Source: Salinicola aestuarinus
GTDB taxonomy: Bacteria > Pseudomonadota > Gammaproteobacteria > Pseudomonadales > Halomonadaceae
Assembly: GCF_003206645.1 (NCBI RefSeq)
Contig: NZ_PZJP01000017.1
Span: forward strand, 83,304-147,303
Direction of reading: 5' to 3'
DNA length: 64,000 bases
The notes beneath the pieces were generated by a model. The model saw nothing but the letters and a program-made list of their open reading frames with translations, made no database searches and was not told the DNA's origin. The position numbers and the translations under genes were made by a program. Position 1 is the first letter of the stretch. Every line of letters starts with the position of its first letter. Shown here piece by piece: positions 1 to 64,000 of this stretch.

Positions 1-39
1 CTGCGAGGCGTTGTCAGGGTACAGCGGCGCTTTAGCGGA

Positions 40-1467
40 TCAGTCGAGCTTTTCGGTCTGCAGCTCGAAGTTGCCCGAACCGTCGCCGTAGGCGCTGGCG
101 TTGATGGTGTAATCACCCGGCGCCAGGTCGGTCTCGATGCGCGCATCATAGCCGCCGCCGCTGTCGTCGTCGGAGAGATCGACACCGGCGCCGCCCGAGA
201 GCATCAGGAATGCATCCAGATCACTGGAGCGCATGGTCACGGCATAGTGACCGGCCTCGTCGACATGCCAGGCGTAGTCGGTGTCGGCGTTCGGCATCAG
301 CATGTCCTCGAGCTGCCCGGCACCTTCAAGACGACGCTCATCAGCGGACAGCACGGTGGTTTCCGAGGACGTGACCCCGAGGGTAAACAGGCCGGTCTTG
401 CCGTCGTCATAGCTCGACGCGTGAATGGTGTACGTACCCGGCTGCAGAACAGTCTGGATGCGCGCATCGTAACCACCGCCGCTGTCGTCGTCGCTGAGGT
501 CAACGTCCGGCCCCGTCAAGTCGAGGAAAGAGTCGAGATCGTCGGCGCCCATGTCGATCGTGTAGCTGCCAGGCTCATCGACGTTCAGCGTGTACTCGCG
601 CTCCCCGCCGCTCATGTAGCCGGTCAGCTCGTCACCGCTTGTGATCTCTCCGTCGTTGCGAAGGGTATCGCCTGTCGGCAGCGGCTGCGGCTCGGCGACC
701 AGCGAGTACATACCGTTCTTCACGGTCCCGTAGGCGCTCGCCTCGAGCTGATAGTCGCCGGGCTCGAGGTAGGCGCTCAACTGGGCATCCAGACCGGTGG
801 TTCCGTCGCCGGAATCGTCATCGCTGGCGTCGACGCCCTGACCGGTGAGATGCAGATAGGAGTCCACCACGTCACTGCGCATGGTGAAGCGATACAGCCC
901 GGCTTCCTCGACATTCAGCGTATAGGTGTTGGGATCGTCGGTGATGAAGCCCTTGACGTCTTCGTCGGTGGCCAGGTCGCCGTCGTTACGTACGTCGATC
1001 GTACGGCTCTCGACCTCGAAGGGGCCATAGCTGTCGCTATCGATGCCACTGACGGCCAGCCAGTAGGTGCCGGCCTTGTCGATATCGGCGCCGACGCTGA
1101 CCGTTCCGCCATTGCTGGCGAGATTGGAAGTCGTAGCCACATTGGATGACGAAGCCAGCCACTGATTATCGCTGTCGAGCAGACTCAGGGTGCCGCCGAG
1201 CGAGCCGTCGAGCTCGAACTGCACGAAGGTGTCAGCCTCGAGCTGGACCGGGATTCGCACGTATCGGCTGCCGTCCTTGGCATTGACCTGACTGGCGGAG
1301 GTCAACTCGCCCTTCATCGCGTCACCGATCGCCAGCGGCTCCGATGACGAACCATTCTCGGCGGCTTTTTCGCTACCGGGTAACTGATAGGCGGCCGTCC
1401 ATCCCAGAAGAATGCCTACGGTGACAGTGACGACGGCGCCGGCCGTGCGGTACACGGTTGATGTCAT
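40..1467 (-). CDS. Secreted or membrane-anchored repeat protein with PPC-like beta domains
   Basis: 475 residues. A hydrophobic segment at about residues 8-29 looks like a signal peptide or signal anchor and is followed by a short Ser-rich linker. The rest is made of three to four related beta-rich modules of about 110-130 residues. Each later module has a sequence like 'DSFLDLTG', an acidic SDDDSG turn, and then a 'PGDYTI.AS.YG' strand. This layout matches bacterial pre-peptidase C-terminal (PPC) domains, which are small extracytoplasmic beta-sandwiches, but no peptidase domain is attached. The acidic turns could bind Ca2+ (inference). A good ribosome site (AAAGGA) lies just upstream of the ATG. 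The function is unknown; an envelope or exported protein is the safest reading. Confidence 0.75.
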   Translation of the reverse strand: MTSTVYRTAGAVVTVTVGILLGWTAAYQLPGSEKAAENGSSSEPLAIGDAMKGELTSASQVNAKDGSRYVRIPVQLEADTFVQFELDGSLGGTLSLLDSDNQWLASSSNVATTSNLASNGGTVSVGADIDKAGTYWLAVSGIDSDSYGPFEVESRTIDVRNDGDLATDEDVKGFITDDPNTYTLNVEEAGLYRFTMRSDVVDSYLHLTGQGVDASDDDSGDGTTGLDAQLSAYLEPGDYQLEASAYGTVKNGMYSLVAEPQPLPTGDTLRNDGEITSGDELTGYMSGGEREYTLNVDEPGSYTIDMGADDLDSFLDLTGPDVDLSDDDSGGGYDARIQTVLQPGTYTIHASSYDDGKTGLFTLGVTSSETTVLSADERRLEGAGQLEDMLMPNADTDYAWHVDEAGHYAVTMRSSDLDAFLMLSGGAGVDLSDDDSGGGYDARIETDLAPGDYTINASAYGDGSGNFELQTEKLD

Positions 1468-1935
1468 TCTCTTTCCTTTAACAAGACGAAGTTTTCATGA
1501 TGCCTCGTCTCCAGTTGGAAACTCGGCACGGCCTCGAACAATGGCGCCATGCACCGGCGTCAGAGAGCTGACGCTGAACGAGCCCTATTTATTGGAGATG
1601 AGATAACACGCCAAGTCGATACGAAATGACACTTCAACGCTGTACGATAACATTTAATTACGAAACTGATCGGTAATCTTCAGTGAACTTCGCTTTTTGA
1701 CTGAAAACACCCAACCGTGGTGTACACAAGGCAGCCTCCATCGCGCGTTGACCTTTCCTGCCACGCCTCGGGTCACAATCCCGTGACGCTTGTCTCCATC
1801 GGGCGGCTCACCCGCTGTCGAACGCTCACCCGCTGTCGAACGCTCACCCGCTGTCGAACGCTCACCCGCTGGCGAACGCTCGTGTGGATTAGCCGCTTCC
1901 CGTAGGATGACGACAAACCTCCTAACGAGTGCCCC
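1468..1935. other. Intergenic region with AT-rich promoter zone and minisatellite
   Basis: This 468-bp gap separates two divergent genes. The part around 1590-1700 is clearly more AT-rich than its surroundings and is the likely promoter region for one or both genes. The part near the winged-helix gene carries four tandem 18-bp copies (listed separately). I see no convincing gene or RNA here. Confidence 0.6.
1807..1878. repeat. Four tandem copies of an 18-bp unit
   Basis: The unit CTCACCCGCTGTCGAACG occurs head to tail at 1807-1824, 1825-1842, 1843-1860 and 1861-1878. The first three copies are identical and the last differs by one base (GTCG to GGCG). The array ends 57 bp before the winged-helix gene start, so copy-number changes could alter its promoter or leader (inference). 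It is not a CRISPR because there are no spacers. Confidence 0.95.
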
Positions 1936-2244
1936 ATGACTCTCAGCAAGACCCGCACCAGCTTCTATCGTCGGCTCTATGTGGCGCACCTCATCGCCAG
2001 TGAGCGAGCCGTGAGCGTCCCCGCCATCGTGGAGGCCACGGGCATGCCGCGGCGCACCGCCCAGGACACCCTGAGCGCGCTGGCGGAGCTGGACATCGTC
2101 TGTGTCTTCGAGCAGACACAGGGCGAACGTCACCATATCGGCCGCTACGTCGTTCGCGACTGGGGGCCTATCGATGCCAGTTGGGTCGCAGCCAACGCCT
2201 TCAGCCTTGCCGGCGCACTCGGCTACCCCCAGCCCAACGCGTAG
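1936..2244 (+). CDS. Small winged helix-turn-helix protein
   Basis: 102 residues. Residues about 8-65 form a compact helical segment with an HTH-like stretch (VSVPAIVEATGMPRRTAQDT) followed by 'LSALAELDIV' and a beta wing containing 'GERHHIGRY'. This resembles small winged-helix transcription regulators. No effector domain is present. It lies 56 bp upstream of cobO on the same strand, so it may be cotranscribed with, or regulate, cobalamin genes; that link is inference. The start is the first ATG after the repeat array. Confidence 0.7.
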   Translation: MTLSKTRTSFYRRLYVAHLIASERAVSVPAIVEATGMPRRTAQDTLSALAELDIVCVFEQTQGERHHIGRYVVRDWGPIDASWVAANAFSLAGALGYPQPNA

Positions 2245-2300
2245 CACTTAGAGCGGCCTGCTCGAACCTCACTTTTGTCAACGAATCAGCGGAGCCCAGC

Positions 2301-2930
2301 GTGAGCGACGACGCAACGAAAGACAGCAACCCCAGTGACAGAAACGCCCGTCACCAGCGCGCGATGCAGAAACTCAAAAGCCACGTCGACGACAAGGTCG
2401 CCGCCGCCAGCGAGCAGCGCGGTCTGCTGCTGGTCTTCACCGGCAACGGCAAAGGCAAGACCACTGCCGCCTGGGGTACCGTCACGCGCGCGCTGGGCTA
2501 CGGCTATCGGGTGGGCGTCATTCAGTTCATCAAGGGACTGTGGGAGTGTGGCGAGCGCGAGCGGCTGGTCGACGACGCCAACCTGACAGTCCATGTCATG
2601 GCGACCGGCTTTACCTGGGAGACCCAGAACCGGGAGAGCGACACCGCCGCCTGCGCCGAGGTGTGGGAGGACGCCAAGCGATTGCTCGCCGATCCCACCG
2701 TCTATCTGGTGGTCCTCGACGAGATCACCTACATGCTGAAGTTCGGCTATCTCGACATCGACGAGGTCGTCGACACCCTCAACGCGCGCCCGCCCGAGCA
2801 GAGCGTGATCGTTACCGGGCGCAATGCCCACCGCACGCTCATCGATATGGCGGACACCGTCACCGAGATGGATGTCGTCAAGCACGCCTTCGACTCGGGG
2901 ATTCAGGCGCGGCGCGGTATCGACTTCTAA
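2301..2930 (+). CDS. cobO: Cob(I)yrinic acid a,c-diamide adenosyltransferase (CobO/BtuR)
   Basis: 209 residues. The enzyme transfers the 5'-deoxyadenosyl group from ATP to corrinoid cobalt in cobalamin synthesis and salvage, in the cytoplasm. The P-loop GNGKGKTT is at residues 48-55. The CobA/CobO signatures 'VIQFIKG', 'GFTWETQN', 'VVLDEITYML' and 'VTGRNAH' follow in the usual order, and the length is typical. The GTG start is preceded by GGAG at 6 bp spacing; longer upstream in-frame sequence lacks family similarity and would overlap the preceding gene. A BtuF-like gene lies convergently downstream, which fits a small B12 locus. Confidence 0.93.
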   Translation: MSDDATKDSNPSDRNARHQRAMQKLKSHVDDKVAAASEQRGLLLVFTGNGKGKTTAAWGTVTRALGYGYRVGVIQFIKGLWECGERERLVDDANLTVHVMATGFTWETQNRESDTAACAEVWEDAKRLLADPTVYLVVLDEITYMLKFGYLDIDEVVDTLNARPPEQSVIVTGRNAHRTLIDMADTVTEMDVVKHAFDSGIQARRGIDF

Positions 2931-3012
2931 GCCATAGCGACTAAGCCATAGCGACGTCCAAGCCGTACCGACCTCTAAGCCGTGCCGACGGCTAGACGGC
3001 GTCGACGACTAG
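2921..3012. repeat. Degenerate 17-bp tandem repeat bridging cobO and btuF 3' ends
   Basis: Consecutive units start with CGAC and carry a central TAAGCC or similar: 2921-2937, 2938-2951 (3 bp shorter), 2952-2968, 2969-2985, 2986-3002, then a partial unit to 3012. The first unit contains the TAA stop of cobO, and the last partial unit contains the stop codon of the convergent gene. Copies are 60-80 percent alike by eye. No clear terminator hairpin is visible between the two genes. Confidence 0.75.
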
Positions 3013-3995
3013 TCAGTGCCCTTTGCGGCCGCGCCGCTCAACGCCTGGCAGACCTCGTCTACCGCGTCGAGCATGCGTGGCCCGGGACGACTGATGGCAT
3101 CCGGCGAGAGCGTATAGAGATTGCCGTCACGCACCGCCGGCACCGCTTCCTGGCCCTGCCACTGCGCTTTCCAGTCATCGCTCTTCCCGGCGGCGAGAAT
3201 GACCTGCGGCGCCGCCAGCACCAGCGACTCGCGATCGATCTGCGGCACTATCACCGGCGAATCATCGAAGAGTGGCTCGCCCCCACAATGGCGAATCACC
3301 TGCGTGACGATCTGCCCCTTGGCGAGGGTAGTCAACGGCTCGTGGCCGAGCTGATAGAAGACCCGCGGCGCGGGGTCGAGCGTCTGCTCGGTCTCGGCAA
3401 GGCCCCGCTCGAACGCGTCGGCGGCGCGGCGCCCTGCCGTCGCATGCCCGCTTAGCCGCCCGACCGCGGCAATCGTGGCGGCGATATCGTCGAGTGCCCT
3501 GGGCTCGCTGCGGTAGACCGCCATGCCCAGCGATTCGAGCTTCTCCAGCGTCTCTGGGGGCGTGCCGCTGCCCCAGGCAAGGATGAGATCCGGTTCAAGC
3601 GCGACGATCGCCTCCACCGAGATACCGCGATAGCTGCCAACCCGCGGCAACGACTGCGCCGCGGCCGGGGCATCGCTTCCCTCCACGGTCCCGACCAGTG
3701 CCGATCCCGCGCCGGCGGCGTAGGCGATCTCAACCAGATGGGGTGATAGCGCAACGATGCGCCGCGCGGGATGCGCAAGCGTCACGGTGTCGCCACTATC
3801 GTCGACGACGCGATAGCGCGCCGACGCCGCGCCATCACTCGAGGGGGTGTCGCGAGGGCCAGTGCGCGGCCCACTGTCCGACGCCGACATCGTCGCTTCG
3901 GCAGAGGTAGCGGTCGCGGCAGCGCCCAGGCAGAGGGCCAGGACAAGCGTCAGCGCCGGACGATATCGCCCTGGCATTGGGGAAAGATCACGCAT
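3009..3995 (-). CDS. btuF: Periplasmic cobalamin/metal-binding protein, BtuF-like
   Basis: About 328 residues from the chosen ATG. A signal peptide (basic PGRYR, then a hydrophobic run ending in ATSAEA) is followed by a low-complexity linker and a class III periplasmic-binding fold. Seen motifs: 'RIVALSPHLVEIAYAAGAG', 'VGTVEGSD', 'PRVGSYRGISVEAIVALEPDLILAW' and 'VFYQLGHEPLTTLAKGQIVTQVI'. These match BtuF, which delivers vitamin B12 to BtuCD. The frame stays open far upstream, but family similarity begins at the signal peptide. An internal ATG at 3977 is an alternative start and neither has a strong ribosome site. No btuC or btuD is in the window. Confidence 0.8.
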   Translation of the reverse strand: MRDLSPMPGRYRPALTLVLALCLGAAATATSAEATMSASDSGPRTGPRDTPSSDGAASARYRVVDDSGDTVTLAHPARRIVALSPHLVEIAYAAGAGSALVGTVEGSDAPAAAQSLPRVGSYRGISVEAIVALEPDLILAWGSGTPPETLEKLESLGMAVYRSEPRALDDIAATIAAVGRLSGHATAGRRAADAFERGLAETEQTLDPAPRVFYQLGHEPLTTLAKGQIVTQVIRHCGGEPLFDDSPVIVPQIDRESLVLAAPQVILAAGKSDDWKAQWQGQEAVPAVRDGNLYTLSPDAISRPGPRMLDAVDEVCQALSGAAAKGTD

Positions 3996-4184
3996 CTGGC
4001 ACTCGAATGCTTGGGGAGATACAAGCCGCGAGCATAGCATGGGGGCTCGATGCGCTGGCCAACACCGCCTTGCCGACGCTCGCGCCACCAGGCCGACGCG
4101 CGCTTGCAGCGGACGCCGCGCTCGAGAGGACTTTTCACGCCCCGGCTGACGAGACGCTGCCTGTCTCCACTGAAAGGATTCGCC

Positions 4185-4976
4185 ATGACATCCCCGCACG
4201 CCAAGACGCCCGCTAGCCAACGCCCGCTCCCCCGGTTCGCCGTCCTGACGGCTTCCGCGGCCCTGCTCTCCAGCATTGTGATGAGCGCCCCTGCGCTGGC
4301 TGAACCGACGCCACCACAGATTCGTGTCCAGGCCAGTGCCACACTGGAGAAGGCCCCCGACACCGCCACGCTGAATGCGCGACTCTGGGAGCGCACGCCG
4401 ACTCGCCCTCAGGGCGAGGCCCCGAGCGGCGACAGCGAAGCGGTGGGGGACGCGCGCGCGCGGCTCGAGTCCCGCGTCGACGCGTTGATTCGGACTCTCG
4501 AGGATGCCGGTGTGCCGGCGGCGAAGATCCGTGCCGGGTCCCTCAGCGTCCGCCCCGACATCATCCAGTCCGGCGGCAACGAGGGCGACCCCGCCCAGGT
4601 TCGGACTCAGGTCGAACGCCCGGTGTCGCTGACACTGGATCAACTCGATCGTCTGCCCCAGGTCCTCGATGCCCTGACGGCAGCCGGCGTCGACTCCCTC
4701 GACGGCGTCAGCTACGGCCTCCAGACAAGCGATGACGCCGATGACGAAGCGCTCCAGAAGGCGCTCGAGCGCGCCCGCGATAAGGCGCAGCTAATGGCGA
4801 CCACGCTCGGCGTCGAGCTCGGCGATGTCGTAAGCGTCGAGGAGACGACCGCTCCACGCTATCAGCCGATGGTGATGCACAGCGCGAAAATGAACGATAG
4901 TGCGACCCCGGCGTATCGAAGCGGCGAGATCTCCATCGAAGCGGGCGTGAACGTGACCTGGGAGATCGACGACTGA
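4185..4976 (+). CDS. SIMPL (DUF541) domain periplasmic protein
   Basis: 263 residues. A signal peptide ends at about 'APALA'. The mature part has the features of the SIMPL/DUF541 family: an 'IRVQASATLEKAPDTATL' opening strand, helices around 'ARARLESRVDALIRTLEDAGV', the 'GVDSLDGVSYGLQT' strand, 'ALQKALERARDKAQLMA', and a C-terminal 'EISIEAGVNVTWEI' strand. Family members are periplasmic or outer-membrane linked and some relate to oxidative stress; the exact role is unknown. AAGGA precedes the ATG at a good distance, which fixes the start although the frame is open upstream. Confidence 0.85.
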   Translation: MTSPHAKTPASQRPLPRFAVLTASAALLSSIVMSAPALAEPTPPQIRVQASATLEKAPDTATLNARLWERTPTRPQGEAPSGDSEAVGDARARLESRVDALIRTLEDAGVPAAKIRAGSLSVRPDIIQSGGNEGDPAQVRTQVERPVSLTLDQLDRLPQVLDALTAAGVDSLDGVSYGLQTSDDADDEALQKALERARDKAQLMATTLGVELGDVVSVEETTAPRYQPMVMHSAKMNDSATPAYRSGEISIEAGVNVTWEIDD

Positions 4977-5079
4977 CGGGCCAACCCGGCAGACGATCGA
5001 AACAGCGCGGGCGGCCCATGGGGCCGCCCGCGCTCGTTCCTTGCGCTCATAGGAGCGTTGTTGCGACGTCCGATCTCTC

Positions 5080-6543
5080 TCAGCGCACGGGCGCCCTGTC
5101 TCGGATGGACGCGCGCGCGCGCAGACCGAGTTCTACCAGCAGTCCCACGACCAACATACCCGCCAGCCAACGCCAGTCGAGACCGGAGCCCAACCAGCCG
5201 AGCGCATCGAGAAAGACCAGAACGATGGCAATCGGGCAGACGTAGCGCAGCGCGAACTGCCACAGCGCGAAGAGCCAGGTCGGCATGGCGAGTTCCTCAC
5301 GCACGATATGGCGACGCAGGAAGAAGCCCGTCAGGATCGCCATGCCGAGCCCACCCAGCGGCATCATCAGCCGCGATGTCAAAAAGTCGAGCCAGTCGAA
5401 GAAGTGCTTGCCGGCCAGCGTCCAGTCGGCGCCCACGTTGAAAGAGAGCATCGCCAGCGTGCTGACCAGCCACAGCACGATGCCCACGCCCCAGGAAGCG
5501 CGCCGACGGCTCAGCCCGTGGCTCTGATTGAGCCAGGCCACTGTCGCCTCGATCATCGATATCGACGAAGTCAGCGCTGCCACCGTCAGCATGAGGAAGA
5601 ACACCGCCGCCATCACGCCACCGAAGGGCATGGCCTGGAACGCCAGCGGCAGACTCATGAAGATCAGTCCGGGGCCGGAGTCAGGGTCCATGCCATTGGC
5701 AAAGATGACCGGAAAGATCGCCAGCCCGGCCATCAAGGCGACCAGTGTGTCGCAGATGGCGACGGTGAGCGTGGTGCGCACAATCGACTGATTCGCCGGG
5801 AGATAAGCGCCGTAGGCGATGATCGCGCCGGCCGCAAGCGACAGCGTGAAGAACGCATGTCCCATGGCCGCCAGTACCGCCTCACCGGTCAGGTTGTCGA
5901 GGTTGAAGGCGAAAAGGAAATGGAAACCCGCCTCGAAGTCGGCACTGACGATGGCGTAGACGATCATCAGCGCCAGCATGATCACCAGCCCCGGCATCAT
6001 CCAGCGCACGCTTCGCTCGATCCCCGCCTGCACGCCCTTGCCGACGATCAGCATGGTCACGATCGTCACCAGGGTGCTCCAGAAGCCGAGATTCCAGGGG
6101 TTGGCGTTATTGGCCTTGAAGATCGCTGCCATGCCGGCGACCGAGTCAGCGTGGAGTCCGCCGCTGACGGATTTCCACAGATACGAGATCGACCACCCCG
6201 CCACCACGACGTAGAACGACAGGATCATGAAACCGCAGATCATCGACATCCAGCCGAGGCCCGACCACAGGCGGCTGCGGCCCGACTCCCGCGCGACCTG
6301 TCGCACGGCTTCCACCGGGTTGGCGCGGCCCCGCCGGCCTACGGCGATCTCCGCCATCATGATCGGCACACCGATAAGCGCGATGCATAACAGATAGACC
6401 AGCACGAAGGCGCCGCCGCCGTACTCGCCGGTCATATAGGGGAATTTCCAGATATTGCCGAGACCGACGGAGGAGCCGGTCGCAGCGAGAACGAAGCCCC
6501 AGCGGCCAAGCCAAAGGGTTTGGGGTCTAGCGGATGCGGTCAT
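5080..6543 (-). CDS. Sodium-dependent transporter, neurotransmitter:sodium symporter (NSS/SNF) family
   Basis: 487 residues, with about 11-12 membrane segments in the inner membrane. TM1 shows the NSS signature 'WGFVLAATGSSVGLGNIWKFPY', in which the Asn and Gly residues line the substrate and Na+ sites of LeuT-like proteins. TM6 and TM8 regions ('GHAFFTLSLAAGAIIAYGAYL' and 'SSISMIEATVAW') also fit. The substrate, probably an amino acid, cannot be told from sequence. The start is set by AGAGG four bases before the ATG and by the family N-terminus. Confidence 0.9.
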   Translation of the reverse strand: MTASARPQTLWLGRWGFVLAATGSSVGLGNIWKFPYMTGEYGGGAFVLVYLLCIALIGVPIMMAEIAVGRRGRANPVEAVRQVARESGRSRLWSGLGWMSMICGFMILSFYVVVAGWSISYLWKSVSGGLHADSVAGMAAIFKANNANPWNLGFWSTLVTIVTMLIVGKGVQAGIERSVRWMMPGLVIMLALMIVYAIVSADFEAGFHFLFAFNLDNLTGEAVLAAMGHAFFTLSLAAGAIIAYGAYLPANQSIVRTTLTVAICDTLVALMAGLAIFPVIFANGMDPDSGPGLIFMSLPLAFQAMPFGGVMAAVFFLMLTVAALTSSISMIEATVAWLNQSHGLSRRRASWGVGIVLWLVSTLAMLSFNVGADWTLAGKHFFDWLDFLTSRLMMPLGGLGMAILTGFFLRRHIVREELAMPTWLFALWQFALRYVCPIAIVLVFLDALGWLGSGLDWRWLAGMLVVGLLVELGLRARASIRDRAPVR

Positions 6544-6881
6544 GTTGCCTCTGACACTCAACACCGGCGCGGCGGCACCGGATCGGAACCGATAGGCGTC
6601 CGTGTCGCGAGGTGCGCTCGCGACGCGAAAACCTGCATGGGGCGGCGTGAAGCCGCAGGGTGACTGCAACGCGCCCTTTCCGCGAAAGGATCGACCGTGG
6701 GCGCGTCGGGCCGGGATTGTACCTTCGTCCCCCGCGGGTGGCGACCGCGACCGCAACGCCCGGGCACGGATGGCTTGCGCACAGGACAGTGCCGCCCCGG
6801 GCATTGGTGAGAATGCACGGGTTATGCAAAGCTTGGCGACGTCATCTGCCCGCGCGCGGGCCAACCGGTCAGGAGTTTCCG
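6544..6881. other. Divergent intergenic region between symporter and ktrA
   Basis: A 338-bp GC-rich gap between divergent genes, which must hold both promoters. A perfect 8-bp hairpin (GTCGCGAG, 5-base loop, CTCGCGAC) is at 6604-6624, close to the symporter start. I could not assign clear -35/-10 boxes, a riboswitch or a small gene. Confidence 0.5.
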
Positions 6882-7538
6882 ATGTCTCGGCAATTCGCCA
6901 TCCTCGGGCTGGGCTACTTCGGCACCACGGTCGCCCGTGAGCTCAAGCGACACGGTAATCAGGTACTGGGCGTGGATCACGACGAGACGCGGGTCAATGC
7001 GCTCTCCAGCGTGCTCGATCACGCGGTCATCGCCGAGCTCACCGATGAAAAAGCGCTGGAGGAGCTCTCCCTCGATGCCTACGACGCCGTGGTGATCGAC
7101 GTCGACGGCGATCTGGAATCCAGCGTGATCTGTACGCTGCACGTCAAGGAGCTCGGGGCGAAGGAAGTGTGGGCCAAGGCGCACAGCGATGCGCACTTCA
7201 AGCTGCTCAAGCGACTCGGTGCGGATCATGTCATCTACCCGGAGTACGATGTCGGCATCCGCGTGGCCGAGAGTCTCAACTACCACGCCATGGTCGACTT
7301 CATTCGCCTGGGCGAGCGGCAGTTCATCGTCGAGATCGAGACCACCGAACGTCTGGTCGGCCAGTGCGCCAGCGTGTCGAAGCTGGCAATCGACCAGGAG
7401 GCGCTGACGCTGGTCGCCATCAAGCGGGGCGACAGGGTCATTCACAACCCGCAGGACGACACCGCGCTGGAGGCCGGCGACAACCTGGTACTGATGGGCG
7501 ATCTGGAAGCCCTGCGCGAAATCGGCAGGCAGCTATGA
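6882..7538 (+). CDS. ktrA: Potassium uptake regulatory subunit KtrA (RCK domain protein)
   Basis: 218 residues. This cytoplasmic regulatory ring subunit gates the KtrB channel in response to nucleotide. The N-terminal RCK Rossmann fold shows 'AILGLGYFGTTVAREL' with the nucleotide-binding GxGxxG, and 'VLGVDHDETRVN' with the Asp that ends beta2. The C-terminal RCK_C domain begins near residue 145 ('LVGQCASVSKLAI') and ends 'GDNLVLMGDLEALREIG'. AGGAG at 6 bp spacing supports the ATG, and the upstream in-frame extension has no family similarity. ktrB follows after about 50-70 bp, forming an operon useful for osmotic adjustment. Confidence 0.92.
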   Translation: MSRQFAILGLGYFGTTVARELKRHGNQVLGVDHDETRVNALSSVLDHAVIAELTDEKALEELSLDAYDAVVIDVDGDLESSVICTLHVKELGAKEVWAKAHSDAHFKLLKRLGADHVIYPEYDVGIRVAESLNYHAMVDFIRLGERQFIVEIETTERLVGQCASVSKLAIDQEALTLVAIKRGDRVIHNPQDDTALEAGDNLVLMGDLEALREIGRQL

Positions 7539-7587
7539 GGCGCGTTGATCGGCCTGCGGCGCGCCAGGCGACCGACTCCCTATCCGT

Positions 7588-8976
7588 GTGTCGGTGCCGC
7601 GGTCTCTCATGAGACGCTGGCAGCGCTTCAGACGGCCGCTGCGCCGCGCCCCTCACGGTAGCGTCATCCGACTCTCACCGCCGGAACTCTTGCTCATCGG
7701 CTTTAGCCTGCTGTGCGCACTCGGCGCGCTGGCGCTGTGGCTGCCGGGGAGCGCCACCCGCCCGCTTGCCTGGCACGAGGCATTGTTCACCGCCACCTCC
7801 GCCGTCACGGTCACGGGGCTGTCGGTGATCGACGTGGGACAGGACCTGACCTTCGTCGGCCAGCTCGTCATCATGGTCCTGATCCAGATCGGTGGGCTCG
7901 GTTTCATGACCTTTGCCGCCCTGACCGTACTGCTGCTCGGCGTGCGTCTGCCGCTGAATCAGCAGAACCTGGTGCGCGAAGCGCTCGGCGAGATCGCCTT
8001 CAGCGATGTTCGCCATCTGGTCAAACTGGTGATGGCCTTCGCGCTGATCGTCGAGAGCCTCGGCACGCTGTTGATGGCACTGCAGTGGATTCCCGAATTT
8101 GGGGTCAAGGCGGGACTCTGGCACGCCCTGTTCCACGCCGTGTCGGCGTTCAACAACGCAGGCTTTTCGACGTTCGCCAACAGCCTGATGGCCGAAGTGG
8201 ACGATCCGCTGATCAACATCACCGTCAGTGCGCTGTTCATCGTCGGCGGTCTGGGCTTCATGATTGTCAACGACCTCTACCGGCGGCGGCGCTGGTCGCG
8301 GCTGATGATGCAGACCAAGGTCGTGCTGCTTGCCACCTTTTGGCTCAACGGGGTCGCGATGGCGCTGCTGCTCGCGCTCGAGTGGCACAACCCGGACACC
8401 CTCGGCGGCATGGCGCACATGTCGGACCGACTGCAGGCCGCCTGGTTCCAGGCCGTGACACCGCGCACGGCGGGGTTCAACACGCTGGACACCTCGGCGC
8501 TGACCGACCCGACGACGCTCTTGACCATGCTTCTGATGTTCATCGGCGCCGGCTCGAGCTCGACCGCCAGCGGTATCAAGATCACCACCTTTGTGGTGTT
8601 GCTGCTGACCGCCCGCGCGTTCTACCGCTCGACCGAGCATCCCACCGCCTTCGGCCGCGCGATTCCGCAGGAGACCGTGATCAAGGCGATCACCGTGGCG
8701 CTGGCCGGCGTGCTGCTGGTGTTTCTGGCGCTGTTCGGTCTGACCATCACCGAACGCGACGAGGCGTTTCTAGACCTCGCCTTCGAGACGGTTTCCGCCT
8801 TCGGCACCGTGGGGCTGTCCCGAGGAATCACCAGCGATCTTTCGCTCCCCGGCCAACTGCTGCTGGGGATCACCATGCTGCTCGGCCGCGTCGGCCCGCT
8901 GTCGGTGGGTTATTTCCTGGCGACGCGGCAGCACCGTGGCGTGCGCTACGCCAAGGGAGAGATTCAAATCGGCTGA
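7588..8976 (+). CDS. ktrB: Potassium uptake transporter subunit KtrB (Trk/Ktr/HKT superfamily)
   Basis: 462 residues from the GTG; an ATG at 7609 is a reasonable alternative that would give 455, and neither has a strong ribosome site. The protein is an eight-helix inner-membrane K+ channel/transporter with four M1-P-M2 repeats. The four selectivity loops are visible in order: 'TVTGLS', 'FNNAGFS', 'RTAGFN' and 'GTVGLSRG', each with the conserved Gly. The segment 'LMFIGAGSSSTASGIKITTF' corresponds to the gating loop of the third repeat. The N-terminus is strongly basic. It pairs with ktrA directly upstream. Ktr systems are typically Na+-stimulated K+ importers, which suits a halophile. Confidence 0.93.
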   Translation: MSVPRSLMRRWQRFRRPLRRAPHGSVIRLSPPELLLIGFSLLCALGALALWLPGSATRPLAWHEALFTATSAVTVTGLSVIDVGQDLTFVGQLVIMVLIQIGGLGFMTFAALTVLLLGVRLPLNQQNLVREALGEIAFSDVRHLVKLVMAFALIVESLGTLLMALQWIPEFGVKAGLWHALFHAVSAFNNAGFSTFANSLMAEVDDPLINITVSALFIVGGLGFMIVNDLYRRRRWSRLMMQTKVVLLATFWLNGVAMALLLALEWHNPDTLGGMAHMSDRLQAAWFQAVTPRTAGFNTLDTSALTDPTTLLTMLLMFIGAGSSSTASGIKITTFVVLLLTARAFYRSTEHPTAFGRAIPQETVIKAITVALAGVLLVFLALFGLTITERDEAFLDLAFETVSAFGTVGLSRGITSDLSLPGQLLLGITMLLGRVGPLSVGYFLATRQHRGVRYAKGEIQIG

Positions 8977-8985
8977 GGCACCCGT

Positions 8986-9585
8986 TCAAAGCGGCATCAG
9001 GATCAGCCGCAGCGCCACCAGCGTCAGCACGACGGCGACCAGAAGGTCGATTCCCTGCCACCAGCGCGGATCGCGAAGCCGAGGCGCGAGCCACCCGGCC
9101 GCAGCGACCAGCGTATAGAACCAGCACACGGATGCCGCCACCGCACCCGCGGCGAAGGCCCACGGTCGGGTCTGCTGGGCTCCGATCGCCCCGAGCATCA
9201 CGACGGTATCGAGATAGACGTGCGGGTTGAGCAGTGTGATGGCGAGGGTGGCAGCAACCGCACGCCCGGCACTGCGCGCGCCCGTCTGAATGGCGAGCAC
9301 GCTGGGCTGCCGCGCACGCCGCAGAGCGCTTGCCGCCTGCCACAGCAGCCAAGCGGCACCGCCCCATCGGGCCAGCTCGACCGCCAGCGAGCTCGACTGA
9401 AGCAGCGGTGCCAGCCCGCCGACGCCGGCAACAATGAGTGCGGCATCGCACACCACACAAACGCTCGCCACTCGCCAGCCGTGTTCGCCTCGCAGCCCCT
9501 CGCGAAGCACAAAGGCGTTCTGGGCGCCGATGGCGACGATCAGCCCAAGGCCGACGCCGAAACCCTGCAGACTGGATAGCGCCAT
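8986..9585 (-). CDS. argO: LysE/ArgO-family amino-acid exporter
   Basis: 199 residues, with six predicted membrane helices. The N-terminal segment 'LQGFGVGLGLIVAIGAQNAFVLREGL' is the hallmark of LysE/ArgO exporters of arginine and lysine, and 'LLNPHVYLDTVVMLG' carries the conserved NPHxYLD motif. The ATG at 9585 matches the family N-terminus; a longer frame to 9630 has a ribosome site too close to its start. The divergent neighbour encodes an ArgP-like regulator, the classical control pair for argO/lysE. The stop codon is 9 bp from that of ktrB. Confidence 0.92.
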   Translation of the reverse strand: MALSSLQGFGVGLGLIVAIGAQNAFVLREGLRGEHGWRVASVCVVCDAALIVAGVGGLAPLLQSSSLAVELARWGGAAWLLWQAASALRRARQPSVLAIQTGARSAGRAVAATLAITLLNPHVYLDTVVMLGAIGAQQTRPWAFAAGAVAASVCWFYTLVAAAGWLAPRLRDPRWWQGIDLLVAVVLTLVALRLILMPL

Positions 9586-9654
9586 ACCGGTCGTTCCTTC
9601 AAGGCGTTCAATGATCTCGATCCAATGCATCCTTAAAGTGCCGTGCTACGCTTC

Positions 9655-9678
9655 ATTAGAGAAAGCAATTTTCCTAAT
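9655..9678. promoter_or_regulatory. Candidate ArgP (LysR-type) binding site in argO-argP intergenic region
   Basis: ATTAG at 9655-9659 and CTAAT at 9674-9678 form a perfect inverted repeat with a 14-base spacer in an AT-rich pocket between the divergent genes. A second direct copy of CATTAGAG follows at 9683-9690. LysR-type sites are typically interrupted dyads of this size. Binding is inferred from position. Confidence 0.55.
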
Positions 9679-9696
9679 CGCTCATTAGAGATTTCG

Positions 9697-10590
9697 ATGC
9701 TCGACTACAAGCTACTCGAAGCGCTCGCGGCCATTGTCGACCAGGGCGGATTCGAGCGCGGCGCCCAGCAGCTCAACCTGACGCAGTCTGCCGTTTCTCA
9801 GCGTATCAAGCTGCTGGAAGCCCGGCTCGGGCAGCCGGTAGTCGTCCGTACGCCGCGCCTGCTTCCCACACCATTGGGGCAGCGGCTGCTCAATCACGCG
9901 CAGCAGGTGCGCCTGCTCGAACACGACCTGCTGGACAAGATCCCAGCCCTCGGCGAGGGGACTCAGCGCCTGCGCCTCGCCATCAACGCGGACAGCCTGG
10001 CCACCTGGTGGGCGCCGACCATGGGTGACTTCTGTCATCGTCGTGGGGTGCTACTCGATCTGGTCGTCGACGATCAGGAGATCGCGTTGCGGCGCATGCG
10101 TGACGGTGAGGTCGCCGGCTGTATCTGCGCCACCGCCCGTCCGGTGCAGGGCGGCCGGGCACGCGCGCTGGGGGCGATGCGTTACCGCCTGGTGGCGACC
10201 CCCGGCTTCACCGAGCAGTACTTCGGCGACGGCATCACCGAGCGCAGTCTGGGAACCGCGCCCGCGGTGCTCTACGGCGCCGACGACCGACTGCACCAGC
10301 GCTACATGGACGTCCGCGGCTTCCGTGAGCCGTTTCCCCACCACCTCTGCCCGTCGTCGGAGGGCGTCCTGCACATGACCCTCGCCGGCATCGGCTACGC
10401 ACTGATTCCCGAGGGTCAGGCCCGCGAGGCGCTCGAATCCGGCAGGCTGATCGATCTCGATCCGCAGCAGCCGATCGATGTGCCGCTCTACTGGCACTAC
10501 TGGCGTCACGGAGGCGAGCTGCTGGAGGCGCTGACGGCGCATCTGCTGAGCGCCAGCGACGGCTGGCTGATGCCGACCGACGCTGCCTGA
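9697..10590 (+). CDS. argP: LysR-type regulator ArgP (IciA-like)
   Basis: 297 residues. The N-terminal HTH shows 'LLEALAAIVDQGGFERGAQQLNLTQSAVSQRIKLLEARLGQPVVVR', the ArgP/IciA version of the LysR HTH. The C-terminal co-inducer domain includes 'LRLAINADSLATWW', characteristic of ArgP/LysG. ArgP activates the divergent exporter when Arg or Lys is bound or absent, depending on the co-effector. The start 'MLDYKLLEAL' fits the family and is preceded by TTAGAG; the longer upstream frame is unlikely. Confidence 0.92.
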   Translation: MLDYKLLEALAAIVDQGGFERGAQQLNLTQSAVSQRIKLLEARLGQPVVVRTPRLLPTPLGQRLLNHAQQVRLLEHDLLDKIPALGEGTQRLRLAINADSLATWWAPTMGDFCHRRGVLLDLVVDDQEIALRRMRDGEVAGCICATARPVQGGRARALGAMRYRLVATPGFTEQYFGDGITERSLGTAPAVLYGADDRLHQRYMDVRGFREPFPHHLCPSSEGVLHMTLAGIGYALIPEGQAREALESGRLIDLDPQQPIDVPLYWHYWRHGGELLEALTAHLLSASDGWLMPTDAA

Positions 10591-10735
10591 ACCTCGGACA
10601 GCTGTCGCACTCACGCGACTTTTTTCAACGTCGGCGGCAGCTTGCGAAATCAGCGTCAGGTTCTAGACTCCCACTCAGCGTTGGCCGGCAATGATGCCCA
10701 GGCCGACCATCATTTGCTGACAGGGAGATTGCCCC

Positions 10736-11113
10736 ATGATCGATCAACGCCGACGTCCGCTCTGGCTGGCGCTTACCGGTGCACTCGCACTCACTGCGCT
10801 CGCCGGCTGTGCCAGCGACAGCAGCTCGATGGAGAAAGACGCCAGCGACTACGTGATCACCGGTCTGGGTGACGACCGGGATGGCGCCATCGAAAACGCG
10901 AAGGAACGCTCACTGGAGCAGTGCGAAGAGCAGGATCGCGAGGAGTTCGTGATCGTCGAGCAGCGCATGATGGGTCCGAACGATGACGGCCTGAAGCGTG
11001 CCGGCGTCAACGAGCAGTTGGAGGGGGCGACCGTCAACGAGGACACCGAGCTCCAGGCGGCCACGCAGGAAGGCGACGGTTACAAGGCGACCTGGACGAT
11101 TCGCTGCCGCTGA
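10736..11113 (+). CDS. Small predicted lipoprotein of unknown function
   Basis: 125 residues. A basic N-terminus, a hydrophobic segment and a lipobox 'ALTALAGC' place the lipid-attached Cys at about residue 24. The mature part is acidic and has two Cys residues, one in 'SLEQCEEQ' and one near the end in 'TWTIRCR', that could pair. The segment 'DGAIENAKERSLEQC' resembles small envelope lipoproteins with an alpha/beta fold, but I do not recognise a named family. AGGGAG precedes the ATG. A strong terminator follows. Confidence 0.75.
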   Translation: MIDQRRRPLWLALTGALALTALAGCASDSSSMEKDASDYVITGLGDDRDGAIENAKERSLEQCEEQDREEFVIVEQRMMGPNDDGLKRAGVNEQLEGATVNEDTELQAATQEGDGYKATWTIRCR

Positions 11114-11142
11114 GCCGTGACGCCGCCTTCGGCGCTGCAATG

Positions 11143-11182
11143 ACGCCCCGCCACGCGCTACCGTGGCGGGGCGTCGTCGTTT
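11143..11182 (+). terminator. Rho-independent-type hairpin after lipoprotein gene
   Basis: A perfect 13-bp stem (ACGCCCCGCCACG at 11143-11155 with its complement at 11162-11174) closes a 6-base loop and is followed by a short T-containing tail. It lies between convergent genes and may serve the minus-strand gene as well. Confidence 0.75.
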
Positions 11183-11212
11183 CCGGCCTCGCCCTGGCGC
11201 TTCGGGCTCGTC

Positions 11213-11515
11213 TCAACGTGCCAGATGCGCCTCGACGCTAGTGACCTTGTCTGCCATGCGCTGCTCCCGATCCGTTCGGGTGCCCATCTTGAGTGTGGTG
11301 GTAATCCGCGGCGCCCCTTGCTCATGCACCCGCTCGTGACACGCCTTGACCACCGCCATCACTTCGTCCCATGGCCCCTCGATATTGGTGCCGTAGGCGT
11401 GCATGGCGTAATCCAGGCCCGACGCCTCGATCACGCGCTGGCACTCGGTGACGTACGCCGACACCGACACGCCGACACCCAGCGGTACGACACATAGATC
11501 CACAATGACGTGCAT
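11213..11515 (-). CDS. MTH1187/YkoF-type thiamine-binding domain protein (DUF77)
   Basis: 100 residues, the usual length of the MTH1187 family. Motifs: 'DLCVVPLGVGVSVSAYV', 'SGLDYAMHAYGTNIEGPWDEVMAVVKACHE' and 'ITTTLKMGTRTD'. Members fold as a ferredoxin-like domain and bind thiamine or hydroxymethylpyrimidine; the physiological role is poorly known. The start 'MHVIVDL' has GAGGAAGAG just upstream and matches the family N-terminus. It stands alone between convergent and tandem neighbours. Confidence 0.88.
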   Translation of the reverse strand: MHVIVDLCVVPLGVGVSVSAYVTECQRVIEASGLDYAMHAYGTNIEGPWDEVMAVVKACHERVHEQGAPRITTTLKMGTRTDREQRMADKVTSVEAHLAR

Positions 11516-11728
11516 GATCTCTTCCTCGCTATCGGTGATGGCCACGTTGTCAGACTAGCACTTCGACAACGCCCGCCGCCGGACACCCACGCGGCGCCTT
11601 TTTCACCCCATATTCAACTCATGATCGTCTTCAGTGCCCTTGACAGCCGCTACCACACGCCCCGTTGATCGAAACCGCTGCCCGGCCGACTCGCGGCGCT
11701 CGGCGCTCATCAAAAGTCCATGACCCGG

Positions 11729-11762
11729 CGCTCAAGGGCCCGCCGAAGCGAGCCCTTGAGCG
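11729..11762 (-). terminator. Hairpin downstream of the SMC-like gene
   Basis: A perfect 11-bp stem (CGCTCAAGGGC at 11729-11739 and its complement at 11752-11762). It sits 34 bp beyond the stop of the SMC-like gene and probably ends that operon. The T-tract is weak, with the nearest T-run some distance away. Confidence 0.55.
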
Positions 11763-11795
11763 GTTACCCTTGGCCATTCACCGCAGGCGGGAACG

Positions 11796-14700
11796 CTACT
11801 CCACCGGCGCCGGGGTGACGTGAATGCCGAAAAGGCTCGCCTCGCCACTGCCACGCCCGGTCTCTTCGGGGCTGACCAATCGACCCTCGCGCACCATCAC
11901 GTGTCCGCCCTGCCCCTGCTGGCCGCCGATGACACTGCCGACCAGATACGTGGGGAAGATGCTCGGATCGTTTTCGTAGTTCGGATTGTGGATCAGTCCG
12001 ATCATCTGGAAGCGGCCGCGGGTATTGCGCAGCGACTCCAGCGAGTCCTGAATCAGTCGGCGGTGGGAGAGCTTGGAGAAAAGCCCGTCGAGGAGGATGA
12101 CGCTCTCGCGGCTGGCACGGGCACTGCGCCGGTGCTGACTCGGCAGCTCGCGCAGTTCGCGCTCGATGGCGAATTCGGAGAGTTTCACCAGCCACATCAG
12201 CGATACGGCCTCACGCTGACCTTCCGACATGTCCTCGTTGAGCGAAAAGAGTCGCCCGTGGGGACGAATGGCATCGTGCCGTAGCCGGATGACCACCTCG
12301 CGGAAGAGCCCGCGATAGATCCGACGGCGAATCTGTCGCGCCAGCTCGTCGTCGCCCCGCTTGCCCTTGGCCGGCTCGCCGGACTGTTCGAGACGTCGCT
12401 GCTGCACCGCGAGGTGGGCATCGATATCGCCGAGTAGCTGCTGGATGAGCTCCCGCACGGCGTCATCGGCGATCAGCTCCGCCTTGACCTCGAAGTAGGC
12501 CCCGCCTTCGCTGGCACGCGCGGCGACGCGCTTGAGCACGCCGAGATTGCCTGCAGCGTCGATGATGATCGAACTCAGTCGCTCGACCAGAGTGTCCTCG
12601 ATCTGCTCGCGGGAGGCGTGCAGACGCGAGACGCGACCGCGGTGCTCCTCGAGCTGACTCGATAGCTGACGATGCAGGCCGCGGAGCGAATCCAGCGTCT
12701 CCTGGCTCACTCCCTCGAGCGTTCCCAGGCGGGCGCGCTCGGTGTCGTTGAAGAGCCGGCTGGCACTGGCGGCTTCCAGCGAATCGCCGAGGGCTTTCTC
12801 GCGGGCGGCCACGTCTTTCGCCTGACGGTCACGATTCCGCGCGCGTTCGCCGAGATTGAGCCCGCTGAGCCCCTCCAGCAGGGTTTGCTGACAGGTCTCG
12901 AAGGCCTCGATATCGAACCGTTCGCTGTCGTCGGACGCCTCTGCCTCGGTGAGGGGCGCGGTGAGCCAGCGCTGCCAGCTCACCAGCGCGGCATCGAAGC
13001 GCGCCGCTCCGTCGTGATCCTGCGGCCAGGGCGCGTCGATGTCGGGCACGCTGCGCGTCGCCCATCCGTCGGGGAGTTGGCGCAGCACCTCGAGCCAGGC
13101 CACGGCCAGCTGATCGACCCGGTCCAGTGCCTGCTGATGGCGCGCCAGCCGGGTGTCGACATCGCCCTGCTCGCCGGCGTTGGCCTTGCGCCGCTCGCGC
13201 GCGTCGCGCAGGGATTGTTTCAAACGGCCCAGATCACGCTCCAGGGTGCGCTTGCCACCCTTCTCGTCGCGGACCTGCAGATAGGCGCGGATGCGGTCGA
13301 AATCGAAATCGGCGCGCCGCCCGGCTTCGCTCACCGCGGTCTGGAGCGTCGCCTCCCGCGTCAGGGCATCACGCATGAATTCGGGGCCGCCCGCCTCGAC
13401 GAACTCGCTCAGTTGCTGCAGGCGGGCGCGCTCGCCGTCGGCGAAAAGCGCGTTCATCTGCCCGCGATACTCTTCCCGACGCGCGGTCAGGGTCTCGCTG
13501 GCCAGCTCGATCTCCGCGGCGCGCTCGTCCAGCTCCGCACTCTCTTCGGCGAGGCTCGCGATCTCCTCGTCGATGGCCGTCAGACGCTCGATACCGCCGG
13601 CGGCGGCGAAGCGCTCGGCCGCCAGCCAGAGATCACCGTGACGTTCGAGCGCGTCAGCGGCCGTATCGCGCTGGGTCTGCCATTCCTCGAGCTGGGACGC
13701 CAGCGTGGCGCGGCGGGCGCGAGCGGTCTTCAGCGCCTGATCGCCGCCCACCTCGAGATACCGCTGGTAGTCATCGATCGCCTTCAACGCCGGCTCGGCG
13801 AGCCGCGGTGACAGCGCCTCGAGCGCAGTGGCAACGCGATCCCGCTCGGCCTCGAGTGCCGCAACCTGTTTCTCGGCCTGCTGCTCGATCGCCTCGCTGG
13901 CCCGCAGCGCGAGGGCGAAACGCTCGCCGTGGGGATCGAGTCGCGCCAGCTCCTCTTCCAGGGCGGCAGCACGCTCCCGGTCGATATCCAGCCGCCGCTG
14001 GGTCTCGTCCCGCAGCGCGGTGAGATGCGCAGGGTCGAGCGCGGCCTTCACCGCCAGCGTCTCTACGCCCTGCACCGCCCCGAGCGGCGCCTCCCCGCGG
14101 GAGAGCGCGGCCGAAAGCCGACCCGCCTCGATGACCGGCACGCCGCAGCCGGCGTCGATCAGACACTGCGCCGCCTGCGCCGCCACGGCCTCGCCCTCGA
14201 CCACCGGCGCGAACAACTGACCCGCGGCCTGAGCGAGCCATTCGCCGCGGCGCTGGCTGTCGGCATCGAAAGCGGAGAGCACCGCGTGCAGCGAGGTGAA
14301 GGCGATCGATTCGGCCTCGAGCAGACGCTGCGCCTGCGTCTCGGCCTCGAGTCGGGCTAGCGGATCACCCGCGAGGCTCTCGAGATAGCCCTGGCGAGAC
14401 TCGACCGCCTCCACCAGTGCCTCGCGCTCGCGCAGCAGGCGCGGGTAACGCGTCTTGGCATCCTGTAGCCAGCTATCGGGCGCGTCGACGCCGAGATCGC
14501 GAAACGTCGTCAGCGCAGTGGTCAGTTCAACGAGCCGCTCGCGCTGCTGCTCGATGTCACGCAGGTGGTCCTGATGCTCGCGGGACTCGCGGTAGAGGGT
14601 GTCGCGAAGATGAACCGGCGACGCATCGCCGTGAAACTCACGGAAGCGGGCCGGGGCGTCCTCCAGCGGCGCAAGCCGGGCGAGTTCGGCATCGATATCG

Positions 14701-16700
14701 TCACGCTCGCGCTGGGACTGGGAGAGCGTTTGCTCGAGGGTCGTCAACGCGTTCTGCTGCTCGCGCCAGAAGCCGACCGGCGAGCGCTCCGGCCAGCCTT
14801 CGGCGAACTGTTGCCACGCCTCGCGCCCGGCCGTCAGCGGCGCGAGCTCGCCTTCCAGTCGCTGGCGCCGCTCACGATGGCGCTGGAGCGCTTCGCGCAC
14901 GCTCGCCAGCTGGCCTTGCAGCGTCTGCGCCTCGTCGTCCCACTCGGCGAGCTGCTGGCCGAGTGTCTCGAAGCGTTCCTGCTTTTCTGCCAGCAGTGCC
15001 GCCGGCGTGGTGTCGGGATACTCGTGCGAGAACGCCTCGAACGCTTCGGCGGGCTGTTTGAACTCACCCATTCGCCCGAGATGGTCCGCGTGGGCACGCC
15101 GGGCCGCGTCGAGCTCGGCGGTCGCACGCGCTCGGGTCGACTCCGGGGTCTCGAGTTCGGCTTCCGTGAACAGCCCCTCGCCAAGCGCCTGGGTGTAGAC
15201 ACTCTGGTTGTCGATGAAGTCGCGCTGCCGGGACTCCAGCTGCTCGCGCTCGTGCTCGAGGCGTTCGATCTCTTCGTCGAGCGCCTCCGCATCGAGCTTC
15301 AGCGAGCGGCGATACTCGCGATCGGCGATCACCTCCTCGCGGAAGCGGTTGCCATCGAGCCCCTCGAGCGCCTCGGCGGCGTCATCGAGCCGCCCCAGCG
15401 CGCGGTAACGCGCGGAGTCGTCGGCAAAGGCGTGGCTGTCGGCGAGCCACGCGCGCGCCTGTTCGAAGGCGACGTGACCCAGATCGCGGGCACCGACCCA
15501 GTTCGCCGTCGGCAGGTGCACCAAGCGACGGTGGGTATCGACGCGCGCGCCCCGCTCGGAGAGGGCCTGGCGCACGTTGCGCTCGCGCTGGCCGCTGAGC
15601 GTCGCCAGCAACCAGGTGGAGACCCGCGGCCGCTCGGTGTCGCCGGGCGCCCACGCTAGCCCGCTCGCATCACTCGCGGCGGCGCTGTGCGTATCGCGTG
15701 ATGACTCGGTATCGCCCGGTAGACCGGCCATTGGCGCCAGCGCCCGTCCGCCGAGCAACCGTTCGGCGTCGAGCAGCGAGGCATCGAGGGCCGCCAGCGC
15801 CCCGCGCGACGCGAGCAGACTCTCGCCCTCGTCATTCAAGGTGCTCAGTCGCGCGACCTTGTCACCGGCGCGCTGCTGGTCACTCTCCGCCTCCGCCAGA
15901 CGGTGGCGCAGTTCGGTAATGCGCGTGCCGGAGTTGAGGATGACATCTTCGATCAGCTCCTCTTCCTCGTCCGTCTCGCCGCGGGTCGCCCCGGAGAGGA
16001 TCTGCGGCGCGAGGACCTCATAGAAGAACGCCTGATCCGCCTTCTCCCCGGCCCGCGGGCGGATGGCGTTGAAGATCTGACTCTTGTCGGCGCCCCCCTC
16101 CTTCTGGAACGCCGCAAGCTGGGCAAGCTCCCGCCGGGAGATATGCGCGCCGACCGCTTCGAGCCACTCTTCGCGATTGTGGGCCCGAGTCACGCCCTTT
16201 TCGCGCATCCCGCTCTGGACATCGGCGTTGGCGTAAAGGGCGAGCTTGCCGTCGCGGGTGACGTGATGCACCGGCACGTCAGCAAGCTTGCCGGCATAGT
16301 GGTAGAAAACCAGCCCGCTACCGTCGCTGTAGCCATACATGCCGAAGACGAAGGTCTCGCCAGCCACCTCGTCACCGGCAGCGGCGAGCATGTCCTCCTG
16401 GGCGGCGTCGGTACGCGCGCGGAACTCGACTCGCAGATGCGTCCAGCTGCGGCTCTCGCCGTTGACCTTCGACGGCGAGCACTTGCGCCGGGTCCGGGTC
16501 AGCAGCTGACGATCACGGGAGAGCATGCCGATCAGCGCTTCCGCCAGCGTGGTCTTGCCGAAGCCATTTTCCATGCTGATGGCGCTGGACTGACCGCGCA
16601 GATCGAGCAGCAGATGGCGCATTTTTGCCTCCCAGGGGGAGGCAATGTCGCCGTGCTTGTTGAGCAGGTTGGCGATTTCGATTCGGTTGATGACGCTCAT
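11796..16700 (-). CDS. SMC-like ATPase of an MksB/JetC-type condensin
   Basis: 1634 residues. The N-terminal head has a P-loop-like 'MENGFGKT' (residues 43-50). Long Glu/Arg/Ala-rich coiled coils follow, broken by a globular segment at about 310-455 and a hinge-like non-coil segment at about 795-890, near the middle. The C-terminal head has an ABC signature-like 'MSEGQREAVSLMW' (from 1491), a Walker B strand 'SVILLDG' (Asp1538) and a switch His ('LIHNP', about 1571). This is the arrangement of SMC, MukB and MksB proteins, which hold and move DNA. It is third in a three-gene operon with 4-bp overlaps, as in mksFEB/jetABC. Two oddities: the first P-loop Gly is Met43, and the usual catalytic Glu after the Walker B Asp is Gly1539. 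It is longer than I expect for typical MksB/JetC proteins. Family assignment rests on architecture and gene order. Confidence 0.8.
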   Translation of the reverse strand: MSVINRIEIANLLNKHGDIASPWEAKMRHLLLDLRGQSSAISMENGFGKTTLAEALIGMLSRDRQLLTRTRRKCSPSKVNGESRSWTHLRVEFRARTDAAQEDMLAAAGDEVAGETFVFGMYGYSDGSGLVFYHYAGKLADVPVHHVTRDGKLALYANADVQSGMREKGVTRAHNREEWLEAVGAHISRRELAQLAAFQKEGGADKSQIFNAIRPRAGEKADQAFFYEVLAPQILSGATRGETDEEEELIEDVILNSGTRITELRHRLAEAESDQQRAGDKVARLSTLNDEGESLLASRGALAALDASLLDAERLLGGRALAPMAGLPGDTESSRDTHSAAASDASGLAWAPGDTERPRVSTWLLATLSGQRERNVRQALSERGARVDTHRRLVHLPTANWVGARDLGHVAFEQARAWLADSHAFADDSARYRALGRLDDAAEALEGLDGNRFREEVIADREYRRSLKLDAEALDEEIERLEHEREQLESRQRDFIDNQSVYTQALGEGLFTEAELETPESTRARATAELDAARRAHADHLGRMGEFKQPAEAFEAFSHEYPDTTPAALLAEKQERFETLGQQLAEWDDEAQTLQGQLASVREALQRHRERRQRLEGELAPLTAGREAWQQFAEGWPERSPVGFWREQQNALTTLEQTLSQSQRERDDIDAELARLAPLEDAPARFREFHGDASPVHLRDTLYRESREHQDHLRDIEQQRERLVELTTALTTFRDLGVDAPDSWLQDAKTRYPRLLREREALVEAVESRQGYLESLAGDPLARLEAETQAQRLLEAESIAFTSLHAVLSAFDADSQRRGEWLAQAAGQLFAPVVEGEAVAAQAAQCLIDAGCGVPVIEAGRLSAALSRGEAPLGAVQGVETLAVKAALDPAHLTALRDETQRRLDIDRERAAALEEELARLDPHGERFALALRASEAIEQQAEKQVAALEAERDRVATALEALSPRLAEPALKAIDDYQRYLEVGGDQALKTARARRATLASQLEEWQTQRDTAADALERHGDLWLAAERFAAAGGIERLTAIDEEIASLAEESAELDERAAEIELASETLTARREEYRGQMNALFADGERARLQQLSEFVEAGGPEFMRDALTREATLQTAVSEAGRRADFDFDRIRAYLQVRDEKGGKRTLERDLGRLKQSLRDARERRKANAGEQGDVDTRLARHQQALDRVDQLAVAWLEVLRQLPDGWATRSVPDIDAPWPQDHDGAARFDAALVSWQRWLTAPLTEAEASDDSERFDIEAFETCQQTLLEGLSGLNLGERARNRDRQAKDVAAREKALGDSLEAASASRLFNDTERARLGTLEGVSQETLDSLRGLHRQLSSQLEEHRGRVSRLHASREQIEDTLVERLSSIIIDAAGNLGVLKRVAARASEGGAYFEVKAELIADDAVRELIQQLLGDIDAHLAVQQRRLEQSGEPAKGKRGDDELARQIRRRIYRGLFREVVIRLRHDAIRPHGRLFSLNEDMSEGQREAVSLMWLVKLSEFAIERELRELPSQHRRSARASRESVILLDGLFSKLSHRRLIQDSLESLRNTRGRFQMIGLIHNPNYENDPSIFPTYLVGSVIGGQQGQGGHVMVREGRLVSPEETGRGSGEASLFGIHVTPAPVE

Positions 16701-17713
16701 CGCCGCGCTTCTCCCTCGTCCTGCATCTCGCTCGACGTGCTGTCTTCATCGAGCGACGTCTCTGCGGATGTCGGTTCCGTCGACGTGTCCGACGGCCCTG
16801 GCGTCGACTCACCGGCGTCGGTCGTCGCCGAGTCGGTCGGCGCGCCCTCTGACATCCCCTCTGCCCCATCCTGCGCGGGCGTCTCGGAGCGTGACGCGCC
16901 GTCTTCGGGCGGCGTGTCCTGCTGCCCGTTCGAGGCAGTCACGGCGGCGTTGTCGGCCGCCTCATCGTGCTCGCCGGAGGTGAGTTCGATCAGATGGGTC
17001 AGGTGATGGACGCCGATCTGCTCGGCTTCCAGCGCGCCGAGCAGCGTCTGTTGCCAAACTTCCTCGTCTCCGGCATCACGCACCGTGTCGAGATGACCGG
17101 CGCGGCCGAGCAGATCGATGAAGGCACGCACGCGGCGCGGGATATCCTCGCCGCGTTCGTCGAGCAGCACCCGGCTGTTCTCGGGGGCGCGGTCGCCGAG
17201 GCCACGCAGTGTCTCCAGCTGGTTGCGCACCAGATCGACCAGCTCGCGAGTCACGAAGGTCGCTTCCTGGTAGCGGCTGACGTCGGAGAGAGCGCGGTTG
17301 AGTCGGGTATAGATCAACGTATGCAGCAGCAACCACAGCTGTAGATACCAGAGCGCCAGCTCGTTGCGACTCTCCTGGCGCAGCTTGAGCGCCTCGAACA
17401 CCGGCTCGCGAGTGAACAGCGGCGGCTGCTCGAGCTCGGGGTCCGGCAACAGGGCGAAGAACCGCGATCCGGGCGCGATACCGGGATAGTCACCGGCCTC
17501 GAAGGCCTTGAGGCGCAGCCCCTGGCCGGCAAGAAAATCGCGCAGCGCTTCGCGCTCGGCCTCCTGGGCGTCGTCGATCAGCGCGCAGACATCGCGCTCG
17601 GAGAGTTGCCCCTCCCGTGCCGCCCGGCGCTTGCGCCCGCCGCTGGGCACGCGCTCGGCGGTGCGATAGCGCAGCAGGTAGGCGACGACTTCGCCCATTT
17701 CCATCATGTTCAT
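16697..17713 (-). CDS. MksE/JetB-like condensin accessory subunit
   Basis: 338 residues. Residues 1-240 are mainly helical with winged-helix-like character ('MGEVVAYLLRYRTAERV', 'ALWYLQLWLLLHTLIYTRLNR', 'ATFVTRELVDLVRNQLETLRGLGDR'). The last 90 or so residues are a low-complexity, strongly acidic Ser/Thr/Asp/Glu/Pro tail that looks disordered. The start ATG overlaps the stop of the upstream gene in ATGA, and its own stop overlaps the SMC-like ATG in the same way. I assign it as the MksE/JetB position subunit mostly from gene order and size; direct similarity cannot be verified here. Confidence 0.6.
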   Translation of the reverse strand: MNMMEMGEVVAYLLRYRTAERVPSGGRKRRAAREGQLSERDVCALIDDAQEAEREALRDFLAGQGLRLKAFEAGDYPGIAPGSRFFALLPDPELEQPPLFTREPVFEALKLRQESRNELALWYLQLWLLLHTLIYTRLNRALSDVSRYQEATFVTRELVDLVRNQLETLRGLGDRAPENSRVLLDERGEDIPRRVRAFIDLLGRAGHLDTVRDAGDEEVWQQTLLGALEAEQIGVHHLTHLIELTSGEHDEAADNAAVTASNGQQDTPPEDGASRSETPAQDGAEGMSEGAPTDSATTDAGESTPGPSDTSTEPTSAETSLDEDSTSSEMQDEGEARR

Positions 17714-19134
17714 GAGTCAACGTCCTGTGTCTCGACCGTCGCTGCCGCCTGTCGTCGCAGCGATGGGGTAACGGCGCCTTCGATCCGGCGGCCGTCGGGA
17801 AGTTCGATTGCAAAGGGAGTCTCGTCGATCCCCACACTCAGCGCGTCGCCGAGCAGCTGGGTATCGACGAAGGTATTCAGCAGCTGCGCCAGGCAGTCCT
17901 GGGCGTCGAAGTGGTGCCAGCCTTCGGCGATGGCATCGGGCAGAGACATCGGCGCACGGTCCACACGCTTTCGCAGCGACGGCCCGCGGGCGCGCAGAAA
18001 CCGCGCCAGCAGCGGATCGGCGGCGGGCCGGTCACGGGCCTCGTCAAACACCAGCGCGGCACCGCTGCGTTCGGCGCGCCGGGTCTCGACCAGCGGCGCC
18101 AGCGTTTCGGTGCGCGGCAGACTGATATCGGGCGTCAGCGGCATCATCCGCGCCACCACCGCCTCCTGCAGCCGCGCCGGCGGCGGCGCGACCAGCAGCT
18201 GATGGGCGAGCCCGGCGAAGTCGATCACGCCCATCGACTGGATGCGCCCCTCGGCGATATCCGACAGCAGCTCGGAGAGTCGACGCGACAGGTTCTCGAT
18301 GGCGTTGAGCACCCGGCCGATGGCACCGGAGAGCATGCGCAGATCCCACTCCTCGTCCGTTTGTCGCTCCGCCCACTGCTCGAAGTGATCGATCAGCGTC
18401 GGTGTCGACATCTGGGCACGGGCACTGAGCAGCGTGCTCTGAATGGTGCTCAGGGCATTATGGTAGTGGCGCTCGTTATCGAGCAGCGCGGCGAGCTTGC
18501 CCTCATGGGTCGGGTTCTCGCGCACCCGGCGTAGCTCCTGGGTCAGTGCGCGGATGGCCATCAGGATCTGCTGGGTGATATCGGGCACGCGGGCGTAGTC
18601 GCCGCGGGAGAGCGCGGCGACGACCTTGGCGGCGTCGTATTCGGAGTAGAGAAGATCCTCGACCTGGCTCGCCAGCGTCACTGCCTGACGGCCGCTGGGG
18701 GTCAGTCGCACCTGCCCGGTCTGACCCTGTTTTTCGATCAGCGCGGTACGCTTGGTACTGCGTCCGCCTCGCGCGGTGGACGAGGTCTCGGACATGTCGT
18801 CATCCAGCGCGGCGTCTCGCTCGCGATAGTGCACTTCGCTGGGCGTCGCGAGCAGGTTGACGACGAAACTGAGATCATCGGCGGGGAGGTCGGGATAGTC
18901 GCCGCGAAGCTGGGCGAGGCAGCGACGCTGCGTGACGAACGCGCTGTTGGTGGCAAAATCCACCTCCAGCAGATAGTCGAGCAGCAGACACCCCAGGTCC
19001 AGCCAGTAGCCATCGCGCAGGCCGCGACGCTGCTCCTGCGTGACCTGAACGAACGGCGATCCTGGCTCATGGGCGCTGTCGTGCAGGTCGAGCAGCCGGG
19101 TCGTTGCGGTGAGCAGCTTGTTCCAGGCGGTCAT
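17710..19134 (-). CDS. MksF/JetA-like kleisin subunit
   Basis: 474 residues from an ATG preceded by GGAG at 5 bp spacing; an upstream in-frame extension to 19206 is less likely. The N-terminal half looks helical with a winged-helix feel ('GYWLDLGCLLLDYLLEVDFATNSAFVTQRR', 'LIEKQGQTGQVRLTPSGRQAVTLASQ'). Middle helices ('ALTQELRRVRENPTHEGKLAALLDNERHYHNALSTI') suit a coiled neck-binding segment. The C-terminal part again looks like a small winged domain ('AIAEGWHHFDAQDCLAQLLNTF'). First-gene position and size match MksF/JetA (about 480 residues), the kleisin that bridges SMC heads. Function is inferred. Confidence 0.6.
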   Translation of the reverse strand: MTAWNKLLTATTRLLDLHDSAHEPGSPFVQVTQEQRRGLRDGYWLDLGCLLLDYLLEVDFATNSAFVTQRRCLAQLRGDYPDLPADDLSFVVNLLATPSEVHYRERDAALDDDMSETSSTARGGRSTKRTALIEKQGQTGQVRLTPSGRQAVTLASQVEDLLYSEYDAAKVVAALSRGDYARVPDITQQILMAIRALTQELRRVRENPTHEGKLAALLDNERHYHNALSTIQSTLLSARAQMSTPTLIDHFEQWAERQTDEEWDLRMLSGAIGRVLNAIENLSRRLSELLSDIAEGRIQSMGVIDFAGLAHQLLVAPPPARLQEAVVARMMPLTPDISLPRTETLAPLVETRRAERSGAALVFDEARDRPAADPLLARFLRARGPSLRKRVDRAPMSLPDAIAEGWHHFDAQDCLAQLLNTFVDTQLLGDALSVGIDETPFAIELPDGRRIEGAVTPSLRRQAAATVETQDVDS

Positions 19135-19352
19135 GGCGGCTCCGGAAGACGACGGAAAAACGCGGAAGCGCCCCGAGGCGGGTTTTGGTGTCGGCGGTTG
19201 CCGCACACCTCGCCGAGCTCGAGAGGCGCTTTTCGAAGCCGCGCATTATGCCAAGGTTACCGCTCCGGGTCATGGTGAGCCGTTTCCGTTCAGCCGCCGG
19301 GTGACTGCTATGGTGAGAGTGCCTCTCTACCCTCTGTCATCGGGAGTGAACC

Positions 19353-20339
19353 ATGCAATATCGTCGCCTCGGCCACACCGGACTCAAGGTGTCACCACTC
19401 TGTCTCGGCACCATGACCTACGGGTCGCCCGAGTGGCGAGACTGGGTACTCGACGAGCCACAGAGCCGGCCGTTCATCCAGCGTGCACTGGAGGCGGGGA
19501 TCAACTTCTTCGACACCGCCGACATGTACTCCGACGGCGCCTCTGAAGAGGTCGTCGGCCGCGCCCTCAACGATTTCGCCCGCCGCGAAGCGGTCGTCGT
19601 GGCGACCAAGGTCTATAACCCCACCGGCGCGAAGTCGCCCAACGAGCGCGGCCTCTCACGCAAGCACATCCATCACGCCATCGACGCCTCGCTGTCGCGT
19701 CTGGGGATGGACTACGTGGACCTTTATCAGACCCACCGCTGGGATTACGACACGCCGATCGAAGAGACGATGGAAGCGCTCCATGAGGTCGTGAAAGCCG
19801 GCAAGGCGCGCTACCTGGGCGCCTCCAGCATGTACGCCTGGCAGTTTGCCAAAGCGCAACACGTGGCCCGGAGCCACGGATGGACGCCCTTTTCCACGAT
19901 GCAGCCGATGGTCAACCTGATCTATCGAGAAGAGGAGCGAGAGATGATTCCCCAGTGCCGTGACCAGGGCGTCGGTGTGATCCCCTGGAGTCCACTCGCG
20001 CGCGGCATCCTGGCCGGCAGCAAGCCGGTGGGCGAGGAAGGCAGCACCACGCGGGCGAAGAGCGACGCGCAGATGCGCAACTGGAAACTCGGGGACGAGC
20101 GCGACGCGCCGGTGATCGATGCGCTCCACGGCGTCGCCGCGGCTCGGGGCGCTTCGTCGGCGCAGGTCGCGCTGGCGTGGCTGCTGCAGAAACCGGGCAT
20201 CACCGCGCCTATCGTCGGTGCCAGCAAGATGCGCCATCTCGACGAGGCACTCGCTGCGCTCGAGCTCACGCTGAGCGACGACGAGATCGCCACGCTGGAA
20301 GCGCCCTACGTGCCCCATGAGGTGGTGGGCTTCGCGTGA
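19353..20339 (+). CDS. Aldo/keto reductase
   Basis: 328 residues. This is a cytoplasmic NADPH-dependent oxidoreductase with a TIM-barrel fold. The catalytic tetrad is visible: Asp54 and Tyr59 in 'FFDTADMYSDG', Lys86 in 'VATKVY' and His128 in 'LYQTHRWD'. The C-terminal cofactor region is 'APIVGASKMRHLDEA'. It resembles the YajO/Tas-type open-chain reductases; the substrate is unknown. A ribosome site (CGGGAG) precedes the ATG. It is divergent from the condensin-like operon across a 218-bp gap. Confidence 0.9.
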   Translation: MQYRRLGHTGLKVSPLCLGTMTYGSPEWRDWVLDEPQSRPFIQRALEAGINFFDTADMYSDGASEEVVGRALNDFARREAVVVATKVYNPTGAKSPNERGLSRKHIHHAIDASLSRLGMDYVDLYQTHRWDYDTPIEETMEALHEVVKAGKARYLGASSMYAWQFAKAQHVARSHGWTPFSTMQPMVNLIYREEEREMIPQCRDQGVGVIPWSPLARGILAGSKPVGEEGSTTRAKSDAQMRNWKLGDERDAPVIDALHGVAAARGASSAQVALAWLLQKPGITAPIVGASKMRHLDEALAALELTLSDDEIATLEAPYVPHEVVGFA

Positions 20340-20394
20340 GCGCACTTGAGCCTCGCCCACCCGCGTGACCGCCAACCTCCCCTCGGAGACCGTC

Positions 20395-20739
20395 ATGACA
20401 TCTCTCGCGCAACGTCCCTGTACCCCGTGCCGCGGCGACGCATCCGCACTCGACGACGCCGAGATCGCGCACCTTGCCGCCGAGCTGCCCAAGTGGCGGA
20501 TCGTCGAGCGCGATGGCATCATGCGTCTGGAGCGAACGTTCGCTTTCCCCGACTTCGCGAAGGCCCTGGCCTTCACACTCACCGTCGGAGAGCTTGCCGA
20601 ATCGCAGGGCCATCACCCGGCGATCCTCACCGAGTGGGGACGAACGACGGTAAGCTGGTGGACGCACCGTATTCGAGGACTCCACGCCAACGATTTCATC
20701 ATGGCCGCCCGAACCGACGAGGCCCTCGCGCCCGAGTGA
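20395..20739 (+). CDS. phhB: Pterin-4a-carbinolamine dehydratase
   Basis: 114 residues. The enzyme dehydrates 4a-hydroxy-tetrahydropterin formed by aromatic amino acid hydroxylases. The family signature is clear: '[27 protein letters not shown]' (catalytic His73-His74-Pro75) and '[21 protein letters not shown]' (His91, Asp100). GGAG six bases before ATG 20395 sets the start; an in-frame GTG 30 bp upstream is less likely. An aromatic aminotransferase follows 48 bp downstream, as in the Pseudomonas phh operon, but no phhA hydroxylase is beside it. Confidence 0.93.
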
Positions 20740-20787
20740 AGTCGCGAGAGCCCCGGTCAGCCTCGGCGAGCCAGGTTAAGGAACCCC

Positions 20788-21978
20788 ATGTTTGAGAAGA
20801 TCGAGCGCGTCCCCGGAGACGCCATCCTCGGCCTGATCGAGGCCTACAATCAGGACCCCAACCCGCAGAAGGTCGACCTCGGCGTCGGCGTCTATCGTGA
20901 CGTCAACGGTCATACCCCGATCATGCAGGCGGTGAAGCAGGCGGAAGCGCACCTTCTCGAGACCGAAGCGACCAAGAGCTATATCGGCTCCCATGGCGAT
21001 CCGCGCTACGGTCGCGTCGTCGCCGATCTGGTGCTCGGCACCGGCTCTGCGGTCATCGCTGCCAACCGCGTCAGCGTGACCCAGGCGCCGGGCGGCACCG
21101 GCGCCCTTCGCCTGGCCGCGGACTTCATCAAGTCCAATCTACCGGGCAAGAGCCTGTGGCTCTCCGACCCGACGTGGCCGAACCATCTGGGGATCTTCGA
21201 AGCGGCGGGTATCGCGATGCACCGCTATCCGTATGTCAGCGCCGACAACCAGCTCGACTTCGACGGCATGCTGGCAACGCTGAAGACGATCCCTGAAGGG
21301 GACGTGGTCCTGCTTCACGCCTGCTGTCACAACCCCTCCGGCTTCGACCTGAACCAGGATCAGTGGCACCAGGTACTGGAAGTGGTCAAGTCACGCGGGC
21401 TGCTGCCGCTGGTCGACTTCGCCTATCAGGGCTTTGGCGACGGCCTCGAACCCGATGCATTTGGCGTACGCCTGATGGCGGAGAACCTCGACGAGGTGCT
21501 GATCACCAGCTCCTGCTCGAAGAACTTCGGTCTTTATCGCGAGCGTACCGGCGGGCTGATGGTGATCGCCAGGAACGCCGAGCAGATGGAGAACGTACGC
21601 TCGCAGATGGCGATCGTCGCGAGGGAGAACTACTCCAATCCGCCCTCTCACGGTGCTGCCGTGGTCACAGAGATCCTCGAGTCGGCGGAGCTCGCCAGCG
21701 TCTGGCGCGCAGAGCTCACCGAGATGTGCGCACGCATCAACGGCCTGCGTACCGATCTGGTCGAGTCGCTCAAGCCCTACGGCCTGGATCAGCGTTTCGC
21801 CCACGTCGCCCAGCAGCGCGGCATGTTCTCCTACACCGGTCTCACGACCGCTCAGGTCAAACGCCTGCGCGAGGAGTACAGCATCTACATGGTCGGCTCC
21901 GGACGCGCCAACGTGGCCGGCTTCACCGGCGAGAACCTGCCCTATGTCGCCAAGGCGATCGCCGCCGTCGTCGACTAA
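20788..21978 (+). CDS. tyrB: Aromatic amino acid aminotransferase (TyrB/PhhC, class I PLP)
   Basis: 396 residues, full length. It transaminates tyrosine and phenylalanine (and often aspartate) with 2-oxoglutarate. The PLP lysine is Lys245 in 'SSCSKNFGLYRERTG'. 'HACCHNPSGFD' holds the Asn that contacts PLP, 'VDFAYQGFGDG' the pyridine-N Asp, and a conserved substrate Arg is found in the C-terminal 'VGSGRANVAG'. Position after phhB suggests a role in aromatic amino acid turnover. A strong terminator follows. Confidence 0.92.
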   Translation: MFEKIERVPGDAILGLIEAYNQDPNPQKVDLGVGVYRDVNGHTPIMQAVKQAEAHLLETEATKSYIGSHGDPRYGRVVADLVLGTGSAVIAANRVSVTQAPGGTGALRLAADFIKSNLPGKSLWLSDPTWPNHLGIFEAAGIAMHRYPYVSADNQLDFDGMLATLKTIPEGDVVLLHACCHNPSGFDLNQDQWHQVLEVVKSRGLLPLVDFAYQGFGDGLEPDAFGVRLMAENLDEVLITSSCSKNFGLYRERTGGLMVIARNAEQMENVRSQMAIVARENYSNPPSHGAAVVTEILESAELASVWRAELTEMCARINGLRTDLVESLKPYGLDQRFAHVAQQRGMFSYTGLTTAQVKRLREEYSIYMVGSGRANVAGFTGENLPYVAKAIAAVVD

Positions 21979-22012
21979 GCCCGCGTGACGCATGCCGGCA
22001 CGCCCGGCCACG

Positions 22013-22039
22013 AAAGCCCCGCCTTGGCGGGGCTTTTTT
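22013..22039 (+). terminator. Rho-independent terminator after aromatic aminotransferase
   Basis: AAAGCCCCGCC, a two-base loop and GGCGGGGC, then a run of six T. It ends the phhB-tyrB unit. Confidence 0.92.
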
Positions 22040-22085
22040 CGTCTATCGGTTGGTGACGCTTGCGGGTCGACCGGCAGGCTGGTGC

Positions 22086-22511
22086 TCAGGGCGTGAGCGT
22101 CTGCGACCCCACCGCCTGCTCGAAGCGCTCTCGCGTCACGCCGCCGGCCTGGTCATCGTTGAGCTGGCGAAAGAGCGTCTCCTGTTCGGCGCTGAGCGCC
22201 TCCTGCTCATCAATGACGCCGTCACCGTCGACATCGAGCTGATCGAAGCTCAGAGCGTTGGGCCGCTGATCGACCGGCGTCTGCGCACCGCCGTCGGTAA
22301 AACCGGCGTTCTCCCGACCCACGCCACCGGCGCGCTCGATAGAGTCGTGATCGACCTGAGAGGCGTTGGCCGGCGCCTCGACTTCACCGTCGCTCTCGTG
22401 CACCTGGAGGCCGGAATCCGGATTGTCGGGCGCCTCCTGGGCACTGACGGGCAGCACCAGGGTCAGGCCCAGCGCGCAGAGCATTAGACGAAAGGCATTG
22501 GGGTTAGTCAT
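22086..22511 (-). CDS. Secreted EF-hand protein
   Basis: 141 residues. A signal peptide ends at about 'PVSAQ'. The mature protein is acidic with one canonical 12-residue EF-hand loop, DVDGDGVIDEQE at residues 93-104, with Asp/Asp/Asp/Asp/Glu at positions 1, 3, 5, 9 and 12. A second, degenerate hand may follow ('QLNDDQAGGVTRERFEQA'). It likely binds Ca2+ in the periplasm. GGAG eight bases before ATG 22511 selects this start over the longer frame. The role is unknown. Confidence 0.85.
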   Translation of the reverse strand: MTNPNAFRLMLCALGLTLVLPVSAQEAPDNPDSGLQVHESDGEVEAPANASQVDHDSIERAGGVGRENAGFTDGGAQTPVDQRPNALSFDQLDVDGDGVIDEQEALSAEQETLFRQLNDDQAGGVTRERFEQAVGSQTLTP

Positions 22512-22594
22512 GCAGCTTCTCCAAGATCGGTCGAGCATTGGACCGAGGCTTGAGACAAACATTCCCTGACACCCTCACATCGCCGCGACTCGTT

Positions 22595-23407
22595 CTACTG
22601 ATCCCAGACGGGGGCGAAATCCGGGTTGGCAACGCGCTCGCCGCGATCGAGGCCATCGATCTCCCGCATCTCCTCATCGCTGAGGCGAATGTCGAGGGCC
22701 GCGAGATTGGCCTTCTGATGCTCGGCTTTCGTCGACGAGGGAATCACGATGATGTCACGCGCGACGATCCAGGCGAGCGCAATCTGCGCGGGTGTGGCGT
22801 CATGCGCGTCGGCAATACGCTTGAGCGTGGCGTCTTCCATGACGCGCCCCACCGCCAACGGCATGTAGGCGGTAACCTCGATGCCTTTGGCCTGACAGTG
22901 CTCGACCAGCTGACGGTTGGCGAGAAACGGATGTACCTCGATCTGGTTGGTGATGATCTGATCACCGCCCGGTAGCGCCAAGGCTTCGTCGATCTGCGCG
23001 ATGGTGAAGTTAGAGACGCCGATATGACGGGTCAACCCGCGCCGGCGACACTGGGCCAGCGCCTCGAGATAGTCCGCCATCGGCACCTGCGCATCCGGCG
23101 ACGGCCAGTGAATCAAGACGAGATCGAGCCACTCGACGCCGAAATTCTCGAGGCTCTGCTCGACGCTTGCGGTCAGCGCCTCCGGCTCCAGCTGGTCCCA
23201 CCAGATCTTGGTGGTGAGGAAGAGTTCGCTGCGGTCGAGACCGCTCTGCTGGATCGCCTTGCCCACGGCGGTCTCGTTGCCGTACATCTTGGCGCTGTCG
23301 AGATGGCGGTAGCCGAGTTCCAGCGCTGACGTGACGGAATCGATCACCGCCTGTTCCTTGAGACGATAGGTCCCCAAACCCGGCTGGGGCAGAATGTGAT
23401 CACGCAT
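22595..23407 (-). CDS. dkgB: Aldo/keto reductase, 2,5-diketo-gluconate reductase B type
   Basis: 270 residues. The catalytic tetrad is Asp37 and Tyr42 ('RHLDSAKMYGNE'), Lys67 ('LTTKIWW') and His100 ('LVLIHWPSP'). 'IGVSNFTIAQID' and the C-terminal 'IIVIPSSTKAEHQKAN' cofactor segment match DkgB-type reductases acting on small dicarbonyls such as methylglyoxal. AGGAG six bases before the ATG supports the start. It lies 83 bp from the EF-hand gene on the same strand. Confidence 0.88.
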   Translation of the reverse strand: MRDHILPQPGLGTYRLKEQAVIDSVTSALELGYRHLDSAKMYGNETAVGKAIQQSGLDRSELFLTTKIWWDQLEPEALTASVEQSLENFGVEWLDLVLIHWPSPDAQVPMADYLEALAQCRRRGLTRHIGVSNFTIAQIDEALALPGGDQIITNQIEVHPFLANRQLVEHCQAKGIEVTAYMPLAVGRVMEDATLKRIADAHDATPAQIALAWIVARDIIVIPSSTKAEHQKANLAALDIRLSDEEMREIDGLDRGERVANPDFAPVWDQ

Positions 23408-23524
23408 GACTGACTCCTCTTCGATGGCCTGTTGATGACGATGAAACGCGCAACCCGGGTGGGCGACGGGCGGCGCTCTCCCCCCATGCTAGACTTCAGC
23501 GTGAATTCTCGCCCGGATCTCGGC

Positions 23525-24667
23525 ATGCCAAAGGCTTACGACGCCTCGCCCTCGACGACGCCCCGCTCGCCCCACCACGCACACGTGGTACTCGTCGGCA
23601 GCGGCGCGACCCACTTCTACGTGGCAGCCCAGTGCGCCCGGCTGACGCGTGCCGGCGCCCGCGTCACCCTGGTCACGCGTGAGCCGTTTGCCTTCCCCGA
23701 TTGGCTCGGCGGGATGCTGGGCGGTGAGTGGCAACGCAACGACGTACTGCTCGATCCGGCGCATATCGAACGCCATGGGGGTGAGTTTCGTCGCGCCGAG
23801 GTGACGCGAATCGATCTCGAGGGGCATCGACTCACCCTCGATGACGGGAGCCAGCTCGACTACGACTGGCTGTCGCTGGATCGACCGGCAAGGGTCGACC
23901 CCCAGACCGTGCCGGGTTTCTACACGGCTCAGGCCGTCCACGATACCCGCGTCGAGTCGCTCTGGGGTCTGCGGCAGGTGCTGGAAACACACCTCGCCGA
24001 CGCCGAGGCGACGCTACCCAACGTCGTCGTCCTCGGCGGTGGCCCCCCCGGCGTCGAGTACGCCGCCAATCTGCTTGCCCTGGGGGAGCGCTACGGTCGC
24101 CGCCTGCCGGTGGCACTGATCGAGACCCACCGTCGGGCGCTGCCCGGCGCGTGCGACCGCGCCAATCGCTGGCTGGCGCGTCGGCTCGACCAGCGTGGCC
24201 TGCAGCTCGAGCTGGTCGCCAACGTCACGCGTTATGAAGACGGCCAACTGGTGCTCGACGATGGCAGCTGGGTTGCCGCCGATCGCCTGCTGGTCGTTGA
24301 TTCTCACCGTCACGCCCCTCAGACCCTCACGCCAACCGGGGACGAGCCGTCTTTCGGCGAACGGGCGTCGCCGCGCGACCCGGCGGTTCATGATCGCCTC
24401 GTTACCGGCGACGATTCCGACGAGGCGCTCCCGCTGCCGGCCCGGGAACGCGCGGCACTGCTCATTGACCGGCTGCAAAACGCGCTGGCCGACGGCGCTC
24501 CCGACGCCCCCCGCTCGCCTGCCAGCGCCCGCTGGCAGGCGCTCAACCTGGGGGACCTGCGCGACATCGCTTGGCGCGGCAGGCTATGGTGCCGCGGCCG
24601 CTGGGTGCGTCGACTCAAGCACCGACGAGATCGCGCCGAGGTGGATCACTTCCGCGGCGGAGGTTGA
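23525..24667 (+). CDS. FAD/NAD(P)-dependent pyridine nucleotide-disulfide-type oxidoreductase
   Basis: About 380 residues from the ATG at 23525; ATGs further upstream at 23432 and 23486 are possible and no start has a strong ribosome site. The N-terminal FAD-binding segment is 'HVVLVGSGATHFYVAAQ', and the second dinucleotide fold is 'NVVVLGGGPPGVEYAANLLALG'. The pattern resembles NDH-2-like domains, including those fused to SelD. The expected FAD-binding 'T..GD' segment near the C-terminus is not obvious, and the last 100 residues look divergent. It is therefore an NDH-2-like flavoprotein of unknown substrate, and possibly degenerate. Confidence 0.65.
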   Translation: MPKAYDASPSTTPRSPHHAHVVLVGSGATHFYVAAQCARLTRAGARVTLVTREPFAFPDWLGGMLGGEWQRNDVLLDPAHIERHGGEFRRAEVTRIDLEGHRLTLDDGSQLDYDWLSLDRPARVDPQTVPGFYTAQAVHDTRVESLWGLRQVLETHLADAEATLPNVVVLGGGPPGVEYAANLLALGERYGRRLPVALIETHRRALPGACDRANRWLARRLDQRGLQLELVANVTRYEDGQLVLDDGSWVAADRLLVVDSHRHAPQTLTPTGDEPSFGERASPRDPAVHDRLVTGDDSDEALPLPARERAALLIDRLQNALADGAPDAPRSPASARWQALNLGDLRDIAWRGRLWCRGRWVRRLKHRRDRAEVDHFRGGG

Positions 24668-24754
24668 GCCTCACCCTCGGGGAACCGTGCCGGGACGAGG
24701 CGCTCGCCTCAGGTTACGTCTCGCCGGCCTAGGCTTCTCCCACCATTCAAACGA

Positions 24755-24779
24755 CGATCCCGGCCTTGAGCCGGGATCG
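24755..24779. terminator. Intergenic hairpin between convergent genes
   Basis: CGATCCCGGC at 24755-24764, a 5-base loop, and a perfect 10-bp complement at 24770-24779. There is no T-run on either side, so it may be a weak bidirectional terminator or a REP-like palindrome. Confidence 0.45.
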
Positions 24780-24822
24780 CAGGTCGACAGCGCCGGGTGA
24801 TGGCACTGATGTCGGCTAGCCG

Positions 24823-25401
24823 TTACTGTCGGATACCTTCCAGTACGACGTAGAGATCAACGCTGTGCATCGCGTCGGGGAAGTCGCTCATGTCGATATC
24901 GAAGTCGGCGAGATCGAGCGTGGTTTCCGCTTCGAAGCCCTGACGGTAGCCGCCCCAGGGATCATCACCGCCGCCGATGTGATCGACATCGAAGGTGACC
25001 GAGCGGGTGACGCCGTGCAGTGTCAGGTCACCGGTCATTTCGCCCTCTTCACCGTCCTCGTCGATCGCGAAGCTGGTGGACTCGAACGTCGCCTGTGGGT
25101 ACTCGCTAGCGTTCAGAAAATCGCCACTCAGCAGATGCTTGTTGCGCTCGGCGTGGTGGGTGTCGAGGCTATCCACGTCGACCGTCATGTTGACGCTGGC
25201 GTCTTCCGGCGCCTCCGGGTCGTAGCTGAAGCTGCCGTCGAACTGTTTGAAATCTCCCAGGATGTAGGAGTAGCCGAGGTGGCTGATCTTGAACTGAACG
25301 AAGGCGTGCTGGCCCTCTGCGTCGACCTGGTAGTCGGCGGCCTGCACCACGGAGAGCGGCAGCGCAGCAATCAACGCGGCGAGAGCGGTTTTCTTCAACA
25401 T
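24823..25401 (-). CDS. YceI-family periplasmic protein
   Basis: 192 residues. A signal peptide ends at about 'VVQAA'. The mature part is the YceI lipocalin-like barrel: 'HAFVQFKISHLGYSYILGDFKQFDGSFSYDPE', 'SLDTHHAERNKHLLSGDFLNASEYPQATFES', 'GDLTLHGVTRSVTFDV', with the usual length. Family members bind isoprenoid quinones or amphiphilic molecules. AAGGAG with 7 bp spacing supports the ATG. A cytochrome b561 gene lies directly upstream on the same strand, the common cybB-yceI pairing. Confidence 0.92.
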   Translation of the reverse strand: MLKKTALAALIAALPLSVVQAADYQVDAEGQHAFVQFKISHLGYSYILGDFKQFDGSFSYDPEAPEDASVNMTVDVDSLDTHHAERNKHLLSGDFLNASEYPQATFESTSFAIDEDGEEGEMTGDLTLHGVTRSVTFDVDHIGGGDDPWGGYRQGFEAETTLDLADFDIDMSDFPDAMHSVDLYVVLEGIRQ

Positions 25402-25442
25402 GGTCTTACTCCTTGAATGACGGTGTCACGAGCGTTGCAGTC

Positions 25443-25471
25443 CGCGCGGCGGGGTTCTTCTTCGCCGCGCG
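25443..25471. terminator. Hairpin between cytochrome b561 and yceI
   Basis: A perfect 9-bp stem (CGCGCGGCG at 25443-25451 with CGCCGCGCG at 25463-25471) around an 11-base loop. It lies in the 77-bp gap of the cybB-yceI pair and could attenuate or stabilise the transcript. There is no T-run. Confidence 0.4.
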
Positions 25472-25478
25472 TTCGATT

Positions 25479-26033
25479 TCAGTGGCGCCTGGACGGGCGC
25501 GTCGTCAGCATTCGCGTGAGGGTATCGGTGCGGTCGACGAAGTGATGCTTCAGTGCCGCTAGCCCGTGCCCCACGGCGAGCACGACCAGCGACCAGGCGG
25601 CGTACCAGTGAATGTCGCCGGCGATGACCGCCTGGTGTGGCAAGCCGGTCACCAGCGCCGGCACCGCGAACAGGCCAAAGACGCTGATTCCTTCACCTTC
25701 GGCGGTCGAGATCAGATATCCCGAGACCATCACGACGAACAGTGTCAGATAGATCAGGCCGTGCCCCAGATGCGCCGCCAGCCGCTTCCTTGAGCTGCCG
25801 TGAGCCGCGGGGGTTGGCTGCAGGACACGCCAGGCCACGCGAAAGAGGCTCAGGGCGAGCAGTACGATACCGATCGATTTATGCCACCACGGCGCCATCT
25901 TGTACCAGGCGTCATAGTAGCCAAGACCGGTCATCCACCACCCCAGCGCGAAGAGACCGAAGACAGTCAGCGCACTCAGCCAATGCACGCCGATGCTGAT
26001 ACGTCCCCATCCGTTTTTGGAGTTGCTCCACAT
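25479..26033 (-). CDS. cybB: Cytochrome b561
   Basis: 184 residues, with four membrane helices in the inner membrane. Candidate heme-ligand His residues lie in the helices: His17 ('GVHWLS'), His51 ('WWHKSIG'), His88/His91, and His142/His156. The family binds two b hemes and oxidises quinol; members near yceI are often linked to superoxide or redox balance. yceI follows 77 bp downstream. Confidence 0.9.
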   Translation of the reverse strand: MWSNSKNGWGRISIGVHWLSALTVFGLFALGWWMTGLGYYDAWYKMAPWWHKSIGIVLLALSLFRVAWRVLQPTPAAHGSSRKRLAAHLGHGLIYLTLFVVMVSGYLISTAEGEGISVFGLFAVPALVTGLPHQAVIAGDIHWYAAWSLVVLAVGHGLAALKHHFVDRTDTLTRMLTTRPSRRH

Positions 26034-26211
26034 GGCGTCTTCTCTGTCGGCTCGTGACGTCTAGCATACGGGCTCTGTCGGCGATCACTAGCGCGACGCG
26101 CGTCACTCAATCATTCACGATAGGGAAACAATCGCGGCCTAACGACCCAGGATTAGTGACCGCGACGACATATTGGGCCGCGCCTTGCGGGCTACGGCCC
26201 CGGCAGGAACG

Positions 26212-26236
26212 AAAAAACCCGCCGAGGGCGGGTTTT
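26212..26236 (-). terminator. Rho-independent terminator of metZ
   Basis: On the minus strand AAAACCCGCC, a 3-base loop, GGCGGGTTTT and two further T. It begins about 60 bp beyond the metZ stop. Confidence 0.92.
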
Positions 26237-26295
26237 GGAACAACGTTGGCTGTCCAGTATGGCGATGCCAGAGTGCGCCGCGCTGCCCGAGCTCG

Positions 26296-27504
26296 CTACA
26301 GCGTGCTCAGGCCGCGTTGCAGGTCCGCCTTGAGATCTTCGAGCGCCTCGAGTCCGACGGCAATACGCACCAGCCCTTCGCTGATGCCGGCATCGGCGCG
26401 CTGAGCGTCGCTGAGACGCCCGTGGGTGGTGGTCGCGGGATGCGTGATGGTGGTCTTGACGTCACCCAGGTTGCCGGTGATCGACAGGACGCGGGTGCTG
26501 TCGATCACGTGCCACGCGGCGGGTTGTCCGCCCTTGATCTCGACGCCCATCACCGCACCGAAGTCGCGCTGCTGACGCTTGGCCAGTGCATGCTGCGGGT
26601 GGCTTTCGAGCCCCGAGTAGTGCACTCGCGCTACCGCCGGCTGCGCTTCGAGCCACTGCGCCAGCGCTTTCGCGTTGCGGCTGTGGGCCTGCATGCGCAG
26701 GTCGAGCGTCTCCAGACCCTTGAGAAAGATCCAGGCGTTGAACGGGCTCATGCAAGGGCCGCAGGTCCGAACGACGCCATAGAGCTTCTCGAGTTCGGCG
26801 TCACGGCCAACGACGGCCCCGCCGATCGCCCGCCCCTGCCCATCGAGATACTTGGTCGCCGAGTGGATCACCAGATCCGCCCCCAGCGCGAGGGGGCGCT
26901 GCAGCGCGGGGGTCAAAAAGCAGTTGTCGATCGCCAACCAGGCACCGTGGCGATGGGCGAGCTCGGCCAGCGCCTGAATATCGACCAGACCATTGAGCGG
27001 ATTCGACGGCGTCTCGGCAAACAGCAGCCGAGTCTTCGCGGTGATCGCCGCCTCCCACGCCTGCAGATCGTCGAGCTCGACATAACGCGGCGTGATCCCG
27101 AACTTGGAGAGGTACTTGTCGAACAGCGCGACGGTCGAGCCGAAAACCGAACGCGAGACGACCACCTCATCACCGGCTTCGAGCAGCGCCAGCACCGTAG
27201 AAAGTATCGCTGCCATGCCGGAGCTGGTGGCCACACAGCGCTCGCCACCCTCCATCACCGCCAGACGTTTCTCGAAGTTGCGCACCGTGGGGTTGGTAAA
27301 ACGCGAGTAGACGTTGCCCGGCTCCTCGCCCTTGAACTTGCGCGCTGCCTCGGCGGCACTTCCGTAGACAAAGCTCGAGGTCGGAAAGATAGGCTCGCCA
27401 TGCTCCTGTTCATGGGTGCGCTCGTGGCCTGCCCGCAGCGCCAGCGTCTCGAGGGCCAGCGTCGACTCGTCGAAGGGCTCGTCCTGAGAGGGATCGTGTG
27501 TCAT
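26296..27504 (-). CDS. metZ: O-succinylhomoserine sulfhydrylase
   Basis: 402 residues. This is a PLP enzyme making homocysteine from O-succinylhomoserine and sulfide. The PLP lysine is Lys218 in 'VIHSATKYLDGQGR'. 'NVYSRFTNPTVRNFEKRLAVMEGGE', 'ATSSGMAAI' and 'AETPSNPLNGLVDI' are typical of the Cys/Met metabolism PLP family and closest to MetZ. AAGGAG before the ATG at 27504 selects this start. It follows purF by 57 bp, as in Pseudomonas. Confidence 0.93.
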   Translation of the reverse strand: MTHDPSQDEPFDESTLALETLALRAGHERTHEQEHGEPIFPTSSFVYGSAAEAARKFKGEEPGNVYSRFTNPTVRNFEKRLAVMEGGERCVATSSGMAAILSTVLALLEAGDEVVVSRSVFGSTVALFDKYLSKFGITPRYVELDDLQAWEAAITAKTRLLFAETPSNPLNGLVDIQALAELAHRHGAWLAIDNCFLTPALQRPLALGADLVIHSATKYLDGQGRAIGGAVVGRDAELEKLYGVVRTCGPCMSPFNAWIFLKGLETLDLRMQAHSRNAKALAQWLEAQPAVARVHYSGLESHPQHALAKRQQRDFGAVMGVEIKGGQPAAWHVIDSTRVLSITGNLGDVKTTITHPATTTHGRLSDAQRADAGISEGLVRIAVGLEALEDLKADLQRGLSTL

Positions 27505-27561
27505 CTCTGCACTCCTTGTCCGCGGCAACCGGCCTGGCGGCCGCGGCTGGGTCATTTCGGC

Positions 27562-29076
27562 TCAGTCGTCTTCGCTGTCGTTATGCAGATCGACGACGGC
27601 GTTAAGGCTGTCACTCTCCGACTTGGCGGCATCGTTGCGCGCCGCTTCCAACGCCGCGAGATAGGCGTCGTCGACGTCGCCGGTGACATAGCTGCCATCG
27701 AACACGGAGCAGTCGAAGTCGTCCAGCGCCGGATTGACCTCGCGACAGGCAGCCTTGAGATCCTCGAGATCCTGATAGATCAGGCGGTCCGCGCCAATCA
27801 GCTCGCCCACCTCGGCGTCGCTACGACCGTGCGCCACCAGCTCGCTCGCCACCGGCATGTCGATGCCGTAGACGTTGGGGTAGCGCACCGCCGGTGCGGC
27901 AGACGCAAAGTAGACCTTGTTGGCGCCGGCATCCCGCGCCATCTGGATGATCTGACTGCAAGTCGTGCCACGCACGATGGAGTCGTCCACCAGCATCACG
28001 TTCTTGCCGGCGAACTCGCTGGCGATGGCGTTGAGCTTCTGCCGCACCGACTTCTTGCGCTGCGTCTGCCCAGGCATGATGAAGGTCCGGCCGATGTAGC
28101 GGTTCTTCATGAAGCCTTCACGGAACGTGACGCCGATATGCTGGGCAAGCTCGAGCGCTGTGGTCCGTGAGGTGTCGGGAATCGGAATGACCACGTCGAT
28201 GTCGTGATCCGGCCACTCGCGCTGAATGCGATCACCGAGCTTGCGGCCCATCTGCATCCGCGTGCCGTAGACGTAGGCACCGTCGAGCATCGAGTCCGGA
28301 CGCGCCAGATAGACATGCTCGAAGATGCACGGTGTGAGTCGCGGTTGATCGACGCACTGCTGGGTGTGCACGGTCTTGTCCATATCGACGAAGATCGCTT
28401 CACCCGGGGCCAGATCGCGCTCGAGTTCGAAACCACCGACGTCGAGAGCGACCGATTCGGAGGCGATCATCACGTCTGGCGTGGCCCCTTCGTCGCGCGT
28501 GCCGTAGACCACGGGGCGAATGCCGTGCGGATCGCGAAACGCCACCAGTCCAAATCCGTTGATGATAGCCACCGCCGCGTAGCCGCCGCGGCAGCGCCGA
28601 TGGACCCGGCGTACGGCATCGAAGATATCTTCAGGCGTTAGGGTGTGCCCCTGCTTGCCCAGCTCGTGGGCGAAGACATTGAGCAGCACTTCGGAGTCCG
28701 AGCTTGTGTTGATGTGACGCAGATCCGAGGAGAAGAGCTCCTGCTTGAGCTGGTCGGAGTTGGTCAGATTGCCGTTGTGGGCCAGCGTGATGCCGTAGGG
28801 GGAGTTCACATAGAACGGTTGCGACTCGGCTTCGCTGGCCGTCCCCGCGGTCGGGTAGCGAACGTGACCGATGCCGAGCCCGCCCGTCAGCCGTTTCATG
28901 TGGCGTGTATGGAATACATCGCGCACCAGGCCGTTGTTCTTGCGCAACAGAAAGCGACCATCGTCCCAGGTCATCATGCCGGCGGCGTCCTGTCCGCGGT
29001 GTTGCAAAACCGTCAGCGCGTCATAGATCGACTGATTGACCGCTTCATTGGCCATGAGGCCTACGATACCGCACAT
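27562..29076 (-). CDS. purF: Amidophosphoribosyltransferase
   Basis: 504 residues. This enzyme catalyses the first committed step of purine synthesis, converting PRPP and glutamine to phosphoribosylamine. Cys2 is the N-terminal glutaminase nucleophile (after Met removal), followed by 'GHVRYPTAG' and 'LAHNGNLTN'. The PRPP loop is '[13 protein letters not shown]' at about residues 360-372. Length and N-terminus match the non-iron-sulfur enterobacterial type. It lies 28 bp after cvpA. Confidence 0.95.
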
Positions 29077-29104
29077 TCCGCCTTACCTCGCTTGTTGCAC
29101 CCGC

Positions 29105-29707
29105 TCAAGGGGCCGGTCGGGAGTTCGGGGGCTCGGACGCCGCCTCCTCCTCCCGCTGGTATGAAGATGTTGGGCCGCCGGGAATCCCCAGCGGCAATTG
29201 CCGCATTGCCTCTTGCGCCCGCGACGGGTCGACGTCCCAGCTCTGAAGCTGAACCACCGCCCAGTCCCGCAGCGACTCGAAGGAGGGGCGTAGCTGGGCG
29301 TCTCGCCACGCCTGAATCTGCGACAGTGGCGTGAGACCGATGACCACCGTGGCGATGACCAGAATCGCCGCGCCACGGGCAAGGCCGAACGCCGCCCCCG
29401 CCAGCCGGTTGAAGAAGCCCAGGCCGACCCACTCGATCGCCGCGGTCAGCACGCGGATGACCACGCCACAAGCAATGACGACGACCAGGATGACAATGAT
29501 GAACCCCAGCACCAGCCGGACATCCGGGTGGTCGATGTAAGGCTCCAGCAGATCGCCGATCGGCTGGGCGAACACGCGCGCTGCCAGCAGCGCGGCGATC
29601 CAGGCGCCGAGGCCCAGCGCCTCTCGCACCAGGCCACGCAAAAAGCCTGCCAGCATGGAGATCGTCAATGCCAGCAGGAAGGCGTAATCCAGCCACGTCA
29701 GAGGCAT
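29105..29707 (-). CDS. cvpA: CvpA family membrane protein
   Basis: 200 residues. Four membrane helices span about residues 5-140 and a Pro/Ser/Glu-rich cytoplasmic tail follows. 'LDYAFLLALTISMLAGFLRGLVREALGLGAWIAA' is the characteristic CvpA N-terminus. CvpA was named for colicin V production and contributes to envelope stress tolerance; its biochemical activity is unclear. The start overlaps the stop of the SPOR gene in TGATG, so translation is coupled. purF follows. Confidence 0.92.
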   Translation of the reverse strand: MPLTWLDYAFLLALTISMLAGFLRGLVREALGLGAWIAALLAARVFAQPIGDLLEPYIDHPDVRLVLGFIIVILVVVIACGVVIRVLTAAIEWVGLGFFNRLAGAAFGLARGAAILVIATVVIGLTPLSQIQAWRDAQLRPSFESLRDWAVVQLQSWDVDPSRAQEAMRQLPLGIPGGPTSSYQREEEAASEPPNSRPAP

Positions 29708-30417
29708 CAGTTACCCGGATTGCGAATCAGGAGTCCCTGAATATTGGCCGCCTGCTTGAGCTCGCCGCGCGCCGACTCGCCCGCATCGGACGAGCCGTAG
29801 GGACCGACATAAACCGTGGTCAGGTCGTTGTCCCGCGGCTGCGAATAGGCGGGAAAGCCCTGCGACTTGAGATCGGCCGTCAGCCGTTCGGCGTTGCCGG
29901 CCTGGCCAAAGCTGCCGACCTGGACCACCCAGCCACCGTCGGGGGTCGCCGGCGTGCGCGAGCCACTCTCGGCCGGCGCCGAGTCCTCGCTGGCAGCCGG
30001 GGCACTCTCGGCGGGTGCGCTCGACGACGTTTCGGATTCGGCGATCTCGGCGATCGGGTCGGTACGCGGCTGCGTGGCCGACGAGCCGCTCTGGCCGTCG
30101 TCGGAAGCGACGTCATCGCCGTCACTGGACTGGCCGAAGCCCCCGTTACCCCCGCTGAGCTGGCCGGACGTGTCAGGTTCAGGCACCGCGGTGTTCGGCT
30201 GGCCGGACTGGCCGGTCGCGACCGATGCCGGCGGCTGGGGCGATTCGATAATCCGTTGACGGGCTTCGCCGCCGTCGACCGGCTGTTCGATCACCATGAC
30301 CGGCTCCGGCTCCTGCTCACGCGGTGCCGGCTCATCGAACAGCATGGGAAGAAAGAGCGCGCCGAGCGCGACGAGAATGACTGCACCGATGATCCGTTCA
30401 CGCCATCCGTACTTCAT
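29707..30417 (-). CDS. SPOR-domain cell-division protein (DedD-like)
   Basis: 236 residues. A short cytoplasmic N-terminus (MKYGWRER) and one membrane helix (about 9-27) are followed by a long Pro/Ser/Gly/Glu-rich periplasmic linker. The C-terminal SPOR domain starts near residue 160 ('GGWVVQVGSFGQAGNAERLTADLKSQGF' and 'TTVYVGPYGS'), which binds glycan strands lacking stem peptides at the septum. The neighbours (folC upstream, cvpA downstream) match dedD in Proteobacteria. AAGGAGGT lies just ahead of the ATG. Confidence 0.92.
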   Translation of the reverse strand: MKYGWRERIIGAVILVALGALFLPMLFDEPAPREQEPEPVMVIEQPVDGGEARQRIIESPQPPASVATGQSGQPNTAVPEPDTSGQLSGGNGGFGQSSDGDDVASDDGQSGSSATQPRTDPIAEIAESETSSSAPAESAPAASEDSAPAESGSRTPATPDGGWVVQVGSFGQAGNAERLTADLKSQGFPAYSQPRDNDLTTVYVGPYGSSDAGESARGELKQAANIQGLLIRNPGN

Positions 30418-30465
30418 ACAACCTCCTTGATCGAGCCATGCTCGGCGGCGGACGCCGCATGCCAT

Positions 30466-31773
30466 TCATTCATTTGCATCATCGAGCGCGGCGAGCGCCT
30501 CGCCGACGGTGTAAAACGACCCACAGACCAGCACCTCGTCATCTGCCGAGAGCCGCGGGGCCAGCCACGCGACGCCGGCCGCGGGCGAATCGCATATCGC
30601 ATCGAGGGCGAGGCCCTGACGCTCCAGGCAATCCGCGAGCGCCGCCCCGCTTCTACCGCGCGGCCCGGCGAGCCCCACAGCCACCCAGGTATCCACGACC
30701 GGCTTCAGCGCTGTCACTAACGCCTCGGCGTCCTTGTCCGCCAGCACACCGATCAAACCGATGCGGCGCGACGGACGGGGCCGAGAGGCAAGCCGCTCGG
30801 CCACATAGCTCGCCGCGTGTTGATTGTGCGCCACATCGAGGCACCAGCGCCCGTGCCACTGTAGCCGGCCCGTCAGCGAGACCGTCTCGAAGGCGGTGCG
30901 AACCGCGCTCGCCTCAAGTTCGACGCCGCAGAGCACCAGCGCCTGCAGCGCGGCCGCCGCATTATCCAGCGGCAGCCCCGGGTCGGGCAGAGTCTCAAGT
31001 TCATGGCCGGTCATTTCCGGGCCCTTCTGGCTGGCGCCGTGCCAGTGCCAGCGCCCGTGGTTGCCGACCGCCGAACGGTGATCGAAAGCCTGCCCCAGCC
31101 AGTAGCTCGGACAGCCCAGCGACGAGAGCCGCTCACCGATACTTACCGGCAGCGCGCGCGACCCCAGAACCGCCGGGCGGCCGGGACGCAGAATGCCCGC
31201 CTTCTCGCGGCCGATACCGTCGAGATCACTGCCCAGGAAATCGGCGTGGTCGTGGGCGATGGTGGTGATCACCGCGACATCGGCATCGACGACGTTGACC
31301 GCATCGAGTCGTCCACCCAGGCCGACCTCGAGGATTGCGATGTCCGGCTGCCGCTTTGCCATCCCCACCATGGCGGCGAGCGTACCCGCCTCGAAGTAGC
31401 TGAGACTGATCGGGTCGTCGCTGAGCCGCGCCGCCTCGACCTGTTCGAAGCCATCGATGAGCGTAGCGTCGTCTACCGGCTCGCCGTCGACGCTCAGCCG
31501 CTCGTTGTAACGGATCAGATGGGGCGAGGTGTACGCCGCGGTCGACAGGCCGTGAGCGCGAGCCAGACGTTCGATCATCGCGACCGTCGAGCCCTTGCCG
31601 TTGGTGCCCGCGACGGTGACCACCCGGCCGCCCAGGGCCGAGGCACTCAGGCCCAGCCGCTCGGCGACACGGGCAACCCGCTCGAGCCCCATGTCGATGG
31701 CGACCGGATGCTGGCGCTCGAGCCGCAGGAGCCAGTCGTCGAGCGTCACAGTCTGGCTGTCATCTTGGGTCAT
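30466..31773 (-). CDS. folC: Bifunctional folylpolyglutamate synthase/dihydrofolate synthase
   Basis: 435 residues from the ATG at 31773; an ATG nine bases upstream is possible. The enzyme ligates glutamate to dihydropteroate and tetrahydrofolates. The ATP-binding loop 'VTVAGTNGKGSTVAMIERL', 'YTSPHLIRYNERL' and 'LEVGLGGRLDAVNVVDADVAVITTIAHDH' are Mur-ligase-family FolC motifs. 'GRLQWHGRWCLDVAHNQHAA' marks the C-terminal domain. It follows accD by 23 bp. Confidence 0.93.
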   Translation of the reverse strand: MTQDDSQTVTLDDWLLRLERQHPVAIDMGLERVARVAERLGLSASALGGRVVTVAGTNGKGSTVAMIERLARAHGLSTAAYTSPHLIRYNERLSVDGEPVDDATLIDGFEQVEAARLSDDPISLSYFEAGTLAAMVGMAKRQPDIAILEVGLGGRLDAVNVVDADVAVITTIAHDHADFLGSDLDGIGREKAGILRPGRPAVLGSRALPVSIGERLSSLGCPSYWLGQAFDHRSAVGNHGRWHWHGASQKGPEMTGHELETLPDPGLPLDNAAAALQALVLCGVELEASAVRTAFETVSLTGRLQWHGRWCLDVAHNQHAASYVAERLASRPRPSRRIGLIGVLADKDAEALVTALKPVVDTWVAVGLAGPRGRSGAALADCLERQGLALDAICDSPAAGVAWLAPRLSADDEVLVCGSFYTVGEALAALDDANE

Positions 31774-31796
31774 TCGACACATTCCGCCGCGACAAC

Positions 31797-32726
31797 TCAG
31801 CGCGTCGTCGCGCTGAGCTCGGAATCGTCACCCAACGGTGAGTAGTCCGACTCATCCGGCTTGCCGATCGCCGGCTGATGCGTCAGCTGACGCAGCACGC
31901 GACCCAGACGCTCGCGCATTTCGGGACGTGCGATGATCATGTCGACCGTACCGTGCTCGAGCAGAAACTCGCTGCGCTGGAACCCTTCCGGCAGTGTCTC
32001 GCGCACCGTCTGTTCGATGACGCGGGGGCCGGCGAAACCGATCAGTGCATTGGGCTCGGCCACATTGAGGTCGCCGAGCATCGCGAGCGACGCGGAGACC
32101 CCGCCGAACACCGGATCGGTGAGTACGGAGATATAGGGAATGCCCGCCTGCTTCAACTTCTCGAGCGCCGCCGACGTCTTGGCCATCTGCATCAGCGAGA
32201 AGAGCGCTTCCTGCATGCGCGCCCCGCCGGAAGCGGCAAAGCAGATCAGCGGAATTCCCTCCTCCCGGGCGAGCGTTGCCGCGCGCACGAACTTCTCGCC
32301 GACGATGGCACCCATGGAGCCGCCCATGAAGGAAAACTCGAAGGCGACGGCAATGACCGGCAGACCGTCGAGCGTGCCGCGCATGCTGATGAGGGCATCG
32401 TTCTCGTCGGTCGATTTCTGCGCCGCGGCGAGACGATCCTTGTACTTCTTGGAGTCACGAAACTTGAGGCGATCGGTTGGCTGAAGGTCAGCGTCGATCT
32501 CCTCGCGCCCTTCGGCGTCGAGGAACCAGTTGAGACGCTTGCGCGCCGTCAGCCGCAGGTGATGTTCGCACTTGGGGCAGACGTTCTGATGCTTCTCGAG
32601 CTCGGGAAGATAGAGAACCGCTTCACAACTCGGACACTTGCGCCAGAGGCCATCGGGCACGCTGGCACGACGGTCGTTACGCTGGGTACGGCTCATCGAC
32701 GGGACGATCTTGTCTAGCCAGCTCAT
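31797..32726 (-). CDS. accD: Acetyl-CoA carboxylase carboxyltransferase subunit beta
   Basis: 309 residues. This subunit carries out the carboxyl-transfer half reaction of malonyl-CoA synthesis. The N-terminal zinc ribbon is Cys31, Cys34, Cys50 and Cys53 ('CPSCE' and 'CPKCE'). The crotonase-like core shows '[18 protein letters not shown]', '[22 protein letters not shown]' and '[12 protein letters not shown]'. It heads a short unit with folC, downstream of the trp genes and separated from them by a terminator-like hairpin. Confidence 0.95.
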
Positions 32727-32767
32727 GTCAAAAACGCTTCCCCATGGTTATCTAGGACGTGGTTACG

Positions 32768-32814
32768 AAAAAAAAGCGCGCGACGCGGGGGATGATGCCG
32801 CCCCCGTCACGCGT
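32768..32814 (-). terminator. Terminator after trpA
   Basis: An imperfect GC-rich stem (CGCGACGCGGGGG with CCCCCGTCACGCG across a 9-10 base loop) followed on the minus strand by eight T. It separates trpF-trpB-trpA from accD-folC. Confidence 0.8.
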
Positions 32815-32849
32815 GAAGGAGGCGATGATACCAAAGCCGCCTTCGGGGA

Positions 32850-33680
32850 TCAGGCCTTGGCGTTGCGATCCATCGCCTGTCGCATCTCGCTCAGGATCGC
32901 CTTGAGTGCCTCGGGGATAGTCTCCGGTGACTCGGCACGCTCGGCAATGCGGCCAACCAGTGCGCTGCCCACGATCACGCCGTCCGCGAACCTGCCAACG
33001 GCGGCGGCGCTTTCGCCATCGCGAATACCGAAGCCGACACAGAGCGGCAGCGTGGTCAGCTCCCGCAGCCTGGCGAGCTGCTCGCCGACCGCATCGGCGT
33101 CGAGCGTCGCGGCGCCGGTCACGCCCTTGAGCGACACGTAATAGAGATAGCCCTGGCCGTGATGGCAGATCGAGCGTGCCCGCGCCTCGGACGTGGTCGG
33201 GGCCAGCAGAAAGATCGACTGCAATCCCTGCTCGGCGAAAAGCGCGGCGTTGTCGTCGATCTCCTCCGGGGGCATATCGACGGCGAGAAAACCGTCGACG
33301 CCGCTCGCCTTGGCCTGACGCGCGAAATTGGCGTACCCCATACGCTCGACCGGGTTGAGATAGCCCATCAGCACCACCGGTGTCTCGGTATCCTGCTGGC
33401 GAAACTCGGCGACCATTTCGAGCACGTGAGTCAGCCGGGTGCCGTGGACCAGCGCTCGCTCGCACGCTTTCTGGATCACCGGGCCGTCAGCCATCGGATC
33501 GGAGAACGGCACCCCGAGTTCGATCAGATCCGCGCCCGCCTCGACGCAGGCGTGCATGAAGCCGACGGTATGGGTCGGCCCCGGGTCACCGGCCGTGATA
33601 AAGGGAATCAGTGCCGTGCGCCCCTGGGACTTGAGCGCGGCAAAACGCCGATCGATGCGATTGGTGTCACTGCTGTTCAT
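32850..33680 (-). CDS. trpA: Tryptophan synthase alpha subunit
   Basis: 276 residues. It cleaves indole-3-glycerol phosphate to indole and glyceraldehyde 3-phosphate. Catalytic Glu54 and Asp65 are in '[17 protein letters not shown]', and '[11 protein letters not shown]' and '[10 protein letters not shown]' form the phosphate site. It starts 13 bp after trpB, so the two are cotranscribed. Confidence 0.95.
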
Positions 33681-33693
33681 GTCGGCCCCTGAT

Positions 33694-34908
<1,215 letters not shown>

Positions 34909-34918
34909 GTAAGGCCTC

Positions 34919-35590
34919 TCATGGTGTCGTTAAGTGGTGCGGCGAGCGCTTGGCGTTGGCAACGCGCACCTGCTCGCAGAAAGCGCGGACGGCGGCGGGA
35001 TCCTTGATGCCACGGCGACCGTCGGTCACTTGGGACTGCCCCTCGACGCCGCCGGAAACGTCGACGGCATAGGGCTGAACCTGCGCGACGGCCTCGGCGA
35101 CGTTGTCGGGTGTCAGACCTCCCGCCAGAATAACAGGTTTTGCCAGATCGCCGGGAATGCGCGCCCAGTCGAAGGTTTCCCCCGTCCCCCCCGGCACCCC
35201 CGGGCGAAAAGCGTCCAGCAGCAGCGCCCCGGCACCGGCGTAGCGCTCGGCGGCGCGGGGCAGGTCGATACCCTCGCGCATCCGTAGCGCCTTGATCCAG
35301 GGCCGGCCGAATCCGGCACAGAACTCGGGCGATTCGTCGCCGTGGAACTGCAGAAGATCGAGGTGATCCCGTGCGGCCTCGACCTCGGCAGCCGTCGGGT
35401 CGACGAATAGCCCCACCCGCGTGACGAAGGGGCTGGCAACAGCGGCCAGCTCGCCCAGCGTGTCGGCAGAGATCGCCCGCGCGCTACCGGCCCAGAGCAC
35501 GAACCCGAGCGCGTCGGCACCGGCATCGACCGCCGCGGTGACATCACAGGTTCGCGTCATCCCACAGATCTTGATGCGCACGCGGCTCAT
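34919..35590 (-). CDS. trpF: Phosphoribosylanthranilate isomerase
   Basis: 223 residues. It converts phosphoribosylanthranilate to the carboxyphenylamino-deoxyribulose phosphate. The N-terminal catalytic Cys is in 'RIKICGMTR' and the catalytic Asp in '[11 protein letters not shown]'. '[14 protein letters not shown]' is the phosphate-binding strand. AGAAGG before ATG 35590 selects the start, which overlaps the truA stop by 4 bp (ATGA). Confidence 0.94.
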
Positions 35591-36555
35591 GGTGTCGCCT
35601 TCTCGAGCGGGACGTTGGGATTGTGATCGACGACGTTCCCATCGGCGTCGATCCAGCGCGGCCACACTCGACGCCGGCGCATCAGCAGAGTGTCTGGAAT
35701 GACATCCCGATCACCGGTCCAGTCACCCAGAAATGCCAGCATCTGCGGCCCGAGGGGCTCTTCCGGCAGCGCGAAACGCTCGTCGAAGCGCACATCGACG
35801 AAGTGCAGTCCACTGGCTGGCGCGGTGACGTTGCCCAGCGTACGGTCGCGCAGCGCCAGGAGTTTCGCCGGGTAGGACTCGCTTTCACTGCCGCGCCCGA
35901 CGGCCATCAGCACGCCGGCGATGTTGCGTATCATGTGGTGAAGAAAGGCGTTGGCCTGCACATCGATCACCACCAGGGGACCATGGCGGCGCACCTCGAT
36001 GAAGTGGAGATGACGAATGGGCGTGTTCGACTGACAGCCGGCCGCGCGGTAGCTCGAGAAATCATGCTCGCCGACCAGCACCTGGGCAGCGCGGTGCATG
36101 CGCTCGGCGTCCAGCGGATCTCGGCACCAGGTCACGTTGTGGCGCTCGAGCACTGGCCGCGTCGGCTGGTTGATGATGACATAGCGATAGCGACGCGCCA
36201 GCGCGGAGAAGCGCGAGTGGAATTCATCCGACACGGGCTTGAGCCAGCGAATGGCGATATCGCGGGGAAGTTTGGCGTTGGTACCAAAGACCCACGCTTT
36301 CTGCGTGCGCGCGACCGGCGCATCGAAGTGGACGATCTGACGCGTCGCATGGACGCCACTATCGGTGCGTCCGCTGCAGAACACGCGAACCGGCGTCGCG
36401 GCGATGGTGGACAGCGCCTTTTCCAGCGCGCCCTGCACGGAGTCGGCGTGGCTCAGGCGCTGCCAGCCGCAGTAGCGAGTACCGTCGTACTCGATCCCCA
36501 TGGCCAGCCTACCGCTGAGTGGCCGGTTGTCATCCTGCCGAGTAAAAAACGCCAT
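35587..36555 (-). CDS. truA: tRNA pseudouridine(38-40) synthase
   Basis: 322 residues. It isomerises uridines 38-40 in tRNA anticodon stems. Catalytic Asp65 is in '[19 protein letters not shown]', with 'YRYVIIN' and '[19 protein letters not shown]' as further family motifs. An internal ATG (residue 19, before 'GIEYDGTRY') is an alternative start. It lies 40 bp downstream of fimV, in the fimV-truA-trpF order known from Pseudomonas. Confidence 0.94.
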
Positions 36556-36595
36556 CGGAACCTGCGTGGAGTCGAGACTTGCGTCGGGGAAATCG

Positions 36596-39067
36596 TTAGA
36601 GGCGGCTATTATCCCGATGCGGCCGCTCGAATTCCACCTCCTCTACCTCCCACTCGGCGGGGATCGTTCCACCCTTTAGCGCCCCGGAGGCCGCTAAAGG
36701 GTGGCCACGGTCACTCGATGCCAACTCCCCGGCGCCCGAGCCGGACTGCGGCGCGTGACTGCTGGCCCCCGGCGTCTGCTGCGGCGCCGATTCGTCCTGG
36801 CAGCCGAGCGGGGCGTGAGCCTGGGTGCCGGCGGCGGTAGACCCGCTGGAGAGCGACGGGAACGACACCGTGGGCAGGCGGATTCCGCCAGCGCCAGTCG
36901 AGTCATCGTCCGGCACGAGATCAGTGTGGGGTTCGCGCTCAAGCGGCGGCGGCACATACTCGATGGTGGTCGACGGTCGACCGCGAACCGGCGCATCAGG
37001 CGCCACCGCTTGCCTTGGCAGGGGGCCGACGGCCGCAGCCACACTGGCAGAGAGGGCACTGAATGACGAGACTTCGCCCGCGTCGCTCGTCACCGAAACC
37101 CCGTCGTTGGGATATCGTTCGGCATCGATCCGATCGGGCGCGGCGTCATCGACGGCCATGTCAGCTCGGGGCACGTCACGGCCGCTCGCGTCAGCGCCGG
37201 CAGCCGACTCGAACAGCGAGTCCACTGCTTCGCTGGCCGTCACGGAGCCGGCAGCAGAAGCCATCGCGGCGTCACCGGTAGCGGTCGGGGAGCTGGCGGC
37301 CTCCGGCGTGGGCTCACTCGACACCTCGCCGGCCGTGGCCTCTGCCCAGCTCTCATCGACGTAGCGTGCCCGATAGTGATCGACCAGCGACTGCGCCTGC
37401 TGGCGCTGGGCCCGAGGCGCGTCATCCGGCAGCTCGCGAAATGCCTGCTCCATCGCCTCCATCTCTCTGAGCTCGCCATGGACCCGAATCAACGCCAAAC
37501 GCTGCTTGGCGTCTTCCTGCGTGGCGAGTCGCGGCTGCAACCACTCCCGCGCCTCGGCATAGCGGCCATAGGCGATGAAGATGTCCGCCTGGCTGATCGA
37601 GGCGCTATCGGCCTCCCTCGTCTCGTCTCGCGAACCGCCCCTGTCGGCCGCCGATGGCACCTCGACGGACGCCGCCGCCGGCTCGCTGACACGATGCCGA
37701 CGCTGACGGCGTCGCCAGGCGACATAGAACAGCGGCAGCAGGAGCGCGGCGGCCAACCACCGCCCCTGTTCGACGAGCAAGCCCATCGCTGGCGACGCCG
37801 CCGCCGACGATGGCGTGTCGCTGGCCGCAACGTCCGGCGCGACGCCATGACTCAGCGATGGGTCATCACCCACGACATCGCCCACGGCATCGCCGACCGA
37901 ATCGACGACGCCGTCTGAAGCCGGCGACGCATCCGTCGCCATGCCCGACTGACCCTCGGGCGATGCCTCGATGTCGTTTCCGCCCTTGCCGGCCGGCATC
38001 GACGCCCCACCGGTATCAGGCGGCGATGACCCTGCCGAGTGCCCCAGGACAACGGACTCGGCGATCGGCACCGCCGCGAGCGCTTGCCCCACCAAGCCTG
38101 CCTCGCCAGCGTGGCCGACGCGTGCCTGTAGCCGATCGCGTTCGGCCGTCAGCGCGGCGATCGTCTCCCGCTGGCGCGCCGCTTGGGCGTCCAGCGCTGC
38201 GACGCGCTGACGTAGTGCCGCCAGCGACACGTCGCTCCCCTGGGTGTCGTCAAGTGCTTCCTCAACGGCCGGCTTCGAGGCTTCGCCATTCGAGGCCTCG
38301 GCCCAGTCACCGAGCGCTTGTGACATGTAGATCGCCGCGACAGCTGACTTCGCAGGGACGCTGAGCGTCACCCCGGCGCGTAGCCGGTCCCTGTCGCCGG
38401 CAACGAACGCCGAGGGATTGGCACGATAGAGTGCGAGCATTGCCGAGCGCCGCGCCACGCCCTGCTCGCCCAGCGTCTCCGCAAGGCTCGATAACGTACT
38501 CCCGGGGCGCACGCGCAGCGAGGTGGGCCAGCGGCGCTCACGCCCGCTGCGCGGCCGCGTGACCGCGGGCGATGCCGCGCCAGCACGCAAGGACTCGGAC
38601 TGGCCGGTTGGCGGCGGGGTCGAGTCGCGACCCACCGATTCACCAGCGTTCTCCAGAAGCGGGGGGGCCTGGGCGTAGTCGACGGGGTCGAACAGCAGCG
38701 ATACCTGCCGCTGCCACTGTCCCTGGGGCCAGGTGATCACCAGCAGCAGGTCGACGAAAGGGTCGCGAACTCGCCGCGGACTGTCGAGCACGATGGAGGG
38801 GCGACCGCCTACCGACTCGACCTGTGCGGCCAGCGTGTCGCTCAGCGCTGTCGGCACCAGCCCGGCACGGCGATAGGCGTCGGCATCGGCGACGCGGACA
38901 CTGATGTCAGCCATCGACACAGCGTCGCTATCGGTCAGCGGCAGCACGACATGGAGCGGGCGATTGAGCGCGGAAGTGTCGGTGGGCTCGGCAAGCCCCA
39001 GGGCATGCACGAGTGGCGTCAGCGCGAAAAGCCACACGCCGAGTGGGAGAGAGAGCCGGTGGCGCAT
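36596..39067 (-). CDS. fimV: FimV-like inner-membrane/peptidoglycan-associated protein
   Basis: 823 residues. A signal peptide is followed by the FimV N-terminal periplasmic domain ('ALGLAEPTDTSALNRPLHVVLPL', 'DPFVDLLLVITWPQGQWQRQVSLLFDP'), then a LysM-like segment near residue 195 ('RVRPGSTLSSLAETLGEQGVARRSAMLALYRANPSAFV'). A coiled-coil patch at about 280-310 precedes a low-complexity region. One membrane helix ('WLAAALLLPLFYVAW') precedes a cytoplasmic part with TPR-like 'ADIFIAYGRYAEAREWL' and a long acidic disordered tail. FimV organises polar assembly and type IV pili in Pseudomonas. The usual conserved C-terminal FimV TPR motif is not evident. Confidence 0.88.
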   Translation of the reverse strand: MRHRLSLPLGVWLFALTPLVHALGLAEPTDTSALNRPLHVVLPLTDSDAVSMADISVRVADADAYRRAGLVPTALSDTLAAQVESVGGRPSIVLDSPRRVRDPFVDLLLVITWPQGQWQRQVSLLFDPVDYAQAPPLLENAGESVGRDSTPPPTGQSESLRAGAASPAVTRPRSGRERRWPTSLRVRPGSTLSSLAETLGEQGVARRSAMLALYRANPSAFVAGDRDRLRAGVTLSVPAKSAVAAIYMSQALGDWAEASNGEASKPAVEEALDDTQGSDVSLAALRQRVAALDAQAARQRETIAALTAERDRLQARVGHAGEAGLVGQALAAVPIAESVVLGHSAGSSPPDTGGASMPAGKGGNDIEASPEGQSGMATDASPASDGVVDSVGDAVGDVVGDDPSLSHGVAPDVAASDTPSSAAASPAMGLLVEQGRWLAAALLLPLFYVAWRRRQRRHRVSEPAAASVEVPSAADRGGSRDETREADSASISQADIFIAYGRYAEAREWLQPRLATQEDAKQRLALIRVHGELREMEAMEQAFRELPDDAPRAQRQQAQSLVDHYRARYVDESWAEATAGEVSSEPTPEAASSPTATGDAAMASAAGSVTASEAVDSLFESAAGADASGRDVPRADMAVDDAAPDRIDAERYPNDGVSVTSDAGEVSSFSALSASVAAAVGPLPRQAVAPDAPVRGRPSTTIEYVPPPLEREPHTDLVPDDDSTGAGGIRLPTVSFPSLSSGSTAAGTQAHAPLGCQDESAPQQTPGASSHAPQSGSGAGELASSDRGHPLAASGALKGGTIPAEWEVEEVEFERPHRDNSRL

Positions 39068-39176
39068 CGAAGCCTCGTGAACGTGACGATGGAGTGAACG
39101 TCGGAATGGGTAACTACGTTCAGCGAATCGATACGTTCATCGGCGGCGGACAGGGCAAACTTGACGGCCCGACCGC

Positions 39177-39206
39177 AAAAGGCCCCGGGAAGGGATCCCC
39201 GGGGCC
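39177..39206 (-). terminator. Rho-independent terminator of asd
   Basis: On the minus strand a perfect 9-bp stem (GGCCCCGGG with CCCGGGGCC) with an 8-base loop is followed by four T. It begins 28 bp beyond the asd stop. Confidence 0.88.
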
Positions 39207-39233
39207 TCGAATGACAACACGTCAGGCCTTGAG

Positions 39234-40349
39234 TCAGACGCGTTCGCGAAGGATACCGAGCATGCGTTTGAGCGGCTCTGCCGCCCCCCAGAGCAGCTGG
39301 TCGCCGACGCTGAAGGCCGTCAGGTACTCCCCGCCCATCGCCAGCTTGCGCAGCCGCCCTACCGGCACGTCCATGGTGCCGCTGACCGCCGACGGGGTCA
39401 GCTGCCGTAGCGTCGCCTCGGGGGTGTTGGGCACGACCTTGACCCAGGGGTTGTGACGCGCCAGACGGTCTTCGATCTCGTCAAGCGGCACATCCTGCTT
39501 CAGCTTGATGGTGAACGCCTGACTGTGCGAGCGCATCGCGCCGATACGCACGCAAAGGCCGTCGATGGGAATGGGGCTGTCGCCGGTGGCGAGAATCTTG
39601 TTGGTCTCGACACCGCCTTTCCACTCTTCCTTGCTCTGGCCGTTCTCCATTGCCTTGTCGATCCACGGCAGCAGGCTACCGGCCAGCGGCGCTCCGAAGT
39701 TGTCGACCGGAAAATCACCGCCACGCATGTTGGCCGTGACGTCGCGGTCGATATCCAGAATCGCACTCGAGGGCGTGGCCAGATCGCCGGCCACCGAGGC
39801 ATGGAGCGCGCCCATCTGGTTGAGCAGCTCACGCATGTGCTTGGCACCGGAGCCGGAGGCGGCCTGATAGGTCATGGAGGTCATCCACTCGACCATGTTC
39901 GCCTCGAACAGACCGCCCAGTCCCATCAGCATCAGACTGACGGTGCAGTTGCCGCCAACGAAGGTTTTGGCGCCGCGGTCGAGCTGGGCGTCGATGACCC
40001 CACGGTTGACCGGGTCGAGCACGATGGTCGCGTCGTCGGCCATGCGCAGAGTGCTCGCCGCATCGATCCAGTAGCCCTGCCAGCCGGCTTTCCGCAGATT
40101 CTGATAGACCGCGCCGGTGTAGTCTCCGCCCTGACAGCTGAGGATGACGTCCATCGCCCGCAGCTGATCGATATCGTTGGCGTCCTTGAGCGGCGGCACT
40201 TCGACCCCGATGTCCGGACCGGGCTGGCCGGTCTGGGAGGTGGAGAAGAAGACCGGCTCGATCCCGGCGAAATCGTTGTCATCCAGCATGCGCTGCATCA
40301 GCACGGAACCGACCATTCCGCGCCAACCGACGAATCCGACTTTCAGCAT
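39234..40349 (-). CDS. asd: Aspartate-semialdehyde dehydrogenase
   Basis: 371 residues. It reduces aspartyl phosphate for lysine, threonine, methionine and diaminopimelate synthesis. The NADP-binding start is '[18 protein letters not shown]', the catalytic Cys135 is in '[18 protein letters not shown]', and the acid-base His is in '[17 protein letters not shown]'. The length fits the gamma-proteobacterial Asd. It is separated from leuB by 99 bp that contains a GC-rich hairpin (40393-40409) without a T-run. Confidence 0.95.
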
Positions 40350-40448
40350 CGTTGAACTACCCCGCGATACGTTGAAATTGAATAGGGTTCGAGGCCGCCG
40401 CAGGCGGCCGCCGATGTGAGTCTAGCGTACCTCGGCTACGACCTCGGC

Positions 40449-41528
40449 TCACGCCTCGAGAAAGGCCGCCAGCACGGCATCACCCATCTCGCGGGTCGAA
40501 ACCTGGCGCGTCCCGGGGTAGGCGATGTCCGCCGTGCGCAGACCGTCGTCGAGCACCTGTCCCACGGCGCGCTCGATGCGTGCGGCAAGCTCGGCCTGGC
40601 CCAGCGAATAGCGCAGCATCATCGCCACAGACAGTATCGTCGCCAGCGGGTTGGCCAGGCCCTGGCCCGCGATATCCGGCGCGCTGCCGTGACACGGCTC
40701 GTACATGCCCTGCTGGTGCTCGTTGAGCGACGCCGACGGCAGCATGCCGATGGAGCCGGTGAGCATGGCCGCGGCGTCGGAGAGGATGTCGCCGAACATG
40801 TTCCCGGTCACCACCACGTCGAACTGCTTGGGCGCGCGAACCAGCTGCATGGCGGCGTTATCGACGTACATGTGCGACAGCTCGACATCCGGATACTCCG
40901 GCGCCAGACGGTTCATCACCTCACGCCAGAGGATAGTGACCTCGAGCACGTTGGCCTTGTCCACCGAGCAGAGCTTGCCGCCACGTTTCTGCGCCATTTC
41001 GAAGGCGACGCGGCCGATACGCTCGATCTCCGACTCCGAGTAGACATAGGTGTTGTAGCCGACGCGTTCGCCGTCGCGTTCTTCGATGCCACGGGGCTGG
41101 CCGAAGTAAATGCCGCCGGTCAACTCGCGCACGATCATGATGTCGAGCCCGGAAACCACCTCCGGCTTCAGCGTCGACGCCTCGGCGAGCTGCGGATAGA
41201 GCAACGCCGGTCGCAGGTTGGCGAACAGGTTCAGATTCTTGCGCAGCCCCAGCAGCCCCTTTTCCGGGCGCTTGGAAAGATCCTCCAGCGTGTCCCACTG
41301 TGGCCCGCCGACGGCACCAAGCAGAATCGCATCGGCGTTCCTTGCCTTGTCGAGCGTGGCGGCCGGCAGCGGATCGCCCTCGGCGTCATAGCCCGCCCCG
41401 CCGACCAGCGCCTGCTCGAGCTCGACGTCGAGCCCCGCATCGCGGCAGGCGTTCAAAATCTTGACCGCTTCGGTGGTGATCTCCGGACCGATACCGTCAC
41501 CCGGCAGCACCAGAATCTTCTTGCTCAT
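40449..41528 (-). CDS. leuB: 3-isopropylmalate dehydrogenase
   Basis: 359 residues. It oxidatively decarboxylates 3-isopropylmalate to 2-oxoisocaproate. '[18 protein letters not shown]' is the N-terminal motif, and '[29 protein letters not shown]' holds the metal-binding Asp residues and NAD site. It lies 9 bp after the methyltransferase gene, within the leuC-leuD-MT-leuB transcription unit. Confidence 0.95.
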
Positions 41529-41537
41529 GCATTTTCC

Positions 41538-42323
41538 TCAAGCGTGTTCTTTGGTCGCCCACAACACCAGCATATCGGTCGTGAAGGAGCCGTCGTCGGC
41601 GATCTCGAAGGCGTCGCGCACCTCCTGACCGACCTGACGCTGTAAATGGAGAATCGCGTCGCGCATCACGTCCGGCGTGCGCATGCGGGCAATCCAAGTG
41701 CCGAAATCCAGGCGAAGACGCTGTCGCGAACTGGCGGTCATCACCAGCCCGGCTTCGCCAACCATCTGTGCCCACTCGCTGGGGGTGTAGTCGCGCACAT
41801 GGCTGGTGTCGCGGAGCATCTCGACGCTTTGCAGAAAGCTATCGAAAAGCGGCTGTTCCGACGCCGTCACGTCAATGAATGCGGCCAGCCCGCCCGGCTT
41901 CAGGACGCGTCGCACCTCACGCAGCGCCAGCCCGACGTCACGCCAGTGATGCGCGGAGAAGCGGCTGCACACCACGTCAAAGCTGTTGTCCGCGAACGGC
42001 AGCGACTCGGCAACGCCCTGCACGGTTTCAATCGCGTCCAGGCCCCGTTCGGCAGCGGCGCCGGCCACCACCTCGAGCATCCGCGGTGACAGATCGTAGG
42101 CGACGACATGCTGAGCCAGCTCGGCCACCTGGAAACTGACGTGACCGGCACCACAGCCAAGATCCAGCACGCGCGCCTCGGCGATCGCGCCGACCCGTTC
42201 CCGCAGCTGCGCGAACTCCTGTCCCTGGGCGTGCACGCTGCTGCTGAGGTAGGCACTCGCCTGAGCGCCGAACTGGCGCTCGACCACCGCACCGTGATCG
42301 TTCTTCGCCGGGGCCTCAGACAT
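41538..42323 (-). CDS. Class I SAM-dependent methyltransferase (UbiE-like)
   Basis: 261 residues. Motif I '[17 protein letters not shown]', motif II acidic '[14 protein letters not shown]', '[24 protein letters not shown]' and '[15 protein letters not shown]' are standard UbiE/Coq5-type methyltransferase features. The substrate is unknown. Its start overlaps the leuD stop by 8 bp and leuB follows 9 bp later, so it is embedded in the leucine operon, as in Pseudomonas; the conserved location suggests a link that is still unexplained. Confidence 0.88.
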
Positions 42324-42960
42324 CTCGAAACAGCCAGGGCTGCGCGGCGCGGTGGCGCGATTCGAACTCGGCGATAGCCCCGCCCTGCTCCAGCGTCAGG
42401 CCGATGTCGTCGAGCCCCTCAAGCAGGCAGTGCTTGCGAAAGGGATCGACGTCGAACGGAATCTCTTCACCGCTCGGGGTGATAACGCGCTGCTTGGCAA
42501 GATCGATATCCAGCCGGTATCCCTCGTGGGCCTCGGTTGCCTGGAACAGCCGTTCGACGGTCTCTTCCGCCATGGGAATCAGCAGGATGCCGTTCTTGAA
42601 CGAGTTGTTGTAGAAGATGTCGGCAAAGCTCGGGGCGATGACCACGCGGAAGCCGAAGTCATCCAGCGCCCAGGGAGCGTGCTCGCGGGAGCTACCGCAG
42701 CCGAAGTTACGCCGCGCCAGCAGCACCTCGGCACCCTGGTAGCGCGGGCGGTTGAGCACGAACTCCGGATTGAGCGGTCGCTGCGATGCATCCTGGCCCG
42801 GATAGCCTTCGTCGAGATAGCGGAGCTCGTCGAACAGGTTCGGGCCGAAGCCGGTACGCTTGATCGATTTCAAAAACTGCTTGGGAATGATCAGGTCGGT
42901 ATCGACGTTGGCACGATCCAACGGCGCAACGAGCCCCTGCAGGCGTTCGAACTTTTTCAT
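42316..42960 (-). CDS. leuD: 3-isopropylmalate dehydratase small subunit
   Basis: 214 residues. It forms with LeuC the isomerase that moves the hydroxyl of 2-isopropylmalate. '[21 protein letters not shown]', '[18 protein letters not shown]' and '[16 protein letters not shown]' are typical swivel-domain motifs. It starts 11 bp after leuC. Confidence 0.95.
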
Positions 42961-42971
42961 GGTGCTTCTCC

Positions 42972-44420
42972 TCAGGCGCTCAGCGCATCGGTCGGGGCGT
43001 AGTCGTAGTCACGCACGTCAACGAAGTGCCCTTCGATCGCTGCCGCCGCGGCCATCGCCGGGCTCACCAGGTGCGTGCGCCCGCCGTAACCCTGACGGCC
43101 CTCGAAGTTGCGATTCGACGTGGAGGCGCAGCGCTCGCCGGCGCCCAGCTTGTCTGCGTTCATCGCCAGACACATCGAGCAGCCGGGCTCGCGCCACTCG
43201 AAGCCGGCTTCGGTAAAGATCTTGTCGAGCCCCTCGGCCTCGGCGAGACGCTTCACCAGTCCCGAGCCCGGCACCACCATCGCAAGCTGGATATTGGCTG
43301 CGATCTTGCGACCCTGGGCGACCTTGGCCGCTTCGCGCAGATCCTCGATGCGCGAGTTGGTGCAGGAGCCGATGAAGATCTTGTCGAGGCGGATGTCGGT
43401 GATCTTCTGCCCGGCCTCGAGGCCCATGTAGTCGAGCGCGCGAGTCATGCCGCGGCCGACAGTCTCGTCCTCGGCAGCGGCCGGATCCGGCACGTTGGCC
43501 GAGACGTTGACCACCATCTCCGGGCTGGTGCCCCAGGTCACCTGCGGTTCGATCTCCGCGGCGTCGAGCTCGACCACCTTGTCGAAGGGAGCGTCAGCGT
43601 CGGAGACCAGCTCGCGCCACGCGTCGACCGCTGCCGGCCACTGCTCGGCGCTCGGCGCGTAAGGGCGACCGCGCAGATACTCGATCGTGTTGTCGTCCAC
43701 CGCGACCAGACCGACACGAGCGCCGGCCTCGATCGCCATGTTGCAGATGGTCATGCGCCCTTCCATGGAGAGCTCGCGAATCGCGCTGCCGGCGAACTCG
43801 ATGGCATAGCCGGTACCGCCGGCGGTGCCGATGCGACCGATCACCGCCAGCACGATGTCCTTGGCCGTGACGCCGAGGCCGAGCTCACCCTCCACTCGCA
43901 CCTGCATGTTCTTCATTTTCTGCGCGATCAGGCACTGGGTCGCCAGCACGTGCTCGACCTCGGAGGTGCCGATACCGTGCGAGAGCGCGGCGAAGGCGCC
44001 GTGGGTGGCGGTGTGGGAGTCGCCACAGACGACGGTCATCCCGGGCAGCGTCGCGCCCTGCTCCGGCCCGACCACGTGGACGATGCCCTGCCGCTCGTCG
44101 TTGATGCGAAACTCTTCGATATCGAAGCTTTCGCAGTTCGCGTCCAAGGTCTCGACCTGAATCCGCGAGACGTCGTCGAGGATGCCGGCATTGCCCGCCG
44201 AGCGCTCCTTGCGCGTGGTCGGCACGTTGTGGTCCGGCGTCGCCAGGTTGGCATCACGCCGCCACGGCTTGCGTCCCGCCAGACGCAGCCCCTCAAAGGC
44301 CTGCGGCGAGGTGACTTCGTGCAGCAGGTGGCGATCGATATAGATCAGCGCCGAGCCGTCGTCGCGGCTGGTCACCAAATGCTGCGTCCACAGCTTGTCG
44401 TAAAGTGTCTGGGCTGCCAT
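42972..44420 (-). CDS. leuC: 3-isopropylmalate dehydratase large subunit
   Basis: 482 residues. This is an aconitase-family [4Fe-4S] enzyme. Cluster Cys residues appear in '[14 protein letters not shown]' and in '[14 protein letters not shown]'. '[33 protein letters not shown]' is the conserved active-site stretch. It is the first gene of the leuC-leuD-MT-leuB unit. A divergent LysR-type gene lies 238 bp away and probably controls it. Confidence 0.95.
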
Positions 44421-44556
44421 CGGTTCTCTCCTCCGTCGCTCGCCGTCTGCGCGGCGTCGTCGACCTGGTTATCCGGGGAAGGCGGCACGGCGCCGCCTCC
44501 CGCATCCGGCGCTGCCGCGCCCGGGATCGTGATGCCACCTTACGGTTTTCGTTCGC

Positions 44557-44577
44557 ATAAAGACAATTCATCTTTAT
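44557..44577. promoter_or_regulatory. Interrupted dyad upstream of leuC/LysR gene
   Basis: ATAAAG at 44557-44562 and CTTTAT at 44572-44577 form an inverted repeat with a 9-base spacer, in the only AT-rich patch of the divergent region. The geometry suits a LysR-type regulator site. Function is inferred. Confidence 0.5.
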
Positions 44578-44587
44578 CATGCTTTGA

Positions 44588-44602
44588 ATTCCTTAAAGGA
44601 AT
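44588..44602. promoter_or_regulatory. Perfect palindrome ATTCCTTAAAGGAAT
   Basis: A 15-bp perfect palindrome 10 bp from the preceding dyad and 56 bp before the LysR-type gene start. It is a second candidate operator in the leuC/LysR divergent region. Confidence 0.5.
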
Positions 44603-44658
44603 GTCGGCGACAGTCACCCTCGCCTGTCGCGACCGCTCGCACCACCACGGGAGCCTTC

Positions 44659-45540
44659 ATGGATACGCAGAGCCTTCAGGCCTTTATCGCGGTGGCGGAC
44701 CTGCACTCGTTTTCGCTCGCCGGTGAGCAGCTTCATCTCACCCAGCCCGCCATCAGCAAGCGTATCGCCACGCTGGAGTCGCAGACCGGCGCCAAGCTCT
44801 TCGATCGGATCAACCGCCGCGTCGGGCTCACCGAGGCGGGCCGGCTACTGCTACCCCGGGCGCGGCAGATTCTGCAGCTGGTCGAGGACAGCCGGCGCCA
44901 GCTCACCAACTTGAGCGGCGAGGTGCGCGGCAGTCTGACGCTGGCCACCAGTCACCACGTCGGGCTGCATCGACTGCCCCCGGTGCTCAAGGCGTTCACT
45001 CAGGCCTACCCGGACGTTGAGCTCAACCTGCGCTTTCTGGACTCCGAGCAGGCCTATCATGGCGTGCTCTCCGGGGAGATCGAGCTGGCCGTGGTGACGC
45101 TTGCGCCGCAGCCGAACCCGCAGGTGGAGTCGATTCCCATATGGGTCGACCAGCTCCGCTTCGTCTGCGCCCCTGAGCACCCGCTCGCCGGGCGCGGTTC
45201 GCTTTCGCTTGCCGACCTGGTCGACTACCCGGCAGTCCTGCCCGGGCCGCTGACGTTCACCCGGGATATCGTCGTCGACGCCTTCACCCGGGCGGGGCTC
45301 GCCGTCGAGGTGGCGCTATCGACCAACTATCTGGAGACGCTCAAGATGATGGCGAGCATCGGGCTCGGCTGGAGCGTGCTGCCCCAGCGCATGATCGATG
45401 GCGAGATCGTGGCGCTCGAGGTGGCACACCCGGCGATCGTTCGCCGACTGGGCTATCTGGTTCACACCGAACGCACGCTTTCCAATGCCGGTCGCGCGAT
45501 GATCGCCGAGCTGGAGACGGCCCGTCTGTCGCTCGATTGA
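44659..45540 (+). CDS. LysR-type transcriptional regulator divergent from leuC
   Basis: 293 residues. The N-terminal HTH is 'SLQAFIAVADLHSFSLAGEQLHLTQPAISKRIATLESQTGAKLFDR'. The C-terminal effector domain begins near residue 90 ('GSLTLATSHHVGLHRLPPVLKAF'). Its position matches the LysR-type gene next to leuC in Pseudomonas. It likely controls leuC-leuD-MT-leuB in response to a leucine pathway intermediate (inference). GGGAG precedes ATG 44659. Confidence 0.88.
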   Translation: MDTQSLQAFIAVADLHSFSLAGEQLHLTQPAISKRIATLESQTGAKLFDRINRRVGLTEAGRLLLPRARQILQLVEDSRRQLTNLSGEVRGSLTLATSHHVGLHRLPPVLKAFTQAYPDVELNLRFLDSEQAYHGVLSGEIELAVVTLAPQPNPQVESIPIWVDQLRFVCAPEHPLAGRGSLSLADLVDYPAVLPGPLTFTRDIVVDAFTRAGLAVEVALSTNYLETLKMMASIGLGWSVLPQRMIDGEIVALEVAHPAIVRRLGYLVHTERTLSNAGRAMIAELETARLSLD

Positions 45541-45582
45541 CCCTACTCTCGTCGCCGGTGCCGTTCTCCGCGCCCCCTAACG

Positions 45583-45610
45583 ACGAAAGGCCCCTCTCGG
45601 GGCCTTTCGT
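45583..45610. terminator. Bidirectional terminator between LysR gene and aroC
   Basis: A perfect 12-bp stem (ACGAAAGGCCCC at 45583-45594, TCTC loop, complement at 45599-45610) between two convergent stop codons. The arms themselves carry A- and T-rich outer ends, so it can act in both directions. Confidence 0.82.
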
Positions 45611-45636
45611 CATGACAGTAGAGACGTCGGGCCGCC

Positions 45637-46728
45637 TCAACGCTGACCGAGCTGAGGCGTATCGACGTGAACGTCGGCGTTCTGGCCGCGGTGACGCAGC
45701 CAGTGATCCATCAGCGTCAGCGCCATCATCGCCTCGGCGATGGGCGTAGCGCGAATCCCGACGCAGGGGTCATGGCGGCCCTTGGTGACGACTTCCGTCG
45801 CATGGCCGTCGACATCGATGGAGCGCCCGGGCTGGGTAATGCTCGAGGTCGGCTTGAGCGCCAGATGGGCAACGATCGGCTGGCCGCTGGAGAGCCCGCC
45901 GAGCACCCCCCCGGCGTGGTTGGAGAGAAAGCCTTCCGGCGTCATCTCGTCGCGATGCTCGCTGCCGCGCTGCGAGACCGTCGCGAAGCCGTCGCCGATC
46001 TCTACTCCCTTGACCGCGTTGATCCCCATCAGGCCATGCGCCAGATCCGCATCGAGGCGGTCGAACACTGGCTCGCCAAGCCCCACCGGCACGCCCTCGG
46101 CGACGACCGTGATCCTGGCGCCGACGCTGTCCTGGTCGCGGCGTAGCTGATCCATGTAGGCTTCGAGCGCCGGCAACCTCTCCGGGTCCGGGCAGAAGAA
46201 GGGGTTGTCGTCGACGCCCTCCCAGCTCTTGAAGTCGATCTCGAGGGGGCCGAGCTGGCTCATGTAGCCGCGAACGCTGACGCCCCGGGTGGCCAGCCAC
46301 GCCTTGGCGATGGCGCCCGCGGCAACCCGCATCGCCGTTTCGCGGGCGCTCGAGCGGCCCCCGCCGCGATAGTCACGAACGCCGTATTTGTGGTGATAGG
46401 TATAGTCTGCATGCGCCGGGCGGAACTGATCCTTGATCTTCGAATAGTCCTTGGAGCGCTGATCGGTATTCTCGATCATCAGCCCGATCGGTGTTCCGGT
46501 GGTTTTCCCCTCGAAGACACCCGAGAGAATGCGCACGGCATCCGGCTCGCGGCGCTGGGTGGTGTGCCGCGATGACCCGGGGCGACGGCGATCGAGATCT
46601 CGCTGCAGCATCGACTCATCGAGCACTAGCCCCGGCGGGCAGCCGTCGACGATGGCGCCAAGCGCGGGGCCGTGACTCTCACCGAACGTCGTGACGGTGA
46701 ACAGCTTGCCGAAGGTATTGCCGGACAT
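45637..46728 (-). CDS. aroC: Chorismate synthase
   Basis: 363 residues. It converts EPSP to chorismate using reduced FMN. Family signatures are '[22 protein letters not shown]', '[14 protein letters not shown]'-type sequence (here '[29 protein letters not shown]') and a conserved '[17 protein letters not shown]' near the C-terminus. It lies 90 bp after prmB, the usual prmB-aroC pair. Confidence 0.95.
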
Positions 46729-46818
46729 GCGCGATCCTCGATGATGGGGGGTGACGGTCGGCCCGCTGACGCTGGCCGTTCGATGCGTCGAATGAGTGCG
46801 TGACGAGTGCCGACGGTC

Positions 46819-47769
46819 TCAGACCGGCTCGGCGGCAAAGGTGTCGGCATGCGCGTCCAGCGCCTCGGCGGAGAGGGCAAAAACCCCCTCGCCGCCGCGC
46901 TCGAACTCGAGCCATAGAAATTCGACCTCGGGAAAGGCGGCCTCGAGATGACGCTGGGAGTTGCCGACTTCGACGATCAGTACGCCGCCATCGTTGAGGT
47001 AGGTTCGCGCCTCGCGCAGGATGCGTCGCACGATGTCCAGGCCGTCGCGACCGGCCCCGAGCGCCAGGTCCGGTTCGTGGCGATACTCCGCCGGCATCGC
47101 GGAGAGATCCCGCGCGTCGACGTAGGGCGGATTGCTGACGATCAGGTCGTAGCGCTGACCCGCCACCCCATCGAAGAGATCGGAAGCGACGGCCCGCACC
47201 CGGCGCCCCACGTCGTGACGCACGATATTGGCCTTGGCAACATCCAGCGCGTCCACGCTCAGGTCGACCAGATCCACCTCGGCGGTCGGCAGGTAGAGGG
47301 CGGTGGCAATGCCGATACACCCCGAGCCCGTGCAGAGGTCGAGCACCCGCGCCGGCGGCATCTCGAACCAGGGCGCGAAGCCCTGCTCGATCAGCTCCGC
47401 GATGGGCGAGCGCGGGATCAGCACACGCTCGTCGACTTCGAAGGGGAAGCCGGCAAAGAACGACTCGCCCAGCAGATACGGCAGCGGCAGGCGCGATTCG
47501 ACGCGTTGACGCACCAGCCCGACGATGCGCTGGCGTTCGGAGGCCAGCAAGCGAGCATCGAGCACCGCCGGATCGACGTCCCACGGGAGATGCAGCGCGC
47601 CGAGGACCAGCGCGACCGACTCGTCCCAGGCACTGTCGGTGCCGTGACCGAAATGCAGTCGGTGCGCGTGAAATTCACTGGTGGACCAGCGCAGGCAGTC
47701 GCGAATGCTGATCAGGTCGGTGGCGAGGGCATCGTCGCTGAGCGCAAGGCTCGACGGCATCGAAGACAT
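46819..47769 (-). CDS. prmB: 50S ribosomal protein L3 N5-glutamine methyltransferase
   Basis: 316 residues from ATG 47769; an ATG nine bases further in is also possible and neither has a clear ribosome site. '[18 protein letters not shown]' is the SAM-binding motif, and '[16 protein letters not shown]' carries the NPPY glutamine-methylation motif. The N-terminal helical domain with '[16 protein letters not shown]' is typical of PrmB. It is followed by aroC and divergent from smrB, the order seen in many gammaproteobacteria. Confidence 0.93.
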
Positions 47770-48009
47770 GGGAAAAGGCTCGTGGGGCGAAAAACGGAGC
47801 CCGATTGTACCTGCATGTTGCGCTACATGGCACCGGGAGACGCTTGCGCCCTCCCCGCGGTGACACTGACAAGGCAAATCCGCCCGGAACCGATTACCCT
47901 AGGCGCCTTCGAGATCACAATGCCCGCCTTGGGTCGCCCATGGCACACGGCCCTCGGCGCAACCCGACGCTTTCAGCAATCCACTCGGCAGGTATAGAGG
48001 CAGGCCGCG

Positions 48010-48591
48010 ATGACCCAGTTTCCCGATGACGATGACGACCACAACGCCTTTCGTCAGGCGCTGGAAGCCGCCGGCGTGCGCAAGCTGAAAACCAACCGCG
48101 CCAACGTCGGCCGTCCCCGCAAGACGCCGCCCGGCGCCGCGGCGCGCCGGGCGGCGGCGACGCAGGCCACGACGGCCGCCCGCTCGCAGCTCTCCGATGG
48201 CGGTGTCGAGGCGGTCACGCCGCATCAGCGACTCGAATTTGCGATTCCCGATCTGCCCGCGCGGACCTTCGCCAAGCTCAAGCGCGGCCAGATCGGCTGG
48301 GAAGGCGGTCTCGATCTCCACGGCTACACCATCGACGAAGCCCGGCTCGAGCTGGAGGCGTTCATCGATGACGCCCTCGCCACCCGCGCACGCTGCGTAC
48401 TGGTGGTTCACGGCAAGGCCCGGGGCACCCGCGCCAGCGGCGTCGACTATCCGGTGATCAAGAGCCACGTCAACGCCTGGCTCAAGCACTGGTCCCGAGT
48501 GCTGGCGTTCTGCTCGGCCAGTGACGTCGACGGCGGCACGGGCGCGGTCTACGTCCTGCTGCGCACGCGCGACGACCGTGACGAGCGCTGA
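48010..48591 (+). CDS. smrB: Smr-domain endonuclease SmrB
   Basis: 193 residues. A charged, disordered N-terminus with a basic patch precedes the Smr domain. The key motifs are 'LDLHGYTIDEA' (residues 101-111), 'VLVVHGKARGT' and a C-terminal 'GAVYVLLR' strand. SmrB cleaves mRNA at collided ribosomes in E. coli. Divergent orientation from prmB-aroC matches other gammaproteobacteria. Confidence 0.92.
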   Translation: MTQFPDDDDDHNAFRQALEAAGVRKLKTNRANVGRPRKTPPGAAARRAAATQATTAARSQLSDGGVEAVTPHQRLEFAIPDLPARTFAKLKRGQIGWEGGLDLHGYTIDEARLELEAFIDDALATRARCVLVVHGKARGTRASGVDYPVIKSHVNAWLKHWSRVLAFCSASDVDGGTGAVYVLLRTRDDRDER

Positions 48592-48692
48592 TTGCGACAC
48601 GCTCTGACGCTCCGCATTCATCCACCCCCGCACGGTTCGCTCCGCACCGACTGCGATTCCCGCAAGCCCTCGCCGACGGCTTTCGCTCACTG

Positions 48693-49571
48693 TCAGCCGG
48701 CAGCCGCCATCTGGCGTCGGGTCCAGGCGACGATCTCTGCCGCGACGGCCGCAACCTGCAGCCGCTCCAGATGCAGGTGATGACCGCCCGCTAGAACGCG
48801 ACGGGTGAGCTGTGGCATGCGCTGACGCGCTGTCGCGGCGAGCGCTTGTCCCGCCAGCACCCCCTGGGTCGCCTGCACCAACAGGGCCGGCGCCACCACC
48901 CGCTCGACCGTGTGCAGCGCCTGTGCCGGCGTGAGTCGCGACAGCGACGGCCAGGTCAGGCGGCGATCGGTGCGCCACTGGAAACGGCCATTGGCATCTC
49001 GGGCGAGATTACGCTCGACGATGGGACGCGCCGACGCTTCGTCCAGCCGCGTTACCCCCCCGCTTACCCTGGCCGCGACGGCCGCCTCGACGCTGTCGAA
49101 CCCGCGACTCTCGGCACGGACGCGCCGGCGCGACTGCAGCGCCAGGCGCAACTGGTCCATGCCCTCTTCGACCTCGACGGTGGTGCCGATCAAACCGTCG
49201 ATCAGCACCAGGCGCTCGACCCGCTCCGGTAGCGCGGCCGCCAGTTGGGTGGCGATGCTCGCACCGAGCGAGTGCCCCAGCAGCGTCACCGACTCAAGGG
49301 CGAGCGCATCGAGAACGTCGACCACGTCCGGCAGATAGCCCAGCATCGGATAGTCCGCCCCCTCTCCCCGCGCTGCGGAATGGCCATGACCCGGCAGATC
49401 CACCGCGACCAGTCGAATATCAAGCTCCCGGACCAATAGCGGGGCGACCCGCGTGAAGCTCGCGGCATTGTCGAGCCAGCCGTGAAGCGCCAGCCAGATC
49501 GGCGCATCACGCCGTCCCCAGCAGAGCGCCGCATGGCGCCCCCCGTTCAGCGATAGCGCCTCAGCCGACAT
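48693..49571 (-). CDS. Alpha/beta hydrolase
   Basis: 292 residues. Motifs of the fold: oxyanion region 'LALHGWLDNAASFTRVAPLL', nucleophile Ser in 'VTLLGHSLGASIATQLAA', and late catalytic His in 'VLAGGHHLHLERL'. The substrate is unknown. The start ATG 49571 lies 11 bp inside the end of the following hydrolase gene, so the two are coupled. The family N-terminus fits this start better than the longer frame. Confidence 0.85.
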   Translation of the reverse strand: MSAEALSLNGGRHAALCWGRRDAPIWLALHGWLDNAASFTRVAPLLVRELDIRLVAVDLPGHGHSAARGEGADYPMLGYLPDVVDVLDALALESVTLLGHSLGASIATQLAAALPERVERLVLIDGLIGTTVEVEEGMDQLRLALQSRRRVRAESRGFDSVEAAVAARVSGGVTRLDEASARPIVERNLARDANGRFQWRTDRRLTWPSLSRLTPAQALHTVERVVAPALLVQATQGVLAGQALAATARQRMPQLTRRVLAGGHHLHLERLQVAAVAAEIVAWTRRQMAAAG

Positions 49572-50361
49572 GGGAAAGCGCCTCGAGCGAGGCGAGCGCA
49601 TCGACAATCCCCGCGCGGGTGGCCTCGGGATGCTCGAAAGGAAACATGTGGCCACCGGGCACCTCGTGGACGGTCACCCCGAGGCGCGAGAGCGCGCGAC
49701 GCCTTGGCGGCGTGAGAAGCGCCGAGCGATCACCGGCGAGCACGATCAACGGCACCTCGAGGCGCTTGAGCACGCCACCGAGATGATCCGGGAGATGGCG
49801 GAACACCGCCGCTTCGGCTCGCGGCCTGAAGCGCAGCCTCACGGCCCCCGCGGACGCCGGTTCGGTGGCGCCGGCGACATAGTCCGCCATCGCCTCATCG
49901 GTGAAGTCCCGAAAGAGGGCGCGCTGGCGCAGCGAGCGACTCATCACCTCGCCGCTCGGCCACTGGTCGCGGCGCCGCAGGGCTTTTCGCGCCGGCGTCA
50001 TGCGGTCGGCAAAGCCGGTCAACTTGGCGAGCTTGAGCGCCAGCGCGTCACGCCCGAGCAGCAGCGGCGGGTCGAGTGCGACGACGGCGCGGAACCGGGA
50101 CGGCGCCCGCACTGCCGCCATGATCGAGAGCACGCCACCCATGGAGTGACCGACGCCGATGAACGGCGCGGGGATGCCTTGTGTCTGGTCGAGATACTCA
50201 TCACAGAGCGACGACCAGTTGCGATCGACCGGGAAGGCGGGGTCGTGCGCGAGGCAATCCAGCGGATAGAGCGAGAAGCGCTCGGCCAGCGGATCCAGCA
50301 GCGTGCGATAGCTCGCCCCGGTGAAGCCGTTGGCGTGGGCGAAGACCAGAGATGGACGCAT
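49561..50361 (-). CDS. Alpha/beta hydrolase
   Basis: 266 residues. 'LVFAHANGFTGASYRTLLDPLAERF' forms the oxyanion region, 'FIGVGHSMGGVLSIMAA' has the nucleophile Ser, 'IVLAGDRSALLTP' the acid strand, and 'HEVPGGHMFPFEHPEATRAGI' the His. It is only distantly like its downstream neighbour, so this is not a recent duplication. The substrate is unknown. The start is the family ATG at 50361; a longer upstream frame is open but unsupported. Confidence 0.85.
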   Translation of the reverse strand: MRPSLVFAHANGFTGASYRTLLDPLAERFSLYPLDCLAHDPAFPVDRNWSSLCDEYLDQTQGIPAPFIGVGHSMGGVLSIMAAVRAPSRFRAVVALDPPLLLGRDALALKLAKLTGFADRMTPARKALRRRDQWPSGEVMSRSLRQRALFRDFTDEAMADYVAGATEPASAGAVRLRFRPRAEAAVFRHLPDHLGGVLKRLEVPLIVLAGDRSALLTPPRRRALSRLGVTVHEVPGGHMFPFEHPEATRAGIVDALASLEALSHVG

Positions 50362-50496
50362 CGGTTGGCAGATTCCCGTAAACTGTCGCCTTTCGTCGAA
50401 TACCCACCGCCCCCGGTTTCTGCAAGACGCCTGTCGTCTCGCCACACCACGGGGGGCCGGGGGTATCCATTCGTTCGCTGATTCAAGGATTGTACC

Positions 50497-50604
50497 GTGC
50501 CCCGCCAAGGTTCCCACCGCGACACACGCCTGCGAAACCGTCTCTTCTGGGCCGTGCTCATTGCCGCACTCGCCGTCGGCTTCTGGTTCGTGGGGGCAGA
50601 CTGA
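50497..50604 (+). CDS. Small single-span membrane protein, 35 residues
   Basis: A GTG start preceded by AAGGA at 7 bp spacing opens a 35-codon frame ending in TGA three bases before the AEC transporter start. The product has a basic N-terminus (PRQGSHRDTRLRNR), one hydrophobic helix ('LFWAVLIAALAVGFWFVG') and ends in Ala-Asp. The strong ribosome site and tight spacing to the transporter support expression. It could be a small partner of the transporter; I know no named family. Confidence 0.6.
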   Translation: MPRQGSHRDTRLRNRLFWAVLIAALAVGFWFVGAD

Positions 50605-50607
50605 TTT

Positions 50608-51555
50608 ATGGGGCTGCTCGCCGCTTTCACGCATACCCTCGAAATCACCCTGCCCGTCTTCCTGATGGTCTTTCTCGGGCTCGGTTTGAAACGCATCGGC
50701 TGGATCGATTCCCACTTCATCACCACCGCCTCGATGCTGGTGTTCAAGGTGACGATGCCGGCACTGCTGTTTCTGAGTATCGTCAACGCCGATCTCGATC
50801 GCGCACTGCAGCCCACGCTGATCGGCTACTTTCTCGGCTACACCGTACTCAGCTTCTTTCTCGCCTGGGGCTGGGCGGCCTGGCGGCACCCGTTCGTCGA
50901 GCGCGGTATTTTTACGCAGGGGGCGTTTCGCGCCAACAACGGCATCGTGGGACTGGCGCTGGCTGCCAGTCAGTTTGGGGATTATGGCCTGTCGGTCGGC
51001 GGCATCTTCGCCGGCGCGGTCATCGTGATCTACAACATCCTCTCGGTCATCGTATTGTCGATCTATAGCGAACGGGCCGCGACCGACATGCGTTCGCTAC
51101 TGAGCAATCTGGCCAAGAATCCGCTGATTCTCAGCGTGGTGTTCGCGATACCGGTGGCGTTCTTCGATATCGATCTGCCGGGCTGGCTGAGGACGTCCGG
51201 CGGCTACCTCGGCGCGATGTCGCTGCCGCTCGGGCTTATCTGCATTGGCGGCACCCTATCGGTGTCGGCCTTCAAGCGCAGCAGCACGATCGCACTCGAT
51301 GCGAGTCTCTGGAAGCTGGTATGGGTACCGCTTTTCGGCGTGCTCGGGGCACTGGCGGTTGGCATTCGCGGTCCGGGGCTCGGCGTGCTGCTACTGTTCC
51401 TCGGCTCCCCCGGGGCGGCAGCGAGTTTCGTCATGGCCAAGGCCTTTCACGCCAACGACAAACTCGCCGCCAACATCATCGTGATCACGACTTTCGGCTC
51501 GATGCTCACACTGAGCCTCGGCATGATCACGCTGAAATGGTTCGGTTTTAGCTGA
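50608..51555 (+). CDS. AEC family (auxin efflux carrier) transporter
   Basis: 315 residues, about ten membrane helices. N-terminal 'LPVFLMVFLGLGLKRIGWID' and 'LVFKVTMPALLFLSI' plus 'GAFRANNGIVGLALA' are characteristic of the AEC/MdcF family of malonate or small carboxylate carriers. The C-terminal 'KAFHANDKLAANIIVITTFGSMLTL' closes the fold. The substrate is unknown; its neighbour is a sugar-acid regulator, convergently oriented. Confidence 0.88.
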   Translation: MGLLAAFTHTLEITLPVFLMVFLGLGLKRIGWIDSHFITTASMLVFKVTMPALLFLSIVNADLDRALQPTLIGYFLGYTVLSFFLAWGWAAWRHPFVERGIFTQGAFRANNGIVGLALAASQFGDYGLSVGGIFAGAVIVIYNILSVIVLSIYSERAATDMRSLLSNLAKNPLILSVVFAIPVAFFDIDLPGWLRTSGGYLGAMSLPLGLICIGGTLSVSAFKRSSTIALDASLWKLVWVPLFGVLGALAVGIRGPGLGVLLLFLGSPGAAASFVMAKAFHANDKLAANIIVITTFGSMLTLSLGMITLKWFGFS

Positions 51556-51632
51556 CTGACCTGTGCCGCCGCTAAAGCCCGCTAGTCATGGATTGCAGGC
51601 GGTTCGACGGCGGGGCTGGTGGCGGGACTCGG

Positions 51633-52361
51633 CTACTGGTATCCCGCGTAATTGTCGTAGGCCCGTTTGAGATGGCGATACATGCTGTCGTGGGCAGCCT
51701 GGCTCTCCCCCGCGATGATCGCGTCGAGAATCTCGGCGTGCTCCCGGGCGACGCGGGCGAGATAGGCATCGACGGCGGCGGTGTCGAGTTCGACGGCGAG
51801 CAGCTTGGTACGCGGAATCGCCCCCTCGTGGAGCTGATCGTAGAGCGCCACGAAGAACGGATTATGAGTGGCGTTGACGATCGCCCGATGGAAAACGTAA
51901 TCCTCATGGCGCGCCTGACTGTCACCGCTGCAGGCAGCGAGAAAGGCCCGGTGGGCGGCCTGAAGCGCATCGACGTCAGTGGGTGTGTGTCGCGTCGCCG
52001 CCAGGGCGGCGGCCTGAGCATCGAGCGTCAGGCGCAGCTCCAGCACATGCAGGATGTCTTCTACCGTCGTTGCACTGATCCGCCGGGCAGGGAACTGCCC
52101 CTCCGGCTCTGCACGCAGCACGCGCGTGCCGATGCCGCGACGCGTTTCCACCAGGCCCATCGACTTGAGATGGGCGATCGCCTCGCGCACCGCGGTTCGG
52201 CTCACGCCAAACATCTCGCAGAGCTGACTCTCGGTGGGCAGCTTGTCACCGACGGCGATCTTGCCCTGGGTAATCAATCCCTCGAGCTGCTGGGCAATCT
52301 GCCGCGACAGACTCTCCTGCATTGAAATGCGCTTTACGCTCCATGCCTGAATCGGCTCCAT
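51633..52361 (-). CDS. GntR family, FCD-type transcriptional regulator
   Basis: 242 residues. The N-terminal winged HTH is 'GKIAVGDKLPTESQLCEMFGVSRTAVREAIAHLKSMGLVETRRGIG', and the C-terminal FCD domain starts near residue 95 with 'DILHVLELRLTLDAQAAALAA'. Conserved metal-binding Asp/His residues are in 'HEDYVFHRAIVNATHN' and 'REHAEILDAI'. FCD regulators commonly bind sugar acids. It ends the sugar-acid gene row and probably controls it, with uronate or aldarate as effector (inference). Confidence 0.9.
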   Translation of the reverse strand: MEPIQAWSVKRISMQESLSRQIAQQLEGLITQGKIAVGDKLPTESQLCEMFGVSRTAVREAIAHLKSMGLVETRRGIGTRVLRAEPEGQFPARRISATTVEDILHVLELRLTLDAQAAALAATRHTPTDVDALQAAHRAFLAACSGDSQARHEDYVFHRAIVNATHNPFFVALYDQLHEGAIPRTKLLAVELDTAAVDAYLARVAREHAEILDAIIAGESQAAHDSMYRHLKRAYDNYAGYQ

Positions 52362-52415
52362 CGTCTCGACTACCTCGCTGGCGATGTCCTGTTTCGGCCG
52401 ACCGGCGGCCGGGCG

Positions 52416-52427
52416 ACATCGTGATGT
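52416..52427. promoter_or_regulatory. Small dyad ACATC-GT-GATGT upstream of gntR gene
   Basis: Two perfect 5-bp arms with a 2-base centre, located 55 bp upstream of the GntR-type gene start. It shares the ACATC half with the motifs upstream of dctP and tctC. It could be an autoregulatory operator; support is weak because it is short. Confidence 0.3.
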
Positions 52428-52472
52428 GACATGAGGCGGCCAAGCCTAACAGCTTGGTCGCCACGTGCAGCA

Positions 52473-53273
52473 TTAGCTGTCGTCGGGATGGCCTATCGCC
52501 GTGAATTTTCCGCCCTGAAAGACGACCTCGGGGTCGTTGGGATCGAGCGGCCCCGCCGCGGCTTCGACCTCTTCGCGCCATGGCGCGGAACTCTGCGTCG
52601 GCCGCCAGCCGAGAAACTCGGCGTGGCGGTTGTCCCACCACGTCTCGTCATTGTCCGAGACACCGTAGATCACGGTGTAGCCGAGCTTGGGGGCCTGAAA
52701 GGCGCGCACCAGGAGCGCGACGAAATCCTCGAGACCCAGCCAGGTTGCCAGCATCCGGGTGTCCTGCGGCTTCGGAAAACAGGACCCGATGCGCACGCTC
52801 AGGGTCTCGACTCCGAACTTGTCGTGATAGAGGCTCGCCAGATCTTCCCCGAAGCATTTGGACACGCCGTAGAGCGAGTCCGGCCGGCGAGGCACCTGCG
52901 TGTCGATACGCGTGGTCCGCGGGTGATAGCCGATGGTGTGATTGGAACTGGCGAAGATCACGCGGGGTTTGCCCTCGTGACGCACGGCTTCGTAAAGATT
53001 GTAGGCACCGATGATATTGGCCTGGAGAATCCCCTCCCAGGGCTTCTCGACCGAGATGCCGCCGAGATGCAGTACCCCGTCACATCCGGCGACCAGACGC
53101 CGCACCGCGGACGCGTCGGAGAGCTCGCAAGAGACGATCTCCTCATGCGCCGCCGCGTCACCGATTTCGCTGATATCGGACAGCCGCACCTGTCGCGCCA
53201 GATGGGAAAGATGCGGCCGAATGGCGCGACCCACGCCCCCCGCCGCTCCGGTGACCAGAAGTCGATTCAGCAT
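52473..53273 (-). CDS. udh: Uronate dehydrogenase
   Basis: 266 residues. This NAD-dependent short-chain-type enzyme oxidises galacturonate and glucuronate to aldarolactones. 'LLVTGAAGGVGRAI' is the dinucleotide motif (GxxGxxG at residues 9-15), Ser110 is in 'VIFASSNHTIGYHP', and the catalytic Tyr135/Lys139 pair lies in 'SLYGVSKCFGEDLA'. Length and motifs match the Agrobacterium/Pseudomonas Udh family. A TRAP transporter is directly upstream in transcription, dehydratases for the aldaric acids are in the same row, and a GntR regulator follows. Confidence 0.93.
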   Translation of the reverse strand: MLNRLLVTGAAGGVGRAIRPHLSHLARQVRLSDISEIGDAAAHEEIVSCELSDASAVRRLVAGCDGVLHLGGISVEKPWEGILQANIIGAYNLYEAVRHEGKPRVIFASSNHTIGYHPRTTRIDTQVPRRPDSLYGVSKCFGEDLASLYHDKFGVETLSVRIGSCFPKPQDTRMLATWLGLEDFVALLVRAFQAPKLGYTVIYGVSDNDETWWDNRHAEFLGWRPTQSSAPWREEVEAAAGPLDPNDPEVVFQGGKFTAIGHPDDS

Positions 53274-53337
53274 TGCCTGCTCCTTTGAATGTGTTGTCGT
53301 GGAAGTGAAACCCAAGTCGAGAACGAAACGGTTTGCA

Positions 53338-54618
53338 TTACCCTAACCAGTTGGGTAGCGCGAGCGACACCGCCGGCACGTAGGTGACCAGCATCAGCAC
53401 CGCAAATAGCGCGATATAGAAAGGCCAGATCGTCTTCACCGTTTGCTCGATCTTGATCCCGCCGATGGCACTCCCCACAAACAGACAGCCCCCGACGGGC
53501 GGCGTGCAGAGTCCGATACCCAGGTTCATCATCATCATGATGCCGAACTGGGTCGGATCCATGCCGAACTGCTGGGCCACCGGCAGGAAGATCGGCGTAC
53601 AGATCAGAATCAGCGGCGCCATGTCCATGATCATCCCCAGTCCCAGAAGCAGCAGATTGAGCATCAGCAGCACGACGATGGGGTTATCGGAGATGGAGGT
53701 CAGTCCGTTCACCAGCAGCTCGGGGACGTTGTAGAGCGCCAACAGATAAGAGAATGCCGAGGCGCAGCCGACCAGAATCATGACCAGCGCCGTCGTCTTG
53801 ACCGACTGATAGACCGCCTTCTTGAACGGTTCCCAGCGCAGTTCGCGATACACCAGGCCAGTGATGACGATGGCGTAGATCGCGCCGAATGCGCCTGACT
53901 CGGTCACGGTAAGAATGCCGGAGAGCACGCCGCCAACGATGATCACGGCGGTCAGCAGCCCCGGCAGCGAGGCGAAGAAGCTGATCACCAGGGCTTCCCA
54001 GCCCGGAAACGCTTCGCCGCCGTAGCCGCGCTTGACCGCGACGAGATAGGCGGCCAGGGCCAGAGACAGGCACATCAGGACACCGGGCACGATGCCGGCC
54101 ACGAACAGCTGGGTCACCGAGATGCCGCCACCGGCGGCCACCGCGTAGAGGATCATGTTGTGGCTCGGCGGGATCACGACACCGGCGATCGAAGATGTCA
54201 CCGTCACATTGACGGCGTAGTCCGTGTCATAGCCTTTCTCCTTCATGACGGGGATCAGGATCGAACCGAGTGCCGAGGTGTCGGCCACGGCCGAGCCGGA
54301 GATACCGCCGAAAAGCATCGACGAGAAGACGTTGACCATCCCGAGGCCGCCCCGAACCCGCCCGACCGCCGCGGAGGCGAACTTCACCAGACGCCGGGAG
54401 ATACCGCCGTGGAGCATCAGCTCGCCGGCGAAGATGAAAAAGGGAATCGCCAGCAGCGAGAACACCGAGATACCGGAGACGATGCGCTGAAAGCCGACGA
54501 AGAGCGGCAGCCCCTCGTAGAGAAAGGTGACGATCGCCGCCAGGCCGACGGCAAAGGCGATCGGCGCCCCCACGATCAGCCCCAGCAAAAAGACGCCGAA
54601 TAGTATGGCAAGACCCAT
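53338..54618 (-). CDS. dctM: TRAP transporter large membrane subunit DctM
   Basis: 426 residues, about 12 membrane helices. 'FGGISGSAVADTSALGSILIPVMKEKGYD' and 'IPPSHNMILYAVAAGGGISVTQLFVAGIVPG' are classic DctM motifs, as is 'LGIGLCTPPVGGCLFVGSAI'. This subunit couples Na+ to substrate import. ATG 54618 begins 2 bp after dctQ, so the two are translationally linked. Confidence 0.94.
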   Translation of the reverse strand: MGLAILFGVFLLGLIVGAPIAFAVGLAAIVTFLYEGLPLFVGFQRIVSGISVFSLLAIPFFIFAGELMLHGGISRRLVKFASAAVGRVRGGLGMVNVFSSMLFGGISGSAVADTSALGSILIPVMKEKGYDTDYAVNVTVTSSIAGVVIPPSHNMILYAVAAGGGISVTQLFVAGIVPGVLMCLSLALAAYLVAVKRGYGGEAFPGWEALVISFFASLPGLLTAVIIVGGVLSGILTVTESGAFGAIYAIVITGLVYRELRWEPFKKAVYQSVKTTALVMILVGCASAFSYLLALYNVPELLVNGLTSISDNPIVVLLMLNLLLLGLGMIMDMAPLILICTPIFLPVAQQFGMDPTQFGIMMMMNLGIGLCTPPVGGCLFVGSAIGGIKIEQTVKTIWPFYIALFAVLMLVTYVPAVSLALPNWLG

Positions 54619-54620
54619 GA

Positions 54621-55157
54621 TCAGCTCTCCGTACGTCGAGTCGCGGTGGTGCGCTGACCGGCGGTCAGGCGTTGCAAGGCGCTGGCTAGCGTGAAGACCA
54701 CCAGCAGGACGCCGCAGACGACCAGTGGCGCGGCACGCCAGCTCTCGGAGAGCCCGATCATCGGGATCGGCCGGCCGGCGTTGTTCATCATCATCAGCCA
54801 GCCCTGCCACGCCATGATGGCGCCGAACCCCAGCACGAAGGCGTCGGACAGCGCGTGCATGACCGCCCGCAGCGCCGGCGGCGCGCCTTCACGCAGAAAG
54901 TCGATACTCAGGTGGGAGTTGAACCGCACGCCGGCCGCCGTCCCCAGACACGTGATGTAAACCACGATCAACAGGGATGACTGCTCGATCCAGGTGGGTG
55001 TGTCATTGAGGATGTAGCGACCGAAGACCAGCCAGCCGAACGATAGAATCAGAAAAACGAGTAGCACCCCGGCCACGATCAGACAGGCGCGGGCCAGCCA
55101 ATCCAGCAGCCCGTCCAAGCGGGTGCCGGTGACCGTCGAATCGGTACTGTTGTTCAC
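54621..55157 (-). CDS. dctQ: TRAP transporter small membrane subunit DctQ
   Basis: 178 residues from a GTG preceded by AGGA at 7 bp. Four membrane helices: about 20-42, 55-75, 95-120 and 135-160. 'FGRYILNDTPTWIEQSSLLIVVYITCLGTAAGVRFNSHLSIDFL' is the DctQ core motif. It lies 63 bp after dctP and directly before dctM. Confidence 0.9.
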   Translation of the reverse strand: MNNSTDSTVTGTRLDGLLDWLARACLIVAGVLLVFLILSFGWLVFGRYILNDTPTWIEQSSLLIVVYITCLGTAAGVRFNSHLSIDFLREGAPPALRAVMHALSDAFVLGFGAIMAWQGWLMMMNNAGRPIPMIGLSESWRAAPLVVCGVLLVVFTLASALQRLTAGQRTTATRRTES

Positions 55158-55220
55158 GTTGCATTCCTGCGATGAACGGTGAAGGGTCGACCGGCCCACC
55201 AAGGGCCGGTCGAATCAGTC

Positions 55221-56243
55221 TCAGGGGGTGTTGCGGATATCGTCGATGAGACTTTCCATCTCCGGATGCTCGTCGATGAATGCCTGGTATATCGGCTCCA
55301 TGCGATCCTGAAATGCCTGCTTGTCGTCGATGGTGTTGATCTCGACGCCTGACGCCTCGACCACGTTGCGGCTCTCCTCGACGCGCTCATCCCATAGCTG
55401 GCGCTGCTCATCGGCGGCATTCTGGGCAGCGGCGCGCACGATCGTCTGATCCTCTTCGGAGAGCGCATCCCAGCTGGATGAGGCGACGCACAGACACTCG
55501 GGGATGATCAGGTGCTCGGTCTCGGAGAAGTACTTCGCCACCTCGTAGTGATTGCTCGACTCGAAGGAGGGAAAGTTGTTCTCGGCGCCATCGATGACAC
55601 CGGTCTTGAGCGACTGGAAGACTTCGCCGTAGGACATCGGCGTGGCGTTGCCGCCGAGCGCATCGACCATCTGCACGTAGAGGTCGTTATTCATGACACG
55701 CAGCTTCAGACCCTGCACGTCATCCGGCGTCTTGATCGGGTGATCGGTGTCATAGAAGCTGCGGGCGCCGGAGCCGAACCAGGAGAGAACGACCAGGTTC
55801 TTCTCTGCCAGGGCGTCGGCAAACCGCTGGCCGATCTCGCCATCCATCACGCGATACATCTGATCGACGCCATTGAAAAGAAATGGCAGCGAAAGCACGT
55901 CCGTTTCCGGCACGATCGGACCCATCGGGCCCATGTTGAAGTTGCCGAAATCCAGCGCGCCATTGCGAGTCTGATCAATGGCATCGGGCTGATCGCCGAG
56001 TACGGCATTGTTGTAGACCCGAGGCTCGACGCGCCCGTCCGTCTTGTCGGCGACTTCGTCGGCAAAGGACTTGAGCGCCAGGGAATTGGGGTAACCGTCG
56101 GGATGCACGTTCCAACCGCGCCAGGTATCGGCCTGCGCTCCCAGGCTGCTACCCAGCAACACCCCAGCGGCGGCGAAGGTGACCCAGCGAGCGGCGGATG
56201 CATGTCTGCCGGTGTTCTTGCCGACATTGGAAACCTTGAACAT
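55221..56243 (-). CDS. dctP: TRAP transporter substrate-binding protein DctP, probably for hexuronate
   Basis: 340 residues. A signal peptide (to about residue 37, ending 'LGAQA') precedes a DctP periplasmic binding fold. 'SWFGSGARSFYDTDHPIKTPDDVQGLKLRVMNNDLYVQMVDALGGNATPMSYGEVFQSLKTGVIDGAENNFPSFESSNHYE' has the conserved TRAP Arg and the 'AENN..SFESS' pattern common in sugar-acid (glucuronate/galacturonate) binding proteins. The udh and aldarate dehydratase neighbours point the same way. A motif shared with tctC lies 55 bp upstream of the start. Confidence 0.92.
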   Translation of the reverse strand: MFKVSNVGKNTGRHASAARWVTFAAAGVLLGSSLGAQADTWRGWNVHPDGYPNSLALKSFADEVADKTDGRVEPRVYNNAVLGDQPDAIDQTRNGALDFGNFNMGPMGPIVPETDVLSLPFLFNGVDQMYRVMDGEIGQRFADALAEKNLVVLSWFGSGARSFYDTDHPIKTPDDVQGLKLRVMNNDLYVQMVDALGGNATPMSYGEVFQSLKTGVIDGAENNFPSFESSNHYEVAKYFSETEHLIIPECLCVASSSWDALSEEDQTIVRAAAQNAADEQRQLWDERVEESRNVVEASGVEINTIDDKQAFQDRMEPIYQAFIDEHPEMESLIDDIRNTP

Positions 56244-56297
56244 ATGGCGCTCCTTGATGTTTGAGGACGCTTGCTTGTTATCGCGAGCAAGGTTGCC

Positions 56298-56310
56298 ATA
56301 CATCATACTT
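56298..56310 (-). promoter_or_regulatory. Candidate operator upstream of dctP (shared with tctC)
   Basis: ATACATCATACTT on the plus strand, which reads AAGTATGATGTAT on the coding strand. The 10-bp core GTATGATGTA is identical to that upstream of tctC at 61421-61433. The copy lies 55 bp ahead of the dctP start. It is the most likely binding site for the local GntR regulator, by inference. Confidence 0.55.
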
Positions 56311-56449
56311 GGGCCCCATTAGACTTTGGCAGGCACCGCTACCGTCACAATCGATCATTTTGCCGACTTTTCACGACATCAATGCCAAGCCTTTCTAAGC
56401 TGACCGTCCGTTCCCGATCTTCTGATCTCGAGCCACCTGAGGACCGATT

Positions 56450-58237
56450 CTATGTGGCTGGGTGATCCAGTACGTCGCACTCGCTCGTTGTGGCGATGAC
56501 ACTCTGGTTGCGTCCCTGGCGCTTCGCTCGATACAGCGCCTGATCCGCCAGATTCAACAATTCCCCCGGATCGAGTGAATGCTCCGGGCAGGAAGCAATT
56601 CCCCCCGATAGCGTGATACGGCCCAGCGTCCGCCCCCGATCTCTCATTGTCATCGAAGCCAGCCTGGGCAAGAGGTCATCCAGTTTGGCCTTCGCCTCCC
56701 CCGAGACGGCATTGGGCATGAGCACCACGAACTCTTCCCCGCCGAACCGGCAGACCACTTCATTATCCCGAAAGTGCGCACGCAACAGGGTTGCGACTTC
56801 GATGAGCACCGCATCGCCGGCGTCGTGACCGAAGACATCGTTGACGCGTTTGAAATGATCGATGTCCAGAATCAATAGCGAGAGGCTCGCGTTGCTGGCA
56901 GTCGTTACAAGACACGTGGTCTCGAACACGCGGTCGAAATGCCGTCGATTATGAATTCCCGTCAAGGCGTCTCGGTAGGAAAGGCCTTCCAGCTCCTCGA
57001 CCAACTGGGCAAGCATCTCTGTTCGAGAGGCCACTTCCTGTTCCAGCGTCTCGTGGGATTGCGCCAGCTGACGATGAACCTGGTGGTAGTGCCGAAGGGA
57101 TATGGCGACACAGGCAAGAGAGAAGGCGAGCGCCCCGTAGCTCAGGGGAATCGGCTGCCAGGGAAGAAAAGAGTGAGCCACCAGAATATCGACGAGTAGC
57201 AGCGGCGCGAAGGCGGCGAAGCTGAAGACGATCGTACGCTGGGCGCGATCCAGGCGCCGCCATTGGCGCAGCGCCAGCACCACCATGATTGGCAGCGATA
57301 CCATCAACAGAGAATCGAAGACCGGGAACGTGAAACACAAGCTGACCAGCCCGGCCTGCACAAGCCCCACAACGGACAGAATGTAGACCAGGTGCAACGC
57401 CCAGAACGCCGTCATCCATCGCTTTGCCCTGCCCTCCAGCCAATGCGCCAGAATCAGCCCGACGGCCACCGGCAACACGTAATAACTGAGGGCGCGCAGC
57501 CACTCCCAGGCCATCGCATGGCTGACGATCAGCTGTCTGGCGGGCACCTCGGCGAGCAGCATGAGTCCGGAGGCGCCGGCGAAAAGGGCAATGGCACCGA
57601 ACCCCCGGCGCTCGACACCGGTGACCGCAAAAATGGCCGCGAATAACGCCAGCGCTAGCGCCAACGCACTCACCGCGATATCCCAGGCCGAGCGCTGAAT
57701 GATGCGTTGCAGGGCCTCGCCGCGCTCCATCACCCCCACCTCGCCCCACAACCCGATACTGGAGTAGTTGGAGAACACTCGGATCGATAACCGATGGCCG
57801 GCGGCATCCTGGGGCAATGAGACCATATGCCACGGCCAGCCAACGAATCGGATCGCGCCGGTGCCATCGAAGTCACCGTGCTGGTAGATCCGCTGCTCAT
57901 CCAGATAGATCTGGGCCACGAGATCGATACTGGTGATGTAGAGGATTGGGTCGACCCACTCTCCAGCAGGCAGTGTGGTACGAAACCAGACCTTTTCCCG
58001 GCCTTCACGACCGGGCGGGTTGGCGGGAAAAGCGATGTCATGCCAATCGGGCGAGTCTTGCGTCAGCCAGAGCGGGACCCCCTCCTCATCGACCGCTGAA
58101 TCTCCCCAACGATACTGCCAGCCCATCGGCGACGAGGCCGGTGAATCCGGGCCGAGCGTATACGGCAGCCCAATCGCGATGAAAAGGCCTGGAATCAGAA
58201 GCAAAGCGAGAAAAGCCGGAAGGCCAAGCGGACGCAT
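56450..58237 (-). CDS. Membrane GGDEF diguanylate cyclase with 7TM-type sensor
   Basis: 595 residues. A signal-like first helix is followed by a periplasmic jelly-roll-like sensor (about 35-180, '7TMR-DISM' style, with 'EKVWFRTTLPAGEWVDPILYITSIDLVAQIYLDEQRIYQHGDF'), seven or so membrane helices (about 185-390), a coiled coil (390-420) and a GGDEF domain (from 'YRDALTGIHNRRHFDRVF'). The active site is GGEEF at 499-503, so it should make cyclic di-GMP. The I-site position reads RDNE (490-493), RxxE instead of RxxD, so feedback inhibition may be weak or lost. It sits between tctA and dctP in the sugar-acid row. Confidence 0.9.
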   Translation of the reverse strand: MRPLGLPAFLALLLIPGLFIAIGLPYTLGPDSPASSPMGWQYRWGDSAVDEEGVPLWLTQDSPDWHDIAFPANPPGREGREKVWFRTTLPAGEWVDPILYITSIDLVAQIYLDEQRIYQHGDFDGTGAIRFVGWPWHMVSLPQDAAGHRLSIRVFSNYSSIGLWGEVGVMERGEALQRIIQRSAWDIAVSALALALALFAAIFAVTGVERRGFGAIALFAGASGLMLLAEVPARQLIVSHAMAWEWLRALSYYVLPVAVGLILAHWLEGRAKRWMTAFWALHLVYILSVVGLVQAGLVSLCFTFPVFDSLLMVSLPIMVVLALRQWRRLDRAQRTIVFSFAAFAPLLLVDILVAHSFLPWQPIPLSYGALAFSLACVAISLRHYHQVHRQLAQSHETLEQEVASRTEMLAQLVEELEGLSYRDALTGIHNRRHFDRVFETTCLVTTASNASLSLLILDIDHFKRVNDVFGHDAGDAVLIEVATLLRAHFRDNEVVCRFGGEEFVVLMPNAVSGEAKAKLDDLLPRLASMTMRDRGRTLGRITLSGGIASCPEHSLDPGELLNLADQALYRAKRQGRNQSVIATTSECDVLDHPAT

Positions 58238-58450
58238 GATGAGTTCCCGATCATCGAGGACTCACAGTCTAAGGAAACAAAATGTAAGTCGACAGCGTTT
58301 CGACGCGATTTTGCCGCTACCCCGGCGGCAACGACCCCGCTGTCAGCGGCGCCCGGCCCCTTCCCTGCGGCCCAGGGCAGAGGCAGAGCGCCACCCGCGC
58401 CCTTTGACGCGGCAGCTGACGTCCGGGACGCTCTCGCCGCACCTCCTTCG

Positions 58451-59926
58451 CTAGCTCTTCTTCCAGACACTTTTCAGCGAATAGGCGAGGAAGACGAGCG
58501 CGAGCATCAGCAGTCCCAGGCTGATGGGACGCGTCACGAACGGCTCCCAGCTCCCCCCGAACGTCTGTAGTCCCCGACGCAGATTGGTTTCCGCCACGCC
58601 GCCGAGAATGAGTCCGATCACCACGGGGGCGACACCGAAGCCGAACCGCGAGAAGAGGTACCCCATGACACCGATCCCCAGCATGAGATAAACGTCGAAC
58701 AGATCGCTGTTGATGCTGTAGACACCCACCGCGCAGAACACGAAGATCAGCGGAATCAGATAGGTCTGCGGAATTTTCAGAATATTGACGAACAGTCGAA
58801 TGCCTAACCACTGGATGAAGAACATCGCGACGTTCGCCAGCAGGAAAGCCGCAAAGATGCCGTAGATGAGCGCAGGCTGCGTATCGAAAAGCGTCGGTCC
58901 CGGCTGGATTCCCTGGATCATCAACCCGCCGACAAGAACCGCCGTGGCGCCCTCGCCCGGTATGCCCAGCGTCAGCATGGGAATGAGCGCTCCGCCGACC
59001 ATCGCGTTGTTCGCCGACTCCGAGGCCACGACGCCGTCGGGCGACCCAGTTCCGAAATCCTTGGCGTTCTTGGAAAAGCGTTTCGCCTGATCGTAGGCGA
59101 GCAGTGAGGCGACGCTCCCCCCAGCACCGGGGACGGCGCCGACACCCACGCCGATCAGCGACGAGGAGAGCAACAGCCGATAACGCGACAGGACTTCTCG
59201 AACCCTCGGGAAGGCCCGCTCCAGGCTCTGTGTATTCTCCATGTCGGGCTTGGGCGAGCGCATCTTCTCGACGTCGATCAAAAGCTGCGACACCGCAAAG
59301 ATGCCCACGATGACCGCCAGCAGATTGACACCGGTCAGCAGCGACATCTCCCCAAACGTCAACCGCAGCACGCCGGTCACCTGATCGGCCCCGACGGTCG
59401 AAATCAGCATGCCGCAGAGCCCGACGATCAACCCCTTGATCACGGAGTTGCCGGAGACGGACACGATGATCATCAATCCCAGCACGCTAAGCGAGAAGTA
59501 CTCCGCCGGACCGAACTTGAGCGCGACGGCCGCAATCAACGGCGAAACGAGAATCAGAATGACGGCACTGATGAGACCGCCCAGCGCGGAGGCGGCGACA
59601 GAGAGCCCCAGCGCTTTGCCCGCCTGCCCGGCGCGAGCCATGGGATAAGCATCGAACGTGGTGGCGATGGAGCCGGGGGTACCGGGCATGTTGAGCAGAA
59701 TGGCGGGGACGGAGCCGCCCGCCACCGCACCGCAGAACGCACCGAGCAACAGCCCGATACCCGACATCGTATCCAGGCCATAAGTCAGCGGAAGCAGCAG
59801 CGCAATCGCCATTGCCGCCGATAACCCGGGCAGCGCCCCCAGTATGATGCCCAAAAACGTGCCGACCAGAATGGCGATTAGCGATAGCGGACCAAATTGC
59901 GCAAAGGCTTCGATGAGCGTCTGCAT
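58451..59926 (-). CDS. tctA: Tripartite tricarboxylate transporter large membrane subunit TctA
   Basis: 491 residues, about 11-12 membrane helices. 'FLGIILGALPGLSAAMAIALLLPLTYGLD', 'LLNMPGTPGSIATTFDAYPMARAGQAGKALGLS' and 'GAVPGAGGSVASLLAYDQAKRFSK' are TctA family signatures, including the two conserved P-G loops. It lies 14 bp after tctB. The system imports carboxylates with Na+ or H+; the pathway context suggests an aldaric acid here. Confidence 0.94.
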   Translation of the reverse strand: MQTLIEAFAQFGPLSLIAILVGTFLGIILGALPGLSAAMAIALLLPLTYGLDTMSGIGLLLGAFCGAVAGGSVPAILLNMPGTPGSIATTFDAYPMARAGQAGKALGLSVAASALGGLISAVILILVSPLIAAVALKFGPAEYFSLSVLGLMIIVSVSGNSVIKGLIVGLCGMLISTVGADQVTGVLRLTFGEMSLLTGVNLLAVIVGIFAVSQLLIDVEKMRSPKPDMENTQSLERAFPRVREVLSRYRLLLSSSLIGVGVGAVPGAGGSVASLLAYDQAKRFSKNAKDFGTGSPDGVVASESANNAMVGGALIPMLTLGIPGEGATAVLVGGLMIQGIQPGPTLFDTQPALIYGIFAAFLLANVAMFFIQWLGIRLFVNILKIPQTYLIPLIFVFCAVGVYSINSDLFDVYLMLGIGVMGYLFSRFGFGVAPVVIGLILGGVAETNLRRGLQTFGGSWEPFVTRPISLGLLMLALVFLAYSLKSVWKKS

Positions 59927-59940
59927 GGCTTACCTCCTTC

Positions 59941-60420
59941 TCAGAATCTGACGCTCAGGAACTCGACGAAAACGAGATAGATCGAAAGCGAAGCGACGAC
60001 CGCAAAGACCAGGCCGGTCATGACCTTTTTGGCCGTCAAACGTTGCCGGCTATGGACTCGCAACAGTTGCAAATAGAGCGTCGTGACGAACAGAAAAGCG
60101 AGCGTTGAAATCTCGAAGCCTACGAACGCGATACCGACGACATATAACGTGGCAATCACGAGAAAACCGATCACCCCGAGAGCCGCGACACCTTCAATTC
60201 TAGCGTGCGGAGATTCCCGCTCTTTCACCAGGCACCAGCCACACTTCAATGCATTGATCAGCGAGAGTCCAGCCATGACAAAAGCGATGACACTCGGGAA
60301 CGTCGACGGTGCGATAGAGCCATTCGCGCCTCCGCCTATCTGCGTCGCCATCGCGCCAAGAGCCAGGCTCAAAACCACCAACAAAAAACTGAAAATCATC
60401 TCTTGGGAATAGCTGGACAT
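59941..60420 (-). CDS. tctB: Tripartite tricarboxylate transporter small membrane subunit TctB
   Basis: 159 residues, four membrane helices (about 8-28, 40-60, 75-100, 115-155). It fits TctB by size, topology and position between tctC and tctA, with short gaps of 15 and 14 bp. TctB proteins have little sequence conservation. Confidence 0.85.
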   Translation of the reverse strand: MSSYSQEMIFSFLLVVLSLALGAMATQIGGGANGSIAPSTFPSVIAFVMAGLSLINALKCGWCLVKERESPHARIEGVAALGVIGFLVIATLYVVGIAFVGFEISTLAFLFVTTLYLQLLRVHSRQRLTAKKVMTGLVFAVVASLSIYLVFVEFLSVRF

Positions 60421-60435
60421 CTCAACCTCCTACAC

Positions 60436-61395
60436 TCAGCTATCGTTGGCGACCGACTCGGCGACGGGGATGACTGACTCGGAGAGATTCTCGACGTACT
60501 CGTCGAAGGAGGGTCCCGCCTGGAAATTGACCTCGAGCCCGAGATCTTCGATACGTTTGACGAATCGCGGGTCTTCCGAGGCCACGCGAAGCGCTTCGAC
60601 CCAGCGCGCCTTGGTGTCTTCATCCAGCCCGGCCGGCGCGGCAACACCCCGCCAGTTGCTGATGTCGACGTCGTAGCCTTTCTCTTTCATCGTCGGCACG
60701 TCGGGTAGCGCATCGCTGCGCTCGCCAGAGGTCACCAGAATCGGCGTCACGTCTCCCGACTCGAGCGCCCCGCGCAGATCCATGGGGTCCATGACCATGC
60801 CGTCGATGTGCCCCCCCATGACCGCGGCTACCGCTTCCGGCGCACCGGGATAAGAAACCTTCTGGTAGTCCACGCCGAGTTTCTGAGAGATCAGAATGGC
60901 CATGATATTGGTCGACGAACCCGTACCGGCGTAGGCGATTCGCAAGTCCTGGTTATTCTCATCCGCGAGGAATGATTCCAGATCATCGATCTCCAGATCG
61001 CTGCTGAGCGCCAGGACATAAGGGACAGAGTAAAGGCTGGCAAGATAGTCGAAATCCGTGTACTTGAGGGGCACATTACCCAGCCCCTGCTGCGTGAATA
61101 TCTTGTTATCGATGGCGACGACCGTCTGACCATCGGGCCTCGAATTGGCCGCTTTCATGAACCCAATAGCGCCCCCACCGCCCGCGAGGTACCGCGGCAC
61201 GACGCTGACGTCGAGATTCTCCTCCAGAGCCGGCTGGAGAGAGCGAATGAGATAATCTGAGCCGCCACCCACGGAGGCCGGAGCGATGAAATCGATGTCG
61301 CCGTCCGGGAAGTCGGCGAAGGCCGGACTCATGGAAATGAATGGCACCGCGCTAACGATCAATGCACCAATGATTGTCGATTTTTTCATCTTCAT
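60436..61395 (-). CDS. tctC: Tripartite tricarboxylate transporter substrate-binding protein TctC
   Basis: 319 residues. A signal peptide ends at 'MSPAFA'. The Bug-type binding fold shows 'IDFIAPASVGGGSDYLIRSLQPAL', 'YLAGGGGAIGFMKAANSRPDGQTV' and 'TNIMAILISQKLGVDYQKVSYPGAPEAVAAVMGGHIDG'. Such proteins bind small carboxylates in the periplasm. GGAG six bases ahead supports the ATG. A candidate operator identical in core to that of dctP lies 26 bp upstream. Confidence 0.92.
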   Translation of the reverse strand: MKMKKSTIIGALIVSAVPFISMSPAFADFPDGDIDFIAPASVGGGSDYLIRSLQPALEENLDVSVVPRYLAGGGGAIGFMKAANSRPDGQTVVAIDNKIFTQQGLGNVPLKYTDFDYLASLYSVPYVLALSSDLEIDDLESFLADENNQDLRIAYAGTGSSTNIMAILISQKLGVDYQKVSYPGAPEAVAAVMGGHIDGMVMDPMDLRGALESGDVTPILVTSGERSDALPDVPTMKEKGYDVDISNWRGVAAPAGLDEDTKARWVEALRVASEDPRFVKRIEDLGLEVNFQAGPSFDEYVENLSESVIPVAESVANDS

Positions 61396-61420
61396 TGCCC
61401 GCTCCGTCGCTGGTTATGTC

Positions 61421-61433
61421 TTACATCATACAA
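61421..61433 (-). promoter_or_regulatory. Candidate operator upstream of tctC (shared with dctP)
   Basis: TTACATCATACAA on the plus strand, which reads TTGTATGATGTAA on the coding strand. Core GTATGATGTA matches the copy upstream of dctP exactly. It lies 26 bp ahead of the tctC start. Confidence 0.55.
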
Positions 61434-61531
61434 ACTACCGGATCAGGGAGGTTTTTGAAGTCGACATTGGTCTGATAAGGCAGGCAGGACTCTTCAGCAG
61501 GAGGCGGAGAATCCTAAGTCTCCATGACACC

Positions 61532-61566
61532 AAAACGCCGCGTCTTCGATCGTCGAAGACGCGGCG
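61532..61566 (-). terminator. Terminator downstream of gudD
   Basis: A perfect 13-bp stem (CGCCGCGTCTTCG with its complement) around a 5-base loop, followed on the minus strand by four T. It separates gudD from tctC, so the transporter genes have their own promoter. Confidence 0.88.
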
Positions 61567-61596
61567 TAGCGGTACGGCGTGGATCCGGTTGCTGGC

Positions 61597-62925
61597 TCAG
61601 CGCACCAGCGCGGGTCGCTTGGGATCGAAGGACCAGCCATCGACCAGATACTGCATCGCCATGGCATCGTTACGGCTGCGCACATCAAGCGACTTGTAGA
61701 GCGCGTGGGCCTTTTCGACCTCAGCCATGTTCAGCTTGATCCCGAGACCCGGTGCCTTGGGCACGCTGATCTTGCCGTCACGAATCTGATACGGCTGCTC
61801 GGTGAGGTGCTGGCCGTCTTGCCAGATCCAGTGCGTATCAATGGCGGTGATCTCACCCGGGCAGGCGGCAGCCACATGGGTCATCATCGCCAGCGAGACA
61901 TCGAAGTGGTTATTGGAGTGCGAACCCCAGGTCATGCCCCACTCGTCACACAGCTCACCCACCATGACCGCCCCCTGCATGGTCCAGAAGTGGCAATCCG
62001 CCAGGGGAATGTCGACCGCGTTGAGCGCAACCGCATACTGCAACTGCTTGAAGTCGGTGGCGATCATGTTGGTGGCGGTCTTGAGGCCGGTGCGCTTCTT
62101 GAACTCGGCCATGGTCTCGCGACCCGACCAGCTCTCTTCCTGACCACAGGGGTCCTCGGCGTAGCTGAGGATGTGCTTGATCGGATCGAGCACCCGGACC
62201 GCCTCGTCGAGCTTCCAGGCGCCGTTGGGATCGAGCGTCAGGCGCGCCTCGGGGAACGCCTCGTGTAGCGCACGAATGCAGTCCGCTTCCTCCTCCCCTC
62301 GCAGCACGCCGCCCTTGAGCTTGAAGTCCTTGAAGCCGTAGCGGTCGTAGGCGGCCTTAGCCAGGTTGGCGACGGCGTCTGGCGTCAGCGCCTCGCGTCG
62401 ACGCACCTCATCCCAGGCGTCGACCGGATTCTCGGCTTTCGGGTACGGCAGGTCGGTCTTCTCCGGGTCGCCCAGCAGGAAGAGATAGCCCAGCGCTTCG
62501 ACTTCGTCACGCTGACGGCCATAGCGGCCGAGCAGATCGGCCACCGGCTGCCCCAGCGCCTGACCGTAGAGATCAAAGAGCGCGGATTCGATCGCCGTGA
62601 GCACATGGACGGCGACGCGCAGGTCGAACGTCTGGCGCCCCCGCTCTTCGCGGCCATTGCTGGCCAATAGCAGACGCGAGCGATTGAGCGTCTGCTTCAC
62701 TTCATTGACCGGCGCGCCCTCGACCAGCGAGCGGCACTGCTCCAGCCCCTTGATGATGCCCTCGCTGGAGGGAATCTCGCCGACGCCCTGATTGCCGGCA
62801 TCGTCTTCCAGAATCAGTAGGCAGCGGATGAACCAGGGGGCGTGCCCGCCGCTCAGGTTGAGTAGAAAGCTGTCGTAGCCGGCCACCGGCATGACGGTCA
62901 TCTTGGTGACTTTCGGGAAGCTCAT
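61597..62925 (-). CDS. gudD: Glucarate dehydratase
   Basis: 442 residues. This enolase-superfamily enzyme dehydrates D-glucarate to 5-keto-4-deoxy-D-glucarate. 'FKDFKLKGGVLRGEEE' holds the KxK catalytic Lys residues. The metal ligands are in 'TLDPNGAW', 'YAEDPCGQEESW' and 'ATNMIATD'. Catalytic His is in 'WGSHSNNHFDVSLAMMTH' and the Asp partner in 'ITAIDTHWIWQD'. GAGGA with 7 bp spacing supports the ATG. It follows the galactarate/talarate dehydratase by 54 bp. Confidence 0.95.
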   Translation of the reverse strand: MSFPKVTKMTVMPVAGYDSFLLNLSGGHAPWFIRCLLILEDDAGNQGVGEIPSSEGIIKGLEQCRSLVEGAPVNEVKQTLNRSRLLLASNGREERGRQTFDLRVAVHVLTAIESALFDLYGQALGQPVADLLGRYGRQRDEVEALGYLFLLGDPEKTDLPYPKAENPVDAWDEVRRREALTPDAVANLAKAAYDRYGFKDFKLKGGVLRGEEEADCIRALHEAFPEARLTLDPNGAWKLDEAVRVLDPIKHILSYAEDPCGQEESWSGRETMAEFKKRTGLKTATNMIATDFKQLQYAVALNAVDIPLADCHFWTMQGAVMVGELCDEWGMTWGSHSNNHFDVSLAMMTHVAAACPGEITAIDTHWIWQDGQHLTEQPYQIRDGKISVPKAPGLGIKLNMAEVEKAHALYKSLDVRSRNDAMAMQYLVDGWSFDPKRPALVR

Positions 62926-62979
62926 GGCAAAGTCCTCGATCGAATGAGAAGCGTATCGGGTGCGGTGTGGGCGTCGGTG

Positions 62980-64000
62980 TCAGCCGCGCTGGCCGAACTC
63001 AGCCGAATTGACGGTCCATCGACGCGCCTGTTCGGTCAGGGTGATGCCGAGGCCCGGACGGTCCGGCACTAGCATGCGGCCGTCCCGGGTTTCCAGGCGC
63101 TCGTTGAATAGTGGCTCCAACCAGTCGAAGTGCTCGACCCAAGGCTCTGAGGGGTAAGCCGCGGCCAGGTGGAGGTGAATCTCCATGGCGAAGTGCGGTG
63201 CCAACTGTAGCCCGGCGGCGTCCGCCGCCGCGGCGAGCTTCAGGAATTGGGTAATACCGCCGATGCGCGGCGCATCCGGCTGGATGATATCGGCGCTACG
63301 GTGCTTGATCAGTTCCATGTGCTCGCCGACGCTTGCCAGCATCTCGCCCGTGGCGATTGGCGTATCGAGCGCACTCGCGAGCGCCGCATGCCCTTCCGCG
63401 TCATAGGCGTCCAGCGGCTCCTCGATCCAGACGAGGTTGTAAGGTTCCATGGCCCGACCGAAGCGAAGCGCGGTCGCGCGGTCCCACTGCTGGTTGGCAT
63501 CGATCATCAACGGCACGTCGTCGCCGAGGTGTTTACGCACGGCATCCACGCGCTGCAGATCGACCTTCATATCCGGTTGGCCAACCTTGATCTTCACCCC
63601 TTTGATGCCATTGTCCAGCGATCGACTGGCGTTCTCCTTCACCTCTTCGATCGGGGTATGCAGGAAACCGCCGGAGGTGTTGTAGCACTGGACCGAATCG
63701 CGATGGGCGCCGATCAACTTGGCCAGGGGCAGACCCGCGCGCTTGGCCTTGAGATCCCAGAGACCGACGTCGACCGAGGCGATCGCCTGGGTGGACACAC
63801 CACTGCGGCCCACCGAGGCGCCGGCCCACACCAGTTTCTGCCAGAGCTTGGCAGTGTCATTGGGGTCTTCACCCAGGATCGCCGGGGCAATCTCGCAGGC
63901 GTGAGCGTATTGCGCATAGCCGCCGGCGCGCTTGGAGTAACTGAAACCGATGCCCTTGTGGCCATCCCGGGTCTCGATCTCGGTAAACAGGAACGAGACC
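62980..64000 (-). CDS. Galactarate/talarate dehydratase (enolase superfamily), 5' end outside window
   Basis: The C-terminal 339 or so residues are in the window; the frame continues past position 64000, so the start is missing. 'KGVKIKVGQPDMKVDL' carries the KxK acid-base pair. The metal ligands are in 'MIDANQQWD', 'VWIEEPLDAYD' and 'IATGEMLAS', and the catalytic His is in 'LAPHFAMEIHLHLAAAYP'. This pattern and 'GGYAQYAHACEIAPAILGEDPND' match the L-talarate/galactarate dehydratase group of the mandelate racemase family. With GudD it would cover both aldarates made by Udh from glucuronate and galacturonate. Confidence 0.88.
   Translation of the reverse strand, partial: VSFLFTEIETRDGHKGIGFSYSKRAGGYAQYAHACEIAPAILGEDPNDTAKLWQKLVWAGASVGRSGVSTQAIASVDVGLWDLKAKRAGLPLAKLIGAHRDSVQCYNTSGGFLHTPIEEVKENASRSLDNGIKGVKIKVGQPDMKVDLQRVDAVRKHLGDDVPLMIDANQQWDRATALRFGRAMEPYNLVWIEEPLDAYDAEGHAALASALDTPIATGEMLASVGEHMELIKHRSADIIQPDAPRIGGITQFLKLAAAADAAGLQLAPHFAMEIHLHLAAAYPSEPWVEHFDWLEPLFNERLETRDGRMLVPDRPGLGITLTEQARRWTVNSAEFGQRG

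What the first reader, a model, noticed from the sequence alone, without database searches (positions are those of the whole stretch)
11796..19134. Three-gene MksFEB/Wadjet-like condensin without the JetD/MksG nuclease
Three genes overlap by 4 bp (ATGA) in the order kleisin-like (474 aa), MksE-like (338 aa), SMC-like (1634 aa), matching jetABC. Downstream there are only about 280 bp with a hairpin and then a thiamine-binding-type gene on the same strand; upstream is an unrelated aldo/keto reductase. Wadjet needs the JetD toprim nuclease to cut plasmids, so this version more likely shapes chromosome structure, or works with a nuclease coded elsewhere. The accessory subunits are so divergent that only context identifies them, so a new subfamily is possible.
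Basis: partly seen in the sequence, partly recalled or inferred. Interest (0 to 1): 0.75.

Follow-up and report, generated by a model that had tools for sequence, protein, structure and literature searches.

The report
Plasmid-cutting SMC operon missing its nuclease
A salt-loving bacterium carries three genes for a ring-shaped DNA motor of the kind that normally works with a plasmid-cutting enzyme; many relatives have the motor without the cutter, which suggests the motor does something useful by itself.

Summary
In detail: three co-directional genes with 4-bp overlaps encode a probable kleisin (MukF/JetA-like model), a two-winged-helix KITE protein (JetB-like model) and a 1634-aa SMC-type ATPase. 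No JetD lies beside them, and none was found in the genome with the profiles tried. Two distant members are four-gene operons. So this is a divergent Wadjet-group subfamily in which the nuclease gene comes and goes, mostly by loss (at least 12 state changes on the SMC tree). The core stays under purifying selection: dN/dS of kleisin and SMC 0.05-0.16 in jetD-less pairs, 0.05-0.21 in jetD+ pairs. All 70 SMC proteins have Gly where SMC, JetC1 and MukB have the catalytic Walker B Glu. Best reading: an accessory chromosomal loop extruder or clamp beside SMC-ScpAB, derived from an anti-plasmid system. Function is inferred, not shown.

The parts
17710..19134 (-). JetA/MksF/MukF-type kleisin, 474 aa: N-terminal winged helix (about 43-144), helical middle (146-300), C-terminal winged-helix-like region (374-461)
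   Evidence: No convincing Pfam/NCBIfam/PADLOC hit. AlphaFold model pLDDT 69.6, pTM 0.38. Foldseek ranks 1-5 are MukBEF or MukE-MukF entries (best 9gm7_C, E 1.8e-4, the only one under 0.001; TM 0.16-0.23); VIA-align MukF 1t98_A Z 13.8, 203 aligned, rmsd 12.7, and 7nyw_C Z 12.4, 134 aligned, rmsd 2.6.
16697..17713 (-). JetB/MksE/MukE-type KITE subunit, 338 aa: two winged-helix domains (3-90 and 155-246), then a tail of low model confidence
   Evidence: AlphaFold model pLDDT 70.8, pTM 0.56. Foldseek rank 1 is 8dk1_E (JetABC, E 4.9e-3), rank 2 7nyw_F (MukBEF); VIA-align 8dk1_F Z 10.2 (180 aligned, rmsd 4.2) and 8as8_C Z 10.2 (183, rmsd 4.4), next row Z 7.6. That these chains are JetB and MukE is inferred from their lengths.
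11796..16700 (-). JetC/MksB-type SMC ATPase, 1634 aa: Walker A MENGFGKTT (43-51), signature MSEGQ (1491-1495), Walker B ILLDGLF (D1538, Gly1539 in place of the catalytic Glu), switch-type His1571
   Evidence: hhalign to a JetC profile 96.2%, E 2.6e-9 over the N-terminal head; motifs.
11729..11762 (-). strong 15-bp hairpin after the SMC stop codon; weak T tail
   Evidence: not listed by the terminator scan
11546..11795 (-). gap where relatives carry jetD and/or a cyclopropane-synthase-family gene; no jetD trace here
   Evidence: tblastn of relatives' JetD: none in 11.8 kb downstream nor in the whole window; alignment to L001 stops at +1 after the SMC stop and resumes at +255

Best explanation
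The block encodes a three-subunit SMC complex (SMC dimer, kleisin, KITE) of the Wadjet group, from a divergent subfamily whose ancestral operon was most likely F-E-B-D with a JetD nuclease. In this lineage, and repeatedly elsewhere in Halomonadaceae, jetD was lost while the motor genes were kept under purifying selection. The most likely present job is accessory folding or segregation of the chromosome (loop extrusion or ATP-gated DNA clamping) beside canonical SMC-ScpAB, as reported for Pseudomonas aeruginosa MksBEF. Shown: gene content, folds at model level, no JetD found, repeated presence/absence change with remnants, purifying selection, a mostly shared chromosomal neighbourhood. Inferred: that most changes are losses, that a complex forms, that it acts on the chromosome, that it hydrolyses ATP.
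For: Fold matches for F and E. B N-head homologous to JetC. Relatives' fourth gene is JetD: of the 23 full-length copies, 16 were aligned and all 16 match JetD_C and PADLOC JetD1, with invariant Glu and DxD; hhalign to canonical JetD 98.3%. Of 24 block-bearing genomes in the 58-genome set, 3 have this JetD, each beside the block; none of the other 21 has it anywhere. jetD fragments in L027 and L040 and abrupt breakpoints between similar flanks point to loss. JetD distances correlate with SMC distances (Spearman 0.73, 231 pairs; F 0.68, E 0.47) and the JetD tree keeps the main genus groups. Distant members L133 and L134 have all four genes. dN/dS of F and B 0.054-0.162 in 10 jetD-less pairs, 0.048-0.207 in 7 jetD+ pairs. 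Found in 18 of 18 genomes of the window's genus that were sampled; 53 of 64 loci with 6 kb downstream share LysR, cyclopropane-synthase or thiamine-binding genes. SMC and ScpA present, MukB not found. Precedent: PMC10586767, passages read.
Against: No functional data. Sequence links of F and E to JetA/JetB are absent or weak, so their identity rests on moderate-confidence models and gene order. The missing Walker B Glu could mean poor ATP hydrolysis, hence no ordinary loop extrusion. Direction of the jetD change in Salinicola is open: the reading frame in L043's jetD-less gap resembles that of other Salinicola gaps (by eye), so L041 may have regained jetD. The block is patchy outside the genus (6 of 19 other same-family genomes and 0 of 21 other same-order genomes), unlike an indispensable condensin. 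PMC10123090 (passages) draws a four-gene mksFEBG operon for P. aeruginosa PA14, so the Pseudomonas precedent does not hold for every operon of that species.
Confidence: 0.6

Rival explanations
1. Defence without its own cutter: the complex still senses and reels in small circular DNA and restrains it by sequestration or silencing, or by recruiting an unrelated nuclease.
For: Related to JetD-bearing operons; no relaxation of selection on the core is visible without jetD, so ancestral sensing may persist; one block-bearing genome (G032) has an intact unrelated JetD_C gene elsewhere.
Against: No JetD_C or subfamily JetD found in this genome; mostly shared chromosomal neighbourhood and presence in 18 of 18 genus members sampled look unlike typical mobile defence genes.
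Confidence: 0.22
2. Decaying remnant: the operon lost its nuclease and is on its way out, without present function.
For: Patchy presence in the family; SMC gene in three pieces in G014/L044; jetD of L047 seems frameshifted.
Against: dN/dS in jetD-less pairs, e.g. window against L001: F 0.076, B 0.136, E 0.235; open frames in the other sampled genus members.
Confidence: 0.05
3. JetD is an optional accessory: a chromosomal complex is primary, and the nuclease gene comes and goes at its 3' end by recombination, gain as well as loss.
For: At least 12 state changes; difference between S. salarius DSM 18044 and 1A01339 with 98.9-99.0% identical flanks; no visible effect of jetD on selection on the core.
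Against: JetD tree broadly follows the SMC tree, though only 9 of its 19 inner branches are well supported; fragments point to loss; the two distant intact members and the broken plasmid relative have JetD.
Confidence: 0.2

Closest known systems
Wadjet (JetABCD / MksBEFG / EptABCD)
   Same: Kleisin-KITE-SMC gene order, KITE model closest to JetABC chains, SMC N-head profile match, JetD in 23 of 70 related loci
   Different: No JetD here; the window proteins hit no JetA or JetB model and JetC3 only weakly (E 0.052, coiled coil); the SMC is longer (1634 aa) and lacks the Walker B Glu
P. aeruginosa MksBEF without nuclease, as described in PMC10586767 (passages read)
   Same: Three-gene form beside SMC-ScpAB; proposed origin by loss of JetD
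   Different: Sequence-divergent subfamily; jetD presence still varies among close relatives; no functional data
MukBEF
   Same: Kleisin model matches MukBEF entries best; same gene order F-E-B in the MukBEF operon read here (L123); nuclease-free
   Different: No MukB found in this genome, which has SMC and ScpA; SMC profile against one MukB aligns only coiled coil (4.7%)
Wadjet type III JetC (L121, JetC3 by PADLOC, 2209 bits)
   Same: Walker B without Glu (ADNPLG); similar length (1481 aa)
   Different: No significant profile match to this family (single sequence)

Membership tests
Wadjet (JetABCD) | JetA-type kleisin with winged-helix ends | tested here: met
   At model level: MukBEF entries on top; 9qe0_E (Wadjet-II JetABC, JetA by length) spans 5-465 at Z 11.3, rmsd 29.6. 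Sequence profile alone fails
Wadjet (JetABCD) | JetB-type KITE with two winged helices | tested here: met
   Model level; sequence profile weak, 17%, E 0.0015
Wadjet (JetABCD) | JetC-type SMC ATPase with homologous head | tested here: met
   N-head 96.2%, E 2.6e-9; C-head comparison not significant (E 0.2)
Wadjet (JetABCD) | Walker B Asp-Glu pair of the ATPase | tested here: not met
   Asp-Gly in 70 of 70; DEAF in 8 of 8 JetC comparators. Not a universal feature: the one type III JetC seen (L121) lacks Glu too
Wadjet (JetABCD) | JetD nuclease in the operon | tested here: not met
   Not found in window or genome; present in 23 of 70 related loci
Wadjet (JetABCD) | cleaves or restricts plasmids | not testable with these tools
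   needs bench work
MksBEF-type three-subunit complex | SMC, kleisin and KITE genes in one operon, no nuclease | tested here: met
MksBEF-type three-subunit complex | role in chromosome organisation | not testable with these tools
   inferred by analogy with P. aeruginosa
MukBEF | MukB N-terminal domain (PF04310) | tested here: not met
   no match in G000 (the control rang in E. coli)
SMC-ScpAB | SMC_prok_B / ScpA models | tested here: not met
   the genome's SMC and ScpA matches lie on contig C29; this block is on C9

The most novel reading that the evidence does not exclude
A distinct Wadjet-group subfamily whose SMC motor works without the Walker B glutamate (DGLFS, with a switch-type His), so that ATP is used by altered chemistry or only as a clamp switch, and in which the nuclease is a dispensable add-on to a chromosomal or DNA-sensing function that is the main object of selection.
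Probability: 0.35. Interest if true: 0.8.

Novelty: new variant of a known kind. Interest (0 to 1): 0.6.

Why it matters
A review already suggests that a Pseudomonas condensin arose from plasmid defence by losing JetD (PMC10586767, passages read). Here that kind of step appears repeatedly within one bacterial family, even as a difference between two strains of one species with nearly identical flanks. That is a natural experiment on whether a Wadjet motor has a job of its own. The subfamily's missing Walker B glutamate also asks how an SMC ATPase can run, or whether it must, without that residue.

Tried and rejected
Sequence-only identification of F and E: no convincing Pfam, NCBIfam, PADLOC or PDB sequence match; hhalign of F to JetA failed (0.2%) and E to JetB was weak (17%). 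Identity rests on folds and order. For B only the window protein, not the alignment, was scanned against PADLOC and Pfam.

PDB sequence searches with B gave nothing or coiled-coil noise. B against single MukB or type III JetC gave nothing significant. JetC3 model PDLC00582 in 299 phylum genomes: nothing, controls silent, uninformative. DUF2399 in the own genome: nothing, controls silent. JetD3 model PDLC00592: 2 of 185 class genomes, not the own one, controls silent. Families not listed in the fold tables are not excluded.

A replacement effector in the jetD slot of jetD-less loci: downstream genes differ (globin, thiamine-binding, cyclopropane synthase, RES domain, GGDEF; one representative of each checked) and no consistent substitute was seen.

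Mobility: no phage match for F; on plasmids a partial match on two P. aeruginosa records, one of which was read.

Rows dropped before counts: the tree left out L007, L070, L012, L017 and L044 (second copy, fragment, partial or frameshifted). L017 and L051 end within 0.7 kb of the SMC gene, so their jetD state is unknown; L051 was nevertheless scored jetD-less. L070 holds part of a jetD and is not among the 23. L047 is among the 23 though its jetD seems frameshifted after the DxD motif. L012 was left out of the JetD/SMC distance comparison. Six mixed jetD+/jetD- pairs were also run (F 0.046-0.073, B 0.068-0.158, E 0.051-0.225). A first Walker A pattern missed L044, L047 and L070. Searches failed on an empty L053 entry and were redone. 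An earlier claim that the JetC comparators all have a D-loop Asp was wrong and is withdrawn: 5 of 8 do.
Full report
WHAT IS THERE. Three minus-strand genes, 19134-17710, 17713-16697 and 16700-11796, overlap by ATGA at both junctions. The window lies in a genome whose nearest SMC relative is Salinicola halophilus L001 (86%); on a quick tree (SH-aLRT only) it sits in a supported 16-row clade of which 14 of the other 15 rows are named Salinicola. The genome, G000, has 33 contigs and is listed as 100% complete. GC of the block is 68.1% against 64.7% for the rest of the window; other 7.3-kb tiles run from 60.0 to 67.1%, so it is slightly high. Downstream is a thiamine-binding protein gene, upstream a divergent aldo/keto reductase.

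IDENTITY. None of the three window proteins matches Pfam, NCBIfam or PADLOC convincingly. The kleisin model (pLDDT 69.6, pTM 0.38) finds MukBEF or MukE-MukF entries at Foldseek ranks 1-5, only the first under E 0.001 (1.8e-4) and with TM-scores of 0.16-0.23; by VIA-align MukF 1t98_A comes first (Z 13.8, 203 residues, rmsd 12.7), 7nyw_C superposes 134 residues at rmsd 2.6 (Z 12.4), and a Wadjet-II JetABC chain (9qe0_E) spans 5-465 at Z 11.3, rmsd 29.6. Helical bundles score high by chance, so this is supportive, not proof. The KITE model (pLDDT 70.8) has two winged helices; two JetABC chains of JetB size come first at Z 10.2 (8dk1_F, 180 residues, rmsd 4.2; 8as8_C, 183, rmsd 4.4), clear of the next row at 7.6, though no Foldseek match is under E 0.001. 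The SMC N-head aligns with a JetC profile at 96.2%, E 2.6e-9.

THE NUCLEASE. JetD_C (PF09983) was not found in G000, with the control ringing in C. glutamicum, but rings just after the SMC gene in G009 (same genus), G021 and G035. In the 70 loci, a cluster of about 345-380-aa proteins begins at or within about 25 bp of the end of the SMC match. With three more frames found by tblastn (L035, L039, L053), 23 of 70 loci have a full-length jetD; L070 has part of one; L027 and L040 have fragments; 44 show no trace in the up to 10 kb held downstream, of which two (L017, L051) end too soon to judge. Of the 23, 16 were aligned: 16 of 16 match JetD_C and PADLOC JetD1, with an invariant Glu and DxD; hhalign to canonical JetD gives 98.3%, E 1.5e-14. 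A profile of them finds this JetD in 3 of the 24 block-bearing genomes of the 58-genome set, each time adjacent, and in none of the other 21. G032 has an unrelated intact JetD_C gene and G030 a broken one away from the block. No jetD homology was found in the window.

LOSS OR GAIN. On a tree of 66 SMC proteins (22 jetD+, 2 fragment, 42 without, the window included; counts) the trait needs at least 12 changes, or 28 if only losses are allowed. Fragments, abrupt breakpoints (L018 against L021: flanks 93-95% identical, about 1.1 kb missing; L052 against L050: similar), the agreement of JetD with SMC distances and of the main tree groups, and two distant four-gene members favour an ancestral F-E-B-D operon with repeated loss. 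The distant members L133 and L134 match window F (28%), E (35-38%) and B (27-28%) by tblastn and their fourth gene matches PADLOC JetD1 and Pfam JetD_C. Within the genus the direction is less certain: 1 of 18 genomes has jetD, and its same-species partner L043 has a gap frame resembling, by eye, that of other Salinicola. In L001 a cyclopropane-synthase-family gene lies between the SMC gene and the thiamine-binding gene; the window has no match to it.

SELECTION. NG86 dN/dS: ten jetD-less pairs, kleisin 0.054-0.162, SMC 0.058-0.136, KITE 0.077-0.237; seven jetD+ pairs, kleisin 0.048-0.207, SMC 0.077-0.205, KITE 0.047-0.158. Pairs are few, partly share members, come from different genera, and a few have dS above 1, so I claim only that no relaxation is visible for kleisin and SMC; KITE reaches somewhat higher values without jetD. 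The core thus seems kept for a function that does not need JetD. Of 64 loci with 6 kb or more downstream, 53 share LysR, cyclopropane-synthase or thiamine-binding genes (cluster labels checked on one representative each), so the locus looks settled. Outside the genus it is patchy: 6 of 19 other same-family and 0 of 21 other same-order genomes. A kleisin profile found the own genome and two others in 369 class genomes, and three in 398 phylum genomes: the own one, one of its genus, one of its family.

WALKER B. All 70 SMC proteins contain DGLFS: Asp followed by Gly where the catalytic Glu stands. The register rests on motif spacing and on an hhalign match that is not significant by itself (E 0.2). 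Eight of eight JetC comparators have DEAF and the genome's own SMC has DE; three comparators were typed, all JetC1. MukB L123 has DEAA. The one type III JetC seen, L121, has ADNPLG, so absence of the Glu is not unique to this family. L133, L134 and the broken plasmid relative have DGLFS too. The D-loop position is Ser here; 5 of 8 comparators have Asp there. A His (1571) stands at the switch position, as in the genome's SMC and, by eye, unlike the eight comparators. How ATP is handled is open; that the His compensates would be speculation.

HOW IT WORKS. Most likely an SMC dimer closed by kleisin and KITE reels in or clamps chromosomal DNA beside SMC-ScpAB (SMC and ScpA found, MukB not). PMC10586767 (passages) states that a P. 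aeruginosa MksBEF contributes to chromosome organisation and likely arose by JetD loss. PMC7617805 (passages) states that MukBEF and several other Wadjet-group members lack JetD. PMC7083940 (abstract and passages) reports that C. glutamicum MksBEFG, which has the nuclease, does not fold the chromosome. PMC10123090 (passages) draws a four-gene operon for P. aeruginosa PA14, so that species has both kinds of report. The analogy is suggestive, no more.

NOVELTY. JetD-less Wadjet-group complexes are known. I found no paper on this subfamily in the held library: Salinicola with Wadjet and Halomonas with MksB gave none; Halomonas with Wadjet gave one paper, and Wadjet with Walker B and glutamate gave one (PMC10123090); a search on Wadjet, JetD, loss and condensin listed 15 of 21, seen as listings except those named above. 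Subscription papers are mostly not held, and the operon list of PMC7617805 may contain the subfamily; I could not read it. New variant of a known kind.

Noticed in passing
L044 / G014 (Salinicola tamaricis F01): The SMC gene matches in three overlapping pieces (1-216, 203-610, 601-1634), so it is frameshifted or the assembly has errors.
   Followed up: partly
L132 (P. aeruginosa plasmid pPUV-6): A broken relative of this subfamily: only the C-terminal part of the SMC is matched, near a Tn3-family transposase, followed by a gene annotated as Wadjet JetD-domain protein.
   Followed up: partly
L116 / G032: A genome with the jetD-less block also carries a separate JetC1-JetD pair; intact JetA/JetB frames upstream were not seen in the simple ORF list.
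   Followed up: no
L021, L022, L067, L068: In these jetD-less loci a bacterial-globin-like gene starts almost at the SMC stop codon, where L010 has jetD and then the globin gene (family checked on L010 only).
   Followed up: partly
L070 (MAG labelled Chloroflexi): Its fragment carries a jetD start identical over 124 residues to Salinicola salarius L041, so the contig is probably a binning contaminant.
   Followed up: no
L006 and L007 (MFB021): Two contigs of one assembly carry equally scoring copies of the SMC gene; duplication or assembly artefact not resolved.
   Followed up: no
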